Positions 1 to 64,000 of a stretch of DNA of 64,000 bases are shown piece after piece; position 1 is the first letter of the stretch, and the number at the start of each line of letters is the position of its first letter. The notes below the pieces were generated by a model. The model saw nothing but the letters and a program-made list of their open reading frames with translations. It did not search any database and was not told where the DNA came from. The position numbers and the translations under genes are program-made. The stretch is from Dielma fastidiosa (lineage in GTDB: Bacteria > Bacillota_I > Bacilli_A > Erysipelotrichales > Erysipelotrichaceae): NCBI RefSeq assembly GCF_000313565.1, contig NZ_HE578924.1:189595-253594 (forward strand), given 5' to 3'.

Positions 1-879
1 CTTTCCATCTTGTTTGTCGTCAATGCTTGAAATTCTTGCGTTTGTAAGCAATTTCTGTTCAGCTTTATCCATATCTGGCTCAGCAATCAGCTCCCAATAT
101 GACCCAAGATATGTATAACGGCTATCATAAATCGTATAAGTATATCCGTCTTCTGTTTCGGCCCAATTTTCAGCTTTCAAAACATATGGTTCAATTTTGG
201 GGTATGTTTTTAATTCATTGATTAATCCCAATAAGTAAGTGGCTTGATCTGTATCCAGTAAATTACGAATATCATTAAATAGATCCTCAGCGCGAGCATA
301 TGTTTGCTGCACAAATGCATCGTAAGCTATTTGATATTGTTTAAAAAATGCCGTTGAATTGATGCTATCAATCAATCCGGTAACCCATCCACAAGCTTCT
401 TCATCACCTCTAAAATCGGTAATGTCCGCTTGTTGTATCTTATCTACTCCGCTGCGCACATAAACCTCAGCGAGCTTTAAGTCATAGTAATCATCATTTC
501 TAACGATTTCAGGTGGCACCGGTGCATCTGACAACTCCCCTTTAACGACAATCGTGGTAATCATACGGTCGATTTTATTTAAACGATTTACCACTATGTC
601 AATGCGATCCTGCGCTATATCTGAGTTAGCGATGCGCATTTTCTTTACACCATCTTTATTATCGTTCTGGTATCCGTGTCCCTCAATGATTGAGCGGCCG
701 TCCATTAACGATATAAACATGTTTTCGTCAAGAGATAAAACCATCAAGCCATCACCTTGACTTGCAAAGATTCCATTTCTAAAAAATGGTTTGAAGTGGT
801 TAGCGAAATCATCCGCATAATAGAGCCGATCGGGTACGCCGTCATTGAGTTGTGCATCAAATGGAAAATATTTTTCCAT
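1..879 (-). CDS. Phage baseplate/tail structural protein, 3' truncated by window edge
   Basis: An open frame of 293 codons runs off the left edge without a stop. It starts MEKYFPFDAQ behind a GGAAGG Shine-Dalgarno, 4 bases after the stop of the Gp37-like gene. The N-terminus (FPFDAQLNDGVPDRLYYADD, then FANHFKPFFRNGIF) resembles the N-terminal part of Firmicutes prophage structural proteins placed right after Gp37-like proteins, probably upper-baseplate or receptor-binding. The middle region carries many charged helical stretches. Function is inferred from position and similarity; the C-terminus is not visible. Confidence 0.7.
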   Translation of the reverse strand, partial: MEKYFPFDAQLNDGVPDRLYYADDFANHFKPFFRNGIFASQGDGLMVLSLDENMFISLMDGRSIIEGHGYQNDNKDGVKKMRIANSDIAQDRIDIVVNRLNKIDRMITTIVVKGELSDAPVPPEIVRNDDYYDLKLAEVYVRSGVDKIQQADITDFRGDEEACGWVTGLIDSINSTAFFKQYQIAYDAFVQQTYARAEDLFNDIRNLLDTDQATYLLGLINELKTYPKIEPYVLKAENWAETEDGYTYTIYDSRYTYLGSYWELIAEPDMDKAEQKLLTNARISSIDDKQDGK

Positions 880-883
880 CCCA

Positions 884-1870
884 TCACCTTCCTTTCTTTT
901 TTAGCTTGTCAAATATTGTCGGAATACTATCACCGAACGTAGTAGTCCTAGTTATCGTATCAGTACAATAAAAGGAAACCTCTAACAAAGGCCTTTGAGC
1001 AATCAGATTACTCTCGTAATCTTCAAATGTCACGACATCACCAAGTTTATAATCCCTGCCATACTGATAGAGTTCATTATCAATAACCTCAAACTCGGCA
1101 CTTATCAGCGGCTTGCTGTCTGCAAGCCGCTCATCAATCACTGTTATGTCTGCCCCCTCTACGATAAACTCACGTCGTTCAATGCCAGCAGCAGCGCCTT
1201 TACTTGTTAGCACGCCATCATTGTTAAGGTAGCCAACATTTTTGGTGTCCTGTTGCTGTTGATAAACATCTTTGTTGGAGATGTTGTTGTTGCGGTCAGA
1301 AAAGATTACATCATCAGTCTTATCCTCACCCTGAATAAGTCTAAAGCTGTACAACTCTTCTTCAGGTATATAATCAATCGTATAGCCTAATTCTGCCCTT
1401 GATAAAGCCGTATTGACCGTCTCAGCTACTTCCATATTCTCCAGTGTATATTCAACTGCTGGGGATGTTTCTATGCCTTGTGCGTTAAATACAAATCCGT
1501 CAACCTTTCTGTCCATGTCTTCCGGATTTATAAAAGTATCATTAAGCAGTGTTTCTACCTGACTTTCATAACTTGCGTTTGTTTTAAACGTCACCGCCTT
1601 AATTACTCTGCGGCTAAGCAGTGAGTTTATATGCAGCCCTGATATCTCATAAGTATTAGCACCATCATCGCTAAATACATGAATATTTTCAACAATGAAA
1701 GCATCATCACCAATCATTAAAATGTCATTTTGAAAAAAAGACCTTGCCACATCACCATCATTAAGCGTTAACGTGAATGTGCCGGCACCGCGATGCTTCA
1801 GTACATATTCAAGCGACAAATAAGCCGCAATAATCTCCACAAGCTTAAAATTTCTATATAAGTACATCAT
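884..1870 (-). CDS. Siphovirus ReqiPepy6 Gp37-like tail protein
   Basis: 328 residues. The pattern of a YLYRNFKL start, a EYVLKHRGAGTFTLTL stretch, a central LSRRVI segment and a C-terminal YKLGDVVTF motif is typical of the Gp37-like/phage tail hub family, which forms the baseplate hub below the distal tail protein. It overlaps the stop of the upstream Dit gene by 4 bases and is followed directly by the baseplate gene, so the three are translationally coupled. Family assignment is by recognition; no catalytic residues are expected. Confidence 0.8.
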   Translation of the reverse strand: MMYLYRNFKLVEIIAAYLSLEYVLKHRGAGTFTLTLNDGDVARSFFQNDILMIGDDAFIVENIHVFSDDGANTYEISGLHINSLLSRRVIKAVTFKTNASYESQVETLLNDTFINPEDMDRKVDGFVFNAQGIETSPAVEYTLENMEVAETVNTALSRAELGYTIDYIPEEELYSFRLIQGEDKTDDVIFSDRNNNISNKDVYQQQQDTKNVGYLNNDGVLTSKGAAAGIERREFIVEGADITVIDERLADSKPLISAEFEVIDNELYQYGRDYKLGDVVTFEDYESNLIAQRPLLEVSFYCTDTITRTTTFGDSIPTIFDKLKKKGR

Positions 1871-2703
1871 AAGTAAAGTGGTCTGTACGTTACGATTACA
1901 TCAAGGTTCGTAACGTTCCTTTCTGCATTGTATTCAACTTCATTTAATCCAACATCAAGGTTATAAAACTCGGTTTCCTTACGTTTTAATATAGTGCTGT
2001 CTTTTTGCTCGTTTAGATAAATAACCGGTGATTGCCCAAGCATGTCAACAGTGATTAAGTCACCTTTTGCCATCTCATAGTTAAGGCGGATATACTTATC
2101 ACCCTTTTTGATATAAGGGTTGCTGACGGTACCGCCAGATGCCTTAAAGGTTACTTTAAATCCACAGTCAACATCGCCGATGTTGTCAATGTTACTGACC
2201 AGTGAGTTACGACGTAACCCAAAACTCATGCCACCAATAAAAGTGATTGGAAAAGATAAAGTTGCCTCAACAAAAGCCAGATATTCAGTGCGCGGTACAT
2301 CCTGCCAAAAAGGTGCATGCGCCACAAAATCAAGCATGACCGTGCCATACCCACCGTTGTGTTTTATAACCGGTGTCGTTTCCAGTTTTACTTTTATCTC
2401 TCGTTCGGAATTTTTTGTAATGTGCTTTAAAGTGCCGGTGTAGCGTGGGTTAAATATTCTTTTTAACTCTCGTTCAAATTCGATGGTTTTTAAATTGACT
2501 TGATAAAAGCAGTCAACACTAATCGGTCTTGTATCAAACGTCTGGGATACAAGTGTTTCACCGTCTTGGTTTGAATTTTTGACAGTGTTATAAGTCACTG
2601 ACAATTCATCAGTAAAACTTTTACAAATGAGGTTGGAGAACCAGCTTATCTCGACTGATTCCCCTCTCTCATTGGTGTAAATTAATTTTTCACTTTTTAA
2701 CAT
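1867..2703 (-). CDS. Distal tail (Dit) / phage tail family protein
   Basis: 278 residues starting MLKSEKLIYTNERGE, with GGGGG just upstream; the longer frame to 2799 only runs through the tape-measure gene. The sequence has the Sipho_tail/Dit look: an early YNT element, a FDTRPI turn, a FERELKRIFNPRYTG segment, then a beta-rich galectin-like second half with a FWQD element. Dit links the tail tube to the baseplate hub. It lies between tape measure and Gp37-like genes, the standard order. Confidence 0.85.
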   Translation of the reverse strand: MLKSEKLIYTNERGESVEISWFSNLICKSFTDELSVTYNTVKNSNQDGETLVSQTFDTRPISVDCFYQVNLKTIEFERELKRIFNPRYTGTLKHITKNSEREIKVKLETTPVIKHNGGYGTVMLDFVAHAPFWQDVPRTEYLAFVEATLSFPITFIGGMSFGLRRNSLVSNIDNIGDVDCGFKVTFKASGGTVSNPYIKKGDKYIRLNYEMAKGDLITVDMLGQSPVIYLNEQKDSTILKRKETEFYNLDVGLNEVEYNAERNVTNLDVIVTYRPLYL

Positions 2704-2704
2704 T

Positions 2705-5089
2705 CTAAACCCCCAACGCAAGTTTCTTAAGTTCCCTTGCCGTCTTTCGAGCCATGCCGGCTTCATCAAGCTTATCGGTGTAAATGTTTTGAGTAACACT
2801 AATGCCGCCCTTTCCAGATCCGTTGCGGATTTCTTCCGCCTGCTTAGCTGGAACGATCATTTCACCCTTATGTACGATTGCACGATAGCCATCAAACGGT
2901 ACATTCCATAGTCCTGCGGCATGGCTACCATCAGCATCTCGACCGTTCTTTGACCCTGAGCCACCGGCCATCTCATCATTTGCTGACCGCCAAAACATCA
3001 ACTTATCTAACAGCCAATTTACTTTTTCAGATACCCAACTGCTTAAATCGTTCCAAATTGACTTCATACCTTCCCATACATTTTGAAAAAGCTTTTTACC
3101 GGCATTTAAAAAGTCAGATGCAAATCCAACAATATCATTGAGTATATTTTGAATTTTATTGACGATCCATTCTACAATCTTCCCGAATATTTCCATAATG
3201 CCGTCGAACATTACAGCAAACAAGTTACAGATACCATTCACTATATCTCCGACGAGCTGCTGCAAGGCAATCCACAAGCCTTCCCAGTCACCACTGAATA
3301 AGGCTATGAACACCTCAACTAAATCCATGATTATTTTTAGAGCGGTATCGATGATTACTTTAATACCATCAAACACAAAAGAAAAATTCTCCTGAATGAA
3401 CTGGAGAATTTCGCTGATTCTTTGTTTTATTAATTCCCATAACTGAAGGATATTGTCTCGGAACTCTTCGTTTGTGTTCCACAAATACAAGAACGCTGCT
3501 ACAAGCGCGCCGATTGCTGCAATGATAGCAAGTATCGGTGCTGCCGGCAACGAGATAGCACCAGCAAGGCTAGGAAAAAGCTTGTTAACAAGTGGCGTAA
3601 TATTCGATATCAGCTTGCCAAACATTCCAGACAACCCCGAAACCGCGATAAATGCGGGGCCGATGGCCGCCACGATACCACCAATTAATATAATGATTTT
3701 CTGAGCACCTTTCGGCATGCTGTTAAATCTATCCATGAGCAGTTTGAATTTATCTGCTAATGACTTTAAAATCGGTCCGATTGTTTTAGCGATAATCTCC
3801 CCTAAATCGTGCAACGCAAGCTGAAACGTTTGCATTGCAAGCTGCGTATCGTCAACCTCATCAACTATCATGCCATAAGTTCCCTCTAGTGTGCCTTGAG
3901 AGTTAACTAATTCATTAATGAAATCCTGATACTCAAATTTACCTTGAGCGATTGCATCTTTTAATTCCGGGCCAGCCTTGTTGCCAAATGTTTCCATTGC
4001 TAAAGATATGGCATCAACGTCATTGCCGGCATCCGCTAACGATTTGATTTCGTTAACTACATTACCGATTTCTGCCTTTGCATCTTTACCATCATTTGTA
4101 AAGCTTACAACGGCTTTTTTCATGCCGGCAAGAGCTGACTCGACATTGACACCTTCCACTTCCCACTTAGCAAGCATTCCGATAGCTTCATCATTTGCAA
4201 AGCCTAATTCTTTGAGTGCTGCACCATTTTTTGTATAGCCGTCTGCCAGCGATAAAACATCTTTGCCAGATATCTGCGCTGCCTTTGATAGCATGTCTAA
4301 GGTTTTTCCATAGTCCTCAGTCGGGATATCGGCATTTTTCATCATTCGTGTTACCGACTGAATACCGCTGACTACATCGACACCATTGATTTTACTAAAT
4401 TGTAAGGCCAGTATAGACGCGTTTTCCAGTTCATCACCGTTTAATCCTAATCGCGTGTTTAATTCACCGACCGCACCGCCGATATTAGCAAAGTCATCGG
4501 GTATCTGCTGAGCCACATTCTCATAGACATTTTGTAGCTGTTTTGCTTGTTCGCCAGTTGCACCGGTCGCAGTCATTATACGGTCTAAACCTTCATCGAC
4601 TGCGTTCATGGCTGCGATACTTCCGGCAGCAATGCCGGCCATCGCCGCTGTCACTGGCAACATGGCATTGCCTAGTTCACCGGTCTTTTTGCTGAATGCT
4701 TCAACATGGACTCCCATCTTCTCAAGTGTCACATTACAGTTTTTTAGCTGATTTTCATAGCTTTCAAGTTTGCTTTTTGTCTTTACGATTTCATCTTGTA
4801 GGTCTCTGAATTCCTTACTGTCAACATTGCCCTGTTCGGCTACCATCTTTTTTTGTGCATCTGTCAGTGCATTTAGTTTAGATTTTGTTGTTTCTACCTG
4901 CTCACCTAATAGCTTTTGCTTACGCTCTAAAAGTTCAGTATTTGATGGATCGAGTTTTAATAAGTTTTGGACATTACGCAGTTCTCTTTGAGTGTTGGAT
5001 AAATCCTTGTTAACGTCTTTTAGGCTCTTGGTTATACCGTTGGTATCAGCACCCAATACAACGGTGATACCTTCAACCTTACTCGCCAA
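2705..5089 (-). CDS. Tail tape measure protein, TP901 family
   Basis: About 794 residues. The N-terminal third is a coiled coil (DVNKDLSNTQRELRNVQNLL), followed by a TP901-type core (IPDDFANIGGAVGELNTRLG), several hydrophobic segments around residues 450-550, and amphipathic helices. The C-terminus includes AAGLWNVPFDGYRAIVHKGE, a typical tape-measure tail. It sets tail length and helps DNA entry. The best start is TTG at 5089, 8 bases after AGGGAGG; GTG codons at 5095 and 5098 would sit on the Shine-Dalgarno itself. Confidence 0.93.
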   Translation of the reverse strand: MASKVEGITVVLGADTNGITKSLKDVNKDLSNTQRELRNVQNLLKLDPSNTELLERKQKLLGEQVETTKSKLNALTDAQKKMVAEQGNVDSKEFRDLQDEIVKTKSKLESYENQLKNCNVTLEKMGVHVEAFSKKTGELGNAMLPVTAAMAGIAAGSIAAMNAVDEGLDRIMTATGATGEQAKQLQNVYENVAQQIPDDFANIGGAVGELNTRLGLNGDELENASILALQFSKINGVDVVSGIQSVTRMMKNADIPTEDYGKTLDMLSKAAQISGKDVLSLADGYTKNGAALKELGFANDEAIGMLAKWEVEGVNVESALAGMKKAVVSFTNDGKDAKAEIGNVVNEIKSLADAGNDVDAISLAMETFGNKAGPELKDAIAQGKFEYQDFINELVNSQGTLEGTYGMIVDEVDDTQLAMQTFQLALHDLGEIIAKTIGPILKSLADKFKLLMDRFNSMPKGAQKIIILIGGIVAAIGPAFIAVSGLSGMFGKLISNITPLVNKLFPSLAGAISLPAAPILAIIAAIGALVAAFLYLWNTNEEFRDNILQLWELIKQRISEILQFIQENFSFVFDGIKVIIDTALKIIMDLVEVFIALFSGDWEGLWIALQQLVGDIVNGICNLFAVMFDGIMEIFGKIVEWIVNKIQNILNDIVGFASDFLNAGKKLFQNVWEGMKSIWNDLSSWVSEKVNWLLDKLMFWRSANDEMAGGSGSKNGRDADGSHAAGLWNVPFDGYRAIVHKGEMIVPAKQAEEIRNGSGKGGISVTQNIYTDKLDEAGMARKTARELKKLALGV

Positions 5090-5662
5090 TGCCACCACCT
5101 CCCTTTATCGCTCTTTCTACTGCTTCATAATCTGTATCAACAATTTCTAACCGTTTGGCATTCTCCAAATATTCTTGCCCTGCTTCTGTCTTTTCCAGAT
5201 TATAGATAAAGGCATCACGCTGGTAGAGCAAAAATTCATCAATGCGCAAATCCCATAATTGCAAAAAGTTTAGTCCAGTATAATCGCTGACAATTTTAAA
5301 ATTAAGTGTAGAAATATCATATCCCTCACTATCCTTATCGGTAGGATAATAAGGGATTTTTAGTTTGGGTCATTGGCTACCTCACCAACAAATTCTACAT
5401 ACGATTTAATAAATTCAAACAAGTTGTCCATTGAAAAAATCGCAATGTCAGTTTCTTTCACTGTTCGCTTACCCTTGTTGTTTCTTAGAATTTTCAATAC
5501 CAGCTGCTTGATGTCACTCATCTTCATTTTTTCTTTATCAAACGATTCTAATTCTTCAAGTAAATTAAGTTGTGGCGGCAATAACAGCAGCGTATATTTA
5601 TCACTGATTTTTACTTTAAGTGTCCGCTCGTTGTTATGTGTAAAATCAAAAAATCGATCCAT
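5079..5662 (-). CDS. Tail assembly chaperone GT-like frameshift product
   Basis: Predicted -1 frameshift product of 100 + 94 residues (join of 5662-5363 and 5363-5079). The downstream half includes the stretch LQLWDLRIDEFLLYQRDAF and ends GGGGIGE. No good start codon or Shine-Dalgarno serves the downstream frame alone; the only candidate, a TTG at 5264, leaves about 95 bases of open frame unused. The end overlaps the tape measure start by 11 bases. In lambda, the T domain of gpGT recruits tail-tube subunits to the tape measure complex. Confidence 0.85.
5360..5662 (-). CDS. Tail assembly chaperone (G-like protein)
   Basis: 100 residues starting MDRFFDFTHNNERTLKVKIS and ending EVANDPN. Size, beta-rich start, helical end, and position between the major tail protein and tape measure genes fit the short tail chaperone that coats the tape measure during tail assembly. 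Its ATG shares a base with the TAA of the major tail protein. The last two sense codons form the frameshift site described at 5363-5369. Confidence 0.85.
   Translation of the reverse strand: MDRFFDFTHNNERTLKVKISDKYTLLLLPPQLNLLEELESFDKEKMKMSDIKQLVLKILRNNKGKRTVKETDIAIFSMDNLFEFIKSYVEFVGEVANDPN
5363..5369 (-). promoter_or_regulatory. Programmed -1 frameshift site C CCA AAC
   Basis: The zero frame reads GAC CCA AAC TAA, so CCCAAAC is in the canonical X XXY YYZ phase with the stop codon right behind it. Slipping back one base continues CTA AAA ATC and stays open to 5079. This is the classic arrangement of siphovirus G/GT tail chaperones. Confidence 0.9.
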
Positions 5663-6213
5663 TATGCTGCCACCTCTACTTTATTGCCTAATTGCAATTT
5701 TATTTTAGTTCCGGCATCATCAAGCGCTTCACCTTTTACCTCTAAATCAACGACTGTCGCGCCATCTTGCTTAAACGCTAGTTCAAATCCTTTTTGGTTA
5801 ACACCTACCACAGTTGCCCGCACTGGGCGCAAAGGGTTGCTGTTAACAAAATGAAATAGGTGTGTCTTACCATCGTGATTTCCTACGCCGCCGATCAGCA
5901 CCGTTTCGACACCATCTTTTTCTGAAACTCTTGCGGTCGAAGTTAGCAGTTTGAAGGTATCACCAATTAAAGTCATCAAGCCACTCTTAAAAATAGCTTC
6001 ATCAGAGTTGAAGATGACTACCGTTACTTCGTTGAGGTCACTCGTTTCTTCGTTGAGTGTTGGTGTGTATGTTACGGTGGCACCACCTTTAATTGCACCT
6101 ACAAGGTTTTCTTCTGTTTCAATTTCTTCATTTTCAGGTATAACGCCTGTAAATTCTTTGTGATACAGCTTTCCACTGCCAAGTATTACATCCTTTTTCT
6201 TAGGTTTGCTCAT
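5662..6213 (-). CDS. Major tail tube protein
   Basis: 183 residues, beta-rich and acidic, starting MSKPKKKDVILGSGKLYHKE. The layout matches phi13/TP901-type major tail proteins, which polymerise as hexameric rings into the tail tube. It carries ATVTYTPTLNEE near residue 45 and a C-terminal VVDLEVKGEALDDAGTKI segment. It sits between the tail terminator gene (3-base gap) and the chaperone gene. No appended Ig domain is seen here, unlike the capsid gene. Confidence 0.88.
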   Translation of the reverse strand: MSKPKKKDVILGSGKLYHKEFTGVIPENEEIETEENLVGAIKGGATVTYTPTLNEETSDLNEVTVVIFNSDEAIFKSGLMTLIGDTFKLLTSTARVSEKDGVETVLIGGVGNHDGKTHLFHFVNSNPLRPVRATVVGVNQKGFELAFKQDGATVVDLEVKGEALDDAGTKIKLQLGNKVEVAA

Positions 6214-6216
6214 GTT

Positions 6217-6540
6217 TTAATCCTCCTTTATGATTAAAAAAGAGAACGTGAAGGATGTCAGGAAACGCTTCTCGCTCTCTAAATAAATTGTTTCTGATTG
6301 TTCGACATCTACACCGGTCAACAAATCAAGTATCTTGTTTTCTACTGATACCTCTTTATTCCTTGTGTAGAGTTCGATTGTGTAACTGTATTCAATCAAT
6401 TCACTACCTTCATCACTTCCGCTGATGGTTGCAGAATAAGTGTAAATTAAATAGTCTTTCGTTTGCTTTTGCTTAAATAGGTTATAAGCAACTGGCAATC
6501 CGATTGTTTCTAATGCCTTGCTTAGTTCTAATGGGTTCAT
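6217..6540 (-). CDS. Tail terminator / neck protein
   Basis: 107 residues, starting MNPLELSKALETIGLPVAYN. The early LPVAY motif followed by alternating beta strands (DYLIYTYSA, YSYTIELYT) is typical of the minor tail terminator family that closes the tail tube. It overlaps the upstream gp10-like gene by 4 bases. The call rests on synteny plus this pattern. Confidence 0.75.
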   Translation of the reverse strand: MNPLELSKALETIGLPVAYNLFKQKQTKDYLIYTYSATISGSDEGSELIEYSYTIELYTRNKEVSVENKILDLLTGVDVEQSETIYLESEKRFLTSFTFSFLIIKED

Positions 6541-6908
6541 TCAAATTCCCCCTTTATGTCCTCTAACAAGAGTTCATTGTACTTTTCTTCATTTCTTTTG
6601 ATGTGCGGGAATTTACGCGTCATCTTAGTACCACCAGCAGTACGGTGCCCGTTCTCCAAAAGGTGTGTAAGTTCTGGGCGCGTGGTATTTGCACCCTTTA
6701 TTTTGACGTAGTCTTTGCCAAGCGTAACTTTTGCTTTCCAGCCTTTAGCATATTTACCCGTTTTTTTAGGAGCGTCACTTTTTATAGCCTCTACCATTTC
6801 TTTTCCACGCTTCTTGACATGCTCATTGATTTTATTACTTTTATCATCGGACCACTTGTTTAATTCGCTCATCACAGAGCTGCTTAAATCATCAACATCA
6901 ATTTTCAT
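6537..6908 (-). CDS. HK97 gp10-like head-tail joining protein
   Basis: 123 residues. The diagnostic segment is SDAPKKTGKYAKGWKAK followed by HLLENGHRTAGG, with a C-terminal helix. HK97 gp10-like proteins join the head connector to the tail terminator. It overlaps the terminator gene by 4 bases and follows the head-closure gene by 2 bases. Confidence 0.9.
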   Translation of the reverse strand: MKIDVDDLSSSVMSELNKWSDDKSNKINEHVKKRGKEMVEAIKSDAPKKTGKYAKGWKAKVTLGKDYVKIKGANTTRPELTHLLENGHRTAGGTKMTRKFPHIKRNEEKYNELLLEDIKGEFE

Positions 6909-6910
6909 GG

Positions 6911-7201
6911 CTAAACCTCATTACAATATAGTTCGTATTTATCTGATTTTTCATCATAATACGTCCTATAAACGGCTTGTACTTCATGGTTAAATAAAAC
7001 CATATTTTCGTTGTGATAATCAGCAAAGAAAACCCTGAACATCTTTGATGCCTTTAAGCCGTTGACAGCTGCTTTGTAAAATTCATTACTACCGATTGAA
7101 CATACTTCAGCAAAAACAGTTCGGCTATCAGCAATATTGGCATTGCCGTCCGCATCATAGGATAGACTAACTTCGTTAAATAATTGTATCGTTGTTTCCA
7201 T
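6911..7201 (-). CDS. Phage head closure protein
   Basis: 96 residues from ATG at 7201 (METTIQLFNE), placed behind GAGGAG; a GTG two codons earlier is possible. Beta-rich; the EVCSIGSNEFYKAA element followed by a KMFRVFFADYHNE strand matches the SPP1 gp16/head-closure group that plugs the portal after DNA packaging. The gene overlaps the end of the gp6-like gene. Confidence 0.75.
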   Translation of the reverse strand: METTIQLFNEVSLSYDADGNANIADSRTVFAEVCSIGSNEFYKAAVNGLKASKMFRVFFADYHNENMVLFNHEVQAVYRTYYDEKSDKYELYCNEV

Positions 7202-7460
7202 ATTCACTCCTCGATAATGCCAATGACGCTACTTGCGTGTCGTATGATTTTTGTAACTTTTCAGAATTTGGGTTATTCCCAAAATACGCTTTGCAATACG
7301 TCTTGACTGCTTGTTCGATAAGCGGATCAGTATCATCATATTTGATACCATTACGAATTAAATCACGTTTGCACGCCTCCATCAACGGTTTAATGTCTGG
7401 TTCGTCAAAATCATCACAGCTTATCCGCAGAACACACTTTACTTTTTCCAACAGATCCAT
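7176..7460 (-). CDS. Head-tail connector (gp6-like)
   Basis: 94 residues starting MDLLEKVKCVLRISCDDFDE. The pattern of an N-terminal helix, an acidic D-rich loop, then DPLIEQAVKTYCKAYFG is typical of the phage gp6/DNA-packaging connector family that sits under the portal. It directly follows the Ig-like frame in the same operon; its ATG shares the last base of that stop region. Confidence 0.8.
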   Translation of the reverse strand: MDLLEKVKCVLRISCDDFDEPDIKPLMEACKRDLIRNGIKYDDTDPLIEQAVKTYCKAYFGNNPNSEKLQKSYDTQVASLALSRSEYGNNDTII

Positions 7461-7723
7461 TATTCAGTATCCACCACAATAATTTTCAGCGGTACATTAC
7501 CTTTGTCAGTGATGACAGTTAAATTCTTTTCACCTACTGATAAAGTTTCAAGATATTCAACTGTGAAGCTGATTGTTCCGTTTTCGATAGTATAGTTTGC
7601 TGGATTTACTGTTGCTGTGTGATTTTTAATGGCAGAAACATTGCCTTCAGCAACAACAAAAGTCACCGGGTTATTGCTTCCTTTAATGTAGGTGACTTCT
7701 GCCGTTTCTGTTGTTGCTAAGCT
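7460..7723 (-). CDS. X2/Ig-like domain appended to the capsid protein by -1 frameshift
   Basis: 87-residue extension in the -1 frame relative to the capsid gene, beginning SLATTETAEVTYIKG and ending KIIVVDTE. The core (ANYTIENGTISFTVEYLETL then VGEKNLTVITDKG) matches the X2 immunoglobulin-like module. An in-frame GTG at 7666 is the only internal start and lacks a good Shine-Dalgarno, whereas the frame is open back through the A7 slip site. Ig-like domains on phage capsids are known and are thought to help adhesion. The fusion protein would be 494 residues. Confidence 0.75.
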   Translation of the reverse strand, partial: SLATTETAEVTYIKGSNNPVTFVVAEGNVSAIKNHTATVNPANYTIENGTISFTVEYLETLSVGEKNLTVITDKGNVPLKIIVVDTE

Positions 7724-8943
7724 TTTTTTAATTCCAAGTAAGCAAATGCTTTTTCTGTGCGAATATCGCCATCCATGATTGCATAGGCGATATAGTCCGT
7801 GGTGCGTAGTTTTTTATGATCTTCCTGATCCAGCGTCATTTGCTTATTGATATTAAGGTGGTATCCCTTGTTAGCATTACCAAACAACAATGTATCCACA
7901 GAATCGTCCTCCTCGACTACGAAGCCAAACAAACGACCTACTCCGCCAGCTGTTGTATCTGCTACAAAATAAGGTCTGCCTGTTGTATCCTTTACATTTG
8001 CCAGAGTACCCCAGATAAAGTTACTAGTTGCATAAAATTTTGCTCCTTTTTTATAAATACCTTTAACCTTCGCAATCATATTGGTGATATTTTCATAGGT
8101 CAGCGTTGCTGTGGACTCAACCTCAACGACCTGTGGTTTATTTGTTTGTGCCAACAGGGCGGTTTTAATACCTCTAGGTTCGTCTTTGTCGCTTGACTCT
8201 GATGCCGCTTTGCCTTTGCCACTAAACACACCATATGCAGCTGCTACGCCCATCTTTTCAGCCAGCATTGACTGAATAAATGGAATAAATTCATCAACGG
8301 CCATTTCTTTCAATTTCCATGATACGGTAATATCTCTTGCCAGTTCACAGCCATGAAGCGTAGCTTTACCAAATGTTTCGCTTCCTTCCTCAATCTCTGT
8401 ATCTTCATCATACCACGCGGCTGAAGAAGATGTTTCTGATTTTAGTACAGTCAGCGCACCCTTAACCGATGTTTTTAATACATCAGCGTATAAAGGATAA
8501 ACTTCGCCTACTTCTTTCCAGATGCCAGCAACAATTGTTTCTGGGATCAGGATTGCATGTGTTCCGGTCGTTAATACATCATTGTTTAGATTTTTATTAA
8601 CTTCATCCATTCTTGTCTGCTCATCATCAGTCAAGCGTAAATTCATCATGGTTTTAGCCCATGCATTCGTGTAGATGTCATCTTCTTTCTTATCCTCATG
8701 CATCACAGCAAATGGCTTTCCATCAGAAAGGTTTGTCCCTTTGTTATTAATGTTAGTGACAACTTCATTGTCCTTTAGTGCTTCAATATTGGCCGCCGCT
8801 CTGCATGCATTTTCAAACTCTCCGTCCAAGTCTTTTACTTCTTGTACTTTAGCTTCTGCCTCGACTGTTTTTCCGGCATCAAGAAGCATGCTTGCTTCAT
8901 TCATTAATTCCTTGCGTTTGTTTAAATACTGTTCTTTATTCAT
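7717..8943 (-). CDS. Major capsid protein, HK97 family
   Basis: 408 residues. The N-terminal 100 residues are a charged coiled coil (KELMNEASMLLDAGKTVEAE), the expected scaffolding delta domain removed by the neighbouring protease. The HK97 fold follows, with VLTTGTHAILIPETIVAGIW, an E-loop region, and a C-terminal IAYAIMDGDIRTEKAFAYLE. It overlaps the protease gene by 8 bases. An A7 tract near the stop allows a longer Ig-tagged form. Confidence 0.95.
   Translation of the reverse strand: MNKEQYLNKRKELMNEASMLLDAGKTVEAEAKVQEVKDLDGEFENACRAAANIEALKDNEVVTNINNKGTNLSDGKPFAVMHEDKKEDDIYTNAWAKTMMNLRLTDDEQTRMDEVNKNLNNDVLTTGTHAILIPETIVAGIWKEVGEVYPLYADVLKTSVKGALTVLKSETSSSAAWYDEDTEIEEGSETFGKATLHGCELARDITVSWKLKEMAVDEFIPFIQSMLAEKMGVAAAYGVFSGKGKAASESSDKDEPRGIKTALLAQTNKPQVVEVESTATLTYENITNMIAKVKGIYKKGAKFYATSNFIWGTLANVKDTTGRPYFVADTTAGGVGRLFGFVVEEDDSVDTLLFGNANKGYHLNINKQMTLDQEDHKKLRTTDYIAYAIMDGDIRTEKAFAYLELKKA
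7723..7729 (-). promoter_or_regulatory. Candidate -1 frameshift site A AAA AAA at capsid gene end
   Basis: The zero frame reads TTA AAA AAA GCT TAG; the heptamer is in the correct phase with the stop one codon later. The -1 frame continues AGC TTA GCA into the Ig-like module. No stimulatory structure could be computed by eye. Confidence 0.75.
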
Positions 8944-9652
8944 AGATTTTCCCTCCTATTTTTAATAAGTTTAATTTTGCTTCAATTTCTTTTTTCTTCT
9001 GATGCTGCACTAAAAAATCAGCTTCTTCCGGCTGATTGTTTTTAAATATACGATTTAGCACTTCATCAGGTACGCTCACTAACGAGTTGCTGTATGCTGG
9101 CTTTTTAAAGTTAGTTATACTCCAAGCATGCTTGTCTGTAAACATCACTTCATCGGCCAGTTTAAGCGATACTGCACGCTGTGCATCAATCCATGTTTCC
9201 TGATCCATCATTTCAAGAGCTTCAGCTTCGCTCATGCCTGTCTTTGCAACATAAGCGGCAGCTATCGTTTTATTTGCTGTTTTTAGCGCATCTCTTTCAT
9301 GCTCCATTACCCGATAATCACCCGATGCATATGATGACACATTATGCACCATCATAAGTGCTGTCGGACTGATTTCACAATACCCGGCCATAGCTATCAC
9401 AGATGCTGCTGATGCTGCTAGACCCTGTACCTGGATACGCACTTTACCAGGATAGTTTCGCAATTCGGTATATATCTCTGATGCAGAAAACACATCACCG
9501 CCACCGGAATTGATTTTGACAATCAAATCATCACCAGAAGCCTGTTTAATCAATTTTCTGACAATTGATGGACTGGTACACGTTTCACCAAACCATTCAT
9601 AGTACCATACATCATCATCCGAGCAAATAACACCTTTAATTTCAATATCCAT
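8936..9652 (-). CDS. ClpP-like head maturation protease
   Basis: 238 residues with the ClpP fold: INSGGGDVFSASEIYTELR, then the nucleophile Ser81 in GLAASAAS, His103 in MMVHNVS, and an acidic residue near 150-156 (MMDQETWIDAQ). Phage ClpP-like enzymes cleave the capsid scaffolding domain during maturation. It lies between portal (2-base gap) and capsid genes, as in HK97-type phages. Length is usual for the family. Confidence 0.94.
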   Translation of the reverse strand: MDIEIKGVICSDDDVWYYEWFGETCTSPSIVRKLIKQASGDDLIVKINSGGGDVFSASEIYTELRNYPGKVRIQVQGLAASAASVIAMAGYCEISPTALMMVHNVSSYASGDYRVMEHERDALKTANKTIAAAYVAKTGMSEAEALEMMDQETWIDAQRAVSLKLADEVMFTDKHAWSITNFKKPAYSNSLVSVPDEVLNRIFKNNQPEEADFLVQHQKKKEIEAKLNLLKIGGKIYE

Positions 9653-9654
9653 CT

Positions 9655-10821
9655 TTATTCACCTCCTTCCTTAACAACTTGCGTGTCAAGTCTTCTGATT
9701 GGCTTGTCTCCGCCTTCTGTTGGAGTCATACCTAATACAGCGCGCCATTCGTTTGGTGTCATTGCTCCCCGATCCACCATTTGCACCATGTTTAATTTTG
9801 TTGACATAGATGCGTATTGTAGGTTAGATGCTTCAAAAACGATTTCATTTCCAGTGCCGATTTCTCTGCGTGTAAAAAGTCTTCGTGTGAATGTCTGAGA
9901 CAGCTGTATCAGATCCGCTTCTATACACCCTTCATAGTACGCAGTCCATTCATCTTCTGTAAATTTATTCTGGATAATTTTCTCATTGATGTTAAAAAAA
10001 GAATACAACCTATTTATCGTGCGATCCATCTGTGCCGCGTTTGGTACATAATCTTTCGGATCAATCTGTATTGCCTCAACCTTGTTATCGATGCCGGCTG
10101 CTCCCATTGCATCTGTTTCAAAGGACAAATAATCGTCAACAAATTGCTTTGTGTTTCTTTTTATATCGTCTGGCCGCAGCGAGTTATTAAATTTTAGCAA
10201 CCACTTAATAATGCCACTGTTTTTGATTGCCTTGACAATACCTTGATCAGTTGTAGTAACAATTTCCATCAGCGGTTTCAATACCTCGATTGGACTGTCA
10301 CCAAAAATATCATTGTTGTTATAGTCGTTTTTAAGATGAATAATGTCCGTATATGGATAGGTTACTGTTTTCCCGTTCATCATCATACAACGTAGATATA
10401 AATACCCATGACTGTCATATAATGCCTCACAGTTGATGGCTGGTATCGGATAAAGCTCCGTAGGATAATTGTTACTATCTCTGTTGATATAAATAAAGGC
10501 ATTGTTGTTTAATTGATACTGATTCATGACCTTTTCGACCATCTGCTGGAAAGTCATATAAGGATTTGGATACTTTAGCAGCATCTTGATATATGGCTCT
10601 GGATTGACTTTTATATCCCCGTTAGCATCTGTTCGGATATGCTTAGCTAATGCTTTGCCTACTGCTTTTGTCTTTGGTCTGATGCAGGCACGTATAAGAT
10701 CAGATTGATACATTTTACCGTTCCATGCATAAAAACCATTTCCGTTTGATGTCACCATTTCGAATCGTGTCACCGTTTCTGACTTATTAAAAAATTCAGC
10801 AATTCTATTAAATAATCCCAT
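9655..10821 (-). CDS. Phage portal protein, HK97 family
   Basis: 388 residues. Diagnostic segments are LIRACIRPKTKAVGKALAKH near residue 42, PYMTFQQMVEKVMNQYQLNN, a YPIPAINCEALYD stretch, and DIIHLKNDYNNNDIFGDSPI. The dodecameric portal is the vertex through which terminase packages DNA. The C-terminus (LGMTPTEGGDKPIRRLDTQ) is typical. It lies between terminase large subunit and protease genes. Confidence 0.95.
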   Translation of the reverse strand: MGLFNRIAEFFNKSETVTRFEMVTSNGNGFYAWNGKMYQSDLIRACIRPKTKAVGKALAKHIRTDANGDIKVNPEPYIKMLLKYPNPYMTFQQMVEKVMNQYQLNNNAFIYINRDSNNYPTELYPIPAINCEALYDSHGYLYLRCMMMNGKTVTYPYTDIIHLKNDYNNNDIFGDSPIEVLKPLMEIVTTTDQGIVKAIKNSGIIKWLLKFNNSLRPDDIKRNTKQFVDDYLSFETDAMGAAGIDNKVEAIQIDPKDYVPNAAQMDRTINRLYSFFNINEKIIQNKFTEDEWTAYYEGCIEADLIQLSQTFTRRLFTRREIGTGNEIVFEASNLQYASMSTKLNMVQMVDRGAMTPNEWRAVLGMTPTEGGDKPIRRLDTQVVKEGGE

Positions 10822-10835
10822 GCTTCACCTCCTTC

Positions 10836-12506
10836 CTAGATTAATGTCAGATATTCATCGCGCTTGTCGCCATAAACGACATAAGCATTTAAAAAACCAA
10901 TTGTGCCATCTATGCGTTTGCGCACATCAAGTCCTTTAACTGGCTGTATGTTGTTATTGATATCTGTCTTGATTTCTGTATTCGCAAGGCACATCTTGTC
11001 AATTGGGTTGTCATTGTAAACAATGAGTTTTGCATCAAGATCGGCTTTAAAAGATTTCATCGGACTGCTTAATGTCTTCGCTCCCTGCCGAACCGGTATC
11101 ATAGCATCTCTACCAAATTCATTTTTAAAGGCCTCCAACACTGATACATCGACATGCCACGGATCGTATCCGATATAGAGAACGTATATGTCATGTACAT
11201 CTCGTAACTCTTTATACCATTCAAGCACATCATAAAAACTGATTTTATAACCTTTTGAAACCCTTAAATAGCCTTGACGTTCCCACAACTCATACGGGGC
11301 GCTATCTTCATTGCTCCGCTGAATCAGTGTTTCTTCAGGCAGCCAATACATTGATACATAATATAAATGATTATCGTTTGGCCGCATGCATAAGGCCTTA
11401 GCGTTAGTTAGATCTGTGGTGTCTGAACCGTCAAAGCCACCGATACAATATCTAAATGCCATCTTGTTAAGGTCAAATTTTGTCGTGTTATTTAATGTCT
11501 TGTATGTTAACCATGCGCTTGCAGATGTTTCTGTCATGTTGAAATCTTTAACCATCACTGTTGCCTTAAATGCTGGATCACTTTTTGCTTTTTCAACATA
11601 TCCTCTTAATTTATCAATTGACTTGATTGTACCAAGCCCTGGGTTTGCTTTTATCCAGCAGCTTTCCTTATCCCACTCGTCCCGGTCATCAAGTTCATAA
11701 ATCAATGGTAGGAAGCGTTCATCTATCACCTTTCCTTGATCGTATGAATCTAGGACTTTGATCGCATACGCATATTGAGTGTCATAAATGGAATTGCGAA
11801 CAAATCCATTTGTAGTAATGCAGTTAAGCAACGGCTGAAAACGAGCTGACATTGATTGCTTCATTAAGTCGTAAAGGTCACGTTTTTGTATAGCGGCCAA
11901 CTCGTCAATAACTACAAAGTGACCATTTAATCCATCCAATGAATTACTGTTACTAGCAAGTGCTTGCATGGTACCGAAGTTCATATCGCACCAAATGTCA
12001 GATTGACGCTTGCGAAGATATTTCTTTAACATCTCCGACTGCATGATCATTTTATGAGCTTCTGAAAATCCTTTTTTTGCTTGATCTAACTTTGTAGCGA
12101 TAAAATAAACTTCTGGTGATCCTTCGCCATCACCAAGTATCATATAATTGGCATCAGCTGCCAACTCAGTAGTTTTACCATTCTTACGGCCACGAATATC
12201 CAGCACTTCTTGATATTGGCGTTCACCGGTTTCTACATGTATAAAGCCAAAAACAGCTTGATGTTTGGCTTTTTGAAATAATTCTAATTTTAACGGTTTC
12301 CCTCTGTTTCGACCTTGTGCCTGTTTGCAGAAAGTTTCAATAAACTCAATGGGTTCATTCGCTCTTTCTATGTCAAATATCCAGGGCTTGTATTTTTCCG
12401 GATGCTGAAGCTTATCTAATAGATGAGCATACACTTGTTTAATTCTATGACATGCGTTTATTTCCCCACTTAGTACAGCATTTGCATATTCTTCTAAATA
12501 TGTCAT
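10836..12506 (-). CDS. Terminase large subunit
   Basis: 556 residues. The ATPase half has a RGRKNGKTTELAADANYMIL Walker-A-like stretch and a HFVVIDELAAI Walker B; the nuclease half has GGFDGSDTTDLTNA and a YIGYDPWHVDVSVLEAF acidic motif. It translocates DNA into the procapsid and cuts genome ends. It overlaps the small subunit gene by 4 bases. Sequence looks intact. Confidence 0.96.
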   Translation of the reverse strand: MTYLEEYANAVLSGEINACHRIKQVYAHLLDKLQHPEKYKPWIFDIERANEPIEFIETFCKQAQGRNRGKPLKLELFQKAKHQAVFGFIHVETGERQYQEVLDIRGRKNGKTTELAADANYMILGDGEGSPEVYFIATKLDQAKKGFSEAHKMIMQSEMLKKYLRKRQSDIWCDMNFGTMQALASNSNSLDGLNGHFVVIDELAAIQKRDLYDLMKQSMSARFQPLLNCITTNGFVRNSIYDTQYAYAIKVLDSYDQGKVIDERFLPLIYELDDRDEWDKESCWIKANPGLGTIKSIDKLRGYVEKAKSDPAFKATVMVKDFNMTETSASAWLTYKTLNNTTKFDLNKMAFRYCIGGFDGSDTTDLTNAKALCMRPNDNHLYYVSMYWLPEETLIQRSNEDSAPYELWERQGYLRVSKGYKISFYDVLEWYKELRDVHDIYVLYIGYDPWHVDVSVLEAFKNEFGRDAMIPVRQGAKTLSSPMKSFKADLDAKLIVYNDNPIDKMCLANTEIKTDINNNIQPVKGLDVRKRIDGTIGFLNAYVVYGDKRDEYLTLI

Positions 12507-12877
12507 GATTTCTTTTTCTTTAAAAATTCCTGAAGCTCATCAAGTTGCTTTGCTTCAGGAACAATATCAATTAACGATTTCATAATTGCTGTATAACTCT
12601 TAACAAAAGAATTATAACTTTTCGCTGCTGGGTGTTCACGCACAAAACTTTGTTTTCCTTGCTCAAACTTTTCTACATAACCATTTTCGTTAGTTTCAGC
12701 TTGTAGTTCTTCCATCGCTACTTCGATGTATGCAAGCTGTGAAATCATAGATAACACAAATTCTTTTTTGTTTGCTGCTACATCTTTAAAGAGTTTCGCA
12801 TATTTCGTTTTCTTCTTCTTAATTCTTGTATCTCTGAGGGTTTTCTCTGTTAACCCCCCCTCCTCTGTTTTTTTCAC
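12503..12877 (-). CDS. Terminase small subunit, P27-like
   Basis: 124 residues, highly charged and helical. GTG start at 12,877 with GGAGG about 12 bases upstream. It has a lysine-rich N-terminus, a LSMISQLAYIEVAMEELQ helix and HPAAKSYNSFVKSYTAIMKS, typical of P27-family small terminases that bind pac/cos DNA. A run of seven G occurs in codons 6-8. It is coupled to the large subunit by a 4-base overlap. Confidence 0.8.
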   Translation of the reverse strand: MKKTEEGGLTEKTLRDTRIKKKKTKYAKLFKDVAANKKEFVLSMISQLAYIEVAMEELQAETNENGYVEKFEQGKQSFVREHPAAKSYNSFVKSYTAIMKSLIDIVPEAKQLDELQEFLKKKKS

Positions 12878-12923
12878 GCGGTTTTTTTGACCTCCTCTCT
12901 ACGGTCTCCATAAAGTACCCCCA

Positions 12924-13250
12924 CTAGCTGTCAATGGGGGGAGTATCCTCTATAATGTTACCGTCAGCATCGAACTTGTATCCAGCAGTTAACGCGCTCC
13001 TATCATGCCAGTGTCTTTTTTTGTGGCACTCATAGCACAGAGTGACTAGCTTATCCGGATTCAATGCGATGTCCGCATCATCAATGTTAGATGCAGTCAA
13101 TGTAATTAAGTGATGCACCTCTAGTCCCGGCGTTATCCTTCCGGCTTTTAAACAGTCTTGGCATAGTCCGTTATCACGGCTATACACATAGTCACGAACA
13201 CGTTGCCAGCGTTTACTTTTATAAAATCGTTTAGCAAATGGTTGAGCCAT
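12924..13250 (-). CDS. HNH endonuclease, packaging-associated
   Basis: 108 residues. It starts with FYKSKRWQRVRDYVYSRD, then a zinc pair CQDC, the catalytic EVHHLITL core, an NPDKL turn, and a CYECHKKRH zinc/HNH end. HNH proteins next to terminases cut DNA with the large subunit in many cos-type phages. It immediately follows the small Cys-rich gene (1-base overlap). Confidence 0.93.
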   Translation of the reverse strand: MAQPFAKRFYKSKRWQRVRDYVYSRDNGLCQDCLKAGRITPGLEVHHLITLTASNIDDADIALNPDKLVTLCYECHKKRHWHDRSALTAGYKFDADGNIIEDTPPIDS

Positions 13251-13438
13251 TAAGATATCCTTCTGCTCCTGCTGTCATAGCACCAATTGCTCGATACCTC
13301 GTGATCCGCTGCTGCCTGATTTTGCTGCTGCTTTAATATCTTCAATCTTTCAGCGTGATACATCTTGTATTGCCGGCATTGTCCATGACAGTCAATGTTC
13401 CGATTATCGCATTTATAACAAGGCACATCTTTGTTCAT
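13250..13438 (-). CDS. Small Cys-rich phage protein
   Basis: 62 residues, starting MNKDVPCYKCDNRNIDCHGQ. The CYKC and CHGQC motifs suggest a small zinc-binding knuckle; the rest is Gln/Lys-rich. Such proteins often accompany HNH genes in Firmicutes prophages. No specific function is recognised. It overlaps both neighbours by 1-4 bases, so it belongs to the late operon. Confidence 0.7.
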   Translation of the reverse strand: MNKDVPCYKCDNRNIDCHGQCRQYKMYHAERLKILKQQQNQAAADHEVSSNWCYDSRSRRIS

Positions 13439-13644
13439 GATTCTGCTAACAATAACTTAGCAGCTTGTCTTGATGTCCAGCAAACACGATCATCAAGCAT
13501 GTTGATTATCTCGTTATAAATAAAGTCAATGCCATAGCATGTCTTTGCTGACATGTTATAGATCATACTGACCGTACTCCATATCATTGAGACTGGTTCG
13601 CCAGTTCTCGCCCTTACTTCTTCGACAAAATTTTTATCTATCAT
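13435..13644 (-). CDS. Small phage protein of unknown function
   Basis: 69 residues from ATG at 13,644 (MIDKNFVEEVRARTGEPVSM). The frame extends to 13,695, but that upstream part lies inside a terminator hairpin, so the internal ATG is preferred. It is alpha-helical with two cysteines. It is the first gene of the late block after two tandem terminators, and overlaps the next gene by 4 bases. Confidence 0.6.
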   Translation of the reverse strand: MIDKNFVEEVRARTGEPVSMIWSTVSMIYNMSAKTCYGIDFIYNEIINMLDDRVCWTSRQAAKLLLAES

Positions 13645-13676
13645 AGTTGTTTTACCTTTCACCGGGGTTGCCGGGT

Positions 13677-13704
13677 AATAAAAAAGGTAGCGCATTGGCT
13701 ACCT
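13677..13704 (-). terminator. Rho-independent terminator 1 before late genes
   Basis: On the minus strand, GGTAGC and GCTACC form a stem around CAATGC, followed by TTTTTTATT. It covers the apparent ATG at 13,695. Confidence 0.7.
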
Positions 13705-13732
13705 AAAAATAAAAGAGCCGTGTTCGGCTCTT
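13705..13732 (-). terminator. Rho-independent terminator 2 before late genes
   Basis: On the minus strand, AGAGCCG-AACA-CGGCTCT is followed by TTTTATTTTT. Together with the hairpin just downstream it forms a double terminator between the late regulator and the late genes. A TATAAT at 13,779-13,784 upstream would give a short leader, possibly the late promoter subject to antitermination. Confidence 0.75.
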
Positions 13733-13791
13733 ATGTGCAAGGATCAAACCTTGTAGGTTTTTCCTTCCTCGATTACGATTATACATCAAAA

Positions 13792-14232
13792 TCACTTGTG
13801 GTTACCTACAAACTTTAACATTTTTTCTAGAGAACGGTCAATAATATGCTTTATCGTGTTTTCATGGCAAGGTAATACACTTGCTATCCACGCATTAGTT
13901 GCCTTAACACTTACGATATACTTGTATTTGATTACTTTGTACTCCTTTTCATCAAGTACAGATAACCTTTCCTCGATCCACTCTTTTCTCTGCTGCCACG
14001 CTTGCAATCTGACTGTATTAAGCTTAATGCTCTCATTCAAAGCATTTATATTAACTTTATATGGATCACCCGCATTTTCGTAAATCACATCTTTATACGA
14101 TGCGCTTGATATACCATACTTAGCAATTTGTGCTTCTTCTATTTCCTGCTCGTATCTGTAACACATATCAATGATTTTTCGATAACTTCTCAGCTCATTT
14201 TCAAGATACTCTCTTTCATCTTTATAATTCAT
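13792..14232 (-). CDS. Late transcription regulator, sigma70-region-4-like (ArpU/RinA type)
   Basis: 146 residues. The N-terminal half is a coiled coil (KDEREYLENELRSYRKIIDM); the C-terminal half has a sigma region-4-like helix-turn-helix (LDEKEYKVIKYKYIVSVKAT then IASVLPCHENTIKHIIDRSL). Proteins of this type switch on packaging and lysis genes. It lies just upstream of the late operon, separated by the double terminator, which supports that role. Confidence 0.78.
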   Translation of the reverse strand: MNYKDEREYLENELRSYRKIIDMCYRYEQEIEEAQIAKYGISSASYKDVIYENAGDPYKVNINALNESIKLNTVRLQAWQQRKEWIEERLSVLDEKEYKVIKYKYIVSVKATNAWIASVLPCHENTIKHIIDRSLEKMLKFVGNHK

Positions 14233-14260
14233 GCTAGCCTCTCACACGCATCATTGTGTA

Positions 14261-14701
14261 TCAATACCATGACCTGTGTTTCTCGCTAATCCATTCCATG
14301 CCGTCGTATTCTTCAATTTCCCATTCAATATCATCAGGTATCTCAACAATTTCTAAACTAGACAGAGGGCTACTTACGAATTCACTGCCTTTTTCTACTA
14401 TTAAATTAATTAAATCGGTATCCGTTCGCCATCTCCAATCGTTACCACGAATTATGTATTTGTAAAATTCGTCCGATTGCTCGTCATTTTCTGGAATGAA
14501 CACATCGCCAAAATCATTGCATATTGCAGCAACAAATAAATTATTGTTACTTGCATCTGTTTTGGTATAAGTATATTTGTCAGAATCATCGAATGTCATT
14601 TCATAGAAACAAATTGTTTCACCTTTTCTCTGCATCAATTCTTCTAATGCAATATTACTGATCCAAAAGCCTCCATATTTCCTATTTATGATTATTTTCA
14701 T
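14261..14701 (-). CDS. Hypothetical prophage protein
   Basis: 146 residues, acidic, Trp/Tyr-rich at the end (EWEIEEYDGMEWISEKHRSW). It starts MKIIINRKYGGFWIS behind GGCGG. No family is recognised with certainty; no signal peptide or membrane segment. It sits in a block of small genes between the recombinase and the late regulator. Confidence 0.6.
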   Translation of the reverse strand: MKIIINRKYGGFWISNIALEELMQRKGETICFYEMTFDDSDKYTYTKTDASNNNLFVAAICNDFGDVFIPENDEQSDEFYKYIIRGNDWRWRTDTDLINLIVEKGSEFVSSPLSSLEIVEIPDDIEWEIEEYDGMEWISEKHRSWY

Positions 14702-14762
14702 TTGTCAAAACCGCCTTTTGTAACTCACTGTTTACTTGATATTCATATATCAATTCATTCAT
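14685..14762 (-). CDS. Possible 25-residue overlapping leader ORF
   Basis: ATG at 14,762 follows GGAGG by 9 bases and overlaps the stop of the upstream gene. It encodes 25 residues beginning MNELIYEYQVNSELQ and ends inside the next gene, whose Shine-Dalgarno it contains. This may simply couple translation. Confidence 0.35.
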
Positions 14763-15426
14763 CACCGAGAACCTCCGAATACTCTTTTAACACTCGTTCT
14801 CGGTTGGCTTCTGCTTCTGCTTTAGTTTTGAAATACCAGCCACATTTGAGCATTGCTAAATCATTTTTATATGTTTCAAAAAAGTTTGTTGAATAAGTAT
14901 CTCCATCACAATCAATAGACCAAACCAATTCACGATCTTTAGGTTTCCACGGTGTTTTTTGTACTTTATAAGAACCGTTTAAAAAACCATAGTAGATTGA
15001 ACGATGAAGTTTATCTAACTTATCATATAAACAACCATTTTTAAAATAGTAAGGACTATCAGGCAATTTAGAACCTTCATTAATAATATTAAACTTTTCA
15101 CCTTCCTCAATACCCCAATACTGCATGAGGTATTCAAGTGGTGTAAGCTTATCTTTCTTTTCTTCTCTATCAAATTTATATTCTATGATTTCCTTTTCGC
15201 ATGCATCAAAATATTCTTTACAATCAACAAATATAGTGCTTTTACCACAATTATTGCAAAGCTTGTAACATGACTCATTACCATTTAAATCAAAATTGGT
15301 TTCATTATCACAACTTCCTAACCAATGATACCCAAGTTCATGAGCCTTTTTAATAAACTCCATTGCCTTTTCTGGTGTATCGCAATGGAATACAGTATTG
15401 TCTGCTATTAAATGTTCAATTTTCAT
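14755..15426 (-). CDS. Hypothetical prophage protein with a Cys cluster
   Basis: 223 residues. A cysteine-rich segment near residues 40-75 (CYKLCNNCGKS, VDCKEYFDACEKE) suggests a zinc site. The N-terminus (FHCDTPEKAMEFIKKAHELG) resembles small accessory proteins of Firmicutes phages, and the C-terminus has KTKAEAEANRERVLKEYSE. Cytosolic, no known catalytic motif. Six bases separate it from the next upstream gene. Confidence 0.6.
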   Translation of the reverse strand: MKIEHLIADNTVFHCDTPEKAMEFIKKAHELGYHWLGSCDNETNFDLNGNESCYKLCNNCGKSTIFVDCKEYFDACEKEIIEYKFDREEKKDKLTPLEYLMQYWGIEEGEKFNIINEGSKLPDSPYYFKNGCLYDKLDKLHRSIYYGFLNGSYKVQKTPWKPKDRELVWSIDCDGDTYSTNFFETYKNDLAMLKCGWYFKTKAEAEANRERVLKEYSEVLGDE

Positions 15427-15431
15427 GTTTT

Positions 15432-15623
15432 TTACCTCTCTACTTTTGTTAATCCGTCTATTGCATAGCCACCACTATAATCTTCAAGCAAAACGCAAAT
15501 AGTTCCACATATATTAAAGGGTTCGCTTCGCACTGTGAATACAGTGTTTTTATATTTATCTGCTACTCGATACTTTTCATTCATTATAACTTCGTCACCA
15601 ATTTTAATTGTTTCCTTTTTCAT
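15432..15623 (-). CDS. Small beta-barrel-like prophage protein
   Basis: 63 residues from ATG at 15,623 (MKKETIKIGDEVIMNEKYRV), 4 bases after GGAGG; the longer frame to 15,659 lacks such a site. The KIGDEVIMNE start, VRSEPF turn and C-terminal GGYAIDGLTKVER resemble small SH3-like barrels. Function unknown. Confidence 0.6.
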   Translation of the reverse strand: MKKETIKIGDEVIMNEKYRVADKYKNTVFTVRSEPFNICGTICVLLEDYSGGYAIDGLTKVER

Positions 15624-15760
15624 ATTTCCTCCGTGTTTTCCCATGCAAAATAACCTCATAATTATCTTGCATGCTTGATTGTTAACTTTCAGCCCACGAT
15701 ACAGGGCTTATTTTCACTTTTTCAGCCGTCAATACTTTTTATAAAAACAAGGGTGTTTTT

Positions 15761-16600
15761 TCAGTACTTCAGACCTTCTAATTTCTTCTTTTTTTCTTCA
15801 TCCGTCGATACCAAATAGATCCTCGTTGTTTCCAGAGACTCATGCCCCAGCAAATCAGCAAGCTCTGCAAGTCCATTGCTGTTTTCTTTTAAAAACTGCT
15901 TGGCAAACAAATGTCGGAAACTGTGCGGGTGAATCTTGCTTTTTTTTATCTTAAGCTCACTGGCCAGCCTTTGTAGTCGCCGCCAGATGGTTGATGCCGC
16001 CATTTGCTTACCCTTGACTTTGCCGGGGAAGATTGTACCTGTTCTGATGTTGCTGTTCCGGCAGTATTTCCTCAGCTCACGCGCCAAGTCCTGACGGATG
16101 GGCACAGTGCGGATTTTTCCTTTGTTGTCAATCTGGAGATAATTGCTTTTCAAATTTTCAACTGTAAAGTATTTCAACTCGCCAACGCGAATGCCGGTGT
16201 TTGCCAGCACTTTCATAATGAGATAAGTATCAAATTGATCTCTCGACTTTGCTTTCCTTAACAGGCGGTTGTATTCTTCCGGCGTAAGCACATCGGACAA
16301 GCTGCTCTTGCGCTGCACCTTCAGCTGCTTAACACGCAGCTCCGGCGCACCGATCCACTTTAGATACTTATTCATAACAACAATATACAAGCTGATCGTT
16401 GCCGGCCTGTATCCACTACCAAGCAGCATTTCCTTATATGCCAATGTGTGTGACTTAGTAATCTCAAAGTCCTCAGGCAGCATATCAACAAACCGGCGCA
16501 CACCATGCTCGTATTTCTTAAGCGTGTTTACTGATTTCTCACTGCACTTCTGGTCAAGTAAAAACTCGGCAATGGCATTTTCAAAATCTTTCTTTTTCAT
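15761..16600 (-). CDS. Tyrosine recombinase (XerC/D-like), internal to prophage
   Basis: 279 residues from ATG at 16,600 behind GGTAGG. The N-terminal core-binding domain is followed by a complete catalytic set: Arg138 in TGIRVGEL, His226-Arg229 in HSFRH, His253 in LLGHES, and Tyr262 in TTRIYL. It lacks an arm-binding domain, unlike the integrase at 26,372. Its position directly after an HsdS-like gene recalls recombinases that shuffle specificity genes, but no inverted repeats were identified. It could also resolve phage dimers. Confidence 0.9.
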   Translation of the reverse strand: MKKKDFENAIAEFLLDQKCSEKSVNTLKKYEHGVRRFVDMLPEDFEITKSHTLAYKEMLLGSGYRPATISLYIVVMNKYLKWIGAPELRVKQLKVQRKSSLSDVLTPEEYNRLLRKAKSRDQFDTYLIMKVLANTGIRVGELKYFTVENLKSNYLQIDNKGKIRTVPIRQDLARELRKYCRNSNIRTGTIFPGKVKGKQMAASTIWRRLQRLASELKIKKSKIHPHSFRHLFAKQFLKENSNGLAELADLLGHESLETTRIYLVSTDEEKKKKLEGLKY

Positions 16601-16629
16601 ATTCACCTACCTTTTGGTCCTCAACTTCT

Positions 16630-17052
16630 TTAAACCACCATATTCTCTAACATGAATCTCTTTAAATTTTTAATTTCTTCTACTGCACGTTTTTCATTTT
16701 CAATAGCAAGTTCATTTTGCTGTAAACATTTGGCTATCTTATATTGATCGTCAATATCATGGATGCTTAGTTTCATGTGATAAAGTGTGTCAACCTGAAT
16801 ATTTATACCACTCTGATATTTTGCTAAAAATTCAGGTAATTCTTTTTCGATTGAATAATATAGGTATTTGGGAGCAAATTCTATTTTCGGTATGATTACA
16901 GCATATTTGGTGTCAACATATTCATCTTCGTCCAAATACATTATTTGCCCTTTGGTTGCGCTGAAGCTAAGATAAAATTTATCCTCACCGTGCAAATGGA
17001 TTACATCACGGATGACATTAAGACGATCAAATAGGATTAACTCATTATCCAT
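16630..17052 (-). CDS. HsdS-like target-recognition-domain protein
   Basis: 140 residues. The order of elements matches half of a type I restriction specificity subunit: YAVIIPKIEFAPKYLYYSIE, then INIQVDTLYHMKLSI, then QYKIAKCLQQNELAIENEKR and a closing IKNLKRFMLENMV helix. Full HsdS has two such repeats (about 400 residues); no HsdM or HsdR is nearby. The ATG lies inside the end of the E2-like gene (8-base overlap), tying it to the conjugation operon. Role unknown. Confidence 0.65.
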   Translation of the reverse strand: MDNELILFDRLNVIRDVIHLHGEDKFYLSFSATKGQIMYLDEDEYVDTKYAVIIPKIEFAPKYLYYSIEKELPEFLAKYQSGINIQVDTLYHMKLSIHDIDDQYKIAKCLQQNELAIENEKRAVEEIKNLKRFMLENMVV

Positions 17053-17680
17053 TTACGATATCTTTCAGAGTCTTGTTATCAGTGATTAATAAGTGATACG
17101 GAAATTCGTTTGCTGACAGGTAAGCAAAATAATCAACAGTGTTTTTAAATGACTTTATATCATTGACCGTGTTGTGTGTATACTGTGTAAAAATTATATT
17201 TTCTAAAGCTTTTATATAGTCACAGTCACTGATTTTTCGCGGTGCTGATCCAATGCAAATCATATTGTTTCCAAGCATGTTAGGCATTGGGTATCTATAC
17301 AATTTTGTATTTGTCCCATCAAACTGTTTATAGGCAAATGCTTTGATACTATCAACAGTGCCGGCATTTTGATACATGATATATAAAGCGTTGGGAAAAT
17401 GTATTTTATAAGCTTTATCCTTATATGTTACTATGCGAATATGCTCTGGCTGGTTTATCAGAATACTACCGAAATCGTCTGATGCGCCAATAATGCTTGA
17501 GTGTAGTAAATATGGTTTAGCATGGTTGTTTGCATATGGATTAGTTGTATAATCATTTATCTTTTTTACTATCTCCTTTAATGGAGCGCTCAAAAAATAT
17601 TCTTGATTACTTATTTTGTTTACCTCAAGTATTTCCGCTTCCTCGTTAATGTCTGATATTCTAATTATCATCTCTTTCAA
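17045..17680 (-). CDS. E2-like protein, PRTRC system protein B family
   Basis: 211 residues. The conserved E2-like part is LYRYPMPNMLGNN, then Cys142 in MICIGSAPRK, then IIFTQYTHN, mirroring the PRTRC-B pattern of a PxxN loop, GxxClG and FTH. Cys142 would be the thioester residue. The best start is TTG at 17,680, 7 bases after GGAGG; ATG at 17,671 is the alternative. It overlaps the upstream gene by 4 and the HsdS-like gene by 8 bases. Confidence 0.75.
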   Translation of the reverse strand: MKEMIIRISDINEEAEILEVNKISNQEYFLSAPLKEIVKKINDYTTNPYANNHAKPYLLHSSIIGASDDFGSILINQPEHIRIVTYKDKAYKIHFPNALYIMYQNAGTVDSIKAFAYKQFDGTNTKLYRYPMPNMLGNNMICIGSAPRKISDCDYIKALENIIFTQYTHNTVNDIKSFKNTVDYFAYLSANEFPYHLLITDNKTLKDIVNG

Positions 17681-18528
17681 AATAGCACCTCCACGTCGCT
17701 TTTTTTAATACTCATAATCGTGTCCACTAGGCTATATCTACTTCCTATATCACCAAATGCCGAAAATATAGTGTTGTATTCGGAATAGTTGTTTATTGGG
17801 TCATTGGTGATGCTCTTAATCAAATCTAGCATTTGTGCCATGTCTTCTTTATCAAGGTCAACGAGTGTGTTTCCTTCGCCGCTCATGTAGTCCAAGTAGC
17901 ATACGACAAAGTCATCGTCAGTGACCTGTATAGCCTTAAATAAATCCATTGCCTGCACAAATTCGTTGTAATGCTCACCACCATCAGATTCCGGATATTT
18001 CATATGCACATAATACAGTTCAGCATCGCTTTGATTATCTGCCAACCTGTCAATTTCTTCTCTTGCTTGCTTTTTGCTCAATCTGGGGTTGGTGATAATG
18101 TCAAGCACCTCTCGATATTCGCCGCCAATCTCGCTTTCAAGCCATTCAGCAGCGTTTAATAGAGATTTATCCTCACTAAGATTAAAGTAGACATCTGCCA
18201 AAAAATAAATTGGATTACAATACTCATTTACAATTCCAGGCTCTTTTACTATGCACTTGAGTATCAGTGCCAGAATCGGGCACATGTCATAATCGATATC
18301 TAAATACTGCTCTAAATGGTACGCAAATGCCAAATCTTCAAAGATATATCCCATATCATCCACATCAAGATCATTATCAATTGCCGCTTGCCTTAAATTA
18401 TCAATTAATGATTTTGCAAACTCTTGATCTAAGCAGCGTTCAAATAAAAATTTTAAGATTTGTCCGCCTTCACCGAGTTTGATATTTTTAGAAATGTATT
18501 TCCTCAAATTGCTTAACAACAGTGACAC
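17677..18528 (-). CDS. Uncharacterised protein of the conjugation cassette
   Basis: 283 residues, acidic (many D/E), alpha-helical, no signal peptide. It starts at GTG 18,528, inside the end of the E1-like gene (41-base overlap). The middle segment LAFAYHLEQYLDIDYDMCPI and a repeat-like DIITNPRLSKKQAREEIDRL suggest a helical scaffold. No JAB (EXnHxHx10D) motif is seen. It lies between E1 and E2 genes, so it probably works with them. Confidence 0.55.
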   Translation of the reverse strand: MSLLLSNLRKYISKNIKLGEGGQILKFLFERCLDQEFAKSLIDNLRQAAIDNDLDVDDMGYIFEDLAFAYHLEQYLDIDYDMCPILALILKCIVKEPGIVNEYCNPIYFLADVYFNLSEDKSLLNAAEWLESEIGGEYREVLDIITNPRLSKKQAREEIDRLADNQSDAELYYVHMKYPESDGGEHYNEFVQAMDLFKAIQVTDDDFVVCYLDYMSGEGNTLVDLDKEDMAQMLDLIKSITNDPINNYSEYNTIFSAFGDIGSRYSLVDTIMSIKKSDVEVLF

Positions 18529-19166
18529 CTTCTTTCAGCTCATTCGCCATGATGCAGCTGCAATGTTCTAATAAAGAAGTGGCCATCTTTAAATTTGTCA
18601 CTAGATACTGAATATTGCCGGCAGCAAGTTCTTGACAGCTCTTTTCTGCTGGATGATCTTTATTCTCCAGTGTATAGGTTTCACTTCTTATCGCACCGTA
18701 GGTAACTTGATTAACATTCAATGCCGCGTAGACATTGCCGTCATACTCTGAATTAGCACTGTCTATGTAAACTGCATTTTTTAAATGCCTGAAGGTTTGC
18801 TCTAACAAAATGCGAGTGGCATCATTATCAACGCAGCCTATAAGTATCGGATAAAATTCTTTGCGCTGATCGATAAACTCAATCAGTTCATTTCTAGTCA
18901 CATACTTATCAATCGCCTCGCACAATTCGCCATGAAATGTATTGATTTTCTTAGCAAGAGCTATCGCCTTGTTTTCGCCAATGTCTTGTGGTTGAAATGC
19001 TTGGCGTTTCATATTTTTTTTGCTCAACTTGATCTCCGTCAACGATTACCATTTTACTTGATGTGTTTAAAAGCAACTTCGGTAAATCTCTTGCCAGTAA
19101 GGAGCCGGTACCGCCGGTTCCTATAATGACAAAGAGTTTTTTATACTTTATGTTTTCTATTTTCAT
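18488..19166 (-). pseudogene. E1-like ThiF family protein (PRTRC type), frame broken at an A8 tract
   Basis: Two frames together make a 225-residue ThiF/E1 enzyme. The first (from 19,166) has the Rossmann loop IGTGGTGSLLARDLP and VIVDGDQVEQK; the second continues NMKRQAFQPQDIGENKA, the expected RQxF/DxGxxKA motif. They are joined only if the run of eight A at 19,014-19,021 is read as seven. As sequenced, the first frame ends after 71 residues. E1 proteins adenylate the C-terminus of a ubiquitin-like protein. Phase variation, RNA polymerase slippage, mutation and sequencing error are all possible. Confidence 0.75.
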
Positions 19167-19169
19167 AGT

Positions 19170-19508
19170 TTAACCTTTTTTATGCTGCTGAAAGGTTGGA
19201 ACAAGTACGTTATCAGCTTCGATTAAGTCATAAGACACTTTTCCAGAAAACTCATAAAACTGATGGTTAAGCATAGCACTGGTAATCTCATCAGCGGTAT
19301 ATTCCTTGCCCTCCTCAAAGATATGGCTAACGTCAATGTTCTGAGCGGCATAATACAGTGTAAATGGGTATTTATACTTTTTCACTTCTACCGGTTGTGG
19401 TTCTTTCTTCGCTTCCGGTTTTTTACTTGTTTCTTTCTTTGGTTTTTCTTTCTTTGGTTCTACTACCTCAAATTCTTCCTCATCTAACATTTCAAATAAA
19501 TCATCCAT
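19170..19508 (-). CDS. Possible ubiquitin-like protein (PRTRC-C-like) with charged N-terminal tail
   Basis: 112 residues. The first 42 are a Lys/Glu/Pro linker (EPKKEKPKKETSKKPEAKKE). The remaining 70 are predicted beta-rich: YKYPFTLYYAAQN, EGKEYTADEITSAML, then KVSYDLIEADNVLVP, ending QQHKKG with a terminal glycine, as expected of a protein activated by an E1. It lies 3 bases upstream of the ThiF-like gene. The beta-grasp fold is inference from size, ending and neighbourhood. Confidence 0.5.
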   Translation of the reverse strand: MDDLFEMLDEEEFEVVEPKKEKPKKETSKKPEAKKEPQPVEVKKYKYPFTLYYAAQNIDVSHIFEEGKEYTADEITSAMLNHQFYEFSGKVSYDLIEADNVLVPTFQQHKKG

Positions 19509-19509
19509 C

Positions 19510-20508
19510 TTATTTTTCCTCCTTAGTTTCTGATTTTTTTACAGGCATCATATACCTTGCAAGCACATACCGATTATTGCGCATACCCTCATCGCAGATT
19601 AACATTCGGGCGCCAAAAATCACCGATACATCGTCTTCTTTCATCAATGAAGTAATCTTTATTAATCTAGCAACATCATAAGATAGGTCAGCGGCTTCAC
19701 CCTCTATTTCTGCATTGACCTGTATTGCCAGTTCGTTACTTTGTTCGCCGGCATACAATTTGATACCTTTACTATTAGTGCTGATGGTTACATATTTTGA
19801 ATATTCTTTTATCAGTTTCAATGCTTGAATCATCTCATCACGAGGCAACTTAGCTTTTAACAGCGGTTCATCATCCATTTTGACGTCTGGCAGCTTTTGT
19901 TCTATCAACACTGTATAAAAGCTGCGGCCGGCAGTTTTTGATACAAGCATCTTACCGTTTGTCTGAAGCCTCATCGTTTCGGTATCAAGTATATGTTTAA
20001 ATGCTTCTCCTGGCACATTGATTGGATTATCAAGACCGGTATCAGTGGTGTGAGTGTAAAACATAGTCCTATCAGAAGCTACAATCTTATCAGAGAATAT
20101 GTTAACCCCTGATAGCTGTGGATACGTTGAGTCACTTCCAATAAATTGAGTACCTGGAAGCAAATCATCTAATTTGACTTGAATATCTACCATGTCATTA
20201 AGCGTTGGCGTGTAGACAGGATAATCAATCACATTGGCAAATTTTGCCTTGAGTCTAGTATTAGATACCTTGATCACGTTGTCCGTGAATTCCAGCGTGA
20301 AGTCACTGAGTTTTGATATAAACCCAAAATCTTTTGCGCTTAAAGTAAAAGATGCCGGTTCATCAGCTTCTTTACTCATCTTTGCGGCTCGAAGGATGCC
20401 CATGCCGGCACCGTCGAATGAGTGAAATTTGATTTTATCCTTATCCACTGTGATGGTGTTATATGGCATCGGATCATGAAATACCGATGAGTTCAATTTG
20501 ATTTTCAT
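19510..20508 (-). CDS. DNA polymerase sliding-clamp-like protein
   Basis: 332 residues with a clamp-like three-part repeat of alternating strands: FTLSAKDFGFISKLSDFTLE; FIGSDSTYPQLSGVNIFSDK then IVASDRTMFYTHTT; and MIQALKLIKEYSKYVTISTN. The middle part resembles the beta-clamp signature of SGVN followed by ATDRxRL. It probably serves as the phage processivity factor. It lies 1 base from the replication protein gene and directly before the Ub-like cassette, an association worth noting. Confidence 0.7.
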   Translation of the reverse strand: MKIKLNSSVFHDPMPYNTITVDKDKIKFHSFDGAGMGILRAAKMSKEADEPASFTLSAKDFGFISKLSDFTLEFTDNVIKVSNTRLKAKFANVIDYPVYTPTLNDMVDIQVKLDDLLPGTQFIGSDSTYPQLSGVNIFSDKIVASDRTMFYTHTTDTGLDNPINVPGEAFKHILDTETMRLQTNGKMLVSKTAGRSFYTVLIEQKLPDVKMDDEPLLKAKLPRDEMIQALKLIKEYSKYVTISTNSKGIKLYAGEQSNELAIQVNAEIEGEAADLSYDVARLIKITSLMKEDDVSVIFGARMLICDEGMRNNRYVLARYMMPVKKSETKEEK

Positions 20509-20509
20509 T

Positions 20510-21463
20510 TTATTTTCCTTTCTTACTTATGTGTTCTTCTTTCCACATTTCGGCTAGCTCAGCTTTTAATTGCTCCACTTGTTCAGGAGTCAATTCTTCG
20601 TCGTCTGAGCTTTCAATTTCTTGCTGCTGCTCTTTATACCAATCCGGTATAGGTACAGCTGTTTTCTGATATACGGTTCCTTTCTGTCTCTTTTTCATGT
20701 GCTGCTTAGCACTTTCGGCATCCTTAATACCTGCTGCCTGCCAGTCTGCCAATACTTTGTTAATGTATTTAAATGACTTTGCTTTTTTGCTGATGGCTGT
20801 TTCAAGTGCCAGTAATACAACCTCATCATTAAATGTGTTCAGCCAATCATGTAAAGTTTGTAATTCGAGCTGTGACAATGGATTTCCAAATGATATTTCA
20901 AATGTCTCAAAAATATTTTTTAATCGCTCATTTGATTTCTTTACTTTACTTTTATTTACTTTACTTTCCTTTAGACTCTTAACATGATCATTCGCAAGGT
21001 CAACATGTTCATTCGCAAGCTCATAATTGTCAAAAAGTGCGACTTTAAAACAACCTTTGCATTCTTCATCTTGCAAAAGCCAATATTCCATATATACAGT
21101 TTTGTCACGACGCTCTGAAGCAACTGCCCAATAGCGCCGTTGGATACCTTTACTGGTTAGCACTCCCCACCTATCAAACAGCCCTTTATCAAAAAGACCA
21201 ATTTGTAAGCAGTAGTCCACAGTCTCTTTGACTGTACCGGAACCAATGCCGCCGCCCATCTTACGTGCCGTAGATGCACAATCGTCATAGCCCCATTTAT
21301 AAAAGTATCCTTCAGACCCATACGCCTTTTGACATAAATAAAAGTAAATTCCGAATCCATTCCAGCCTTGTGCATCAAGCAGCTTATCCATCTTGGTGTC
21401 ATTGTCAAACAGATCCACAGACCAGCCAGCGTAATCTAGCTTTTTCTTAGGTTTGCCAGCCAT
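20510..21463 (-). CDS. DnaD-like phage replication initiation protein
   Basis: 317 residues. The N-terminal Lin1244/Lin1753-type domain has YAGWSVDLFDNDTKMDKLLD and LCQKAYGSEGYFYKWGYDD; a Lys-rich linker with SKVNKSKVKKS repeats precedes a DnaD-type C-terminal domain (FGNPLSQLELQTLHDWLNTF then AFKYIN-like FKYINKVLADWQAAG). It loads the replicative helicase at the phage origin. It heads the replication module. Confidence 0.85.
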   Translation of the reverse strand: MAGKPKKKLDYAGWSVDLFDNDTKMDKLLDAQGWNGFGIYFYLCQKAYGSEGYFYKWGYDDCASTARKMGGGIGSGTVKETVDYCLQIGLFDKGLFDRWGVLTSKGIQRRYWAVASERRDKTVYMEYWLLQDEECKGCFKVALFDNYELANEHVDLANDHVKSLKESKVNKSKVKKSNERLKNIFETFEISFGNPLSQLELQTLHDWLNTFNDEVVLLALETAISKKAKSFKYINKVLADWQAAGIKDAESAKQHMKKRQKGTVYQKTAVPIPDWYKEQQQEIESSDDEELTPEQVEQLKAELAEMWKEEHISKKGK

Positions 21464-21471
21464 AAGCTACC

Positions 21472-21813
21472 TCAGATACCACCTTCAGTTTCCTCGATCA
21501 GCAACTGTAAATTAATGTTTTCTCCTCTTGCCCTCATCCCTCGGCAATACTTAATCAACTGATTGATACCTCTTTTTTTGTAATCGTTTAAGGATCGTTC
21601 AATTTCTTTCGGATCAGACGTCAATTTATATCCTTTAACATTATCATGAGCGATGAAATCATCATGCAAATGGTTAAAGTATCCCTCGTTGTATTGCTCA
21701 ACCAAGAGCCTGAACTCCCTGCCATCTTTGCTGATATGCTTATCGTATCTTTCATAAACTTCTTTAATCTCTTTCATCTTTTTCCAATCTGAAAGATTGA
21801 TAATATCAATCAT
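21472..21813 (-). CDS. Hypothetical early prophage protein
   Basis: 113 residues starting MIDIINLSDWKKMKEIKEVY. It is charged and helical, with a RRLL-less RSLNDYKKRGINQLIKYCRG segment. No family is recognised. It lies 8 bases upstream of the replication protein gene and is presumably co-transcribed with it. Confidence 0.6.
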   Translation of the reverse strand: MIDIINLSDWKKMKEIKEVYERYDKHISKDGREFRLLVEQYNEGYFNHLHDDFIAHDNVKGYKLTSDPKEIERSLNDYKKRGINQLIKYCRGMRARGENINLQLLIEETEGGI

Positions 21814-21827
21814 GGTAAATCACCACC

Positions 21828-22361
21828 CTACTCATAATTGAATACCTCTAACAACTGTCTACCAAATTGCAACGCTTCCTCGTGACTGTCCATAAAAATA
21901 TCAATATGTTTGCCTTGCATCGCACCGCCGGTATCCTCGGCTATGTATGTATGTTCGTTAATAACAACCTCGGTACCATAGGGCAATATCTCAGGATCGA
22001 CTCCGATTGTGCGACCTGCTGTTGGGTAGGTGCCTGAGGCCGTTAATTGCCCCTCTCTGCCACAGCAGATTGAGCAATGGCAATAAGCGGTAACATCAAA
22101 CATGCCGAGCGATACAAGCTGTTTCTGTGGCTCTGCAAATGCAGGCTTATCTACCGGCACGATTATTTCACCGTTATGCTTCAGCTGATCGAGCTCCTGC
22201 GCCAGCTGCATATTCTGATTATGTAAGTAACTGATTTGTGATGTCTGCGTTTCAATAGTTTGGTTACAAGATGCGACCATCACGGTAGTGCCTAATGAAT
22301 AGATAGTAAGCCCAAAAATGATCCAATTCTTGACGATTGGTTTACGTTTAAACTCAATCAT
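21828..22361 (-). CDS. Membrane-anchored 3D-domain protein
   Basis: 177 residues. An N-terminal membrane segment (residues 12-32), a short coiled coil, then a 3D domain: FDVTAYCHCSICCG, ASGTYPTAGRTIGVDPEIL, YGTEVVINEHTYIAEDTGG, and KHIDIFMDSHEEAL. The three aspartates (VDP, EDTGG, IDIF) are present. 3D domains occur in peptidoglycan-cleaving enzymes such as MltA and YabE-like proteins. An early-region location is unusual for a lysin; it may act at infection or in lysogens. Confidence 0.85.
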   Translation of the reverse strand: MIEFKRKPIVKNWIIFGLTIYSLGTTVMVASCNQTIETQTSQISYLHNQNMQLAQELDQLKHNGEIIVPVDKPAFAEPQKQLVSLGMFDVTAYCHCSICCGREGQLTASGTYPTAGRTIGVDPEILPYGTEVVINEHTYIAEDTGGAMQGKHIDIFMDSHEEALQFGRQLLEVFNYE

Positions 22362-22524
22362 TATCCTTATCCTCTGTGTAGATGCTTACAAGCTCAATCG
22401 CATCATTTAGTTTATCAACAGCGCGATCCAGTGTAATCGAATCCACGCATTTAGCCATCAATGATAGTGAGTGTTTGATGGCCTCCATGTCTTTTAATAT
22501 TTTTTCAGTATTTAACTGTTCCAT
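22354..22524 (-). CDS. Small helical early prophage protein
   Basis: 56 residues from ATG at 22,524 (MEQLNTEKILKDMEAIKHSL) behind GGAAGG; the frame extends to 22,542 without a better site. Entirely helical and acidic. It overlaps the 3D-domain gene by 8 bases. Function unknown. Confidence 0.55.
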   Translation of the reverse strand: MEQLNTEKILKDMEAIKHSLSLMAKCVDSITLDRAVDKLNDAIELVSIYTEDKDND

Positions 22525-22605
22525 AATATTCCTTCCCTTCATGCCTTAAAGGCTTCATTATTAAAATTTCATAAATTTTTATGATAATTACTTGACGCAA
22601 TTCTT

Positions 22606-22715
22606 TTAAAACAGAAAATCTTTAGTCAATACAATCAATAGTGTGATTATCGAAATGATAAGTGCTAACTTAGATTCTATGTATTTGCCATATGTTTTTT
22701 TAATTTATCTCTCAT
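22606..22715 (-). CDS. Small membrane protein split across a -1 slip site
   Basis: The zero frame reads MRDKLKK then HMANT and stops. The heptamer A AAA AAA (22,695-22,701) is in phase; a -1 slip continues TYGKYIESKLALIISIITLL and VLTKDFLF, giving a 36-residue protein with one membrane helix. A GGAAGG Shine-Dalgarno precedes the ATG. It could equally be a gene frameshifted by loss of one A. Confidence 0.45.
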
Positions 22716-22752
22716 TTCATTCCTTCCTTACCTTATAAGGTTAGTTTGTTAG

Positions 22753-22965
22753 TTACTCAATTTCAGCTTCACTCAGATGGTCTATATAACTGTTTATAAT
22801 AGACTTTGCTGTTTCTGCTTTTAATCTAAAGAGTTCCTTTTTATTGGGGTTCTTTATAAGCCTGCCGGCTTGACAATCAGCATTCAATACTACAAACGCT
22901 TCTGCAATTGACATCAAAGTTTTATTAAGTATGATGTCATTAAAGCGCGCATCAGTTTTGACCAT
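22753..22965 (-). CDS. Small early prophage protein
   Basis: 70 residues, starting MVKTDARFNDIILNKTLMSI behind a perfect GGAGG. Helical, mixed charge, one cysteine; it ends SYIDHLSEAEIE. No family recognised. It belongs to the run of small genes with the shared hairpin-plus-Shine-Dalgarno leader. Confidence 0.65.
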   Translation of the reverse strand: MVKTDARFNDIILNKTLMSIAEAFVVLNADCQAGRLIKNPNKKELFRLKAETAKSIINSYIDHLSEAEIE

Positions 22966-23000
22966 TCTATTCCTCCTTGCTTTTTATGGCTGTGTTAAAA

Positions 23001-23153
23001 TCATTTTGAGGTGATACTTACAACAATTAGAAAAAGAATACCGATTGTAATTGCATAATATGGATACCAGCTTTTAATCTCTGGTGTAAACTTTTTTACA
23101 AACCATATGCTTAATCCAACTATTAGGAATGTTATTAATGATACTATGAACAT
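23001..23153 (-). CDS. Small two-helix membrane protein (50 aa)
   Basis: A 50-residue frame, ATG at 23,153, starts MFIVSLITFLIVGLSIWFVK, has a polar KKFTPEIKSWYP loop, and ends with a second helix, TIGILFLIVVSITSK. GGGGG lies 8 bases upstream. Two membrane helices with a charged loop recall small phage membrane effectors, but this is not a recognised family. Confidence 0.6.
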   Translation of the reverse strand: MFIVSLITFLIVGLSIWFVKKFTPEIKSWYPYYAITIGILFLIVVSITSK

Positions 23154-23304
23154 ACTTACCCCCTTGCCTTTTTAGGCTTAATTGTTGTAATGACCGAATA
23201 AATCAATAAAGTCACATAATACGTTGCTAGATTGCTATAATAATTAAATTTGATTGATAATGAATTAGATAAAGAAATTCATATTGGTGATATAGCTAGA
23301 ATTT

Positions 23305-23481
23305 CTAAAGATTCAGACACATACTTACAAGAAACACCCCAAACAGAATAATTCCTGTCACCGCTAACAGAAAACTAATTTCAAACTGTTTTCTATTAGA
23401 TGGAATATCCTTATAATTAGGCATCAAACAATTTGCTAAGCAAATAAATGTTAGAGCAATCAATCCTATGGCGATTTCCAT
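23305..23481 (-). CDS. Small two-helix membrane protein (58 aa)
   Basis: A 58-residue frame, ATG at 23,481, starts MEIAIGLIALTFICLANCLM, has a polar loop (PNYKDIPSNRKQFE) and a second helix (LAVTGIILFGVFLVS). A GGAG lies 7 bases upstream. The Shine-Dalgarno overlaps the -35 box of a promoter running the other way (candidate small RNA 1). Same layout as the 50-residue protein downstream. Confidence 0.6.
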   Translation of the reverse strand: MEIAIGLIALTFICLANCLMPNYKDIPSNRKQFEISFLLAVTGIILFGVFLVSMCLNL

Positions 23482-23488
23482 TCATACA

Positions 23489-23533
23489 CTCCTTGCCTTT
23501 TACGGCTCTAATTGATATACTTTAGTTGATAAT
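23489..23533. repeat. 45-base direct repeat, copy 1
   Basis: Identical over 45 bases to 24,527-24,571. It contains the minus-strand Shine-Dalgarno of one small gene and the plus-strand promoter of a candidate small RNA. Confidence 0.9.
23493..23521 (+). promoter_or_regulatory. Promoter of candidate small RNA 1
   Basis: TTGCCT, 17-base spacer, TATACT with an extended TGn just before it. It lies within a 45-base segment repeated exactly at 24,527-24,571. Confidence 0.7.
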
Positions 23534-23593
23534 TTGTTAGAGTTATCAACCTTGAGACGCTACACTTTTGTCGGTTAGAGCGTCTCTTTTTTT
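23525..23593 (+). ncRNA. Candidate phage small RNA 1
   Basis: Downstream of an extended -10 promoter, the plus strand reads a first hairpin (GTTGATAA...TTATCAAC, 23,525-23,550), then GAGACGCT...AGCGTCTC (23,554-23,586) followed by seven T. That gives an RNA of about 65 bases ending in a rho-independent terminator. It is antisense to the end of the broken 23,546-23,769 gene and divergent from the 58-residue protein gene. A paralogue with the same architecture lies 1 kb to the right. Confidence 0.6.
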
Positions 23594-23769
23594 GCGTACT
23601 GCGCTTTTCAAATACTTTTCTAAGTAACTTGACGGGATGCAGTGTCTTCTAGGTAGTCTAGATTCATCAATGTCGTATTCTTCTTTAACTGCTATCATGA
23701 TTTCACTGGCTCTCGCACGCTTAACTCTGCAACGCTCTTGTATATCTTGTTTGTTAAATAAGTGTCCAT
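23546..23769 (-). pseudogene. Small DNA-binding protein gene (DUF3173-like), frame broken
   Basis: ATG at 23,769 sits 8 bases after AGGAG but its frame closes after 24 codons. The -1 frame is open for about 70 codons and reads LFNKQDIQERCRVKRARASE, then DESRLPRRHCIPSSYLEKYL, resembling small DUF3173/excisionase-type DNA-binding proteins. No start codon exists in that frame, so a one-base change near codon 3-5 has broken the gene, or the sequence carries an error. No canonical slip site is seen. Confidence 0.45.
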
Positions 23770-23820
23770 AGCATCTGCTCCTTTCTTTGCTATGTTTATC
23801 TACCTTTCACCTTTTAATAA

Positions 23821-23829
23821 TGCTATAAT
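23821..23829 (+). promoter_or_regulatory. Extended -10 promoter for the 23,854 gene
   Basis: TGCTATAAT is an extended -10 element; the -35 is poor. It is followed by AAAGGGGG and the ATG at 23,854. Confidence 0.6.
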
Positions 23830-23853
23830 TTATTTGGGAAAGGGGGTGAAAAT

Positions 23854-24174
23854 ATGAATGATAAAATCATGGACTTGCATGATGTGTTCATCGAATTATC
23901 AGAAGCTAGTAAATGCGCAATAACTGACGAGGATGCTGTGAAATTAATGCATAAATACGATATTATTTTTGCTGGTGAAAAACATAATGAAATTAATTCG
24001 CTTGAACTTGTGCATACATTGAATGATTACTTTCACATCCATATAGACAACGATGAATTAACAGAACTAATTCCATCTGTCTGTGATGCAATGAAATTGA
24101 AATATCAAGGTATGAAAAGATTAGGTGATGAACAATCCAAAGTGCCTTATTGTTACAAAATTACTCTGTTTTAA
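23854..24174 (+). CDS. Hypothetical plus-strand prophage protein
   Basis: 106 residues starting MNDKIMDLHDVFIELSEASK behind AAAGGGGG, with its own extended -10 promoter. Acidic, helical, ending KVPYCYKITLF. It is the only plus-strand protein gene inside the early block, and converges on the minus-strand gene at 24,161 with a 14-base overlap of 3' ends. Isolated reverse genes like this in prophages are often lysogeny-expressed morons, but function is unknown. Confidence 0.65.
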   Translation: MNDKIMDLHDVFIELSEASKCAITDEDAVKLMHKYDIIFAGEKHNEINSLELVHTLNDYFHIHIDNDELTELIPSVCDAMKLKYQGMKRLGDEQSKVPYCYKITLF

Positions 24175-24520
24175 TTAATTCGAGTTTTTTGTCACCTTCA
24201 GCAATTGGTGATAAACCACACTTCTTTCTATATTCATTTAGAGTGATTTCACCATTTTCAAACTGTTTTTGATTATCAGAAACAGTTTTTTTCTTTGTTT
24301 TCATCTTACAGCCACCTAGAAAGTCAGCTGTATCAATAAGCAACCGCCGCGCTTGATTGAATGATAAATCATATTTATCAATCACATCTACTATTTCACG
24401 CATTGCAGCATGACCATTTATAATACCTTTGTATGTGTTTGCTTTTATATTCTTAAGTGACTCCTGGATAAACTCTCTTCCTTCAGCATTTAACTGATCG
24501 AGTGTTTTATTTTCTTGCAT
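24161..24520 (-). CDS. Hypothetical early prophage protein
   Basis: 119 residues starting MQENKTLDQLNAEGREFIQE. Helical; a KTKKKTVSDNQKQFENGEIT linker leads to a short C-terminal helix. The gene begins behind a hairpin plus GGAGG leader shared with five neighbours. No family is recognised. Confidence 0.6.
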   Translation of the reverse strand: MQENKTLDQLNAEGREFIQESLKNIKANTYKGIINGHAAMREIVDVIDKYDLSFNQARRLLIDTADFLGGCKMKTKKKTVSDNQKQFENGEITLNEYRKKCGLSPIAEGDKKLELIKTE

Positions 24521-24526
24521 GAGATC

Positions 24527-24571
24527 CTCCTTGCCTTTTACGGCTCTAATTGATATACTTTAGTTGATAAT
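24527..24571. repeat. 45-base direct repeat, copy 2
   Basis: Exact copy of 23,489-23,533, carrying a minus-strand Shine-Dalgarno for the 24,161-24,520 gene and a plus-strand promoter. Confidence 0.9.
24531..24559 (+). promoter_or_regulatory. Promoter of candidate small RNA 2
   Basis: TTGCCT, 17-base spacer, TATACT with extended TGn; identical to the promoter at 23,493-23,521. Confidence 0.7.
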
Positions 24572-24629
24572 AATGACATGTTATCAACTTTGAGATACTA
24601 GCTTTCCACGGCTGCGGTATCTCTTTTTT
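24563..24629 (+). ncRNA. Candidate phage small RNA 2
   Basis: Same plan as small RNA 1: a first hairpin (GTTGATAA...TTATCAAC, 24,563-24,588), then GAGATAC...GTATCTC (24,592-24,623) and six T. The loop sequences differ from copy 1 while the stems and the CAACYTTGAGA joint are kept, which argues for a conserved RNA structure. It is antisense to the 3' end of the 24,598-24,896 gene. Confidence 0.6.
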
Positions 24630-24896
24630 GTTGCTCGGCCGCTTCGATAGCTGCCAATTTTCGAATGCGATTTTCATCAATCATCAGATATTTTATAGCT
24701 GCTGCTGTTGGTACTTTGTCTTCACATGGCAGCAGCTTCCCACTCTCGATGATTTTCTGCTTTACTTTTTTTTAAGTTCCAACGCTTTACACGGCCCGCA
24801 GTCAAAAAGTATTTGGAAAGTAGCCGTTGATTGCTCAAGTAAATTGAGCACTGTCAATTTTTCCGATGCAGTGTGTATCCTCGATTTCTGTGGCAT
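24598..24896 (-). CDS. Small early protein split across A AAA AAG (-1 frameshift candidate)
   Basis: ATG at 24,896 follows GGAGG. The zero frame gives 44 residues (MPQKSRIHTASEKLTVLNLL ... LELKKK) and stops at 24,762. The in-phase heptamer A AAA AAG at 24,765-24,771 just before that stop allows a -1 slip into 55 more residues (VKQKIIESGKLLPCEDKVPT ... DTAAVES), ending at 24,598. The 99-residue product looks like one continuous DNA-binding-type protein. Programmed recoding or a lost A are both possible. Confidence 0.55.
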
Positions 24897-24910
24897 TATT
24901 ACACCTCCTT

Positions 24911-25168
24911 TCAAACTTGCAAGCTGTGCATATCTAACTCGAAGTGTTTGCTTAAAGCGAACTTATCGCCTAAAAAAATAAGATCTTCTTTAATGCCGAA
25001 TAATTCACTCAGTCTCCGCAACTCGCTGCCATTAGGGATAGTATTGTAATTTTCCCAATTCCAAACTGTTTTCTCAGAAACTCCCATGAATTTCGATACT
25101 TGTGCTATCGTTAAATTCTTATTTACTCGACAAGCTTTCAATGTAAATGTTGGAGCATTTTTTATCAT
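24911..25168 (-). CDS. Cro-like XRE family regulator
   Basis: 85 residues from ATG at 25,168 (MIKNAPTFTLKACRVNKNLT), 8 bases after GGAGG; the longer frame to 25,216 runs through the promoter. The helix-turn-helix is LTIAQVSKFMGVSEKTVWNW then ENYNTIPNGSELRRLSELFG. Encoded divergently from the repressor and first gene of the lytic operon, it probably acts as Cro or an early activator. Confidence 0.85.
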   Translation of the reverse strand: MIKNAPTFTLKACRVNKNLTIAQVSKFMGVSEKTVWNWENYNTIPNGSELRRLSELFGIKEDLIFLGDKFALSKHFELDMHSLQV

Positions 25169-25187
25169 TAACTCACCTCCTAGCATC

Positions 25188-25216
25188 ATTATAGTTCGCT
25201 TAAAGTTTATTGTCAA
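25188..25216 (-). promoter_or_regulatory. Lytic (PR-like) promoter, consensus
   Basis: On the minus strand: TTGACA, 17-base spacer, TATAAT, a full consensus sigma-A promoter, 20 bases before the cro-like ATG. The spacer and -35 flank carry CTTAAAG operator-like motifs. Confidence 0.92.
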
Positions 25217-25266
25217 CTTAAAGTTGTAATTTTTTACTAATTACCATTGATTTAATTTGCTTAAAG
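25199..25266. promoter_or_regulatory. Operator-like CTTAAAG motifs in the lysogeny switch
   Basis: CTTAAAG occurs at 25,199-25,205, 25,217-25,223 and 25,260-25,266. The middle copy is in the palindrome CAACTTAAAGTTG, which abuts the -35 of the lytic promoter; the third is in the spacer of the repressor promoter. This placement fits repressor/Cro binding. Confidence 0.65.
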
Positions 25267-25275
25267 TGATATAAA
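25247..25275 (+). promoter_or_regulatory. Repressor promoter
   Basis: TTGATT, 17-base spacer, TATAAA on the plus strand, just ahead of GCGAGG and the repressor ATG at 25,296. Confidence 0.7.
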
Positions 25276-25295
25276 ATATATAAGCGAGGTGCTAT

Positions 25296-25910
25296 ATGGA
25301 AAATTCAAGAGAAGTATTTGCAAAAAATTTAAGATATCAGTTAATGAAAAATAAAAAAAGCCAAAATGACCTTGCTCATGCCATTGGAGTCAGCAAGACT
25401 ACTATATCTGAATGGCTTTCTGGTAAAAAATATCCAAGAGTAGATAAATTACAAACTATCGCAGACTATTTCGATATTTATAGATCAGATTTGACAGATG
25501 AAAAACAAGATTTATTGGCAACTAAATTACCAGTATATAAAAATATATCGAGTGATTTTCCCATTATGAATGATACGAATATCATAGGTACAGAGGACTT
25601 TCCGTCAGACTTAACAAAACCAACCGATTACTTTGCGTTATTGGATAATAGCAATACGATGATGCCTTTCAAGGGGATACAGCACATTGTAATTGCTAGG
25701 AAGCAAAATTATGCAAAAGATGGTGATATTGCAGTTGTATTAATAGATAATGATGATGCTATTATCAGACAAGTAAAAAAAGAAAAAGACCTTCTAATAT
25801 TAAAAGCTAAAGATCCTGACATTGAAGATTTGTATTTCACTGAGGAGGCAATGAAAGTACATAACATAAGATTTATAGGCGTTGTAGAAGTTAGCCGAAT
25901 CCATTGGTAA
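25296..25910 (+). CDS. CI-like phage repressor (XRE HTH + S24-like domain)
   Basis: 204 residues. HTH at about 11-65 (SQNDLAHAIGVSKTTISEWL); S24/LexA-like domain from about 110 to the end (DGDIAVVLIDNDDAIIRQV). The catalytic Ser-Met of the family aligns near NSNTMMP (residues 118-124) and the catalytic Lys position reads Arg158 in IIRQV, so self-cleavage may be lost. It maintains lysogeny by repressing the divergent lytic promoter. Own promoter directly upstream. Confidence 0.9.
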   Translation: MENSREVFAKNLRYQLMKNKKSQNDLAHAIGVSKTTISEWLSGKKYPRVDKLQTIADYFDIYRSDLTDEKQDLLATKLPVYKNISSDFPIMNDTNIIGTEDFPSDLTKPTDYFALLDNSNTMMPFKGIQHIVIARKQNYAKDGDIAVVLIDNDDAIIRQVKKEKDLLILKAKDPDIEDLYFTEEAMKVHNIRFIGVVEVSRIHW

Positions 25911-25917
25911 CATGAAA

Positions 25918-25939
25918 AGGAGAACTTTTCAGTTCTCCA
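25918..25939. terminator. Shared terminator hairpin after repressor
   Basis: GGAGAAC-TTTTCA-GTTCTCC is a perfect stem. On the minus strand it is followed by TTTTC; on the plus strand the T-run is lacking. Confidence 0.5.
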
Positions 25940-26093
25940 AGAAATATCTCGAGATAGCATTACTTATAAATTCCTTCTCAGCATCAGAAAGAACCCTATT
26001 TGTTATTATTTCAACAGTTAGTTTACTATAATTGACGGTTATCTGATGACAAAATTCGTTAACGATATACTTAATTTCTACACAGTGATTCAT
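25929..26093 (-). CDS. Small minus-strand protein between repressor and integrase
   Basis: 54 residues, ATG at 26,093 behind GGAG. It starts MNHCVEIKYIVNEFCHQITV and ends SDAEKEFISNAISRYFLEN. The order of strand-like then helical segments is compatible with a small DNA-binding or toxin/antitoxin-size protein, but no family is recognised. It ends in a hairpin shared with the repressor 3' end. Confidence 0.5.
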   Translation of the reverse strand: MNHCVEIKYIVNEFCHQITVNYSKLTVEIITNRVLSDAEKEFISNAISRYFLEN

Positions 26094-26371
26094 AGTTTCT
26101 CCATTCTGGGGTTTGTGGCAACTATAAATACTCGTGACGTCACTATTATATTCTATTGCATTAGGTCATTTTATAAAATAGGTAATATATGTAAAATTAT
26201 ATTTATAATCATTTATTTTGCAAATTTAAAAATCACTCCATGCTGCTAACAAGGAGTGAATCTGCGATACTACTAATATCGCTGGTACAATAAAAATTTG
26301 TTTTGCGAACTAGTTTTTTATTGTACCCAAATTGTATCAAATTTATATGAATTTAACAAGGAGGGTTTCGT
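26094..26371. other. Non-coding integrase upstream region with hairpins
   Basis: No convincing gene. It contains TCACTCC...GGAGTGA (26,231-26,259), followed on the minus strand by TTTTT (likely a terminator); GCGATA...TATCGC (26,264-26,282); and a 13-base inverted repeat described separately. Confidence 0.6.
26284..26327. repeat. 13-base inverted repeat upstream of integrase
   Basis: GGTACAATAAAAA at 26,284-26,296 and its exact reverse complement at 26,315-26,327, loop of 18. It may be an integrase/excisionase site or a terminator; the T-run lies inside the arm. Confidence 0.65.
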
Positions 26372-27586
26372 ATGATCGAGAAAGTAAAAGTAAAAGTAAA
26401 AACCGGTAAACTTGACAAGGAAGGCAAGCCACTTTATAAAGAAGTCGAAAAATACAGATTCAGATACTACTACACAACCATCACGGGACAAAGACGGCAA
26501 AAGAATAGCAAACGTTATGATACTATCAAATTGGCTAAAAAAGCTGAAGAAGATTTTATTGCCAACCATTTAAACCAAACAACAGCAAGTGGAGTAAAAT
26601 TTTCTACTTTATTAACTATGTACAAAAATGATATGATCAATAACAATGAAGAGACAACCTTAGTAACCAAGATGAGTAAAATAAAGGGACACATAGAACC
26701 TTATTTCAAAGATTTAATGATTGAAAATATTACACCGTTAACTATTAGACAATGGCAAGATACGATGTATTCTAAAGAATATGTTAAAGAAACCATTAAG
26801 CAGAAAGGCAAACCAGATATTAAAGTCATGGCAAAATTCAAAAAGAGTTATCTAATGGAATTACACACTTTGTTAACTACTATACTTGAATATGGTGTTA
26901 CTTATTACGGTTTACTGAAAAATCCAGCTAAAGTACAAGGTAATTTCAAGAGAAAAAAAATTGAAGTTTCAGCAGATAAAGATGAAGAAAATTATTTCAC
27001 AATCGAAGAGTTTAATTTATTTATTAAATTTGTACCAGAAGCATATTCTGACTTCTTTAACTTCATGTATTATACAGGTTGCCGTCCTGGTGAAGTGTTC
27101 GCCCTTACATGGGACAAATACAACGGAAAGTCTATAAATATAAATCAATCTCTAAGCCGTAAAGCATTAAAAGGCGGATACATACTAAAAAGCCCTAAAA
27201 ATGAAGCTTCAATCCGAGTAATTGATTTATCTAAAAATATAATAGAAATTCTCAATAAGAGAAAATTGAAAGAAGAGAAAAAATACGGCTTCAATGACAA
27301 CTGGTTTATTTTTGGATCATATAAACCTCTCTCAGAAACCACTATACGAAGAGTTGCGGATAAAGCTATGTTAGCAGCCAACTTAAAACACATAACACTT
27401 CATGGCTTTCGACATTCTCACGCATCTTTGCTTATCAATGGAAATATGAATATTAAATTAATCTCATCAAGATTAGGACATTCTAGTGTTACTGAAACTC
27501 TTGACACTTATACGCATATGTTTCCAGAACAACGTGAAATTTGTGTTAATTACCTTAATGCTATATTTAATAAATTAGGCCAGTAA
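26372..27586 (+). CDS. int: Phage integrase, tyrosine recombinase
   Basis: 404 residues. The N-terminal arm-binding domain (about 1-65) is of the Tn916 Int/AP2-like type, then a SAM-like core-binding domain (about 75-180), then the catalytic domain with Arg238 (CRPGEV), His344-Arg347 (HGFRH), His370 (RLGH) and Tyr380 (LDTYTH). GGAGG precedes the ATG. It lies 100 bases from the tmRNA 3' end, its attachment target, so it is the enzyme responsible for integration. Confidence 0.96.
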   Translation: MIEKVKVKVKTGKLDKEGKPLYKEVEKYRFRYYYTTITGQRRQKNSKRYDTIKLAKKAEEDFIANHLNQTTASGVKFSTLLTMYKNDMINNNEETTLVTKMSKIKGHIEPYFKDLMIENITPLTIRQWQDTMYSKEYVKETIKQKGKPDIKVMAKFKKSYLMELHTLLTTILEYGVTYYGLLKNPAKVQGNFKRKKIEVSADKDEENYFTIEEFNLFIKFVPEAYSDFFNFMYYTGCRPGEVFALTWDKYNGKSININQSLSRKALKGGYILKSPKNEASIRVIDLSKNIIEILNKRKLKEEKKYGFNDNWFIFGSYKPLSETTIRRVADKAMLAANLKHITLHGFRHSHASLLINGNMNIKLISSRLGHSSVTETLDTYTHMFPEQREICVNYLNAIFNKLGQ

Positions 27587-27619
27587 AATGACCTTTTTTA
27601 ATATTTTATGTCTTTTTTT

Positions 27620-27638
27620 AAGACCTAAATAAGACCTA
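27620..27638. repeat. Direct repeat AAGACCTA, possible integrase arm sites
   Basis: AAGACCTA occurs at 27,620-27,627 and 27,631-27,638, 11 bases apart, between the integrase stop and the att core. Arm-type sites of Tn916-like integrases are short direct repeats in this position. Confidence 0.5.
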
Positions 27639-27651
27639 GACATTATCAGTA

Positions 27652-27684
27652 TAATAAAAACGCCCAGTAAAAGGCGTTTATTTG
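27652..27684. terminator. Bidirectional terminator between integrase and tmRNA
   Basis: AAACGCC...GGCGTTT with T-rich sequence on both sides (minus: GGCGTTTTTATT; plus: GGCGTTTATTT). It can serve both tmRNA and the integrase. Confidence 0.8.
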
Positions 27685-27689
27685 TAACT

Positions 27690-28069
27690 TGGTGGAGCTG
27701 GCGGGAGTCGAACCCGCGTCCAAAAATAGTTCCTCGTACAGACGTCTACAGTTTATTTCATACTAGTTACTCAGCAAGTAGCGATGAACAAACTCTTCCT
27801 GAGGCGTTTGATGGAATTTTCATGATGCACTTCTCAAACAAAGGTACACCCCTATCCTTTATCTCTTACACCCAAACCAAGCCTAAAGGCAAAACCTGAT
27901 TGGACGGCTGCAAACCAGTTGTTAGGTTAATTAAGCAGCAAAAGCAACTTGACGGTTTCCACCGAATAAGTTTGCTAAGAAATTTTTTCCAGTTATTTTT
28001 TAAGCCTTTACGTAGCGACACGACTGCAGTCTGCACCAAACATATCCCTGTCGAAACCATGACAGCCCC
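27690..28069 (-). ncRNA. ssrA: Transfer-messenger RNA (tmRNA)
   Basis: 380 bases. The 5' end GGGGCTGTCATGGTTTCGAC and the 3' end with GGGTTCGACTCCCGCC and encoded CCA form the tRNA-like domain. The tag frame (27,931-27,975) starts GCA AAC and encodes ANLFGGNRQVAFAA followed by TAA. tmRNA rescues stalled ribosomes with SmpB, encoded just upstream. Its 3' end is the prophage attachment site. Confidence 0.97.
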
Positions 28070-28085
28070 ATGTTGTTGCCTACAT

Positions 28086-28113
28086 ATTATAACATAGGCA
28101 AGGGTATTTTCAA
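28086..28113 (-). promoter_or_regulatory. tmRNA promoter
   Basis: TTGAAA, 16-base spacer, TGTTATAAT (extended -10) on the minus strand, 16 bases before the tmRNA 5' end. Confidence 0.8.
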
Positions 28114-28114
28114 C

Positions 28115-28564
28115 TTAATAATGACTTCTTAATGCTTTCTCAATTTCACGCTTGGCATCTCGTTCTTTCTCACTGTTGCGCTTATCATGCAGATCCTTAC
28201 CTTTCGCAAGGGCAATTTCCACTTTCAAGCGCCCTTTACTCAAGTATACGGACAATGGCACGATCGTATACCCCTTCAGTTTAACCTTATCCTGAAGCTT
28301 TCGAATTTCCGTTTTATGAAGCAATAACTTACGCACCCTTGTTTCATCATGATTGAAACGATTGCCATATTCGTAAGGGGAAATATGCATTTCCTTAACA
28401 AATGCTTCATTGCCGGAAAAACTGATATATGAATCCTTCAGCTGGACATGGCCCAGTCTTACCGATTTAATTTCCGTTCCCTGCAGCACAATGCCGGCCT
28501 CATAGCGATCCTCAATGAAATAATCATGACGTGCCTTACGATTCTCTGCAATTAATTTCCCCAT
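28115..28564 (-). CDS. smpB: SsrA-binding protein SmpB
   Basis: 149 residues. It has NRKARHDYFIEDRYEAGIVL, GTEIKSVRLGHVQLKDSYIS and the C-terminal KGRLKVEIALAKGKDLHDKR followed by the lysine/arginine-rich tail that mimics the missing codon. SmpB delivers tmRNA to stalled ribosomes. It lies directly upstream of ssrA, a common pairing. Length matches the family. Confidence 0.98.
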   Translation of the reverse strand: MGKLIAENRKARHDYFIEDRYEAGIVLQGTEIKSVRLGHVQLKDSYISFSGNEAFVKEMHISPYEYGNRFNHDETRVRKLLLHKTEIRKLQDKVKLKGYTIVPLSVYLSKGRLKVEIALAKGKDLHDKRNSEKERDAKREIEKALRSHY

Positions 28565-28578
28565 ACTCTCAACTCCTT

Positions 28579-29742
28579 TTAATAAATAATTTCGAACTGA
28601 TCATTCATGATCTCATTCACAGCATCTATGAACAGCTGACGGGTTATCGTCTGTCCTGCATAGCCATTTAAACCATGCTGGGAAGCCAGTTCATCTGTAT
28701 AATCTTTTAATAAATAAGACTTAAACTTGGTAAAAACCGGTTCAAAATGCGTGACTGTCGGATAGAATTTCACATTTTCAATGCTGATTGCACCTGTCTC
28801 ACCATTTTTTCTGATTGACCAGGATGCCATACCGCCCAGCATATTTAAATCACCATCCTGAGCCGACATAAAATTTCCCAGTGAATAAATCACCAGCGTC
28901 TGATTGCCATTCTTACCTTCAACCCACTCCATTGGCTGAATGACATGCGGATGCTCACCAATCACCACAGCAACCCCTAGATCAGCAAGCAGCTGTGCGA
29001 AATATCTTTGCTCCTCACTGGGTATCGTAGAATATTCGATTCCCCAATGCATAGAAACAAGAATCGCGTCACATTTGCCCTGCAGAGCCTCAACATCCTC
29101 ACGAAGCCGCTCTTCACTGTAAATATTCACTAAATAATCTTTACCCTCAGGCAAGGGTATGCCATTGGTACCATAAGTATAACCTAAAACACCAAATTTT
29201 ACACCATTTCTTTCGATGAATTTATCCTGATAACGCTCCTCTTCAGTCCGATTCAAACCCGTTGTTACAATTTCAGGATACTGTTCCCAAAAATTTTCAG
29301 AACTGATGATACCTTCCTCGAATTTATCCATTGAATGATTGCTGCTGGAGGCAATCCAGTCAAAGCCGGTATTAACCAGCGCCGTACCAATCTCCTGCGG
29401 TGAGTTAAACATCGGATAATGACTTAATCCCAGCTCAGTGCCGCCCAATATCGTTTCCTGATTGATATAAGCAACATCAGCCGCCTGTACATAGGGCTTG
29501 ATTTCCTCATACAGTTCATCAAATTCATAGCCCTGATGCCGAACCTCAGAATCATAATAAATAGCGCCATGAATCAGATTGTCCCCTACCGCTATAAAAT
29601 CAACAACACGATCAGGCTTTGGTTCTGCTATTGGTGTTTCTGCCTCAGGTTCCTTTATTTCAGGAACATCTATGGGTTCCTCAGCCTTGCTGCAGCCACT
29701 CAGCATCAAGAACGCTGAAAGAATTACAATAAGCTTCTTCAT
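28579..29742 (-). CDS. CapA-family (PGA_cap) metallophosphatase lipoprotein
   Basis: 387 residues. A lipobox LSGC at residues 14-17 marks a lipoprotein. The metallophosphatase fold is seen in FIAVGDNLIHGAIYYD, AYINQETILGG, WIASSSNHSMDKFEEG, SMHWGIEYSTIPSEEQ, and VIGEHPHVIQPMEW. Members include CapA/PgsA of polyglutamate synthesis, but here no other capsule gene is near, so the substrate is open. It overlaps the rnr stop by 4 bases. Confidence 0.88.
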   Translation of the reverse strand: MKKLIVILSAFLMLSGCSKAEEPIDVPEIKEPEAETPIAEPKPDRVVDFIAVGDNLIHGAIYYDSEVRHQGYEFDELYEEIKPYVQAADVAYINQETILGGTELGLSHYPMFNSPQEIGTALVNTGFDWIASSSNHSMDKFEEGIISSENFWEQYPEIVTTGLNRTEEERYQDKFIERNGVKFGVLGYTYGTNGIPLPEGKDYLVNIYSEERLREDVEALQGKCDAILVSMHWGIEYSTIPSEEQRYFAQLLADLGVAVVIGEHPHVIQPMEWVEGKNGNQTLVIYSLGNFMSAQDGDLNMLGGMASWSIRKNGETGAISIENVKFYPTVTHFEPVFTKFKSYLLKDYTDELASQHGLNGYAGQTITRQLFIDAVNEIMNDQFEIIY

Positions 29743-31961
29743 TTCCGCTTCCTCTTTTCAAATTCCTTCTTACTCTTCTTAGGCTTATGCTCCGGCTTTT
29801 TCAGCTTCTTATCTTTTTTATCCTTGCTCTTTTTATCCTTATCTTTTTTGCTCTTTATACCCTTTTCATTTACCAGCTGAAAATCAACCTGCTTTTTAAA
29901 ACGGGAAGCATCAAGAACCTTCACCATGACCGGCATCCCCATTTTCAAAACCGTACCGCTGCCGCGGCCGATCAATGAACGGCTATCCTCATCATAATCA
30001 TAATGATCTTCAAGGTTGGAGACATGAACCAAGCCCTCAATCGTATTTGCTAATTCCACAAAGATCCCAAACTTAGTCACACTGCTGATGATACCTGGAT
30101 ATTCTTCACCGATATGCTTTTCCATGTACTCAGCTTTCTTCATATCATCAACATCACGTTCTGCCATGACCGCATTAACTTCCGTGTCACTGCACTGAAT
30201 CGCCGCTTTTTCCACCCATTTTTCATCCTTCTCCATAATACCGGCATCCGTTAAACCGTTAATGTAATACTTTCTCAGCATACGATGAACGATCAAATCC
30301 GGATAACGGCGGATTGGTGAAGTAAAGTGCGTATAGTCATTCAATGCCAAACCAAAATGTCCGATTGGTTTAGCATCATAGCGTGCCTTAGCCATGCAGC
30401 GCAAAAGATATACAGACAATACAGGATATTCAGGAGTATTCTTAGCATCCTCCAGCATCTGCTGACACTGCTTAGGCCGCAAATTCATTACATTGCCTTT
30501 AAACTTATAACCCATGATATTAGCAATTTTCACAAAATCACGCATTTTCTTAGGTTCCGGCTGTTCATGAATTCTATAAACAGACGGTATTTCCATCCAT
30601 TTCACATGAGCGGCTACACACTCATTAGCCTGAATCATGAAATCTTCAATAATCCGCTCAGCGATACCCCTCTCACGCAATACTACGTCAATCGGTTTTC
30701 CCTGTTCATCAAGGATCACCTTTCCCTCACGGGTATCAAAATCAATGGCTCCCAGACCTTCACGGCGGGTACGGATAATCTGACTTAAAGCCAGCATATC
30801 TTTTACCATTTCAAGCAGGTGCGGATATTGAGCGCAAGTTTCTTCATCACCATCGATAATTTTATTGACTGCGGTATAAGTCATACGCTCCGTAGTCTTA
30901 ATAATCGAAGGATAAATTTTATATGAAATTATTGTACCGCTAGTATCAATATTCATATCACATGTCATCGCACAGCGTTCAACCTTAGGATTTAAGGAAC
31001 AAATACCATTTGATAAATAATGCGGCAGCATCGGCACTACCCGATCCGCGACATAAACCGAAGTTCCGCGCTGATAGGCTTCTGCATTGATTTCACTGCC
31101 TTCTCTGACATAATAGCTGACATCGGCAATATGCACACTCAAACGATAACCGTTTTCTATTTTACTCACACTTACCGCATCATCAAGATCCCTAGCATCC
31201 TCGCCGTCAATCGTAATAATCAGCTCATCAGTACAATCTACACGGCCAGCCTTATCCTTTTCCTGAACACTTTCCGGTATATTCTTTAATTCATCCAGCA
31301 CCGCCTGCGGGAATTCCGGTTCAATGTTATGCTCCAGCAGTACCGACAAGATATCCACGCCTGGATCATACTTGTAGCCGATGACCCGTTCAATTTTGGC
31401 TTTTAAAGTTTTGCCATATTTCGTAATAACAACCAATACCTTGGAATCATTAACAACCTTAAAATCCTCCATATTCGTAATCGTAAACGTATGATCATTA
31501 AAATTACTGTCCGGCAGAAAATACTTTCGGCCATCACGAACTTTAATCGTACCGATGACATTTTTTGTATTCCTTTCAAGAATACGCACTACCACAGCTT
31601 CGCTGCTGCCATCAGGAAAAGATTTTGTCTGAGCAAAAACAACATCATTATTTAAAGCAAGATTCATGCTTTCCCGATTAACATACCAGCTTCCCTCATC
31701 CGTGTCAATAAAGCCAAACCCTTTTGGATTGACCTTTAATACACCCTTGACATAGCCAAGCTCCTCTGCCAGAAAATAACGGTTACGCGCATCCCGGACA
31801 AATACGCACTCATCCTCCAATTCATTCAGAGCCTTCATTAATTCTTTAAATTGATTGGCTCCCTGTATATTTAATAATTCCTGATACTTGTCAACACTTA
31901 TCCCTTTATTCCGATACTTACTGCTGGACATCATATCCAGACATAATTGCTTAATATCCAT
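29739..31961 (-). CDS. rnr: Ribonuclease R
   Basis: 740 residues. Cold-shock domains lie in the first 200 residues, then the RNB core (DGEDARDLDDAVSVSKIENG, with the catalytic Asp cluster; HIADVSYYVREGSEINAEA), an S1 domain near 620-700 (EEYPGIISSVTKFGIFVELA), and a Lys-rich tail. A processive 3'-5' exoribonuclease, it also degrades defective mRNAs released by tmRNA, fitting its co-location with smpB and ssrA. Confidence 0.97.
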   Translation of the reverse strand: MDIKQLCLDMMSSSKYRNKGISVDKYQELLNIQGANQFKELMKALNELEDECVFVRDARNRYFLAEELGYVKGVLKVNPKGFGFIDTDEGSWYVNRESMNLALNNDVVFAQTKSFPDGSSEAVVVRILERNTKNVIGTIKVRDGRKYFLPDSNFNDHTFTITNMEDFKVVNDSKVLVVITKYGKTLKAKIERVIGYKYDPGVDILSVLLEHNIEPEFPQAVLDELKNIPESVQEKDKAGRVDCTDELIITIDGEDARDLDDAVSVSKIENGYRLSVHIADVSYYVREGSEINAEAYQRGTSVYVADRVVPMLPHYLSNGICSLNPKVERCAMTCDMNIDTSGTIISYKIYPSIIKTTERMTYTAVNKIIDGDEETCAQYPHLLEMVKDMLALSQIIRTRREGLGAIDFDTREGKVILDEQGKPIDVVLRERGIAERIIEDFMIQANECVAAHVKWMEIPSVYRIHEQPEPKKMRDFVKIANIMGYKFKGNVMNLRPKQCQQMLEDAKNTPEYPVLSVYLLRCMAKARYDAKPIGHFGLALNDYTHFTSPIRRYPDLIVHRMLRKYYINGLTDAGIMEKDEKWVEKAAIQCSDTEVNAVMAERDVDDMKKAEYMEKHIGEEYPGIISSVTKFGIFVELANTIEGLVHVSNLEDHYDYDEDSRSLIGRGSGTVLKMGMPVMVKVLDASRFKKQVDFQLVNEKGIKSKKDKDKKSKDKKDKKLKKPEHKPKKSKKEFEKRKRK

Positions 31962-31984
31962 AAGCTCACCTTCTTTCCTTGATA

Positions 31985-32014
31985 AAAATAAAAAAGACCA
32001 TGGTCGGTCTTTAT
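31985..32014 (-). terminator. Terminator after secG
   Basis: AAAGACC...GGTCTTT followed by TTTATTTTT on the minus strand, between secG and rnr. Confidence 0.8.
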
Positions 32015-32232
32015 TTAATACTCATTACTATTACAATAATGAAGAACAGAATTCCAGCAACCATTGTCATGTTGGAAATCACTTTTTCCGGTCCTCTTTC
32101 TTTTACATTTGAGAAGAGGTTCAACCCCTCAGCGCCTGTAAATGCTCCAGACAAACCATCGTTCTTACCACTTTGCATTAAAGAGAGAATTATTAATACG
32201 ACCGATACAATCATTAATAAAATGTCTAACAT
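32011..32232 (-). CDS. secG: Preprotein translocase subunit SecG
   Basis: 73 residues with two membrane helices (residues 2-22 and 51-71) and the SecG loop SGKNDGLSGAFTGAEGLN. SecG sits in the SecYEG channel. secG followed by rnr, smpB and ssrA is a familiar Firmicutes order. Confidence 0.96.
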   Translation of the reverse strand: MLDILLMIVSVVLIILSLMQSGKNDGLSGAFTGAEGLNLFSNVKERGPEKVISNMTMVAGILFFIIVIVMSIK

Positions 32233-32262
32233 AATAAGCCCTCCTTTCCTACGTACTTTTTA

Positions 32263-32291
32263 AGTATACCAATATTAATTAAAAATTGCAA
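32263..32291 (-). promoter_or_regulatory. secG promoter
   Basis: TTGCAA, 17-base spacer, TGGTATACT (extended -10) on the minus strand. Confidence 0.8.
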
Positions 32292-32422
32292 CACATACCG
32301 GTAGATTATATCAAAACTTCTCTATATTTACAAGCAATTTTTAACAATCAGGCTGAAACAGCAAGGAAAAGCCTTATTATCTACTTATTATATATCCATT
32401 AAAACGCATAATACCTAAATTT

Positions 32423-33235
32423 TTATGAACGAAGCTGAAAATAATAAATACGATAAAGTTTATCAGCCCAGCTATTGGCATAAAATAAGCGAAATGCCCA
32501 TTTTGTTAAGCCGGATAGTTTATCTGACCATTGCTTTTCTGTAAAGGAGCGGATGGCTGTACAGCCTATACCGTCAGTCAGGCTCTCAAATACGTTTGGA
32601 TCATCCATCCCCCAGCGGATCACAGCCCCCATTGCATTCACTGGATTCTTATATTTAGACCACCATACCGCTGACTTCGAGTAAGCATCAAATACATAGT
32701 CAGCTCTCTTAAACTTTTGCTTTAAAGCTAAAATCAGGGCTTTGTTTTCTTCTTCACTCAGATACATCGTTAATCCTTCAGCCACAATCAGCACAAAGCT
32801 TTGATCACTGATTTGAATCTGATTCAGCCACTCGAAAGACAGCACCGATGATGCAATCATATGATAACGCTCATCCTCCTGATAATAATTCTTACGCACA
32901 GCAATCACATCTGTAAGATCCAAATTATACCATTGCTCATAATCACCACTCACACGCAGACAGCGGGCATCTAAGCCGCAGCCAAGCGTAATGATGATCG
33001 CATGCTCATGAGTTTGGATAAAGGTTCTGACATACTCATCTAAAATCGCTGCTCTGATACCCATGTATATTGTAAGAAATCTGGACTTAAACACATGGTC
33101 AAAATCATAGTCAACACTGCTGACAATTTCAGCCGCCTTTTCATCTTCTAAAATATCACCATATTGATGTACTTCCGCCTTACTATATAATGGAATAAAC
33201 AACGTTTCACTTTCCTTTGTCAGTTTTTTCATCAC
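32423..33235 (-). CDS. TcmP/PPM1-like SAM-dependent O-methyltransferase
   Basis: 270 residues. The LCM/TcmP family pattern is visible: KSRFLTIYMGIRAAILDEYV, the SAM loop IITLGCGLDARCLRV, YNLDLTDVIAVRKNYYQ, and LIVAEGLTMYLSEEENKALI. Such enzymes methylate carboxyl groups on small molecules; the substrate here is unknown. It is monocistronic with an extended -10 (TGCTATACT, about 33,274-33,282) upstream. Confidence 0.85.
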   Translation of the reverse strand: MMKKLTKESETLFIPLYSKAEVHQYGDILEDEKAAEIVSSVDYDFDHVFKSRFLTIYMGIRAAILDEYVRTFIQTHEHAIIITLGCGLDARCLRVSGDYEQWYNLDLTDVIAVRKNYYQEDERYHMIASSVLSFEWLNQIQISDQSFVLIVAEGLTMYLSEEENKALILALKQKFKRADYVFDAYSKSAVWWSKYKNPVNAMGAVIRWGMDDPNVFESLTDGIGCTAIRSFTEKQWSDKLSGLTKWAFRLFYANSWADKLYRIYYFQLRS

Positions 33236-33574
33236 TTTTCAATCCCTTCGGCTAACCGCTTATTATTATCTTCAGTATAGCATTAAAACAATGCAAACGC
33301 ACCCATCCATCTCCTTTATGACAATTCTGAAATTAAAAAACATCAGCTTGCGTTAATATATGCAGGCAGAGCATATAATCTCATTAAAAAATGGCGGCAA
33401 TACGCAAAAATTCTACGAGTTCAATTGTATTGACATGCATACAGCAGATTCATTTATCACCATTTTTAGAACTATTTTTTAAATAAATACTGCTGCTTTA
33501 TGCCTGAGAATGCAATTTCTTATATAAAAAATCCACGTTTTATGAGAACGTGGATTCATTTATGATTAAATCAA
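33236..33574. other. Intergenic region, no gene seen
   Basis: Holds the methyltransferase promoter at its left and the eno terminator at its right. The AT-rich middle shows no ORF with a Shine-Dalgarno and no clear structured RNA. Confidence 0.6.
33525..33562 (-). terminator. eno terminator
   Basis: On the minus strand, AATCCACGTT...AACGTGGATT followed by TTTTT: a 10-base perfect stem. Confidence 0.9.
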
Positions 33575-35121
<1,547 letters not shown>

Positions 35122-35186
35122 AATTTTCACTCCTTATACATAGTATAGAGGCAATGATTTAAAAATGCTGTCGATATAAGGATCGT

Positions 35187-35648
35187 TTACCAATCATCGC
35201 TGGTAACTTTTTCACCGATATAAGCTTCTATGGATGAAAACGGAAGATTCAGCAGATAAGCCGCTTCACCGTGAAAATAGTTAGCTGCCTGTTTTGCATA
35301 TGCTTCCTCATAGGGCTGCAGACGCTGATCCTGACCATGCAGATAGGCTGTTTTAATCACTCTGATCCATTCCAGCTCATCATACTTGTCCATCGCCTGC
35401 TGATAAAATTCTTTTCTTACCTTTTCATTCGGTGCCTGAATTACCGTAATAAAACCGACACGGTCAATCATTTCGATTATTTTATCCTTTGAGCATATTT
35501 TTCTTACGATATCCGAAGCCTTCAGCTCAGCAAGTGTACCATCGCTGACGCATTGAAAACGGCCTTCATTTGTCTTAAACCAGATACCGCCCTCGCGATG
35601 AACGACTGCCTCAGCTGCCAACAGATTCTGGAATTGCTTTTCTGTCAT
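35187..35648 (-). CDS. CarD-like paralogue, divergent
   Basis: 153 residues with the same two-part layout as its upstream neighbour: an N-terminal beta part, then a helical part (WIRVIKTAYLHGQDQRLQPY then YLLNLPFSSIEAYI) that aligns with LISLIKTLYLHQQEQQQ and YVLHIDRDQVLPFI of that neighbour. The N-terminal Tudor-like CarD motif is degraded, so RNA polymerase binding is doubtful. It is 5 bases downstream of the CarD gene: a tandem duplication. Confidence 0.7.
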   Translation of the reverse strand: MTEKQFQNLLAAEAVVHREGGIWFKTNEGRFQCVSDGTLAELKASDIVRKICSKDKIIEMIDRVGFITVIQAPNEKVRKEFYQQAMDKYDELEWIRVIKTAYLHGQDQRLQPYEEAYAKQAANYFHGEAAYLLNLPFSSIEAYIGEKVTSDDW

Positions 35649-35653
35649 ATCGG

Positions 35654-36157
35654 TTAGGCTGCCTCAATCTGTTTTAAAATAAACGGCAGTACCTGATCGC
35701 GGTCAATGTGCAGAACATAGGCAAATTCTTCATATAGAATTTTCTCCGCTTCCGCAAAGATTTGTTCATCCGCATTATGCAGCTTTCTGCCCTTTTGCTG
35801 CTGCTCCTGCTGATGCAGATATAAGGTTTTAATCAAGCTGATTAATTCAGTCCGATCACTGCCCTTTAAAATGTTCCGGTACTTCTCTTTACGCAGATTA
35901 TCATTATCAATCCAGATCAATGCTTTATCCGGCATTGTACGAATCAATCTGTAAATTTCATCAGATGACAAAGCCTTACGCATTTTAGCCATTGCTTTTT
36001 CATTATGAACAGGAACTGAAATCACCGCATTTTCATTATAAACCGGTTTCAGAATATAGTATTCATTCACTTCACCATTTATTTTTTTGGTTGTAATATC
36101 GGTTATTTTACAAACTCCCTGTGCGCTGTATAATACAAGATCATCTACTCTATACAT
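35654..36157 (-). CDS. CarD/CdnL family transcription regulator
   Basis: 167 residues. The RNA polymerase-interaction domain is MYRVDDLVLYSAQGVCKITD followed by EYYILKPVYNENAVISVPV; the helical C-terminal half would contact DNA at the -10 bubble. Such proteins stabilise open complexes at promoters. Extended -10 TGGTATACT at 36,270-36,278. A shorter paralogue follows in the operon. Confidence 0.9.
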   Translation of the reverse strand: MYRVDDLVLYSAQGVCKITDITTKKINGEVNEYYILKPVYNENAVISVPVHNEKAMAKMRKALSSDEIYRLIRTMPDKALIWIDNDNLRKEKYRNILKGSDRTELISLIKTLYLHQQEQQQKGRKLHNADEQIFAEAEKILYEEFAYVLHIDRDQVLPFILKQIEAA

Positions 36158-36309
36158 ACCTTCACCTCTTTCTTTTACTGCTGCTCAACCTGCTTTAAAT
36201 AAAAAGCGTGCAGCATGCTCTAACTGGACTTACGTTCCGCAAAGCAAACTACACGTTGAGTTCTCTATTAGTATACCACAAATCAGCGAAAAATGCATGT
36301 CCATCAAGC

Positions 36310-36335
36310 AAAAAAGCGGATTTAACCGCTTTTTA
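36310..36335 (-). terminator. Terminator after CBS-ACT gene
   Basis: AAAAGCGG-TTAAAT-CCGCTTTT followed by TTGC on the minus strand, ending the liv operon unit. Confidence 0.85.
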
Positions 36336-36989
36336 CTTATTTCTGATGATGGATTTAACCTTGAAATTATTAGCTTCAAGATCCTTTGCTAATTCATCCG
36401 TTTCCATCAGATTAGTCCGCAGTACAACTTCGCACTTTGGATCATCCGCATGATCACGGTAAACGCCGAGATGGGAGATGTTCGCGTTGTTATTGACAAA
36501 TATTTTGGAGATAGTTCCAATCACACCGATGCCATCTTCCACCTCAACCGCAACACGGCTGCCTTTTTCATTATAACCAAGCAGATCCAAAAATGCTTTA
36601 AATAAATCATTCTGAGTCAGAATGCCGACAATTTTATCATCATCGCTTACAACCGGCAAACAGCCGATATCATATTTCAGCATTAATAAAGCCGCTTCTT
36701 CAAGCAGATTATCCTCATGAATCGTAATCAAATCCTTTAATTTTATCATTACCGTCTTTACCGGTGTTTTATTCAGCAGATAATTCAATTCAAAAATACT
36801 TAAGCTTGTAGCACCGTTGGCACCCTTGGAAGAGATCAGACTCTTGGTAACCAAACCGGCTAACTTGCCGTTTTCAATTACCGGCAGACGATGAAGATTT
36901 TTTTCAGTCATTGTATCTGCAGCTTCTGACATAGTGGCATTCACATCAACTACGATTGGATTTCTAGTCATTCTATCTTTTACTATCAT
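36333..36989 (-). CDS. CBS-ACT domain protein (AcuB-like)
   Basis: 218 residues. Two CBS motifs: NPIVVDVNATMSEAADTMTE...LHRLPVIENGKLAGLVT and LITIHEDNLLEEAALLMLKY...CLPVVSDDDKIVGILTQNDL. An ACT-like C-terminus follows (GVIGTISKIFVNNNANISHL). CBS pairs bind adenosyl ligands and ACT domains amino acids, so it may sense energy and amino acid state. It lies 2 bases after livF, suggesting regulation of the transporter. Confidence 0.85.
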   Translation of the reverse strand: MIVKDRMTRNPIVVDVNATMSEAADTMTEKNLHRLPVIENGKLAGLVTKSLISSKGANGATSLSIFELNYLLNKTPVKTVMIKLKDLITIHEDNLLEEAALLMLKYDIGCLPVVSDDDKIVGILTQNDLFKAFLDLLGYNEKGSRVAVEVEDGIGVIGTISKIFVNNNANISHLGVYRDHADDPKCEVVLRTNLMETDELAKDLEANNFKVKSIIRNK

Positions 36990-36991
36990 AA

Positions 36992-37702
36992 TTAACCTCC
37001 CAGATAGGCTTTCTGAATTTCTTCACTCTCTGACAGCTCTTTGCCAGTACCGCTCAGCACGATTTTGCCGGTTTCCATAACATAAGCCCGATGTGCTACG
37101 GATAATGCCATACGCGCGTTTTGTTCGATCAGCAAGACCGTTGTACCTTTTTTATTAATATCCTCAACAATATTGAAGATTTCCTTAACCAGAATCGGTG
37201 CCAGACCCATGCTTGGCTCATCCAGCAGCAAAATCTTCGGCTTAGCCATTAAAGCACGGCCCATTGCCAGCATCTGCTGTTCACCCCCAGACAAGGTCGA
37301 GGCATCTTGATTGCTGCGTTGCTTCAGGATTGGAAAGCGCTCATAGACATCTTCTATATCCGCTTTTATTCCTTCTTTATCCTTACGCAGATAGGCACCC
37401 ATGATTAAATTCTCATAGACGCTCATGCCAGGAAAGATGCGGCGTCCCTCAGGAACCTGAGTAATTCCCGCGTTTACAATATCCTTAGCATTCATCTTCG
37501 TGATGTTCTTGCCGAGGAAAACAACTTCCCCGCTCGTTTTTTTAATCAATCCGCTGATTGCGTGTAAAAGTGTCGTTTTACCAGCGCCGTTGGCACCAAT
37601 AAGCGAAACAATCTCACCTTCATTTACTTCAATATCAACATCCTTTAAAGCATGAATAACACCATAATGGACATTTAAACCCTTTATCTCAAGCATAGCC
37701 AT
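36992..37702 (-). CDS. livF: Branched-chain amino acid ABC transporter ATPase LivF
   Basis: 236 residues from ATG at 37,702 (MAMLEIKGLNVHYGVIHALK), 7 bases after GGAGGAG. Walker A GANGAGKTTLLHAISGL, LivF-specific VPEGRRIFPGMSVYENL, signature TLSGGEQQMLAMGRAL, Walker B ILLLDEPSMGL. It powers uptake with LivG. Same operon as livG, 1-base gap. Confidence 0.97.
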   Translation of the reverse strand: MAMLEIKGLNVHYGVIHALKDVDIEVNEGEIVSLIGANGAGKTTLLHAISGLIKKTSGEVVFLGKNITKMNAKDIVNAGITQVPEGRRIFPGMSVYENLIMGAYLRKDKEGIKADIEDVYERFPILKQRSNQDASTLSGGEQQMLAMGRALMAKPKILLLDEPSMGLAPILVKEIFNIVEDINKKGTTVLLIEQNARMALSVAHRAYVMETGKIVLSGTGKELSESEEIQKAYLGG

Positions 37703-37703
37703 A

Positions 37704-38480
37704 TTAAATCTCCTCCCCCAGATAAGCTTCAATTACGCGAGGGTTGTTTTTAATTTCTTCAGGATTGCCATGAGCAATCAGCTTGCCATAGTCCAGAACA
37801 TAGATACGTTCACAGATAGTCATAACCAAGGACATATCATGTTCAATCAGAATAACGGTTAAATTAAAATCCTCTTTGATTTTATGAATCAATTCTGTCA
37901 ATTCAGCAGTTTCCTGCGGATTCATACCGGCAGCCGGTTCATCCAGGAATAAGATTTTAGGTGAGGTTGCCAGCGCACGGGCAATTTCAAGACGGCGCTG
38001 TTCGCCATAAGGCAGATTCTTAGCCAGTTCATCCTTTTTATCATATAGATGAACTACCTTCAGCAATTCCTCAGCCTCGCGCTGAACACGCTCTTCCTCA
38101 GCATAGAATTTAGGCAGACGAAGAATCGCCGCCGCGGTGCCATATTTAATATTTTTATGCATCGCAATCTTTACATTATCCAAAACGCTTTGACTTTTAA
38201 ACAGACGGATATTCTGAAATGTACGGGCTAGGCCCATCGCTGTTACAACATAAGGCTTTAAGCCGCCGATACTTTTCATGTTACCATCAACATTCAATTC
38301 AATTTTACCGCTGCTTGGTTCATAAACACCTGTTAATAGGTTAAACAATGTCGTTTTACCAGCGCCGTTAGGACCAATCAAACCAATTAATTCTCGTTCA
38401 TTTAGTTCCATGTTAACATTGGATACCGCGCATAGACCACCAAAATTTTTAGTCAGTCCGCTCACTTTTAAAACATTCAT
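37704..38480 (-). CDS. livG: Branched-chain amino acid ABC transporter ATPase LivG
   Basis: 258 residues. Walker A GPNGAGKTTLFNLLTG, LivG-specific MGLARTFQNIRLFKSQSVLD, signature LPYGEQRRLEIARALA, Walker B KILFLDEPAAGMNP, and a C-terminal GNPEEIKNNPRVIEAYLG. It overlaps livM by 4 bases. Partner of LivF. Confidence 0.98.
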   Translation of the reverse strand: MNVLKVSGLTKNFGGLCAVSNVNMELNERELIGLIGPNGAGKTTLFNLLTGVYEPSSGKIELNVDGNMKSIGGLKPYVVTAMGLARTFQNIRLFKSQSVLDNVKIAMHKNIKYGTAAAILRLPKFYAEEERVQREAEELLKVVHLYDKKDELAKNLPYGEQRRLEIARALATSPKILFLDEPAAGMNPQETAELTELIHKIKEDFNLTVILIEHDMSLVMTICERIYVLDYGKLIAHGNPEEIKNNPRVIEAYLGEEI

Positions 38481-39436
38481 TTTTTAACCTCCTTTCTCTT
38501 CTTAAAGAAATTGCCAATTCCGGAGAAAGTAAATTCTTTGGTGCCCAGCAAGCCGCTAGGTCTGAAGATCATAATGCAGACTAAAGCAATGCCATAAACA
38601 ATCATCCGCACACTTGAGAAGTTCTGCAGGAATGAATTCAGCAGTCCGATGACAATTGCTGCAATCACTGATCCAGTCATACTGCCCATACCGCCAAATA
38701 CTACCATTACAAGTATATCAATTGATTTATTAAAGGTAAACATTTCCGGTTTAATTACATAGAAATTACCTGCATACATCGCGCCGGCTATTGAAGCGAT
38801 CACCGCGCCGATAATAAATGCGTAAACCTTATATTTAGTTGTATTGATACCCATTGCTTCTGATGCGATTTCATCCTCACGCACCGAAATACAGGCACGC
38901 CCCGGCGCACTGCGTACAAAGTTGATAATCACAATCAAGCAAAGCATCAGCACTCCATACATAAACGGAAAGTTCAGCATCTTAGGTAATACTAAACCCG
39001 CCGCGCCATTTGTGATTTTCATATTCAGCACAACGATACGGATGATTTCACCAAAGCCTAAAGTGGCAATGGCTAAATAGTCACCCTTTAACCGCAGAGT
39101 TGGAATCGCTACAATCATCGCTACAATAGCACTGATAATTACACCAATCAGAATTCCCAGCATAAAACCAGTCATTGAAGGCATCTGTTTTACCATAACA
39201 CCGGCACTATATGCACCGATACACATAAAACCAGCATGACCTAATGAGAACTGTCCGGTAATACCAATGATTAAATTCAATGAGGTGGCCAGAATGATAT
39301 TAATGATGATCGTTGTGACAACGGTCTGATATACAGAATCAATGATTCCCGCAGACATTAATACACTCAGCAATACATAGGAACCAATCATACTCAGAAT
39401 CCAGCATAAGTTATATTTATTAAACATTTTTTTCAT
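38477..39436 (-). CDS. livM: Branched-chain amino acid permease LivM
   Basis: 319 residues, about eight to nine membrane helices. Family marks are LNLIIGITGQFSLGHAGFMC, PTLRLKGDYLAIATLGFGEI, VREDEIASEAMGINTTKYKV and VFGGMGSMTGSVIAA. Inner permease subunit. Start ATG at 39,436; 4-base overlap with livG. Confidence 0.97.
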   Translation of the reverse strand: MKKMFNKYNLCWILSMIGSYVLLSVLMSAGIIDSVYQTVVTTIIINIILATSLNLIIGITGQFSLGHAGFMCIGAYSAGVMVKQMPSMTGFMLGILIGVIISAIVAMIVAIPTLRLKGDYLAIATLGFGEIIRIVVLNMKITNGAAGLVLPKMLNFPFMYGVLMLCLIVIINFVRSAPGRACISVREDEIASEAMGINTTKYKVYAFIIGAVIASIAGAMYAGNFYVIKPEMFTFNKSIDILVMVVFGGMGSMTGSVIAAIVIGLLNSFLQNFSSVRMIVYGIALVCIMIFRPSGLLGTKEFTFSGIGNFFKKRKEVKK

Positions 39437-39440
39437 AAGC

Positions 39441-40319
39441 TTATACCTTTTCCTTTACATTCTTACCAAGCAGACCTGCCGGCTTAATAATCAGGATAAC
39501 AATTAAAATGATATATACAACGGCGTCTTTATACAGAGAACCGCCGTAACCGCTGACCAACGCTTCCGCGATACCGATAAAGAAACCGCCGAACATCGCG
39601 CCCGGAACAATGCCGATACCGCCAAATACCGCCGCGATAAAAGCTTTTACACCTGGTACCATACCCATTAATGGATTGATGGAATTATAATAAATACCAA
39701 CTAATACACCTGCCGCGCCGGCAAGTGCTGACCCGATTGCAAAAGTGTAGGATATTGTCGCGTCTACATTAATACCCATTAAACGAGCTGCATCCGCATC
39801 AACCGATACCGCGCGCATCGCACGGCCAACCTTTGTCTTCTTAACAATCGTCTGCAGAATCAGCATCAATACGATCGTTGTAACAAAAATATAAATCTGT
39901 TGATAAGAAATGCGCAGTCCCGCAAACTGAATGACTTCTGTACTCAGCACATTAGGAAAAGCACGTACATTAGTACCCATAAACCGCTGTGTCATCGCCT
40001 CGATGAAATAGGAGACACCAATAGCGGTAATCAGCGCCGCGATTCTAGTCGCATTACGCAGCGGCTTATAAGCGATGCGTTCAATAACTACACCTAAAAT
40101 AGCGCAGCCAACCATTGCGATAAGCAGTGCCGGAAAGAAACCTACTCCTAGTACCGTAATGGCCATAAATCCGATGTAAGCTCCCAGCATATAAATATCG
40201 CCATGAGCAAAGTTGATTAATTTAATAATTCCATAAACCATCGTATATCCTAATGCAATCAGCGCATAGATACTTCCCAGCGACAGTCCGTTGATCAATT
40301 GTTGGAAAAATACTGTCAT
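39441..40319 (-). CDS. livH: Branched-chain amino acid permease LivH
   Basis: 292 residues, membrane protein. Marks: LINGLSLGSIYALIALGYTM, YGIIKLINFAHGDIYMLGAY, MRAVSVDADAARLMGINVDA and AVFGGIGIVPGAMFGGF. Second permease subunit. Start 4 bases before livM, with a hairpin upstream separating it from the binding-protein gene. Confidence 0.97.
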   Translation of the reverse strand: MTVFFQQLINGLSLGSIYALIALGYTMVYGIIKLINFAHGDIYMLGAYIGFMAITVLGVGFFPALLIAMVGCAILGVVIERIAYKPLRNATRIAALITAIGVSYFIEAMTQRFMGTNVRAFPNVLSTEVIQFAGLRISYQQIYIFVTTIVLMLILQTIVKKTKVGRAMRAVSVDADAARLMGINVDATISYTFAIGSALAGAAGVLVGIYYNSINPLMGMVPGVKAFIAAVFGGIGIVPGAMFGGFFIGIAEALVSGYGGSLYKDAVVYIILIVILIIKPAGLLGKNVKEKV

Positions 40320-40345
40320 GATTCTACCTCCCTTTAAAATTGGTA

Positions 40346-40376
40346 AAATAGGAGAAAGATTTCTTTCTCCTATTCA
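40346..40376 (-). terminator. Intercistronic hairpin between binding protein gene and livH
   Basis: On the minus strand AATAGGAGAAAGA and TCTTTCTCCTATT pair with a 4-base loop, then TTT. A partial terminator here would leave the periplasmic-type binding protein made in excess over the membrane parts. Confidence 0.75.
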
Positions 40377-40400
40377 GCGAATTTTCACTTTAAGATGATC

Positions 40401-41603
40401 TTATTCAGTAGGACTGACAGATACAGCTGTAGATTGAACGCCGTCAACCAGTTCAACAACTAATACTGATTTAATTGGAGTATGTGTTTCATCAAATGTA
40501 AAGTCACCAGTAACACCTGAGAAATTAACTTCAGTCAATGCTTTTTGAATTGCTGCAGTATCAGTTGAGCCGGCTGTTTCAATTGCCTGGATCAAAAGAT
40601 TAGTAGCATCAAAGGCAAGCGCTGCAAACATTGCCGGTTCTTCACCATATTCAGCTTTAAATGCATCGATGAATGCCTGTAATTTATCAGAAGCGCCAAC
40701 TGTTGTATAAGCAGTTGTAAAGAAAACATCATTCAGTGCAGATGCACCTGCTAATTCTACTAAAGTCGTTGAGTCAAAACCATCAGCACCAATAATTGGA
40801 ACATTAATGCCCATATCTCTTGCTTGTTTGATGATCAGCCCAGCTTCATTATAATAACCCGGGATGTATAATACGTCAAATTCTTTAGAAGCTAATGTAG
40901 TTAAAACAGAAGAGAAATCAGTATCTTTATCCTGATAAGATTCACTGGCTACAATTGTACCGCCAAGTTTTTCAAATTGTTCTGTAAAGGCTTCTTTTAA
41001 ACCTAAAGCGTAATCACTTGAAGATGAACCATAAATTGCTGCTTTCTGAGCTGACAGGTTATCAACAGCATATTGAGCCATAGCAGCACCCTGATAAGAA
41101 TCTTCAAAGCAAACACGGAATACATAATCATATACAGCTGATGTAGGATCATCAGGATTAACTAATGTTTGATTATTAGCGGTAGCGCTTGGTGAAATTA
41201 CCGGCACTTTCGCATCATTCAAAATCGGATAACTAGCTGCAGATGCACCAGAAGTCGCAGGACCTACCACGCCAGCAACGCCGTCTGATACAAGCTTTGT
41301 AGACAAGCTGACAGATTCAGTCGGATCTGACTTGTCATCATATTCAACAGCTACATACTTATCACTGCCGGCTGCTTCATTGGCCAATTTGATTGCAAGA
41401 TGAGAACCCTTGCTTTCAGCTGTGCCATAATCAGCAACATCGCCAGTCAATTCATAGTGCAGACCAATCTTGACTGCATCAGTACCTGCGGTACCGGAAT
41501 CGTTAGGTGTATCCGGAGTACCGGAACCAGAGTCATTACTGCATGCCGTTAATGTCATTGCGGAAAGGCAGGCAACGGCAAACACTTTCATTAATTTTTT
41601 CAT
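40401..41603 (-). CDS. livK: Branched-chain amino acid ABC transporter substrate-binding lipoprotein
   Basis: 400 residues from ATG at 41,603 (MKKLMKVFAVACLSAMTLTA), behind GGAG; lipobox LTAC. The Peripla_BP_6 fold shows KIGLHYELTGDVADYGTAES, GVVGPATSGASAASYPILND and PVIGADGFDSTTLVELAG. It captures amino acids at the cell surface and is the first gene of the operon. Confidence 0.93.
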   Translation of the reverse strand: MKKLMKVFAVACLSAMTLTACSNDSGSGTPDTPNDSGTAGTDAVKIGLHYELTGDVADYGTAESKGSHLAIKLANEAAGSDKYVAVEYDDKSDPTESVSLSTKLVSDGVAGVVGPATSGASAASYPILNDAKVPVISPSATANNQTLVNPDDPTSAVYDYVFRVCFEDSYQGAAMAQYAVDNLSAQKAAIYGSSSSDYALGLKEAFTEQFEKLGGTIVASESYQDKDTDFSSVLTTLASKEFDVLYIPGYYNEAGLIIKQARDMGINVPIIGADGFDSTTLVELAGASALNDVFFTTAYTTVGASDKLQAFIDAFKAEYGEEPAMFAALAFDATNLLIQAIETAGSTDTAAIQKALTEVNFSGVTGDFTFDETHTPIKSVLVVELVDGVQSTAVSVSPTE

Positions 41604-41636
41604 ATGAACTATCTCCTTTGTCATTTGATAGTTATT

Positions 41637-41664
41637 AGTATATTACATTTTCAGTTTTTTTCAA
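41637..41664 (-). promoter_or_regulatory. liv operon promoter
   Basis: TTGAAA, 16-base spacer, TATACT on the minus strand, about 35 bases before the binding protein ATG. Confidence 0.7.
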
Positions 41665-41779
41665 TAGCTTATTACATCTTTTTACATATTTTTTTGATAA
41701 TTTTCATGTTTTCATAGCAAGCAGCGTCATTTTTAGTTCTATTTTCGAACATCCATGCTGAAATAATACTTAAAGCCAG

Positions 41780-41822
41780 TAAAAAGGAAGGGCATAAGTG
41801 CTATGACACCTTCCTATAAAAA
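41780..41822 (-). terminator. Terminator after the surface protein gene
   Basis: AGGAAGG and CCTTCCT pair around a 17-base loop on the minus strand, followed by TTTTTA. Confidence 0.75.
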
Positions 41823-41835
41823 TCTTTTCTGCTTA

Positions 41836-44800
41836 TTATTGTTGGGGGATAATCAAAATTTCGCCTGGATAAATTATGGTTGAAAGTGTTTTTCCATTGC
41901 TAACAGCCAATGTATACATATCCACATTATACATTCTTGCGATACTCCAGAAACAATCACCAAATTTAACTGTATATGTCTCTTTATTCTTTTCAGGTGT
42001 ATCTGCCTGTGGTTTTGAAGCTGATATTACTGTTGCTATACCAAAAATATCAAACTTGTAGTCTTTTCCATCGATGTTCTTAATCTGATTTTTAACAGCA
42101 GTCCCGTTTTCAAAGTACATCCACTGACCGGCATCATTTTGAGTCCAGCCCTGATCAAGCGTTCCATTCATTGTCAGCTTAATAAAACGATGAATTATAG
42201 CGGATACTTCTGCTCTAGTCACGATTCCCTGCGGATCAAACCTATTCTCTGATTTACCAGCCAGGATACCGGCCATCTGCAGCTGCTTTACTGCATCTGC
42301 TGCCTCAGCAGAAATTTTTGAAGCATCCGCGAAGATATTTTCAGCATAGATAGCCGGTAAATTCATTTTCATTGCCTTCGTGTAATTGAATAAGATCAAT
42401 GCCATTTCTTCACGGGTTATTGCTGAATCAGGAGCAAAGGCAGCTGATGTTTTACCGCTCATTATATCTTTTGTATTTACCCATTCCACATAACCCATGT
42501 AATAGGCATCCTTCTTTACATCGGTAAAACTGCTCTTTGTATAACCGCTGATATCCGCATTAGCCATTCTGCCCAATATAGCAGCAAGTGTTCCCCTGCT
42601 TACAGCGGCATCAGGACTATAGCTAACATCATTCGTGCCCGCTAATAAACCACGGTTCACCATAAACTGAATGTCATCCTTGGCCCAATGATTTAAGATA
42701 TCATTAAAGTTAGCCGCTGCATTATAACCCACTCCATATAATGAGAAATGATTGGTAGTGAAACGTAATAGTTTATTTTCTGCATCATATACAGAATTTG
42801 CAATTGCCGCCGCATTCCCCACTTCATCAATATAAACAGCAAATACATCACTCGCTTTTTCGCCAGCTTGTGAAGTATACGGTATAGTTACTGAAACCAA
42901 GCCAGTACCAAAATCTGACACACGTTTGCTGCCATATGAAGCAGTCAAACTAAATACCGGACGTTCACCAATTAAATGCTTAATACTGGCTGTGAGCTTA
43001 TTATTATCTTGTTTGACAACAGTAATATTCACATCTGCCTTTGCCTGACGATAAATTTCTTTTATTGCCACTAGATTCATATCTATCTGAATATCCGGAT
43101 TATCTAATACAAGCACCGTATTCACAATTTTTTTATTAATTATCGTTTCCTGCGTAACCTTAGGTAAATTGACAGTAACACCGCTGCCTGTCAAATTATT
43201 GGTATCAACATGTATCACAAGCGAGATACCGCTTTTTGGATCGCCGTTTTCCTTTGCTTCTGCTTCAGCTTGTTTTACAGCATCTTTAATAATCTGTTCA
43301 GGGAGTGTAACAATTGTATTGCCGCTCTCGTCAACATTACCTTCCACCTTAATCTCACCTTCTGTAATGGTGCTTGGTGTTTCATCCGTGGATGGTTTGC
43401 TTGAAGGTCTGCTGCCGCCGCTTGAAGCAGTATAGGTTCCTGTTTTAATTGCCGCCTTAAAAGTATCAACAGCTGTGTCCAGCGCATCTATTGCATCTTG
43501 AACTTCTGATAAAGTTGTCACTGTGTCTATTGCATCCTCAGCTTCACTAATTGCATCAGTGAGTGCCTTCATTTCAGCTGTTGTGACAAACTTAGTACCA
43601 CTTGAAACCGACGAAGCAGGCTGATTGCTGACAGTTACGTTATTCTTTGCTTGAATTGCTGCGGTAATTGCCGTATCAAGTGCAGTAGTATCGGGTGGAA
43701 CTGTCACTTTTGCGCTGCCAGATTTACTTGAATCGGCATTTGAGGTGGCTTTTACGGTCAGTGTTGATGCAGTCTCATCTTCTGCGATGGTTAAAAGGCC
43801 AGTATTACTGATTGTTGTACCGGATTTCTCGTTGCCGGAAACAGACCAAGTCACTGATAGATCAGAAATATTTATACTACTGACAATAGCATTAAATTGT
43901 TGTGTTTTCCCGACATTTACTTTTTTGTCTTTCGGAGAAACAACCACTGAAACAATAGCCGGAGATATTGAATCAGGTATTATGCCCGATACAATACCAC
44001 CATTGATTACAATTTGACTAGAGGCTGATGCAGTGATTGCAATACCACTAGAAGTTTCTGCGCAAACTGTACCGCCATTGATTGTGATCGTACCACTTCC
44101 ATTGTTATATATTGCATAACCTGCTCCTGACACTGCGACTTTGCCGGCATTGATTTTGATATCCCCAGTGCCCAAATTCATGATGGCTGCAGATGCACCT
44201 ATCAATACACCTATTTTATCCATAGAGCTGTCAGTCACTGTAAGACTCGCATTATTTTCTAATTGTATCGTACCAAAGACAGCATTGCTAGAAACGGTTT
44301 TTCCGTTTAAATCAATTGTAAGGGTCTTGCCAGAAATCTTTACGCCAGTGCTACCAAGATCAATGTTTGAATTAATCTTTAACGTATCGCCGGAATTTGC
44401 ATTTTCTATCGCATCAGCAAGACTAGCGTAAGAATCTTTTATAAGACCTTCACTCGATATAACGTCAACAGCACCAGCAATTTGTTGAGTTGGGAAAACC
44501 TTGCCAACTGTACCACTTGTTTTATTATAATAATTATTTAGATTATCATAGGTTACCCCTGTGCCATTTGTATTGAAATATACTGAATAGCCTTGAGGAA
44601 CTGATGTATTTTCTACTGTACCACCATTTACTTCAAGAATTATTGCCGCTGGTGACGGCACGGCATTAAGATAAATCGCACTGCTGCCATTAGAAGCATT
44701 GGTAACTTTTGCCACATCGCTGATAGTTATTTTACCGGCAGAAACATTATAGATTGTATGTTTTATATTGGCTGATACTGTACCGCCGCTGATATTAACC

Positions 44801-46236
44801 GTACCAAGAGATCTATTGTAAATTGCATAACCAGCACTCGCTGATACTGTACCACTTGATATTTTAATATTGCCATCTGTTGAATTAAGAATTACAGTAC
44901 CCTTCAAAGCCGAAATAATGCCGCCGCTGATTTCTACTGAACCTGAAGAATAATTAGCGATTGTATAACTACTGATTCCATCTGTCGTAATTACTTCCCC
45001 GCCGGATATTTTAATACTTCCGTTGGAGTGGTTATAAATCGCGCTAGTTGGATTACCCTTTGATTCAACCTTGCCGCCTGTAACAGTGACTTTGCCATCA
45101 GCATAATTATAGATTGCAGTTGGCCCCATCGTAGAAAGATTTTCTACTGTACCGCCATTTACTTCAATTTCACCATCATCATAATTATAGACCGCTATGC
45201 CTTCATATTGAGCATTTGATGACACTATACCTCCATTAATTATTATAGTGCCAGTGCTGCTGTTGTAAATAACTCTGCTGCTGTCGCCTGTTGCTTCTAA
45301 TGTACCACCCTCTATTAAAATTGTACCTGAACCTCCATTATAAACAGCCTGCCCTGAAGCTCCGGTTGAAGTTATTTTTCCGCCAGTGGCTGTATCAGTG
45401 ATAGTTAGCGTTGAATCAGCAGAAAATGTGATTGCATTACCCCTGCTCTGAGAGATCGTATGTCCATTTAGATTAATAATCAATGGTTTGTTAATTACAA
45501 TACTTGTATTCCCAAGATCAATATCTTGCGTAAGCTTTAACGTATCTCCATCATTTGCTGATGAAATTACTGATTGAAATCCCTCAGCATTATTAACTTC
45601 AATTTCATTCTCGTTCAATATTACCGGACGCGTACCAGTAATTGCTTCATTCAGCGAAGTAACAGCCATAAGCAGATCGCTGTGTTCCTCACTAAATTGC
45701 TTTGCTTCTTCCTCACTTAAAGCTTCAAAGGCTGTCATAGCTGCATCAATTTGTTTGAGTATAACATTAATTTCTTCCTCTGACGTTATCTCTGCAATAC
45801 TTTCACTTGCAGGCAATGCCATGAAGTGTGATACCGCAGTTTCATAAGCTGTTGATACTGTATTTAAACCATTTTCAGTATTTTCTAAGGGATTAATACC
45901 CCCCCCCCGATTAGATTCGGCTAACTCTGCTTCTGAAGTGTTATCTTGGTCTAAAGGCAGTTCCTCTTGATTAGCTAATACCGTTGGCGTCAGACTCAAA
46001 CACATACAGAGACTTAATGCTGCTGCCGTTAAACGATAGCTTCTTCGATTGATAATCGATATCTCCTCCCTTTCTTTAATTAAAAAGCTTTCCCTTAATT
46101 TTTTCTGAATTCCCTGAACATAAGTGTATAGGGTATTTCCACAACATACTAAAAACAACACAATGACAGCCATAAAACGCAGCCGCTTATGCCGCTGTCC
46201 AAAGCTGATAAACATATCTACTATTTTTTCAAACAT
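41836..46236 (-). CDS. Large SLH/LysM surface protein, phase-variable by G10 tract
   Basis: 1466 residues. Order: a membrane segment (21-40); a second, signal-like segment (68-88, ending VLANQ); a right-handed beta-helix region with many ISGGTV/INGGIV repeats (about 210-800); a Big_2 Ig-like domain (VVVSPKDKKVNVGKTQQF); a helical FIVAR-like stretch; three SLH domains near 1190-1370 (NHWAKDDIQFMVNRGLL first); a choline-binding-like repeat (GWTQNDAGQWMYFENGT); and a C-terminal LysM. It binds the wall through SLH and LysM. GGAGG precedes the ATG. Ten G occur at codons 110-113. Confidence 0.9.
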   Translation of the reverse strand: MFEKIVDMFISFGQRHKRLRFMAVIVLFLVCCGNTLYTYVQGIQKKLRESFLIKEREEISIINRRSYRLTAAALSLCMCLSLTPTVLANQEELPLDQDNTSEAELAESNRGGGINPLENTENGLNTVSTAYETAVSHFMALPASESIAEITSEEEINVILKQIDAAMTAFEALSEEEAKQFSEEHSDLLMAVTSLNEAITGTRPVILNENEIEVNNAEGFQSVISSANDGDTLKLTQDIDLGNTSIVINKPLIINLNGHTISQSRGNAITFSADSTLTITDTATGGKITSTGASGQAVYNGGSGTILIEGGTLEATGDSSRVIYNSSTGTIIINGGIVSSNAQYEGIAVYNYDDGEIEVNGGTVENLSTMGPTAIYNYADGKVTVTGGKVESKGNPTSAIYNHSNGSIKISGGEVITTDGISSYTIANYSSGSVEISGGIISALKGTVILNSTDGNIKISSGTVSASAGYAIYNRSLGTVNISGGTVSANIKHTIYNVSAGKITISDVAKVTNASNGSSAIYLNAVPSPAAIILEVNGGTVENTSVPQGYSVYFNTNGTGVTYDNLNNYYNKTSGTVGKVFPTQQIAGAVDVISSEGLIKDSYASLADAIENANSGDTLKINSNIDLGSTGVKISGKTLTIDLNGKTVSSNAVFGTIQLENNASLTVTDSSMDKIGVLIGASAAIMNLGTGDIKINAGKVAVSGAGYAIYNNGSGTITINGGTVCAETSSGIAITASASSQIVINGGIVSGIIPDSISPAIVSVVVSPKDKKVNVGKTQQFNAIVSSINISDLSVTWSVSGNEKSGTTISNTGLLTIAEDETASTLTVKATSNADSSKSGSAKVTVPPDTTALDTAITAAIQAKNNVTVSNQPASSVSSGTKFVTTAEMKALTDAISEAEDAIDTVTTLSEVQDAIDALDTAVDTFKAAIKTGTYTASSGGSRPSSKPSTDETPSTITEGEIKVEGNVDESGNTIVTLPEQIIKDAVKQAEAEAKENGDPKSGISLVIHVDTNNLTGSGVTVNLPKVTQETIINKKIVNTVLVLDNPDIQIDMNLVAIKEIYRQAKADVNITVVKQDNNKLTASIKHLIGERPVFSLTASYGSKRVSDFGTGLVSVTIPYTSQAGEKASDVFAVYIDEVGNAAAIANSVYDAENKLLRFTTNHFSLYGVGYNAAANFNDILNHWAKDDIQFMVNRGLLAGTNDVSYSPDAAVSRGTLAAILGRMANADISGYTKSSFTDVKKDAYYMGYVEWVNTKDIMSGKTSAAFAPDSAITREEMALILFNYTKAMKMNLPAIYAENIFADASKISAEAADAVKQLQMAGILAGKSENRFDPQGIVTRAEVSAIIHRFIKLTMNGTLDQGWTQNDAGQWMYFENGTAVKNQIKNIDGKDYKFDIFGIATVISASKPQADTPEKNKETYTVKFGDCFWSIARMYNVDMYTLAVSNGKTLSTIIYPGEILIIPQQ
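45899..45908 (-). repeat. Poly-G10 tract inside coding sequence
   Basis: Ten consecutive G on the coding strand within CGG GGG GGG GGT, codons 110-113 of the surface protein. A one-base change in length would shift the frame just after the secretion signal. Confidence 0.95.
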
Positions 46237-46490
46237 ATCAGAGCCTCCTCACAGAATAGTTTTTTAAGGATTTACGCCTTTTTGCAAGGGTGTGAAAAAT
46301 CATTCAGCACTAACAGAAACCATCAACAATCAGTGAACAATGCTACTCTAACCCCTCCTTTAATCTGAATCAATTTTAATGTTTCACCGCTGTAATTTAA
46401 TTGCCGGTTCTGCCTGCCGATTATGATATTTACTTTAGATACACCACTTTATGTAAATTTTAACAAAAGACGTATTGTTTAAAAATGAAC

Positions 46491-46520
46491 TCTTCCTAAG
46501 TGGGACATTTATCTTCCTAA
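46491..46520 (-). promoter_or_regulatory. Direct repeat TTAGGAAGA x2, regulator-site-like
   Basis: TTAGGAAGA occurs twice with a 12-base spacer (period 21), like LytTR-type response regulator boxes, ahead of the surface protein gene. Confidence 0.45.
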
Positions 46521-46593
46521 ATAGTTTGGTTAAGAATTATAATAGACTGATTTTACATAAGCTAATCATGTTAAGTGAGCCATTTAAGGCCGC

Positions 46594-46630
46594 AAAAAAA
46601 GGATCATGAGTTTTCACGATCCTTTAAGTA
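46594..46630 (-). terminator. tpiA terminator
   Basis: AAAGGATCGTGA...TCATGATCCTTT followed by TTTT on the minus strand. Confidence 0.9.
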
Positions 46631-46636
46631 TTTCAA

Positions 46637-47380
46637 TTAGCGAGTTTTTTCAATTAATTCTTTAAATGAATCAACCTTTAATGAAGCACCGCCGATTAAT
46701 GCACCATCGATGTCTTCCATTGCCATGTATTCTTTAATGTTTTCAGGTTTAACTGAACCGCCATATTGAACACGTACTTTAGAAGCACATTCATCGCCAT
46801 ACATTTTAGCTACTTGATCACGCACGATGTGACAGCAGTTTTGAGCGATTTCTTTAGTTGCTGATTTACCTGTGCCGATAGCCCAGATTGGTTCATAAGC
46901 AATTACCAGATTTTCTACACATTTAGGGCATAAATCAGCTAAACTGCCAGTTAATTGATCACGGATAACTTTTTCAGTTTCACCAGCATCAAACTGAGCT
47001 TCTGTTTCACCGATACAAACGATAGGTGTAATATCAGCTTTGATCAGTCTCTTAGCTTTTTTATTTACTGTTTCATCAGTATCGCCAAACATTTGACGGC
47101 GTTCTGAGTGACCGATGATGCAGTATTTAACACCGATTTCTTCCAGCATAGGAACTGAAACTTCACCAGTGAATGCACCATTGTCTTCAAAGTGGCAGTT
47201 TTCAGCAGCAACGATTAAGTTTTTAGCTGCTTTGTTAGCGTCGTTCAACGCAAGGAATGAAGTTGCTACACCATATGTAGCGCCATCATGGCAAAAAGGA
47301 TCAACGGCATTGATGAATTCAACTGCTTCCGCGATTGTTTTATTCATCTTCCAGTTTCCGACAATAATAGGTTTTCTCAT
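46637..47380 (-). CDS. tpiA: Triosephosphate isomerase
   Basis: 247 residues. Start MRKPIIVGNWKMNKTIAEAV; active-site Lys in NWKMNKT, His in CIIGHSERRQMFGDTDE, Glu in VIAYEPIWAIGTGKSAT; phosphate loop YGGSVKPENIKEYMA. It interconverts dihydroxyacetone phosphate and glyceraldehyde 3-phosphate. 2 bases after pgk, same operon. Confidence 0.99.
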   Translation of the reverse strand: MRKPIIVGNWKMNKTIAEAVEFINAVDPFCHDGATYGVATSFLALNDANKAAKNLIVAAENCHFEDNGAFTGEVSVPMLEEIGVKYCIIGHSERRQMFGDTDETVNKKAKRLIKADITPIVCIGETEAQFDAGETEKVIRDQLTGSLADLCPKCVENLVIAYEPIWAIGTGKSATKEIAQNCCHIVRDQVAKMYGDECASKVRVQYGGSVKPENIKEYMAMEDIDGALIGGASLKVDSFKELIEKTR

Positions 47381-47382
47381 AA

Positions 47383-48579
47383 TTAAGCTTCCGCGATTAC
47401 CGCAATACCCGGTAATTCTTTTCCTTCCATATATTCAAGTGATGCACCGCCGCCAGTAGAGATGTGTGAGAATTTTTCAGCAAATCCCAATTGGATAGCA
47501 GCTGCCGCAGAATCACCGCCGCCGATTACAGTTGTAGCGCCAGGTAATTCAGAGATTGCTGTACATACTTCTAATGTACCTTTAGCAAATGGTTTCATTT
47601 CAAATACACCCATTGGGCCATTCCATACAACAGTCTTAGCACCAGCCAGTGTTTCTTTATAAAGCGCGATTGTCTTAGGACCGATATCCAGACCCATCAT
47701 ATCTGCAGGGATTGCATCATTATCAGCAACCTTTGTATTTGCATCTTCAGCAAATGCATCTGCGCATACGTGGTCAACTGGCAGAACCAGCTTATCGCCG
47801 CCCTTAGCCAAGTATTCTTTTGCTAATTCAATCTTATCTTCTTCAACTAATGATTTACCAACTTCAAGACCCTGAGCCTTTAAGAAAGTATAAGCCATAC
47901 CGCCGCCGATGATAACTTTATCAGCGATTTTCAGCAGGTTGTCAACAACAGCGATCTTATCAGATACTTTTGCACCGCCGATGATAGCAACGAAAGGATG
48001 TACTGGTGTATCAACAGCAGCACCCAGCATTTTAACTTCTTTTTCTACTAAGAAACCTAATGCTGATGGCAGAATTGAAGGAATACCTGCCGTAGACGCA
48101 TGGGCACGGTGAACTGAACCAAATGCATCTTCAACAAATAAATCACCTAATGAAGCCCAATATTTAGCTAATTCAGGATCATTCTTGCTTTCACCCTTTT
48201 CATAACGGGTATTCTGCATCAATACGATTTCGCCGTCTTTCAGATCAGCAACTGCTTTTTCTAATTCTTCACCGCGGGTAACTGGTACAAAAGTAACCTT
48301 TGTATCAACTAATTCCGCAAGGCGCTTGCCCACAACTTCCATGTTGTTTTTCTTCTTGTCAGCTTCGCATTTTTCAGGATCTTTATGATCTACTTTGCCT
48401 AAGTGAGACATCAAAATGACTCTTGCCTTATTTTCAACTAGATACTTGATTGTAGGTAATGCTTGAACGATTCGGTTGTCGTTTGTAATCACGCCGTCTT
48501 TTCTAGGTACGTTGAAATCGACACGAACGATTACGCGTTTGCCTGCAACATCTAAATCTCTTACAGTTCTTTTTGCCAT
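47383..48579 (-). CDS. pgk: Phosphoglycerate kinase
   Basis: 398 residues. Marks: [95 protein letters not shown], and GGGDSAAA. It makes ATP from 1,3-bisphosphoglycerate. First gene of the pgk-tpiA operon. Confidence 0.99.
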
Positions 48580-48608
48580 AACAAAAATCCTCCTTAATTT
48601 ACACGCTT

Positions 48609-48637
48609 ATTATAACACTAACCCACCTACCGAGCAA
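48609..48637 (-). promoter_or_regulatory. pgk promoter
   Basis: TTGCTC, 17-base spacer, TGTTATAAT (extended -10) on the minus strand. Confidence 0.8.
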
Positions 48638-48695
48638 TAAGTAAAATCAATATGTCAATTCAATCACAAGATAATTTAAGTGAAATACCCTTGGA

Positions 48696-49754
48696 TTATT
48701 CACCAATCCGCTTTTTCATCTGATCGATATTTTCACAGCAGCGCAGACAGTCCTCAAGACTGATTTTTCCCGCTTTGTAATATTGATATAGATTACTGTC
48801 CATCGTACCGCCATTGGCTGTGCCCGCTGATGTCAGAATTGTCTGAATTTGATTAGTACGACCATCACGAATTAAGTTTGCGACTGCTGTATTGATCGGC
48901 AGGATTTCAAATACTGGAATGACTCCGCCTTGAAGGCAAGGAATCAGCTGCTGTGAGATGATTGCCTTTAAGGACATGGAAAGCTGAACCCGTATCTGTG
49001 CTTGCTGCTGAGGCGGAAATACATCAATGATGCGGTCAATGGCATTAACAGCTCCAAAGGTATGCAAAGTCGAGAAGATCAAATGTCCGGTCTCCGCTGC
49101 TGTCATCGCGTTTTTAATCGTTTCATAATCACGCATTTCACCAAGCAGAATCACATCTGGAGCCTGCCTCATAGCCGCTGCCAATGCTGAAGCGTAATTG
49201 CCTGTATCAACACCGATTTCACGCTGACTGACAAGGCTTTTTTTATGATGATGCAAATATTCAATAGGATCTTCAAGGGTGATGATGTGACCGCTGCGCT
49301 GAGCATTGATAGCATCAATCATACAAGCTAAGGTTGTCGATTTGCCGCTGCCAGCGGTTCCTGTAATCAGCACCAGTCCCTTATGCAGCTGAGTAAGCTC
49401 CATAACTCGCTCAGGGATACCTATTTCACGATAATCTGGTAAGTTATATCGAATGACACGAATAACCAAAGCCTGTGAACCACGCTGCAGATAAGCATTA
49501 ATGCGGAAACGAGCCAAATTTGATAAGGAAAAGGAAAAATCATCCTCCTGCTTTTCAAATAATAGATTAAGGTTACGGTCTGCCAACTGATACACTGTTT
49601 TAACTAATTCCGAACAATCCGATGCTTTCAGCAATTCATCACTGTATATAACCATTTGTTCACTGATTTTTAATCTGATTTGTGAACCGGCTACACAGAA
49701 AATATCCGAAGCTCCCTGATTAACAGCCGCTGTTAAAATATCAATAAGTTCCAT
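48696..49754 (-). CDS. pilT: PilT-family ATPase
   Basis: 352 residues from ATG at 49,754 (MELIDILTAAVNQGASDIFC), behind AAGGAG. Walker A GTAGSGKSTT (132-141), Asp box HIITLEDPIEYLHHH, Walker B DVILLGEMRDYETI, His box GHLIFSTLHTFGAV, and a NLIRDGRTNQI motif like PilT AIRNLIRE. PilT retracts type IV pili. It is the only motor ATPase in this operon. Confidence 0.9.
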   Translation of the reverse strand: MELIDILTAAVNQGASDIFCVAGSQIRLKISEQMVIYSDELLKASDCSELVKTVYQLADRNLNLLFEKQEDDFSFSLSNLARFRINAYLQRGSQALVIRVIRYNLPDYREIGIPERVMELTQLHKGLVLITGTAGSGKSTTLACMIDAINAQRSGHIITLEDPIEYLHHHKKSLVSQREIGVDTGNYASALAAAMRQAPDVILLGEMRDYETIKNAMTAAETGHLIFSTLHTFGAVNAIDRIIDVFPPQQQAQIRVQLSMSLKAIISQQLIPCLQGGVIPVFEILPINTAVANLIRDGRTNQIQTILTSAGTANGGTMDSNLYQYYKAGKISLEDCLRCCENIDQMKKRIGE

Positions 49755-49755
49755 A

Positions 49756-50181
49756 TTAATTCTCTCCTTGCCAAAGCGGATAATCCTGATCCAGCTCTTC
49801 ATCCTTAACGATGACCTGCCAGCCGATGATCCGTTTATCTGTAAGCTCCATTTTGACTTGTGCCTTCAACAGCCGTGACGCGTCAATATCGATATAATAT
49901 GTCAAGCTTTCATCATCAGCCTGACACTCAATTCCCTGATTCTGCAGCAGACCGCATGCCTCTGGCAGCGCTTGAGTTTCTTTGATGATTTGCTGATACA
50001 GCTCAGACGCCTTGGCATCAGCCGCGTAGTAAGCACTGATGGATGCCGCGTAACGCTGACTCATACGCTGATCACTGACAGCATTCAGATAAGCCGACAT
50101 CGCCAATACATCTAAAATCAAAATTGTAAATACCAACAGCAGACATGAACTGCCAACAAGGGTAATGCGATGCTTTTTCAT
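49756..50181 (-). CDS. Pilus-operon membrane protein (pseudopilin-like)
   Basis: 141 residues with an N-terminal membrane helix (GSSCLLLVFTILILDVLAMS) and a soluble part with two cysteines. The layout is PilX/minor pilin-like, but no clear prepilin peptidase site (G followed by F and E) is seen. It overlaps its upstream neighbour by 4 bases and precedes pilT by 1 base. Confidence 0.6.
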   Translation of the reverse strand: MKKHRITLVGSSCLLLVFTILILDVLAMSAYLNAVSDQRMSQRYAASISAYYAADAKASELYQQIIKETQALPEACGLLQNQGIECQADDESLTYYIDIDASRLLKAQVKMELTDKRIIGWQVIVKDEELDQDYPLWQGEN

Positions 50182-50555
50182 AACCGTCCCCCTGTCTCCA
50201 TTGAATAAATTAATTCAGCTTCCTCATGAGTCAGCCGATATACCGATAAAGACAAGACATGCTCACGCTGTGAACTAATATCCAGCCGATACACTGCATC
50301 ATCGGCATCGCATGGCTGCCAGCCTGCATCATAATAAAGATGCGGTTCAGTTAACTCATCGCTGATTCTTAATAGCTCTGCCTGTTGTTGGGCTGCATTT
50401 ACCGCTGACTGCAATTCCTGACTCTGCTTCTCAACTTGTGAGGCACGGAGAAACAGTGAAACGGCCATCAATGAACCAGCCATAAAAAATAAGATACAAA
50501 TGAGCAGCTCCATCAGCTGCAGATGTTCACGCAGGAATTTTCGCATCTCATTCAC
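50178..50555 (-). CDS. Pilus-operon small membrane protein
   Basis: 125 residues. Membrane helix at 13-35 (QLMELLICILFFMAGSLMAV), then a coiled coil and a short beta region ending EAELIYSMETGGRL. It overlaps both neighbours, so it belongs to the pilus operon. Perhaps a minor pilin or a PilN/PilO-like alignment protein; not assigned. Confidence 0.6.
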   Translation of the reverse strand: MNEMRKFLREHLQLMELLICILFFMAGSLMAVSLFLRASQVEKQSQELQSAVNAAQQQAELLRISDELTEPHLYYDAGWQPCDADDAVYRLDISSQREHVLSLSVYRLTHEEAELIYSMETGGRL

Positions 50556-51018
50556 CTGCCCTTAAATATTTAGTCATTGTCTGCACATTCTGATCCGCGG
50601 TTTCATAATAAATAATCACCGATGACTCAGATAATTCAAAAGACAGCTGACTGCACGCCAGCAAAGGCTGTCCGTCATCAAGACTTACTTCAATATCAGC
50701 TGCCGCATATATTTCATAAAGCATGCCGTCTTTGCTATAAATATATGTCGCTGTTTCAAAATCTCCTTCAACACTTGTCAGCTTGAGTACGCTGCATTGA
50801 TCAATATTTAAAACAGTAACTCCCTTTTCAACATCATTTTCCCTTAATTTATTATTAATATAAGAAAATACATTCATTGTATTTAAATCATTCTGTCTGT
50901 TTTTCTGCAGCTGCTGATATGCCTGAGCGCTTAACGCAACCATCATACACGCGCACACCGCAAAAAGGCAATACAAAAGCAGAGACATAAACTGTGTACT
51001 GGTTCGCTGCTTTTTCAT
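50548..51018 (-). CDS. DUF4860-like pilus-operon protein
   Basis: 156 residues. Membrane helix near 10-33 (FMSLLLYCLFAVCACMMVAL), then YQQLQKNRQNDLNTMNVFSY and a beta-rich part with KDGMLYEIYAAADIEVSLDD. This matches small proteins placed in Firmicutes type IV pilus clusters (DUF4860-like). 1-base overlap with the upstream pilin-like gene. Confidence 0.65.
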   Translation of the reverse strand: MKKQRTSTQFMSLLLYCLFAVCACMMVALSAQAYQQLQKNRQNDLNTMNVFSYINNKLRENDVEKGVTVLNIDQCSVLKLTSVEGDFETATYIYSKDGMLYEIYAAADIEVSLDDGQPLLACSQLSFELSESSVIIYYETADQNVQTMTKYLRAGE

Positions 51019-51329
51019 TATTGTGCCTCCCGGTCAATCACGGTAATATCCGGCATCATATTTGAGGCAAATATTTCATAAAAAACAGTATAAGCCTCAT
51101 GATCATAATAAATGCCATATGTTTCACACAAATAATCCAGAGACGGCGGAAATCTTCCTTCTACCGCATAACAGTGGATTGCCGCGTCATTTAGTGAATG
51201 AATCAGATTTTGCTTACTCTCAGCTTTCTGCTGCTTAGAAAACATGTTAAATTCAAATCCAAATAAACCAATGATTAAACATGCGGAAGCAACAGCCAGC
51301 ATCACTCTTTTAGAAAACATCTTAAGCAC
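51018..51329 (-). CDS. Pilin-like small membrane protein
   Basis: 103 residues. N-terminal membrane helix (VMLAVASACLIIGLFGFEFN), then a helix and HCYAVEGRFPPSLDYLCETY, the YAxEGxYPxSL pattern common in pseudopilin-like proteins. No canonical prepilin cleavage site. It overlaps the pilC gene by 8 bases. Confidence 0.7.
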   Translation of the reverse strand: MLKMFSKRVMLAVASACLIIGLFGFEFNMFSKQQKAESKQNLIHSLNDAAIHCYAVEGRFPPSLDYLCETYGIYYDHEAYTVFYEIFASNMMPDITVIDREAQ

Positions 51330-52371
51330 CGCCTATTACAAGCATGGCATTCATCAGCGGCAGCATTAAAGCAATCAAAATTGACCCTGCCATGAAGCAC
51401 ATAAGGCCAACCAGCAATGGTTCAAGTAGATTCACTGTCTCATTAATCTTTTCTGCTGCTTTTTTCATATATGTGTCAGAAATCCGGCGATATACCATTG
51501 CCGCCTCACCGCTCTGTTCACCCAGATGCAGCAGACAGCTTTCTGCATGTGTAAGCAGCTGCATTTCATCAACACAATCACTGATTGATTTACCCTGACT
51601 GTACTCAATCTGGCACTGCTTCACTTTCTCTTGAAGCTGAGGATGCGTAATCAGCTGCAGCATAAAAGTAAATGCCTTTTCCATTGGTAAGCCACAGCGT
51701 ACACACAGCTCCATAATTGAATAAAAACGACCGATATCCGACCATTTATTAATTTTTGACCGGATAAAAACTCGTTTGATCCATGAGGTCAATAGCTGTT
51801 TGCCGCCCATCTTTGATTCAAAACCCACAATGATCAATCCAGCTCCTAAAAGCACACACAAAATGATCAGCAGGCTAACAACGACATGAAAGATCTCCAT
51901 CAAGAGTACAAGCCAAGCCGGTGAGCTGATTCCCATCTGTAGAAATACACCGTTAAATACTGGCAGAACCTTATATACGACTAAGAATAATACAGCCGTC
52001 ATAATCGCCAGCATGATCAGCGGATACACACAGGCATTTTTTATTTCTTTTTCCAATTCAGCTTCACGCGTATAATAATCATACATTGAATCTAAAATCA
52101 GACTCAAATCACCGCTCTCAACACCGAGCTGAATCATCCATACCAACGTATCAGGAAAAGCACCGGCTGCTGCCAGTGCCTCAGAAAAGGAAGCACCTGC
52201 TTCCATTTGTTGATGAATTGACTGATATAAATCACGTTCAAGTGATGATGCGGCATCAGCCCCTAATGCATTTAATGCCGCTGACAAATCTACTCCTGAA
52301 CGCACCAGCATCCCCATTTCAAGGCAGAAAACTGCCAGCCGCTCAGAACTAAGCCTGCATTGTGACTGCAT
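51322..52371 (-). CDS. pilC: Type II secretion F / PilC-like inner membrane protein
   Basis: 349 residues with the T2SSF double repeat: FCLEMGMLVRSGVDLSAALN ... LVWMIQLGVESGDLSLILDS, a membrane region (YPLIMLAIMTAVLFLVVYKV), then FYSIMELCVRCGLPMEKAFT ... CLLHLGEQSGEAAMVYRRIS and a final helix. It is the platform protein for the PilT-type motor. First gene of the pilus operon. Confidence 0.92.
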   Translation of the reverse strand: MQSQCRLSSERLAVFCLEMGMLVRSGVDLSAALNALGADAASSLERDLYQSIHQQMEAGASFSEALAAAGAFPDTLVWMIQLGVESGDLSLILDSMYDYYTREAELEKEIKNACVYPLIMLAIMTAVLFLVVYKVLPVFNGVFLQMGISSPAWLVLLMEIFHVVVSLLIILCVLLGAGLIIVGFESKMGGKQLLTSWIKRVFIRSKINKWSDIGRFYSIMELCVRCGLPMEKAFTFMLQLITHPQLQEKVKQCQIEYSQGKSISDCVDEMQLLTHAESCLLHLGEQSGEAAMVYRRISDTYMKKAAEKINETVNLLEPLLVGLMCFMAGSILIALMLPLMNAMLVIGGA

Positions 52372-52386
52372 AGCAGCACCACCCTC

Positions 52387-53337
52387 CTAGTAAGTATATT
52401 TACCCTGATAATTATTTGGGTCAATCGGCTTATTTTTACCGATGGTAGAAGCCGTAGTCGGATCCATCATCGTCCACTTATTACCATCAAAACTAATTAC
52501 ACTGTCAATCCAGCCATTATCCTTCGTATAGGCAGAAATCCATGCATGATAAACATCCTTATTGTAACCAATTACCAGTTTAGTTGGAATGCCCTGACTG
52601 CGCAGCATAGCTGTCATTAAAGCCGCATAATCAAAACAGATGCCGGTTTTATCTTTTAAGACCTTATCCACATCAGGCAGATAACCAGATTGAACTGTTT
52701 TAGCTTTATCATAGTCATAACTGATCGTATCTGTTACATAATCAAATACATTTTTAATTACATCAAGATCAGTTACCGCCTGTTTATTCATTGTATTAGA
52801 AAGCTTAACCGCCTCACTTGAAGCTGAGAAATTTACATACTGATTTGGATAAAGGAATGGAGAAAATTCATCTGTAAGCTTCACATCGACCGTCTCTGAA
52901 AATACCTGAATATATTTAGTACCCGATATATTTTCAAACACCTGAATCTTATAGGAGCCATCTCCCTGCGTTAACGGGAAAACCTCATATTCAGATCTGG
53001 AATTCAAATTATAAGTATATACCGTTCCTTCATTCAAGCTTACCTGAACTTTAATTTTCTTATCAACTGCTTTCAGATATTTAAGCATTACATATCCCTG
53101 AGAACTATTTGAATAATCCAGCAATGCATAATCATTTTTCTTTACTGACTGATTAGAAGCTGTCGGCACAAGCACTTCAACCTTGCCTGCACGTCCTGAC
53201 AACGGCACTTCTTCATCAGTGATATTTACCACCGTTTGATCAGTGTTATCAATGTTACCTGAGGTACAGCCTGCCATTAGCAGCGCTGAAAGCAATACGA
53301 CGCCTACTTTTTTTAATTGCATAAATTCTTTCATCAC
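52387..53337 (-). CDS. Transglutaminase-like lipoprotein
   Basis: 316 residues. Lipobox LMAGC near residue 23; a DEEVPLSG motif near 42-49 is shared with the wall protein upstream. A beta domain follows, then the transglutaminase-like core: Cys in GICFDYAALMTAML, His in YHAWISAYTKDNGW, Asp in MMDPTTAS. It may crosslink or cleave peptide bonds at the surface. Its promoter at 53,374-53,401 is separate from the wall-protein gene. Confidence 0.85.
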   Translation of the reverse strand: MMKEFMQLKKVGVVLLSALLMAGCTSGNIDNTDQTVVNITDEEVPLSGRAGKVEVLVPTASNQSVKKNDYALLDYSNSSQGYVMLKYLKAVDKKIKVQVSLNEGTVYTYNLNSRSEYEVFPLTQGDGSYKIQVFENISGTKYIQVFSETVDVKLTDEFSPFLYPNQYVNFSASSEAVKLSNTMNKQAVTDLDVIKNVFDYVTDTISYDYDKAKTVQSGYLPDVDKVLKDKTGICFDYAALMTAMLRSQGIPTKLVIGYNKDVYHAWISAYTKDNGWIDSVISFDGNKWTMMDPTTASTIGKNKPIDPNNYQGKYTY

Positions 53338-53373
53338 AGACCGTCCTTTCTTCTATCCTTACCATTTATTTTA

Positions 53374-53401
53374 ATTATACAATATCCTGTTCATTTTTCA
53401 A
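53374..53401 (-). promoter_or_regulatory. Promoter of transglutaminase-like lipoprotein gene
   Basis: TTGAAA, 16-base spacer, TATAAT with TG one base upstream, minus strand. Confidence 0.7.
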
Positions 53402-53486
53402 TCATTTTACAACAATTAAAATTATCGCAGCCAATGCTCTTTTTATAATATGCAGGCATTATGAATTGTTTTAATCAGATTGCATA

Positions 53487-53521
53487 AAAAGAAAAGGACA
53501 AGATCTTAGACCTGTCCTTCA
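53487..53521 (-). terminator. Terminator after SpaA-like gene
   Basis: AAGGACA...TGTCCTT followed by TTCTTTTT on the minus strand. Confidence 0.8.
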
Positions 53522-53525
53522 ATTT

Positions 53526-56500
53526 CTATTCTGCACATTTTCTGCGCAATACATTTAACAGCATAATGCCTAAAGCTGACAGCGCCAGAACTGGAATCCA
53601 AAAATACAAACTGTCTTTTGTATTTGGAACCTCAACACCTGCCCCCAGCGGTACTTCTTCATCTTCTATTTCAACAAAAGCATTGGCGCCGCCGTCAGAT
53701 AGAGGTACATCCTCATCAATAATATCGACGATTTCTTCACCAGGGCCTAGAGGTACATCCCCCTCAGGAATATCCATCGTTGGTTTATCTGGATCAGGCC
53801 GTGAAGGTCTGCCTGGATCAACAGGGTCTGTTGGATCAGTTGGATCAACCGGTGCCTTCTTCTTTTCGTTGATGATCGTTTTAGTAATCACTGTTTCATC
53901 ACCGCTAAGTGTTACATTATAATGAATGCTTGAATCATAATCATATCCGTCAGCTCCCTGTGTCTCAACAAGGTAATAACTGCCGGCTGATAAATTGCTG
54001 ACTGTAAATGTACCATCCGCCTCTGTTACATAACTGCCTACTAATTGATTGTCAGCAGCTGTATATAAATCGAATTTTACAGTTGGCAGTACAACATCAT
54101 CACTGCCCTTTTTAATAACCTTTAGGTCATACAGCTGTTCTTCAACATCTTCTTTATAATTTTTGATTGCATTGCCATTGTTGATTTCAATAATTTTACC
54201 GCCATCCTCAGGCAAACCTAAGGATAACTCAAATGGGAAATAATTGCTTGTATCTTCTAATGGCTTATAATCATCTAAAGGCTTAATTTCTTTTAAGTAG
54301 AAGCTGCCGGCTGGAAGATTGCGAATCTGAAGCAACCCCTTTGCATCAGTAAGCAGTTTTGCACTACCTTTTTGGTCATAGATATATGCACCTTCAGATT
54401 TTGTGAAGCCGGTTAATTCACTGCCAGTCGTTTGATCATATAATGCAAATTCAACTTTTTCTAAAGCTTTGTTAGTATCACCGTCAACTTTTGTTAGTGT
54501 AATTGCACGGGCAACATTTTCCGCAAGCTTATAAGTTATTTGATTTTTATCAACCGTGAAAGGAATCATTGTATTTTGACCAGTATAATATCCATTTGGA
54601 TTACTTACTTCTTTGAAATAGTAATTACCCATTGATGGTAATGAACTGATAGCAATAGCTCCGTTAGCATCGGTAACCAAAGTCTCTGTAAATTTCGCAT
54701 CACCTGTATGGTTTCCAGCGATATAAACATAGTGTCCATCAGAAGCACGCATTAACTGCAGTGGTGTATCAGATCCAACTTCATAAACTTCAAACTTGAC
54801 ATCCGCCATACCCTTAACTGCCGTATTACCTAAATTCTCTTCTTTATATCCGTACTTACTGTCTGCTTTAACTAAAACAACATCGCCATTGATATAATTA
54901 CCTTTGATACCGGCTGTGAAGTTATGCTTTGCGATAATACTGCTTTCATATTCCACAGTTCCCGTCTTAACCATAACATTATTTGTTACGGTAGCCTGTG
55001 ATAAATTTGTGACTTCAGTACGATATTTAATAATAAATCCATATACTGGCGCATCTGCATTTTTATTTGTATCATTCTGAATCCCTTCAGGGATATAAAA
55101 CTTTATCGTTTTTTCATAAATATCAAGACTATCCTGCCATTTTTGAATATAAGCAGCTTTGTTATTGTTGTATACAGTGATATCTTTACGATAATTATTC
55201 AAAGACGCTAATACATTAGCTGATGCATCAGGTACTATATCTTGAATGTTGGCGGCTAAGACCGGCACTATTAAGATTGAAGGATCATTGATATAATCCT
55301 CAACCGCTTTCAAAAATGTATCAAGCTCCTCATGATAAGTAAGCAATGAATCTTTTTTTTCATAATTAGTCTTAAGACTAACTAATCTTGTCCGAAGCAA
55401 TGCCAATGGTGAATTTGAATCATTTTTATAATCTTCAATGTTTTTCTCAGCTGTCTTTATCTTATCTTGCAAAGTTTTATAATAGTCAGTCAGTTTCCAA
55501 CCACTATTTATATCATTCATTGTGATAGCCTCACTTGGTTCTGATGATCCAAGCTTACCAAAGTTAATAATCAGCTGTTGAGTATTAGCCGCAGTTGTAA
55601 TAACTGCCCAGCTTCTTGGTGTCTGTTCAACTAATGCTGCTACATCACCATCACTATTCGTAAGATTCTGGAAATTTTCACTATTAATATCTATAATACT
55701 TCTTGCTATGCCAGGCTGATTAGTAGCTTGTGTACCAGATTTGAACACAACCTCTTCATTGCTTGTACCTTGATAACCAACGGCATTTTTAGTTCCGTAA
55801 TAGAAAATCGGTATTTCAATAAAGAAAGGTGCGTTGCCGTAGACGTTAACATATTTCTGATTAGCATCTAACTCATCAACAAGAATCACATTCTCATAAG
55901 TTTGACCTTTAAATGGATCTCCATCTTCATATTGTTTAATTAAATCAAAAAAGCCTGCACGATATTCAATTTGATGGGCATCATTACCGAACCATTTGAC
56001 ATCTTTCTTTAATGAAGGTTTTTCATCTTTATTAAAATTATTTGGTAAGCTTGGCTTCCACGCCGTACCGCTTGGTGTACTTGGCGGAGTTACAACTTCT
56101 GGTTTTTTCTCAACAGTCAGTTGACCGTAATATTTGTCCATAAAAAATAAATCATTCACGGTTGCTTCAGTTACATCTTTAAATGTTGAACTGCCTTTAA
56201 AGAAACCGCTGATATCCTGAAAATATACAATGTTTTCATTGAATTCAATATGAAACTTTAATTCACTATTCTCATACGTTAAATAATAATCACCGACTTC
56301 AATACCAGAGATTCGCAATGCCGTCCTATCAGTTTGATTGCGGTACTTTAATCCAGAAATCGTTGCAATATCTATTGTAAAATAATCATTGGCCTGGATT
56401 GTCTGATCTGCGCTGGCTGGCTGCCATTCAAATTTAAATTCAAAGGTAGAACCACCCTTAACGGTATAATCATTTCCTTCCTGAATTGTCACACCATTCA

Positions 56501-56996
56501 ATGATGCCTTCGCCGATGGTACGTCAATCATATCTGAAATATCATTGCCGCCATTTGAAAGCGCAAAATTGCTTCGCATGTAATATTGCATTCCTAACAA
56601 GCCATAAATCTGAGCACCTTCTACATCTTCCCATACGATATCTGTATCAGGTGTAATTATTTCTTCTGTGTTTGCCTCAGCATCACTGCCGGTTGCCGGA
56701 TCAATGACATCAGTATCAGTAGCAGCTGGTTCTTTCTCCTCAGTGTCACTGCCAGTTGCTGAATCATCGATGATTTCATCTTCAAAATCTTTATTACTCT
56801 CTTCCTCATCTTCCGATTCAACATTAAAATCCGGGTCTAACTCTTCTTCTGAATCATTAACATTTATTACTTCTTCTTCATTTTCTGTATTCATTGATTC
56901 AGTTTCCGCTTTTACATAACCCTGTATAGATGAGAAGGCCATGAGAAATGACATCATAACTGCTAAAATTCTTTTTGTTATTCTGTTCTGCTTCAT
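53526..56996 (-). CDS. SpaA/Cna-B repeat wall-anchored protein
   Basis: 1156 residues. Signal peptide 1-30, a long acidic stretch (35-120) with ATGSD repeats, a central adhesin-like part, then Cna-B/SpaA domains (VKGMADVKFEVYEVG, ITLTKVDGDTNKALEKVEFA, LKVIKKGSDDVVLPTVKFDL) likely locked by Lys-Asn bonds. A Pro/Asp-rich stalk holds the DEDVPLS/DEEVPLG repeats. C-terminus: VPNTKD, a membrane helix, and RRKCAE. VPNTK replaces LPxTG, matching the class B sortase upstream. Extended -10-like TATAAT at 57,045-57,050. Confidence 0.88.
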   Translation of the reverse strand: MKQNRITKRILAVMMSFLMAFSSIQGYVKAETESMNTENEEEVINVNDSEEELDPDFNVESEDEEESNKDFEDEIIDDSATGSDTEEKEPAATDTDVIDPATGSDAEANTEEIITPDTDIVWEDVEGAQIYGLLGMQYYMRSNFALSNGGNDISDMIDVPSAKASLNGVTIQEGNDYTVKGGSTFEFKFEWQPASADQTIQANDYFTIDIATISGLKYRNQTDRTALRISGIEVGDYYLTYENSELKFHIEFNENIVYFQDISGFFKGSSTFKDVTEATVNDLFFMDKYYGQLTVEKKPEVVTPPSTPSGTAWKPSLPNNFNKDEKPSLKKDVKWFGNDAHQIEYRAGFFDLIKQYEDGDPFKGQTYENVILVDELDANQKYVNVYGNAPFFIEIPIFYYGTKNAVGYQGTSNEEVVFKSGTQATNQPGIARSIIDINSENFQNLTNSDGDVAALVEQTPRSWAVITTAANTQQLIINFGKLGSSEPSEAITMNDINSGWKLTDYYKTLQDKIKTAEKNIEDYKNDSNSPLALLRTRLVSLKTNYEKKDSLLTYHEELDTFLKAVEDYINDPSILIVPVLAANIQDIVPDASANVLASLNNYRKDITVYNNNKAAYIQKWQDSLDIYEKTIKFYIPEGIQNDTNKNADAPVYGFIIKYRTEVTNLSQATVTNNVMVKTGTVEYESSIIAKHNFTAGIKGNYINGDVVLVKADSKYGYKEENLGNTAVKGMADVKFEVYEVGSDTPLQLMRASDGHYVYIAGNHTGDAKFTETLVTDANGAIAISSLPSMGNYYFKEVSNPNGYYTGQNTMIPFTVDKNQITYKLAENVARAITLTKVDGDTNKALEKVEFALYDQTTGSELTGFTKSEGAYIYDQKGSAKLLTDAKGLLQIRNLPAGSFYLKEIKPLDDYKPLEDTSNYFPFELSLGLPEDGGKIIEINNGNAIKNYKEDVEEQLYDLKVIKKGSDDVVLPTVKFDLYTAADNQLVGSYVTEADGTFTVSNLSAGSYYLVETQGADGYDYDSSIHYNVTLSGDETVITKTIINEKKKAPVDPTDPTDPVDPGRPSRPDPDKPTMDIPEGDVPLGPGEEIVDIIDEDVPLSDGGANAFVEIEDEEVPLGAGVEVPNTKDSLYFWIPVLALSALGIMLLNVLRRKCAE

Positions 56997-57252
56997 GATA
57001 TACCTCCTTTTTTTATATTTATTGTTTCTTTTGATTACATCTATATTATACTAAATTTTTATTCCCATGTTTTTCCTATAAATACCGTTTAAAAGCCGTT
57101 ATTTGCAGCTTTTTGAGTATTTTCCGCTTTATCGGTAAAACGCTGATTTAAGCTTCAAACCCTTCCATTTTCAGCATTAAAATAAGCATAAATGGTTGAT
57201 TATAGCTCACAATCAAGCAATCTTCAAATCATTTGCTCATCCCTTAACAAAT

Positions 57253-57287
57253 AAAAAGACATGCCGAATTCAGCAGGCATGCCTTAA
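57253..57287 (-). terminator. Terminator after sortase gene
   Basis: AGGCATGCC...GGCATGTCT (one wobble pair) followed by TTTTATTT on the minus strand. Confidence 0.8.
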
Positions 57288-58033
57288 TTATTGTTTGATT
57301 TTACTTCAATAAGCCTTGCGCAGACAATAAATCGTTTTGAATCATTAAAGTCTGTACATGTTGAGAGTGTTAAAATCTGATCCTCACTATCCAGTTCTGC
57401 TTCAACATTTAACTGTGTGCATAATGCTTGAGTAAATTCAGTAAACGCATCATCATTAATAAATTCAAATTTATATATATCTGATGTTACCTTTATCTCT
57501 CCAGCGCCAAATATTTCATAAACAAGCGTTTGATTCTCCTGATGAATAGTTATAAAAGGATGTTCTTTTAAATAAGCATCATCATTATATTTTTTTAATG
57601 AGCCAAACATCGTGCCATTAAGTGCATTATGTCCATAAAGCACCGTGTGACGATCACTGAAATCTGAACTATTACGCATATCCAGAAAAATCGAACCATA
57701 TTCGTTTTCCGTTTTATCAATTAAGTGACTCAAATAATAAGCATTATCTATACCAGCAGCAAACGGATAATCTACTTTTGTTTCGTCAATTTTGATCCAT
57801 CCTAAAACATCTTCATTCCTTACCTTCAGATCCTTCAATACTTTTTTATATGGAATTTCTTCGACAGGTGATACTTGATCATGAATCTGTTCATTATTCT
57901 GGATATTTCTGATTTCATTATAATAAGCCTCAGAATCATTGCTTTTCTGACTCATTACCATAATTTTATAAGCACTGAAAATAAACAATCCTGCCAGCAG
58001 TAATTCCAACATTATTAATATTTTCTTTTTCAT
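57284..58033 (-). CDS. srtB: Class B sortase
   Basis: 249 residues. N-terminal membrane anchor (5-27), then the sortase barrel with His135 in VLYGHNALNGTMFGSL, Cys226 in LTLSTCTDF and Arg234 in SKRFIVCARL. The helix between strands 6 and 7 (FINDDAFTEFTQALCTQL) is class B-like. It would anchor the adjacent VPNTKD protein to the wall. Confidence 0.95.
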   Translation of the reverse strand: MKKKILIMLELLLAGLFIFSAYKIMVMSQKSNDSEAYYNEIRNIQNNEQIHDQVSPVEEIPYKKVLKDLKVRNEDVLGWIKIDETKVDYPFAAGIDNAYYLSHLIDKTENEYGSIFLDMRNSSDFSDRHTVLYGHNALNGTMFGSLKKYNDDAYLKEHPFITIHQENQTLVYEIFGAGEIKVTSDIYKFEFINDDAFTEFTQALCTQLNVEAELDSEDQILTLSTCTDFNDSKRFIVCARLIEVKSNNN

Positions 58034-58111
58034 GAGCCATTCCTCTCTGATTCATTATCTAATTATCATTATTACTTGTTAAATGAATTTAGTCAATCCT
58101 TTAGCTAATAT

Positions 58112-58148
58112 ACAAAAAGATCCCACTTTTCAGTGAGACCCTTTAAAT
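58112..58148 (-). terminator. glgA terminator
   Basis: GGTCTCAC...GTGGGATC pair with wobbles and are followed by TTTTTG on the minus strand. Confidence 0.65.
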
Positions 58149-58156
58149 CGATCATT

Positions 58157-59596
58157 TTAGCCAGCGATTTCGCGGAATACACCAAGATAGAATTCAGCTG
58201 ATGTAGACCAAGATACATCTGTCTTCATCGCATTCTTAACAATCTGTTTCCACATATCCGGACGGTTGTAGTAGACATCAATTGCCTCCCACAAAACATG
58301 CATCATATCATTGCTGTTATAATTCGTAAAACTGAAGCCATTGCCTTCCTGAGTATACTCATTATAAGCATGTACTGTATCACGAAGACCGCCTGTTTCT
58401 CTAACCAGCGGCAATGTACCATAACGCATTGAAATTAACTGAGAAATACCGCATGGTTCAAACAGTGACGGCATCAGGAATAAATCTGAAGCTGCATAGA
58501 TTTTATGAGATAATGCCTCATTATATCCGCAATAGAAGCATACCTTGCCCTTATTAGCATTTTCTGCTTCACGCAGTTTTTCCTCAAGGCCTGCTTCACC
58601 GCTGCCCAGAACAACTAACTGAATTGGCTGTGAGCAAATATTAAATAATTGTTCAATCATCAAATAAATACCCTTTTGCCATGTCAGACGTGATACTACA
58701 CTGATCAGCATCACATTCTCATCAACCGTTAAACCAAGTTCCTTTTGCAATTCTGTCTTATTCTTACCCTTACCTTTTTTATAAGTTGTCAGGGAGTAAT
58801 TAGATGCAATCAGATTGTCTGTTTTAGGATTCCACAGATTAATATCAATACCATTTACAATACCGCACAGATCTGGTTCACGATAACGTAAAACCGTCTC
58901 AAGATGCTCGCCATACTGCGGAGTCTTGATTTCCTGTGCATAAGATGGTGATACTGTTGTTACTTTATCAGCATAAACAATACCTGATTTCATGAAGCTG
59001 ATACCGCCGTCAAAACGAACATTACCGTTATCAAATACATAATGTCCTAATCCTAAACAAGGTTCCAGCATTTCAACCGGGAAATTACCCTGATAGGCTA
59101 GATTATGAATTGTATAAACATGTTTAATATGACGATATCTTGGATCATGATTGTAATTTTCTTTGCACATTGCAGGAATCATACCTGTATGCCAGTCATG
59201 AGTGTGCATAATATCAGGGAAATAATCCAACTGATTGCACATTTCAAGAACAGCCTTCTGATAGTAAGCAAAACGCTCACCATCATCAATGTAGCCATAC
59301 AGTCCTTCTCTTTCAAAATAACCAGCATTCTCAATAAAGTAGAATGTTACACCATCAAGGATGTAATAATACAAATTAACCGGTGTTTCTGAATAATTAA
59401 TACTAACCGTATATGAACGCAAATGTGTCATCTTATCGCGCCAATTCAACGCGATTTTACGATACATCGGTAAAACTACCCGAACATCATACCCTTTTTT
59501 CTTAAACTCATAGGGCAGCGAACCAATTACATCCGCCAATCCGCCGCTCTTAACAAAAGGCAGTCCCTCAGCAGCTACAAGCAGAATTCTTTCCAT
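58157..59596 (-). CDS. glgA: Glycogen synthase
   Basis: 479 residues. Start MERILLVAAEGLPFVKSGGL with the ADP-glucose-binding KSGGLADV; HDWHTGMIPAM, SFMKSGIVYADKVTTVSPSY, NGIDINLWNPKTD and FEPCGISQLISMRYGTLPLV. It extends alpha-1,4-glucan with ADP-glucose. Directly abuts glgD (1-base). Confidence 0.98.
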   Translation of the reverse strand: MERILLVAAEGLPFVKSGGLADVIGSLPYEFKKKGYDVRVVLPMYRKIALNWRDKMTHLRSYTVSINYSETPVNLYYYILDGVTFYFIENAGYFEREGLYGYIDDGERFAYYQKAVLEMCNQLDYFPDIMHTHDWHTGMIPAMCKENYNHDPRYRHIKHVYTIHNLAYQGNFPVEMLEPCLGLGHYVFDNGNVRFDGGISFMKSGIVYADKVTTVSPSYAQEIKTPQYGEHLETVLRYREPDLCGIVNGIDINLWNPKTDNLIASNYSLTTYKKGKGKNKTELQKELGLTVDENVMLISVVSRLTWQKGIYLMIEQLFNICSQPIQLVVLGSGEAGLEEKLREAENANKGKVCFYCGYNEALSHKIYAASDLFLMPSLFEPCGISQLISMRYGTLPLVRETGGLRDTVHAYNEYTQEGNGFSFTNYNSNDMMHVLWEAIDVYYNRPDMWKQIVKNAMKTDVSWSTSAEFYLGVFREIAG

Positions 59597-60711
59597 TAGA
59601 TTTTATCTCCTCTCCGAACATACGCAGGAGAGCCGCAGATACCTACTACTTCTTTCATACGTGTGATTCTTGCTTTCTTATCTACAACAACGTTATCCAG
59701 GATAACATCTTCACCGATGTAGCAGCCTGGCAGAACAACGCTGTTCTTCACAATAGCACCCGCTTTGATTGTACAGCCGCGTCCGATAACACTATTCTCT
59801 ACCGTTCCCTCAATGCGGCAGCCATTAGAAATAACCGCGTGCATTACAGAAGAAGTATCCGTATAGTGAGTAGGCGCAGAATCATTAGTACGTGTATAGA
59901 TTGGCCAGTCTTCCATGAAAATCTGATTTGCTGTATCAATATTGATCAATTCCATATTTGCTTCATAATAAGCAGTAAGATCAGTAATTGCCGCCAGATA
60001 ACCACGGAATGAATAACCTCGTACATCCAATTCAGAACATTCATCATTCAGAATATCTCTGAACCAATACAGAGAACTGGTTTTAACAGCTTTCTGAATT
60101 AAATCAATAAACAATTCTTTAGATAATACATATGTTTCCATTGAAATATTACGTGCTTTATAATTACCGCGATTCTTATCAATAGACAATACACCTCTTT
60201 GCTTATTCAAATTTAAAGTATCGCAATTGATAAAGTTAGTCTTAGCATTATCAACACTCTTATATACAACAGTAACATCAGCACCGCTCTCAATATGCTC
60301 ATTCAGCAGCTTATCATAATCCATGCTGTAAACCATATAGCTTGGCGCCAAAATAACATATTGGAAATTAGCACCTTCAATATAACTCAAATTAGCCTTA
60401 AAGCTTGCGATATCATGATTATAGAAACTTGATTCTGGTTTGTTTTCACCATACAAAATTCTTAAACCACCGCGTTTTGAATTAATATTGTAATGACGGC
60501 CTGTTCCTAAATGTTCAATTACAGAACGAGGCTTTTCTTTTAAATAAACTTGAATTTGTTCAATGCCCGAATTCGTCATATTAGAAATCGGGAAATCAAG
60601 CATACGATAACGTCCCAGAAATGAGAAAGCTCCCACCGGACGATATTCTTCTAAACCATTTACCTGAACATTAGCACCTGGAAAGGTGACAATACCTAAA
60701 GCGTTACACAT
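59596..60711 (-). CDS. glgD: Glucose-1-phosphate adenylyltransferase subunit GlgD
   Basis: 371 residues. Nucleotidyltransferase fold related to GlgC but without the catalytic GGxGTRL loop (here ALGIVTFPGANVQVNGLEEY); a left-handed beta-helix C-terminus. GlgD usually raises activity as a partner of GlgC. 7 bases after glgC. Confidence 0.96.
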   Translation of the reverse strand: MCNALGIVTFPGANVQVNGLEEYRPVGAFSFLGRYRMLDFPISNMTNSGIEQIQVYLKEKPRSVIEHLGTGRHYNINSKRGGLRILYGENKPESSFYNHDIASFKANLSYIEGANFQYVILAPSYMVYSMDYDKLLNEHIESGADVTVVYKSVDNAKTNFINCDTLNLNKQRGVLSIDKNRGNYKARNISMETYVLSKELFIDLIQKAVKTSSLYWFRDILNDECSELDVRGYSFRGYLAAITDLTAYYEANMELINIDTANQIFMEDWPIYTRTNDSAPTHYTDTSSVMHAVISNGCRIEGTVENSVIGRGCTIKAGAIVKNSVVLPGCYIGEDVILDNVVVDKKARITRMKEVVGICGSPAYVRRGDKI

Positions 60712-60718
60712 ATCCTGC

Positions 60719-61849
60719 TCACCTCACATTTTTAGCGATTAACTCAATCTTATCGCTCTTCGGATCACCAACAACGGCACCGGCAGCAATCTTAATACCT
60801 TCCGCAATAATAACTCGGTTAATTACTGCCCCTTCGCCGATTTCGACGTTAGGGAATACAACAGCATCATTTACAACCGCATCTTTTTCAACCGTAACAT
60901 TTGTAAATAATACTGAATTCTTCACTTTACCGTCAATCACACAGCCTTGATTAATAAAGGCACGTGAAACTGATCCATGATCACAGATCGTATGCGGACG
61001 CGCTGCAGAATCCTGTGTATAAATTTTCCAGTCAGGATCATTCAGATCCAATTCATTATTTTTATTGAGCAAGTCCATATTGGCTTCCCAAAGGCTGTCA
61101 ATCGTTCCAACATCCTTCCAATAGCCACTGAAGCTCCAAGCAAACAAACGTTTACCGTCATTCAGCATTGTAGGAATAATATCTTTACCAAAGTCATGCT
61201 TTGAATTAGGATTTGCGTCATCAGCTACTAACATTTTGCGAAGCAGCTTCCAATTAAAGATGTAAATACCCATTGAAGCAAGATTGCTCTTAGGCTGAGC
61301 CGGTTTTTCCTCAAACTCGATAATACGGTCAGTTTCATCCGTATTCATGATACCAAACCGGCTTGCTTCTTTCATCGGTACCGGCAATACAGCAATCGTA
61401 CAATCTGCGTTGCAGGCTTTATGATGAGCCAGCATTTTAGCATAATTCATCTTGTAAATATGGTCACCTGATAAAATCAGTACATATTCTGGATTGTAAC
61501 CATCGATAAAATCGATATTTTGTGTAATCGCATCAGCTGTTCCTCGATAAACATTGAATTCAGTCTGATCTTTTTCACGCGGCGGCAGTACAAATACGCC
61601 ACTGTCTTTGGCATCAAGGCCCCAGTGCGTTCCGCCTGCAACATATGAATTAAGAAGAACTGATTCATATTGCGTCAGTACACCGACGATGTCGATGCCT
61701 GAGTTAGCACAGTTGCTTAACGGGAAATCGATAATTCGATATTTACCGCCGTAGAAAACAGCTGGCTTTGCTACTTTCTTAGTCAGAGCTTCCAAGCGTG
61801 TTCCACGCCCGCCTGCCAGGATCATAGCTAACATATTTTGTTGTCTCAT
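60719..61849 (-). CDS. glgC: Glucose-1-phosphate adenylyltransferase GlgC
   Basis: 376 residues from ATG at 61,849 ([20 protein letters not shown]) behind GGGGGG; the extra frame to 61,900 overlaps promoter sequence. Catalytic [52 protein letters not shown]. It makes ADP-glucose, the committed step in glycogen synthesis. First gene of glgC-glgD-glgA. Confidence 0.97.
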
Positions 61850-61901
61850 AATTAAATCCCCCCGGATCTTTCTTAGATATAGTATAGCTAATTTGTGCAA
61901 A

Positions 61902-62275
61902 GATTTCTACCCTTTTCACGCCAAAAGTGGAAAATTTGTAAACCCTTACATAAAAAAGCAATAATTAAAAGAATGCATTAAATCCTAATATTTCCTACGC
62001 CTAATTTTTTCAATTCTCAAAACGACTGATTTAATGGGCTTATTATCTTTTTATCAGAAAATTTCCAAAATTTTCATGAGGATTTTATTCCCATGAGATA
62101 TGTAAAGAAGAAATATCGGATCATTCTAAGATATGCCCAAAATTTTATTTTAAGAACTAGAAAGAACAATAAATTAATTCATCAATATTAAAGTTTTGTC
62201 ATTCAACGGCTTCTTAATAAAGTAAAAAGATGGTATTCAATAACATAAAGGTTATACTTTGCCATCTTTTTATAT
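61902..62275. other. AT-rich intergenic region, no gene seen
   Basis: Contains glgC upstream sequence (TATACT at about 61,880-61,885) and no supported ORF. Ends in a strong hairpin. Confidence 0.55.
62223..62271. terminator. Bidirectional terminator-like hairpin
   Basis: AAAAAGATGG and CCATCTTTTT pair over 10 bases with T-rich flanks on both strands. Confidence 0.75.
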
Positions 62276-62630
62276 TTAATCATCTAACTTAAAATTCTTC
62301 CCATCCATTCTCATTGTTCGAAAATGCAAATACCTTCTCTCATCATATTCACTTAAATAAGCAATTAAATCTTCTGCTTTTTCACGGAAAATATCATTTG
62401 AATAATATAGAATATACGATTTCTGTTCATTCTCCGGATTCAAAATTGATATATCAAGAATATCATCGTTTCGATCCCCTATACGATATTCTTCATAGTC
62501 AAATACACAGTATCACCTGCGTGCAGCCACATAAAACTTCGATCAAAAAGCTTGTCAACTTCGTTTCAATATATTGAATCAATGTTTTATTATTGCCTCT
62601 ATGTTTCAGCAAATCAATGTAGAAATTCAT
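62276..62630 (-). pseudogene. Decayed host gene of unknown function
   Basis: Two minus-strand frames: MNFYIDLLKHRGNNKTLIQY ends after about 43 codons, and a second frame (DYEEYRIGDRNDDILDISIL ... MDGKNFKLDD) runs to TAA at 62,276. They cannot be joined without at least one frame change. Looks like the end of a charged cytosolic protein. Confidence 0.5.
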
Positions 62631-63229
62631 AAGTTTATAATCACGTTTAGTCTAAAATTCCTCATATAATTCAACAGAAATCTTTATCAATACAAGAGTT
62701 TGTCTAATATCTATTCTAAATACAAGTTCACTAAAAAGTTTAAATCTTTTCTTAAAACCGTTTATTTTCTGTATATCATTGTATTGATTAATCATTTTTT
62801 CACGGTATTGTATTTACCAATTTTGCAATTACACATAATTTTATACAATTTTAGTTATCGGCATCACAAGCCAAGTAATACGATTTTAAATTCATAACTT
62901 AGTGATTAACATCTAAATATAGCGTACCTCACTTTAGGGAATTACGATTATTATAATCTAAATTCCCTAAATTATTTTACAAGAAAATGATTTCCTTCAA
63001 TCCTTCAGGAAATCATGCCATCAATGATGACACCCAGCTGCCTTTCTCGCGGCGCTGTTCCTTCCTGTATTTCAATGTCTCTCTCCTTCTACCTACCGGT
63101 ATGGGAGTCGCACTTGAACATATCCATACAGGAACTCTTTTTATCAGTTCAATGATTTCCATCAAGTAAACAGCCTTTTCTTCTAGTTTGGGTCTATTTA
63201 CTTTGATTCATTGAACTGATTTTTTTATA
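62631..63229. other. Non-coding AT-rich region with large hairpins
   Basis: No supported gene. Holds an imperfect 39-base palindrome (62,933-62,971), ATGATTTCCT...AGGAAATCAT (62,986-63,015), and a 13-base inverted repeat ATCAGTTCAATGA...TCATTGAACTGAT (about 63,146-63,214) downstream of the TnpB-related gene. Confidence 0.6.
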
Positions 63230-64000
63230 TTATCTGAATAATGCTAATATGGCGGTTAGCTGACATTCTTTGATACTCGCTTTTCCTATCTTCTTACCAA
63301 TCGCTGCCCACTTCTCTGTTTGTGTTTGCTTTTCTTTTACGAATACTCGATATTCTCTCAAGATCTTCTCTTTATATCCGATCCCTTTTCTTGCGATCAC
63401 ATAACTCGCTGCCTGATGCACACTCATTCCCTTATCCCGTACATACTTCAATTTACCTATCAGTGACGTATACGCTGGTTCGACTTTGATCACTTCAACT
63501 CCTTCATAAGCTGCTTTTCGCTCGATGGCTTCACTGATCTGTGAATAAGCAAACTCACTCAGCATTCGATTCAGTCCTTTTGGCTGATAACGCTGTTTCC
63601 TCTTTTTATCACTAAAGTCCAAGGCTTCCATCACTAATGGTTTATGGGTACGCACACATTCATAAATGATCTTACTCGCTGTTTCCGCAATCTCATGCTT
63701 TCGCTGATTCCTTGTCTTTCCCTTTAGCTTCATCGGCAGGATCTGCTGTCTGCACAGATTGCCTTGCCGATCGATGTGGGCAACCGCGATATGATCCACA
63801 TTGATATCGATACCGATACTGCCTGCTTCCTTTTTGGTCACTATCATTTTGGGTTCCACCTCAATGATCGCTTTAATGATGAAATACTCACCATGGTCAT
63901 AGAGTTCATAAGCTACGGCTTTACCGACGGTATTATGCGGTAATCTGACTGCTCTTTCTAATTTCTCTGCATGATGATAAAACCGGATCGGTAAATGAAC
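63230..64000 (-). CDS. IS200/IS605 TnpB-related protein, 5' truncated by window edge
   Basis: 256 codons are open to the right edge; a GTG at 63,859 is only internal, since the frame continues upstream (VHLPIRFYHHAEKLERAVRL). The RuvC-type Asp is in GSIGIDINVDHIAVA and Glu in PLVMEALDFS. The third-acid region reads GMSVHQAASYVIARKG and the CxxC zinc ribbon is missing, as in the TnpB-related family. These are RNA-guided nuclease relatives or their derivatives. No tnpA is visible. Confidence 0.85.
   Translation of the reverse strand, partial: VHLPIRFYHHAEKLERAVRLPHNTVGKAVAYELYDHGEYFIIKAIIEVEPKMIVTKKEAGSIGIDINVDHIAVAHIDRQGNLCRQQILPMKLKGKTRNQRKHEIAETASKIIYECVRTHKPLVMEALDFSDKKRKQRYQPKGLNRMLSEFAYSQISEAIERKAAYEGVEVIKVEPAYTSLIGKLKYVRDKGMSVHQAASYVIARKGIGYKEKILREYRVFVKEKQTQTEKWAAIGKKIGKASIKECQLTAILALFR

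What the first reader, a model, noticed from the sequence alone, without database searches (positions are those of the whole stretch)
15761..20508. Prophage-borne ubiquitin-like conjugation cassette linked to a sliding clamp, an HsdS-like protein and a recombinase
Seven overlapping or nearly abutting genes encode a clamp-like protein, a small protein ending in glycine, an E1/ThiF-like protein, a 283-residue unknown, an E2/PRTRC-B-like protein with Cys in MICIGS, a single HsdS-type recognition domain and a tyrosine recombinase. E1 and E2 motifs are visible; PRTRC systems are known from plasmids. A link to a phage clamp and to an HsdS half is, as far as I know, not described. It could modify phage or host proteins in replication or defence evasion. 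No JAB protease is seen.
Basis: partly seen in the sequence, partly recalled or inferred. Interest (0 to 1): 0.9.

Follow-up and report, generated by a model that had tools for sequence, protein, structure and literature searches.

The report
Phage ubiquitin-like tagging beside DNA clamp
A virus resident in a gut bacterium carries, in one unbroken run of genes with its DNA sliding clamp, the genes of a predicted ubiquitin-like protein-tagging pathway, and at least eleven related viruses keep the same run, so these viruses likely tag a replication protein much as our own cells tag their clamp; in this particular copy one of the enzyme genes is split.

Summary
Real, with corrections. On the minus strand a DnaD-type initiator and a sliding clamp run straight into a small protein ending in Lys-Gly (Ubl), an E1 (ThiF), a 283-aa unknown (X) and an E2-like protein. 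E1 and E2 are related to the plasmid PRTRC cassette (profile-profile 99.5% and 98.3%); the Ubl models as beta-grasp, its best rows being Get5 UBL, ubiquitin and SUMO; the clamp matches bacterial beta clamps. Ubl-E1-X-E2 keeps its order in 24 of 24 compared rows. A clamp lies directly upstream in 12, probably 13; the other 11 have an unknown 213-279-aa protein plus RusA instead. Clamps also lie near E1 in a gut phage and on several PRTRC plasmids. No Prok-JAB was found in the host genome. Corrections: the window's E1 is split over two frames (an intact 225-aa relative is on record for Dielma fastidiosa); the HsdS half is peculiar to this prophage; a recombinase follows in only 5 of 24. Best reading: a JAB-less, PRTRC-related phage conjugation cassette that likely tags a replisome protein, the clamp leading. 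Conjugation and target are untested. New variant of a known kind; no report of the clamp link turned up in open-access searches.

The parts
20510..21463 (-). DnaD/Lin1244-type replication initiator or helicase loader directly upstream (replication module context)
   Evidence: phrog_2562 1.2e-59, DnaB_2 1.4e-19, Lin1244_N 1.6e-18
19510..20508 (-). phage DNA sliding clamp, 332 aa
   Evidence: phrog_947 2e-18; family profile hits PDB DNA polymerase III beta subunits 1.1e-10 over 18-297 of 324 positions
19170..19508 (-). ubiquitin-like protein (Ubl), 112 aa: short N-terminal motif, Lys/Glu-rich linker, beta-grasp core, C-terminal Lys-Gly
19485..19502 (-). N-terminal motif D-L-F-E-M-L of the Ubl, of a type found in 23 of 24 rows; resembles part of the beta-clamp-binding consensus QL(S/D)LF but lacks the Gln (proposed docking motif, untested)
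   Evidence: consensus from PMC11139829 (passages)
19188..19373 (-). predicted beta-grasp core, residues 46-107
19173..19178 (-). C-terminal Lys-Gly, invariant, directly before the stop
   Evidence: 19 of 19, 24 of 24
18951..19166 (-). E1 (ThiF-like), N-terminal part in the first frame: GTGGTGS adenylation loop
   Evidence: residues 1-50 identical to the intact 225-aa protein P0025
18488..19042 (-). E1, C-terminal part in the second frame, with the conserved Ser-Cys
   Evidence: 93% identical to residues 46-225 of P0025; PRTRC_ThiF 4.3e-14
17677..18528 (-). X: 283-aa fast-evolving, mostly helical protein of unknown function between E1 and E2; its conserved C-terminal Glu-Val codons coincide with the likely ribosome-binding site of the E2 gene
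17045..17680 (-). E2-like protein (Prok-E2_D / PRTRC_B related), 211 aa
   Evidence: PF14460 27.5 bits; PRTRC_B 6.1e-7; hhalign 98.3%, 1.4e-14
17255..17257 (-). codon of invariant Cys142, the presumed thioester Cys
   Evidence: 24 of 24 protein rows; aligned with the Cys of PRTRC_B
17174..17176 (-). codon of invariant His169, C-terminal to the Cys
   Evidence: 24 of 24 protein rows; aligned with the PRTRC_B His
16630..17052 (-). single HsdS-type DNA-recognition domain, 140 aa; same direction, overlapping the E2 stop, but not part of the conserved cassette
   Evidence: Methylase_S 3.6e-8; only PF01420 hit in the host genome; absent from other prophages' loci
15761..16606 (-). tyrosine recombinase, 281 aa; not part of the conserved core, but weakly similar recombinases follow the cassette in 4 other rows
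   Evidence: Phage_integrase 1.4e-27; L061, L062, L071, L077

Best explanation
This is a phage gene cassette for a predicted ubiquitin-like conjugation pathway (Ubl, E1, E2 and a helper X), built into the phage replication module next to the sliding clamp, and it likely attaches the Ubl through its C-terminal glycine to a replication protein, the clamp itself being the most likely target. Proposed steps: (1) E1 would adenylate the free C-terminal Lys-Gly of the Ubl with ATP (inferred from the ThiF fold and motifs); no processing protease is needed because the gene ends at the glycine (shown by sequence). (2) The Ubl would pass to Cys142 of the E2-like protein, with His169 assisting (inferred from invariance and alignment with PRTRC_B). 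(3) The E2, perhaps with X as a substrate adaptor, would form an isopeptide bond with a lysine of a replisome protein; the Ubl's own N-terminal motif, which resembles part of a clamp-binding motif, would hold it at the clamp (inferred, weakest step). (4) With no JAB protease, the tag would be long-lived and act as a switch between functions of the clamp, such as early and late replication or recombination. In the genome of the window the E1 gene is split into two frames, so this copy is probably weak or dead, while intact copies exist in relatives.
For: Ubl-E1-X-E2 in the same order and strand in 24 of 24 compared rows; the 24 E1s form one group against 6 plasmid and gut E1s, support 99/97. 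C-terminal Lys-Gly in 24 of 24 Ubls. E1 and E2 homologous to PRTRC ThiF and B (99.5%, 4.3e-23; 98.3%, 1.4e-14), with Cys and His aligned. Beta-grasp model of the Ubl. Clamp directly upstream in 12 of 24 rows clearly and probably in a 13th (L081), overlapping or within 2 nt. In 315 genomes of the order the clamp family (E <= 1e-12) occurs in 6, and these 6 are among the 11 with the cassette, at the adjacent position. Independent E1-clamp neighbourhood in a gut phage record, L030, where the clamp gene overlaps the E1 gene. Clamp near PRTRC genes on a Vibrio plasmid (0.5 kb), Pseudomonas plasmids (about 4 kb), an Aeromonas plasmid and a cyanobacterial plasmid. N-terminal motif in 23 of 24 Ubls, shuffled mean 0.07.
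Confidence: 0.5

Rival explanations
1. Host-directed tagging: the cassette conjugates the Ubl to host proteins (host replisome, defence nucleases) to favour phage replication or blunt defence, and the clamp is only a neighbour in the replication module.
For: 11 rows lack the clamp but keep Ubl-E1-X-E2; the place is in the early replication/recombination module, beside RusA, RecT and a helicase-loader family and SSB (by reading the ORFs).
Against: No clamp of this family was found away from the cassette in 315 genomes (profile biased to cassette clamps), and clamps recur near E1 genes in unrelated elements, which argues for more than shared transcription.
Confidence: 0.2
2. Sulfur carrier: the small protein is a ThiS/MoaD-like thiocarboxylate carrier for a nucleic-acid or cofactor sulfur modification, not a protein tag.
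For: E1 is of ThiF type; genes annotated as PAPS-reductase family lie downstream of ThiF in 5 of 21 PRTRC-type plasmid loci (L032, L035, L087, L088, L092).
Against: An E2-like protein with Cys and His is present in 24 of 24 rows; carriers are not known to need an E2 (recalled). No PAPS-reductase family was hit among the window and phage-locus proteins that I scanned with Pfam (not every gene was scanned).
Confidence: 0.12
3. Prophage-borne defence system against other phages, like Bil or type II CBASS.
For: Weak PADLOC E1-E2 matches (8.6e-5 and 0.011); known bacterial Ubl systems are antiviral (PMC10097602, listing and start of abstract; PMC11354881, passages).
Against: Separate E1 and E2 genes, no Prok-JAB, no CD-NTase among the ten scanned neighbours, and a place in the replication module rather than in a cargo spot.
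Confidence: 0.1
4. In this genome the cassette is decaying: the split E1 makes it non-functional, and the HsdS half is a leftover of gene flux. (Not exclusive with the best explanation for the intact relatives.)
For: E1 in two frames in the window and in the near-identical L001; an intact 225-aa relative is 93% identical over its last 180 residues; HsdS is a single recognition domain and the only PF01420 hit in the genome.
Against: The other frames (clamp, Ubl, X, E2) are open; runs of A can be read by slippage or be mis-sequenced, and the two assemblies may come from one strain.
Confidence: 0.45

Closest known systems
PRTRC cassette of plasmids (NCBIfam TIGR03736/TIGR03737; row 6d of Iyer et al. 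2006, PMC1779556, passages)
   Same: Homologous E1 (ThiF) and E2 (B) with conserved Cys and a His after it; a small protein ending in Gly (of 12 PRTRC C proteins taken here, some only by position, 9 end in KG, RG or NG, 1 in WG, 2 not in Gly); a fast-evolving extra protein; location on mobile elements.
   Different: No Prok-JAB; no ParB among the ten scanned genes; order Ubl-E1-X-E2 instead of ParB-E-C-F-B-(A)-ThiF; Ubl and X not recognisable as C and F; E1 and E2 far below the curated PRTRC cut-offs; sits in a phage replication module with a clamp.
Bil (BilABCD) antiviral conjugation
   Same: Separate Ubl, E1, E2 genes and presumed C-terminal Gly conjugation.
   Different: Bil has a two-domain ISG15-like Ubl, a JAB (BilC) and a two-lobed E1 (PMC11354881, passages); here one beta-grasp core, no Prok-JAB, E1 of about 220 aa in the intact relatives, phage replication context.
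Type II CBASS Cap2/Cap3
   Same: E1/E2 chemistry encoded by bacteria and their elements.
   Different: Cap2 is an E2-E1 fusion, target a CD-NTase, with JAB Cap3 (recalled; PMC10097602 seen as listing and start of abstract); none of these seen here.
Eukaryotic PCNA ubiquitination/SUMOylation
   Same: Would be the functional counterpart if the clamp is the target.
   Different: No homology claimed beyond folds; target not shown here.

Membership tests
PRTRC system | PRTRC-type ThiF/E1 | tested here: inconclusive
   Homologous (TIGR03736 4.3e-14, 52 bits, cut-off 144.75; hhalign 99.5%) but below the curated cut-off; scored on one of two pieces.
PRTRC system | PRTRC protein B (E2-like) | tested here: inconclusive
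   TIGR03737 29 bits, cut-off 131.45; PF14460 above its cut-off; hhalign 98.3%.
PRTRC system | PRTRC protein C (small protein) | tested here: inconclusive
   No HMM or profile match; shared C-terminal Gly only.
PRTRC system | JAB protein A | tested here: not met
   PF14464: 0 matches in the whole host genome, control rings in 8 of 14 genomes; other JAB families were not searched. Some PRTRC loci also show no A in the stretch fetched (L024, L031, L035).
PRTRC system | adjacent ParB-family gene | tested here: not met
   None of the ten Pfam-scanned proteins from 15761 to 21813 is ParB.
Bil system | JAB protease and two-domain Ubl | tested here: not met
   No Prok-JAB; one core of about 65 residues in the model.
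Bacterial beta sliding clamp | sequence homology over the length of DnaN | tested here: met
   PDB beta clamps 1.1e-10, profile 18-297 of 324; phrog_947 2e-18. The Pfam DnaN models do not reach E 1 on the window protein.
Bacterial beta sliding clamp | ring formation on DNA | not testable with these tools
   No structure of the clamp was predicted here.
Ubiquitin-like beta-grasp modifier | beta-grasp fold | tested here: met
Ubiquitin-like beta-grasp modifier | free C-terminal Gly | tested here: met
   24 of 24 rows end in Lys-Gly before the stop.
Ubiquitin-like beta-grasp modifier | covalent attachment to lysines | not testable with these tools
   Needs mass spectrometry.
Type I restriction HsdS | two target-recognition domains with HsdM/HsdR partners | tested here: not met
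   One domain of 140 aa; only PF01420 hit in the genome. HsdM and HsdR were not searched.

The most novel reading that the evidence does not exclude
Phages of gut Erysipelotrichales carry their own SUMO/ubiquitin-like system dedicated to the DNA sliding clamp: the Ubl docks on the clamp by a built-in N-terminal clamp-binding motif and is then locked on covalently by its own E1 and E2, a prokaryotic counterpart of PCNA modification, and PRTRC systems of plasmids are the same idea in other replicons.
Probability: 0.25. Interest if true: 0.95.

Novelty: new variant of a known kind. Interest (0 to 1): 0.84.

Why it matters
Gene sets of the PRTRC kind were described twenty years ago (row 6d of PMC1779556), and as far as I recall and could find no target is known. 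A compact phage version without a JAB, joined to a sliding clamp in 12 or 13 of 24 rows and echoed by clamps near E1 genes on unrelated plasmids and a gut phage, gives a concrete, testable target. If true, tagging of the replication clamp by a ubiquitin-like protein, so far a eukaryotic theme, also exists in phages.

Tried and rejected

Mixed results: of 7 further E1s, GxGGTGS was found in 6, DxDxVExxNxxRQ in 6 and the [NH]P..SC pattern in 4; not followed further. X is not recognised by profile in L061, L062, L079, L081; ORFs of 304, 276, 271 and 255 aa fill the place. In L062 an 81-aa ORF lies between Ubl and E1. In L081 the clamp is in two frames, the first piece matching weakly (4e-4) and not at 1e-3 in the larger set.

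Rows: loci that repeat a contig or genome already held were dropped before the count of 24 (for example L001, L009, L063, L084 = the window's twin; L003, L012, L053, L067 = L002; L015, L059, L076 = L005; L064-L066, L069, L070, L073-L075, L078, L080, L082, L083, L054-L057, L060 likewise), as were L016, L017 (near-copies of L023) and L018 (of L019). L058, a C0big-type locus, was not added. Three kept pairs are close by E1 (L008/L019 96%, L023/L072 97%, L021/L022 90%), so 21 rows remain if each pair is merged: 13 of the clamp type, 8 of the C0big type.
Full report
What is there. The window (G000:C2:189595-253594, a 3.6-Mb genome in 95 contigs) holds a prophage with terminase, portal, capsid and tail genes on the left (names from reading the ORFs) and an integrase at 26372-27586 next to a tmRNA gene at 27690-28069. 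Between them the minus strand carries a packed run: DnaD-type initiator, clamp, Ubl, E1 in two frames, X, E2-like, HsdS half, tyrosine recombinase. Gaps are 1, 1 and 3 nt, then (after the two E1 frames) overlaps of 41, 4 and 8 nt, then a 23-nt gap.

Identity of the parts. The clamp matches PHROG 947 (2e-18), and a profile of eight such clamps finds DNA polymerase III beta subunits in the PDB at 1.1e-10. The E1 C-terminal piece matches ThiF (8.2e-10) and PRTRC_ThiF (4.3e-14); the E2-like protein matches Prok-E2_D above its cut-off and PRTRC_B at 6.1e-7. Profile-profile comparison puts E1 with PRTRC ThiF (99.5%, 4.3e-23) and E2 with PRTRC_B (98.3%, 1.4e-14), while Ubl against PRTRC_C and X against PRTRC_F give nothing. 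In an E2 alignment of 24 proteins Cys142 and His169 are invariant and align with the PRTRC_B Cys and His; the same Cys and a following His are found in the 23 other locus rows. Iyer et al. describe the conserved His after the Cys and a 'rapidly diverging alpha-helical protein' for their row 6d (PMC1779556, passages).

The E1 of this copy. The two frames meet at a run of A. The first 50 residues are identical to, and the last 180 are 93% identical to, an intact 225-aa protein whose source names Dielma fastidiosa. The contig L001 differs from the window by one base over 12.6 kb, not in E1, and shows the same split; it may be the same strain. The window copy is therefore probably impaired unless the run is read by slippage.

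How general it is. Searches with the E2 and E1 alignments in viral contigs and species genomes gave loci that reduce to 24 compared rows, 21 if three pairs with E1s 90% or more alike are merged. The 24 have Ubl-E1-X-E2 in this order and strand; in four of them X is recognised by place and size only. Their E1s form one group against six plasmid and gut relatives (99/97), with a warning about long branches. Within the order, 11 of 315 genomes have the E2; in a sample of the class, 5 of 395 have an E1 at E <= 1e-30. Three of these five lie further off: L102 has a Ubl ending in Thr-Lys-Gly, E1, two ORFs and E2; two genomes read with code 4 (L100, L101) have E1, two ORFs, E2, then a small protein ending in Lys-Lys-Gly, then a gene that reads like ParB; L100 also has SSB.

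The clamp link. A clamp lies directly upstream of the Ubl, overlapping or within 2 nt, in 12 of 24 rows, and probably in a 13th, L081, where it is weak and in two frames. The other 11 have a 213-279-aa protein of unknown family (C0big; truncated in L020) and RusA before or after the cassette, and no clamp match; none of the 13 has a C0big or RusA match in the stretch held. On the tree the C0big rows fall on one side of a branch (77/87; 80% of bootstraps), so one switch is enough. In the order, clamps of this family at E <= 1e-12 occur in 6 of 315 genomes, each at the cassette; the six are members of the profile, so this shows only that no further copy lies elsewhere at that threshold. Independent cases: in the gut phage record MT835919 (L030) a JAB-like gene (9.8e-5, below its cut-off), E1 and a beta clamp overlap each other, with an E2 and Rad52 further on. 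On the Vibrio plasmid pSEA1 a clamp lies 0.5 kb after PRTRC ThiF. On Pseudomonas plasmids dnaN lies about 4 kb after it, on an Aeromonas plasmid a clamp lies about 3.5 kb before it, and on a cyanobacterial plasmid dnaN, dnaX and a DNA polymerase I gene follow about 5 kb on. Of 21 PRTRC-type plasmid loci scanned 5 had a clamp; 3 of these were chosen for it, so the fair figure is 2 of 18.

The rest of the run. The HsdS half is found with no other cassette. Recombinases weakly similar to the window's lie 0.2-1.8 kb downstream of E2 in 4 of the other 12 clamp-type rows and in none of the 11 C0big rows.

What it probably does. A Ubl with a ready C-terminal Gly, an E1 and an E2 with conserved Cys and His are the parts of a conjugation pathway. 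The absence of a Prok-JAB in the whole genome fits both a Ubl that needs no processing and a tag that is not removed. The place among initiator, clamp, SSB, RusA and RecT genes (SSB by reading) points to replication or recombination proteins as substrates. The clamp is the best single candidate, with the Ubl's N-terminal motif as a possible docking element. These functional steps are inferred. I put the conjugation itself at about 0.7 and the clamp as main target at about 0.35.

Relation to what is known. It works like, and is related to, PRTRC, but I do not file it as PRTRC: no Prok-JAB, no ParB among the scanned neighbours, Ubl and X not recognisable as C and F, curated cut-offs not reached. 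It differs from Bil and CBASS in the ways listed. In the open library the string PRTRC occurs in 26 papers (listing only). Searches joining ubiquitin-like, phage and sliding clamp gave 1 paper with all terms and 38 with three of four, 15 shown; PRTRC with phage and DNA polymerase III gave 703 with two of three, 8 shown, none of these 8 holding PRTRC. None of the rows shown is about such a link, by title and start of abstract. Subscription papers, including later surveys of E1-like proteins that I recall but did not read, are not covered.

The odds did not need changing.

Noticed in passing
L030 7-2761 and 6445-8004: Gut phage record MT835919: JAB-like gene, E1 and beta clamp overlapping each other, then DUF6094 methyltransferase, Prok-E2_D protein and Rad52: a JAB-bearing cousin with its own clamp.
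   Followed up: partly
L040 6486-8957; L024, L094, L089, L090: Beta-clamp genes within about 0.5-5.5 kb of PRTRC-type ThiF on plasmids of Vibrio, Pseudomonas, Aeromonas and Brasilonema.
   Followed up: partly
L022 3904-4590 and 10 other rows: C0big: unknown 213-279-aa protein with an acidic tail ending around Asp-Pro-Met, found with RusA at each of the 11 rows that lack a clamp; a candidate replacement for the clamp.
   Followed up: partly
L020 4116-4589: Gene that fuses the first residues of SSB to the C-terminal part of C0big, apparently by a deletion.
   Followed up: no
L061 8630-9331, L062 7803-8483, L071 9036-9818, L077 8899-9666: Small tyrosine recombinases 0.2-1.8 kb downstream of the E2 in clamp-type rows, weakly similar to the window's.
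   Followed up: partly
L032, L035, L087, L088, L092: Genes annotated as phosphoadenosine-phosphosulfate-reductase family downstream of PRTRC ThiF in 5 of 21 plasmid loci.
   Followed up: no
L100, L101: In two small genomes read with code 4: AAA ATPase-like gene, E1, two ORFs, E2, a small protein ending Lys-Lys-Gly, ParB-like gene; a possible link between the phage and plasmid forms.
   Followed up: partly
window 16630-17052: Lone HsdS recognition domain whose start overlaps the E2 stop; the only PF01420 match in the genome.
   Followed up: partly
window 53526-58033: Reads like a large Cna-B-type surface protein followed, after a gap, by a sortase-like gene (from reading the ORFs only).
   Followed up: no
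window 63230-63859: Reads like a partial TnpB/RuvC-type transposon protein (from reading the ORF only).
   Followed up: no
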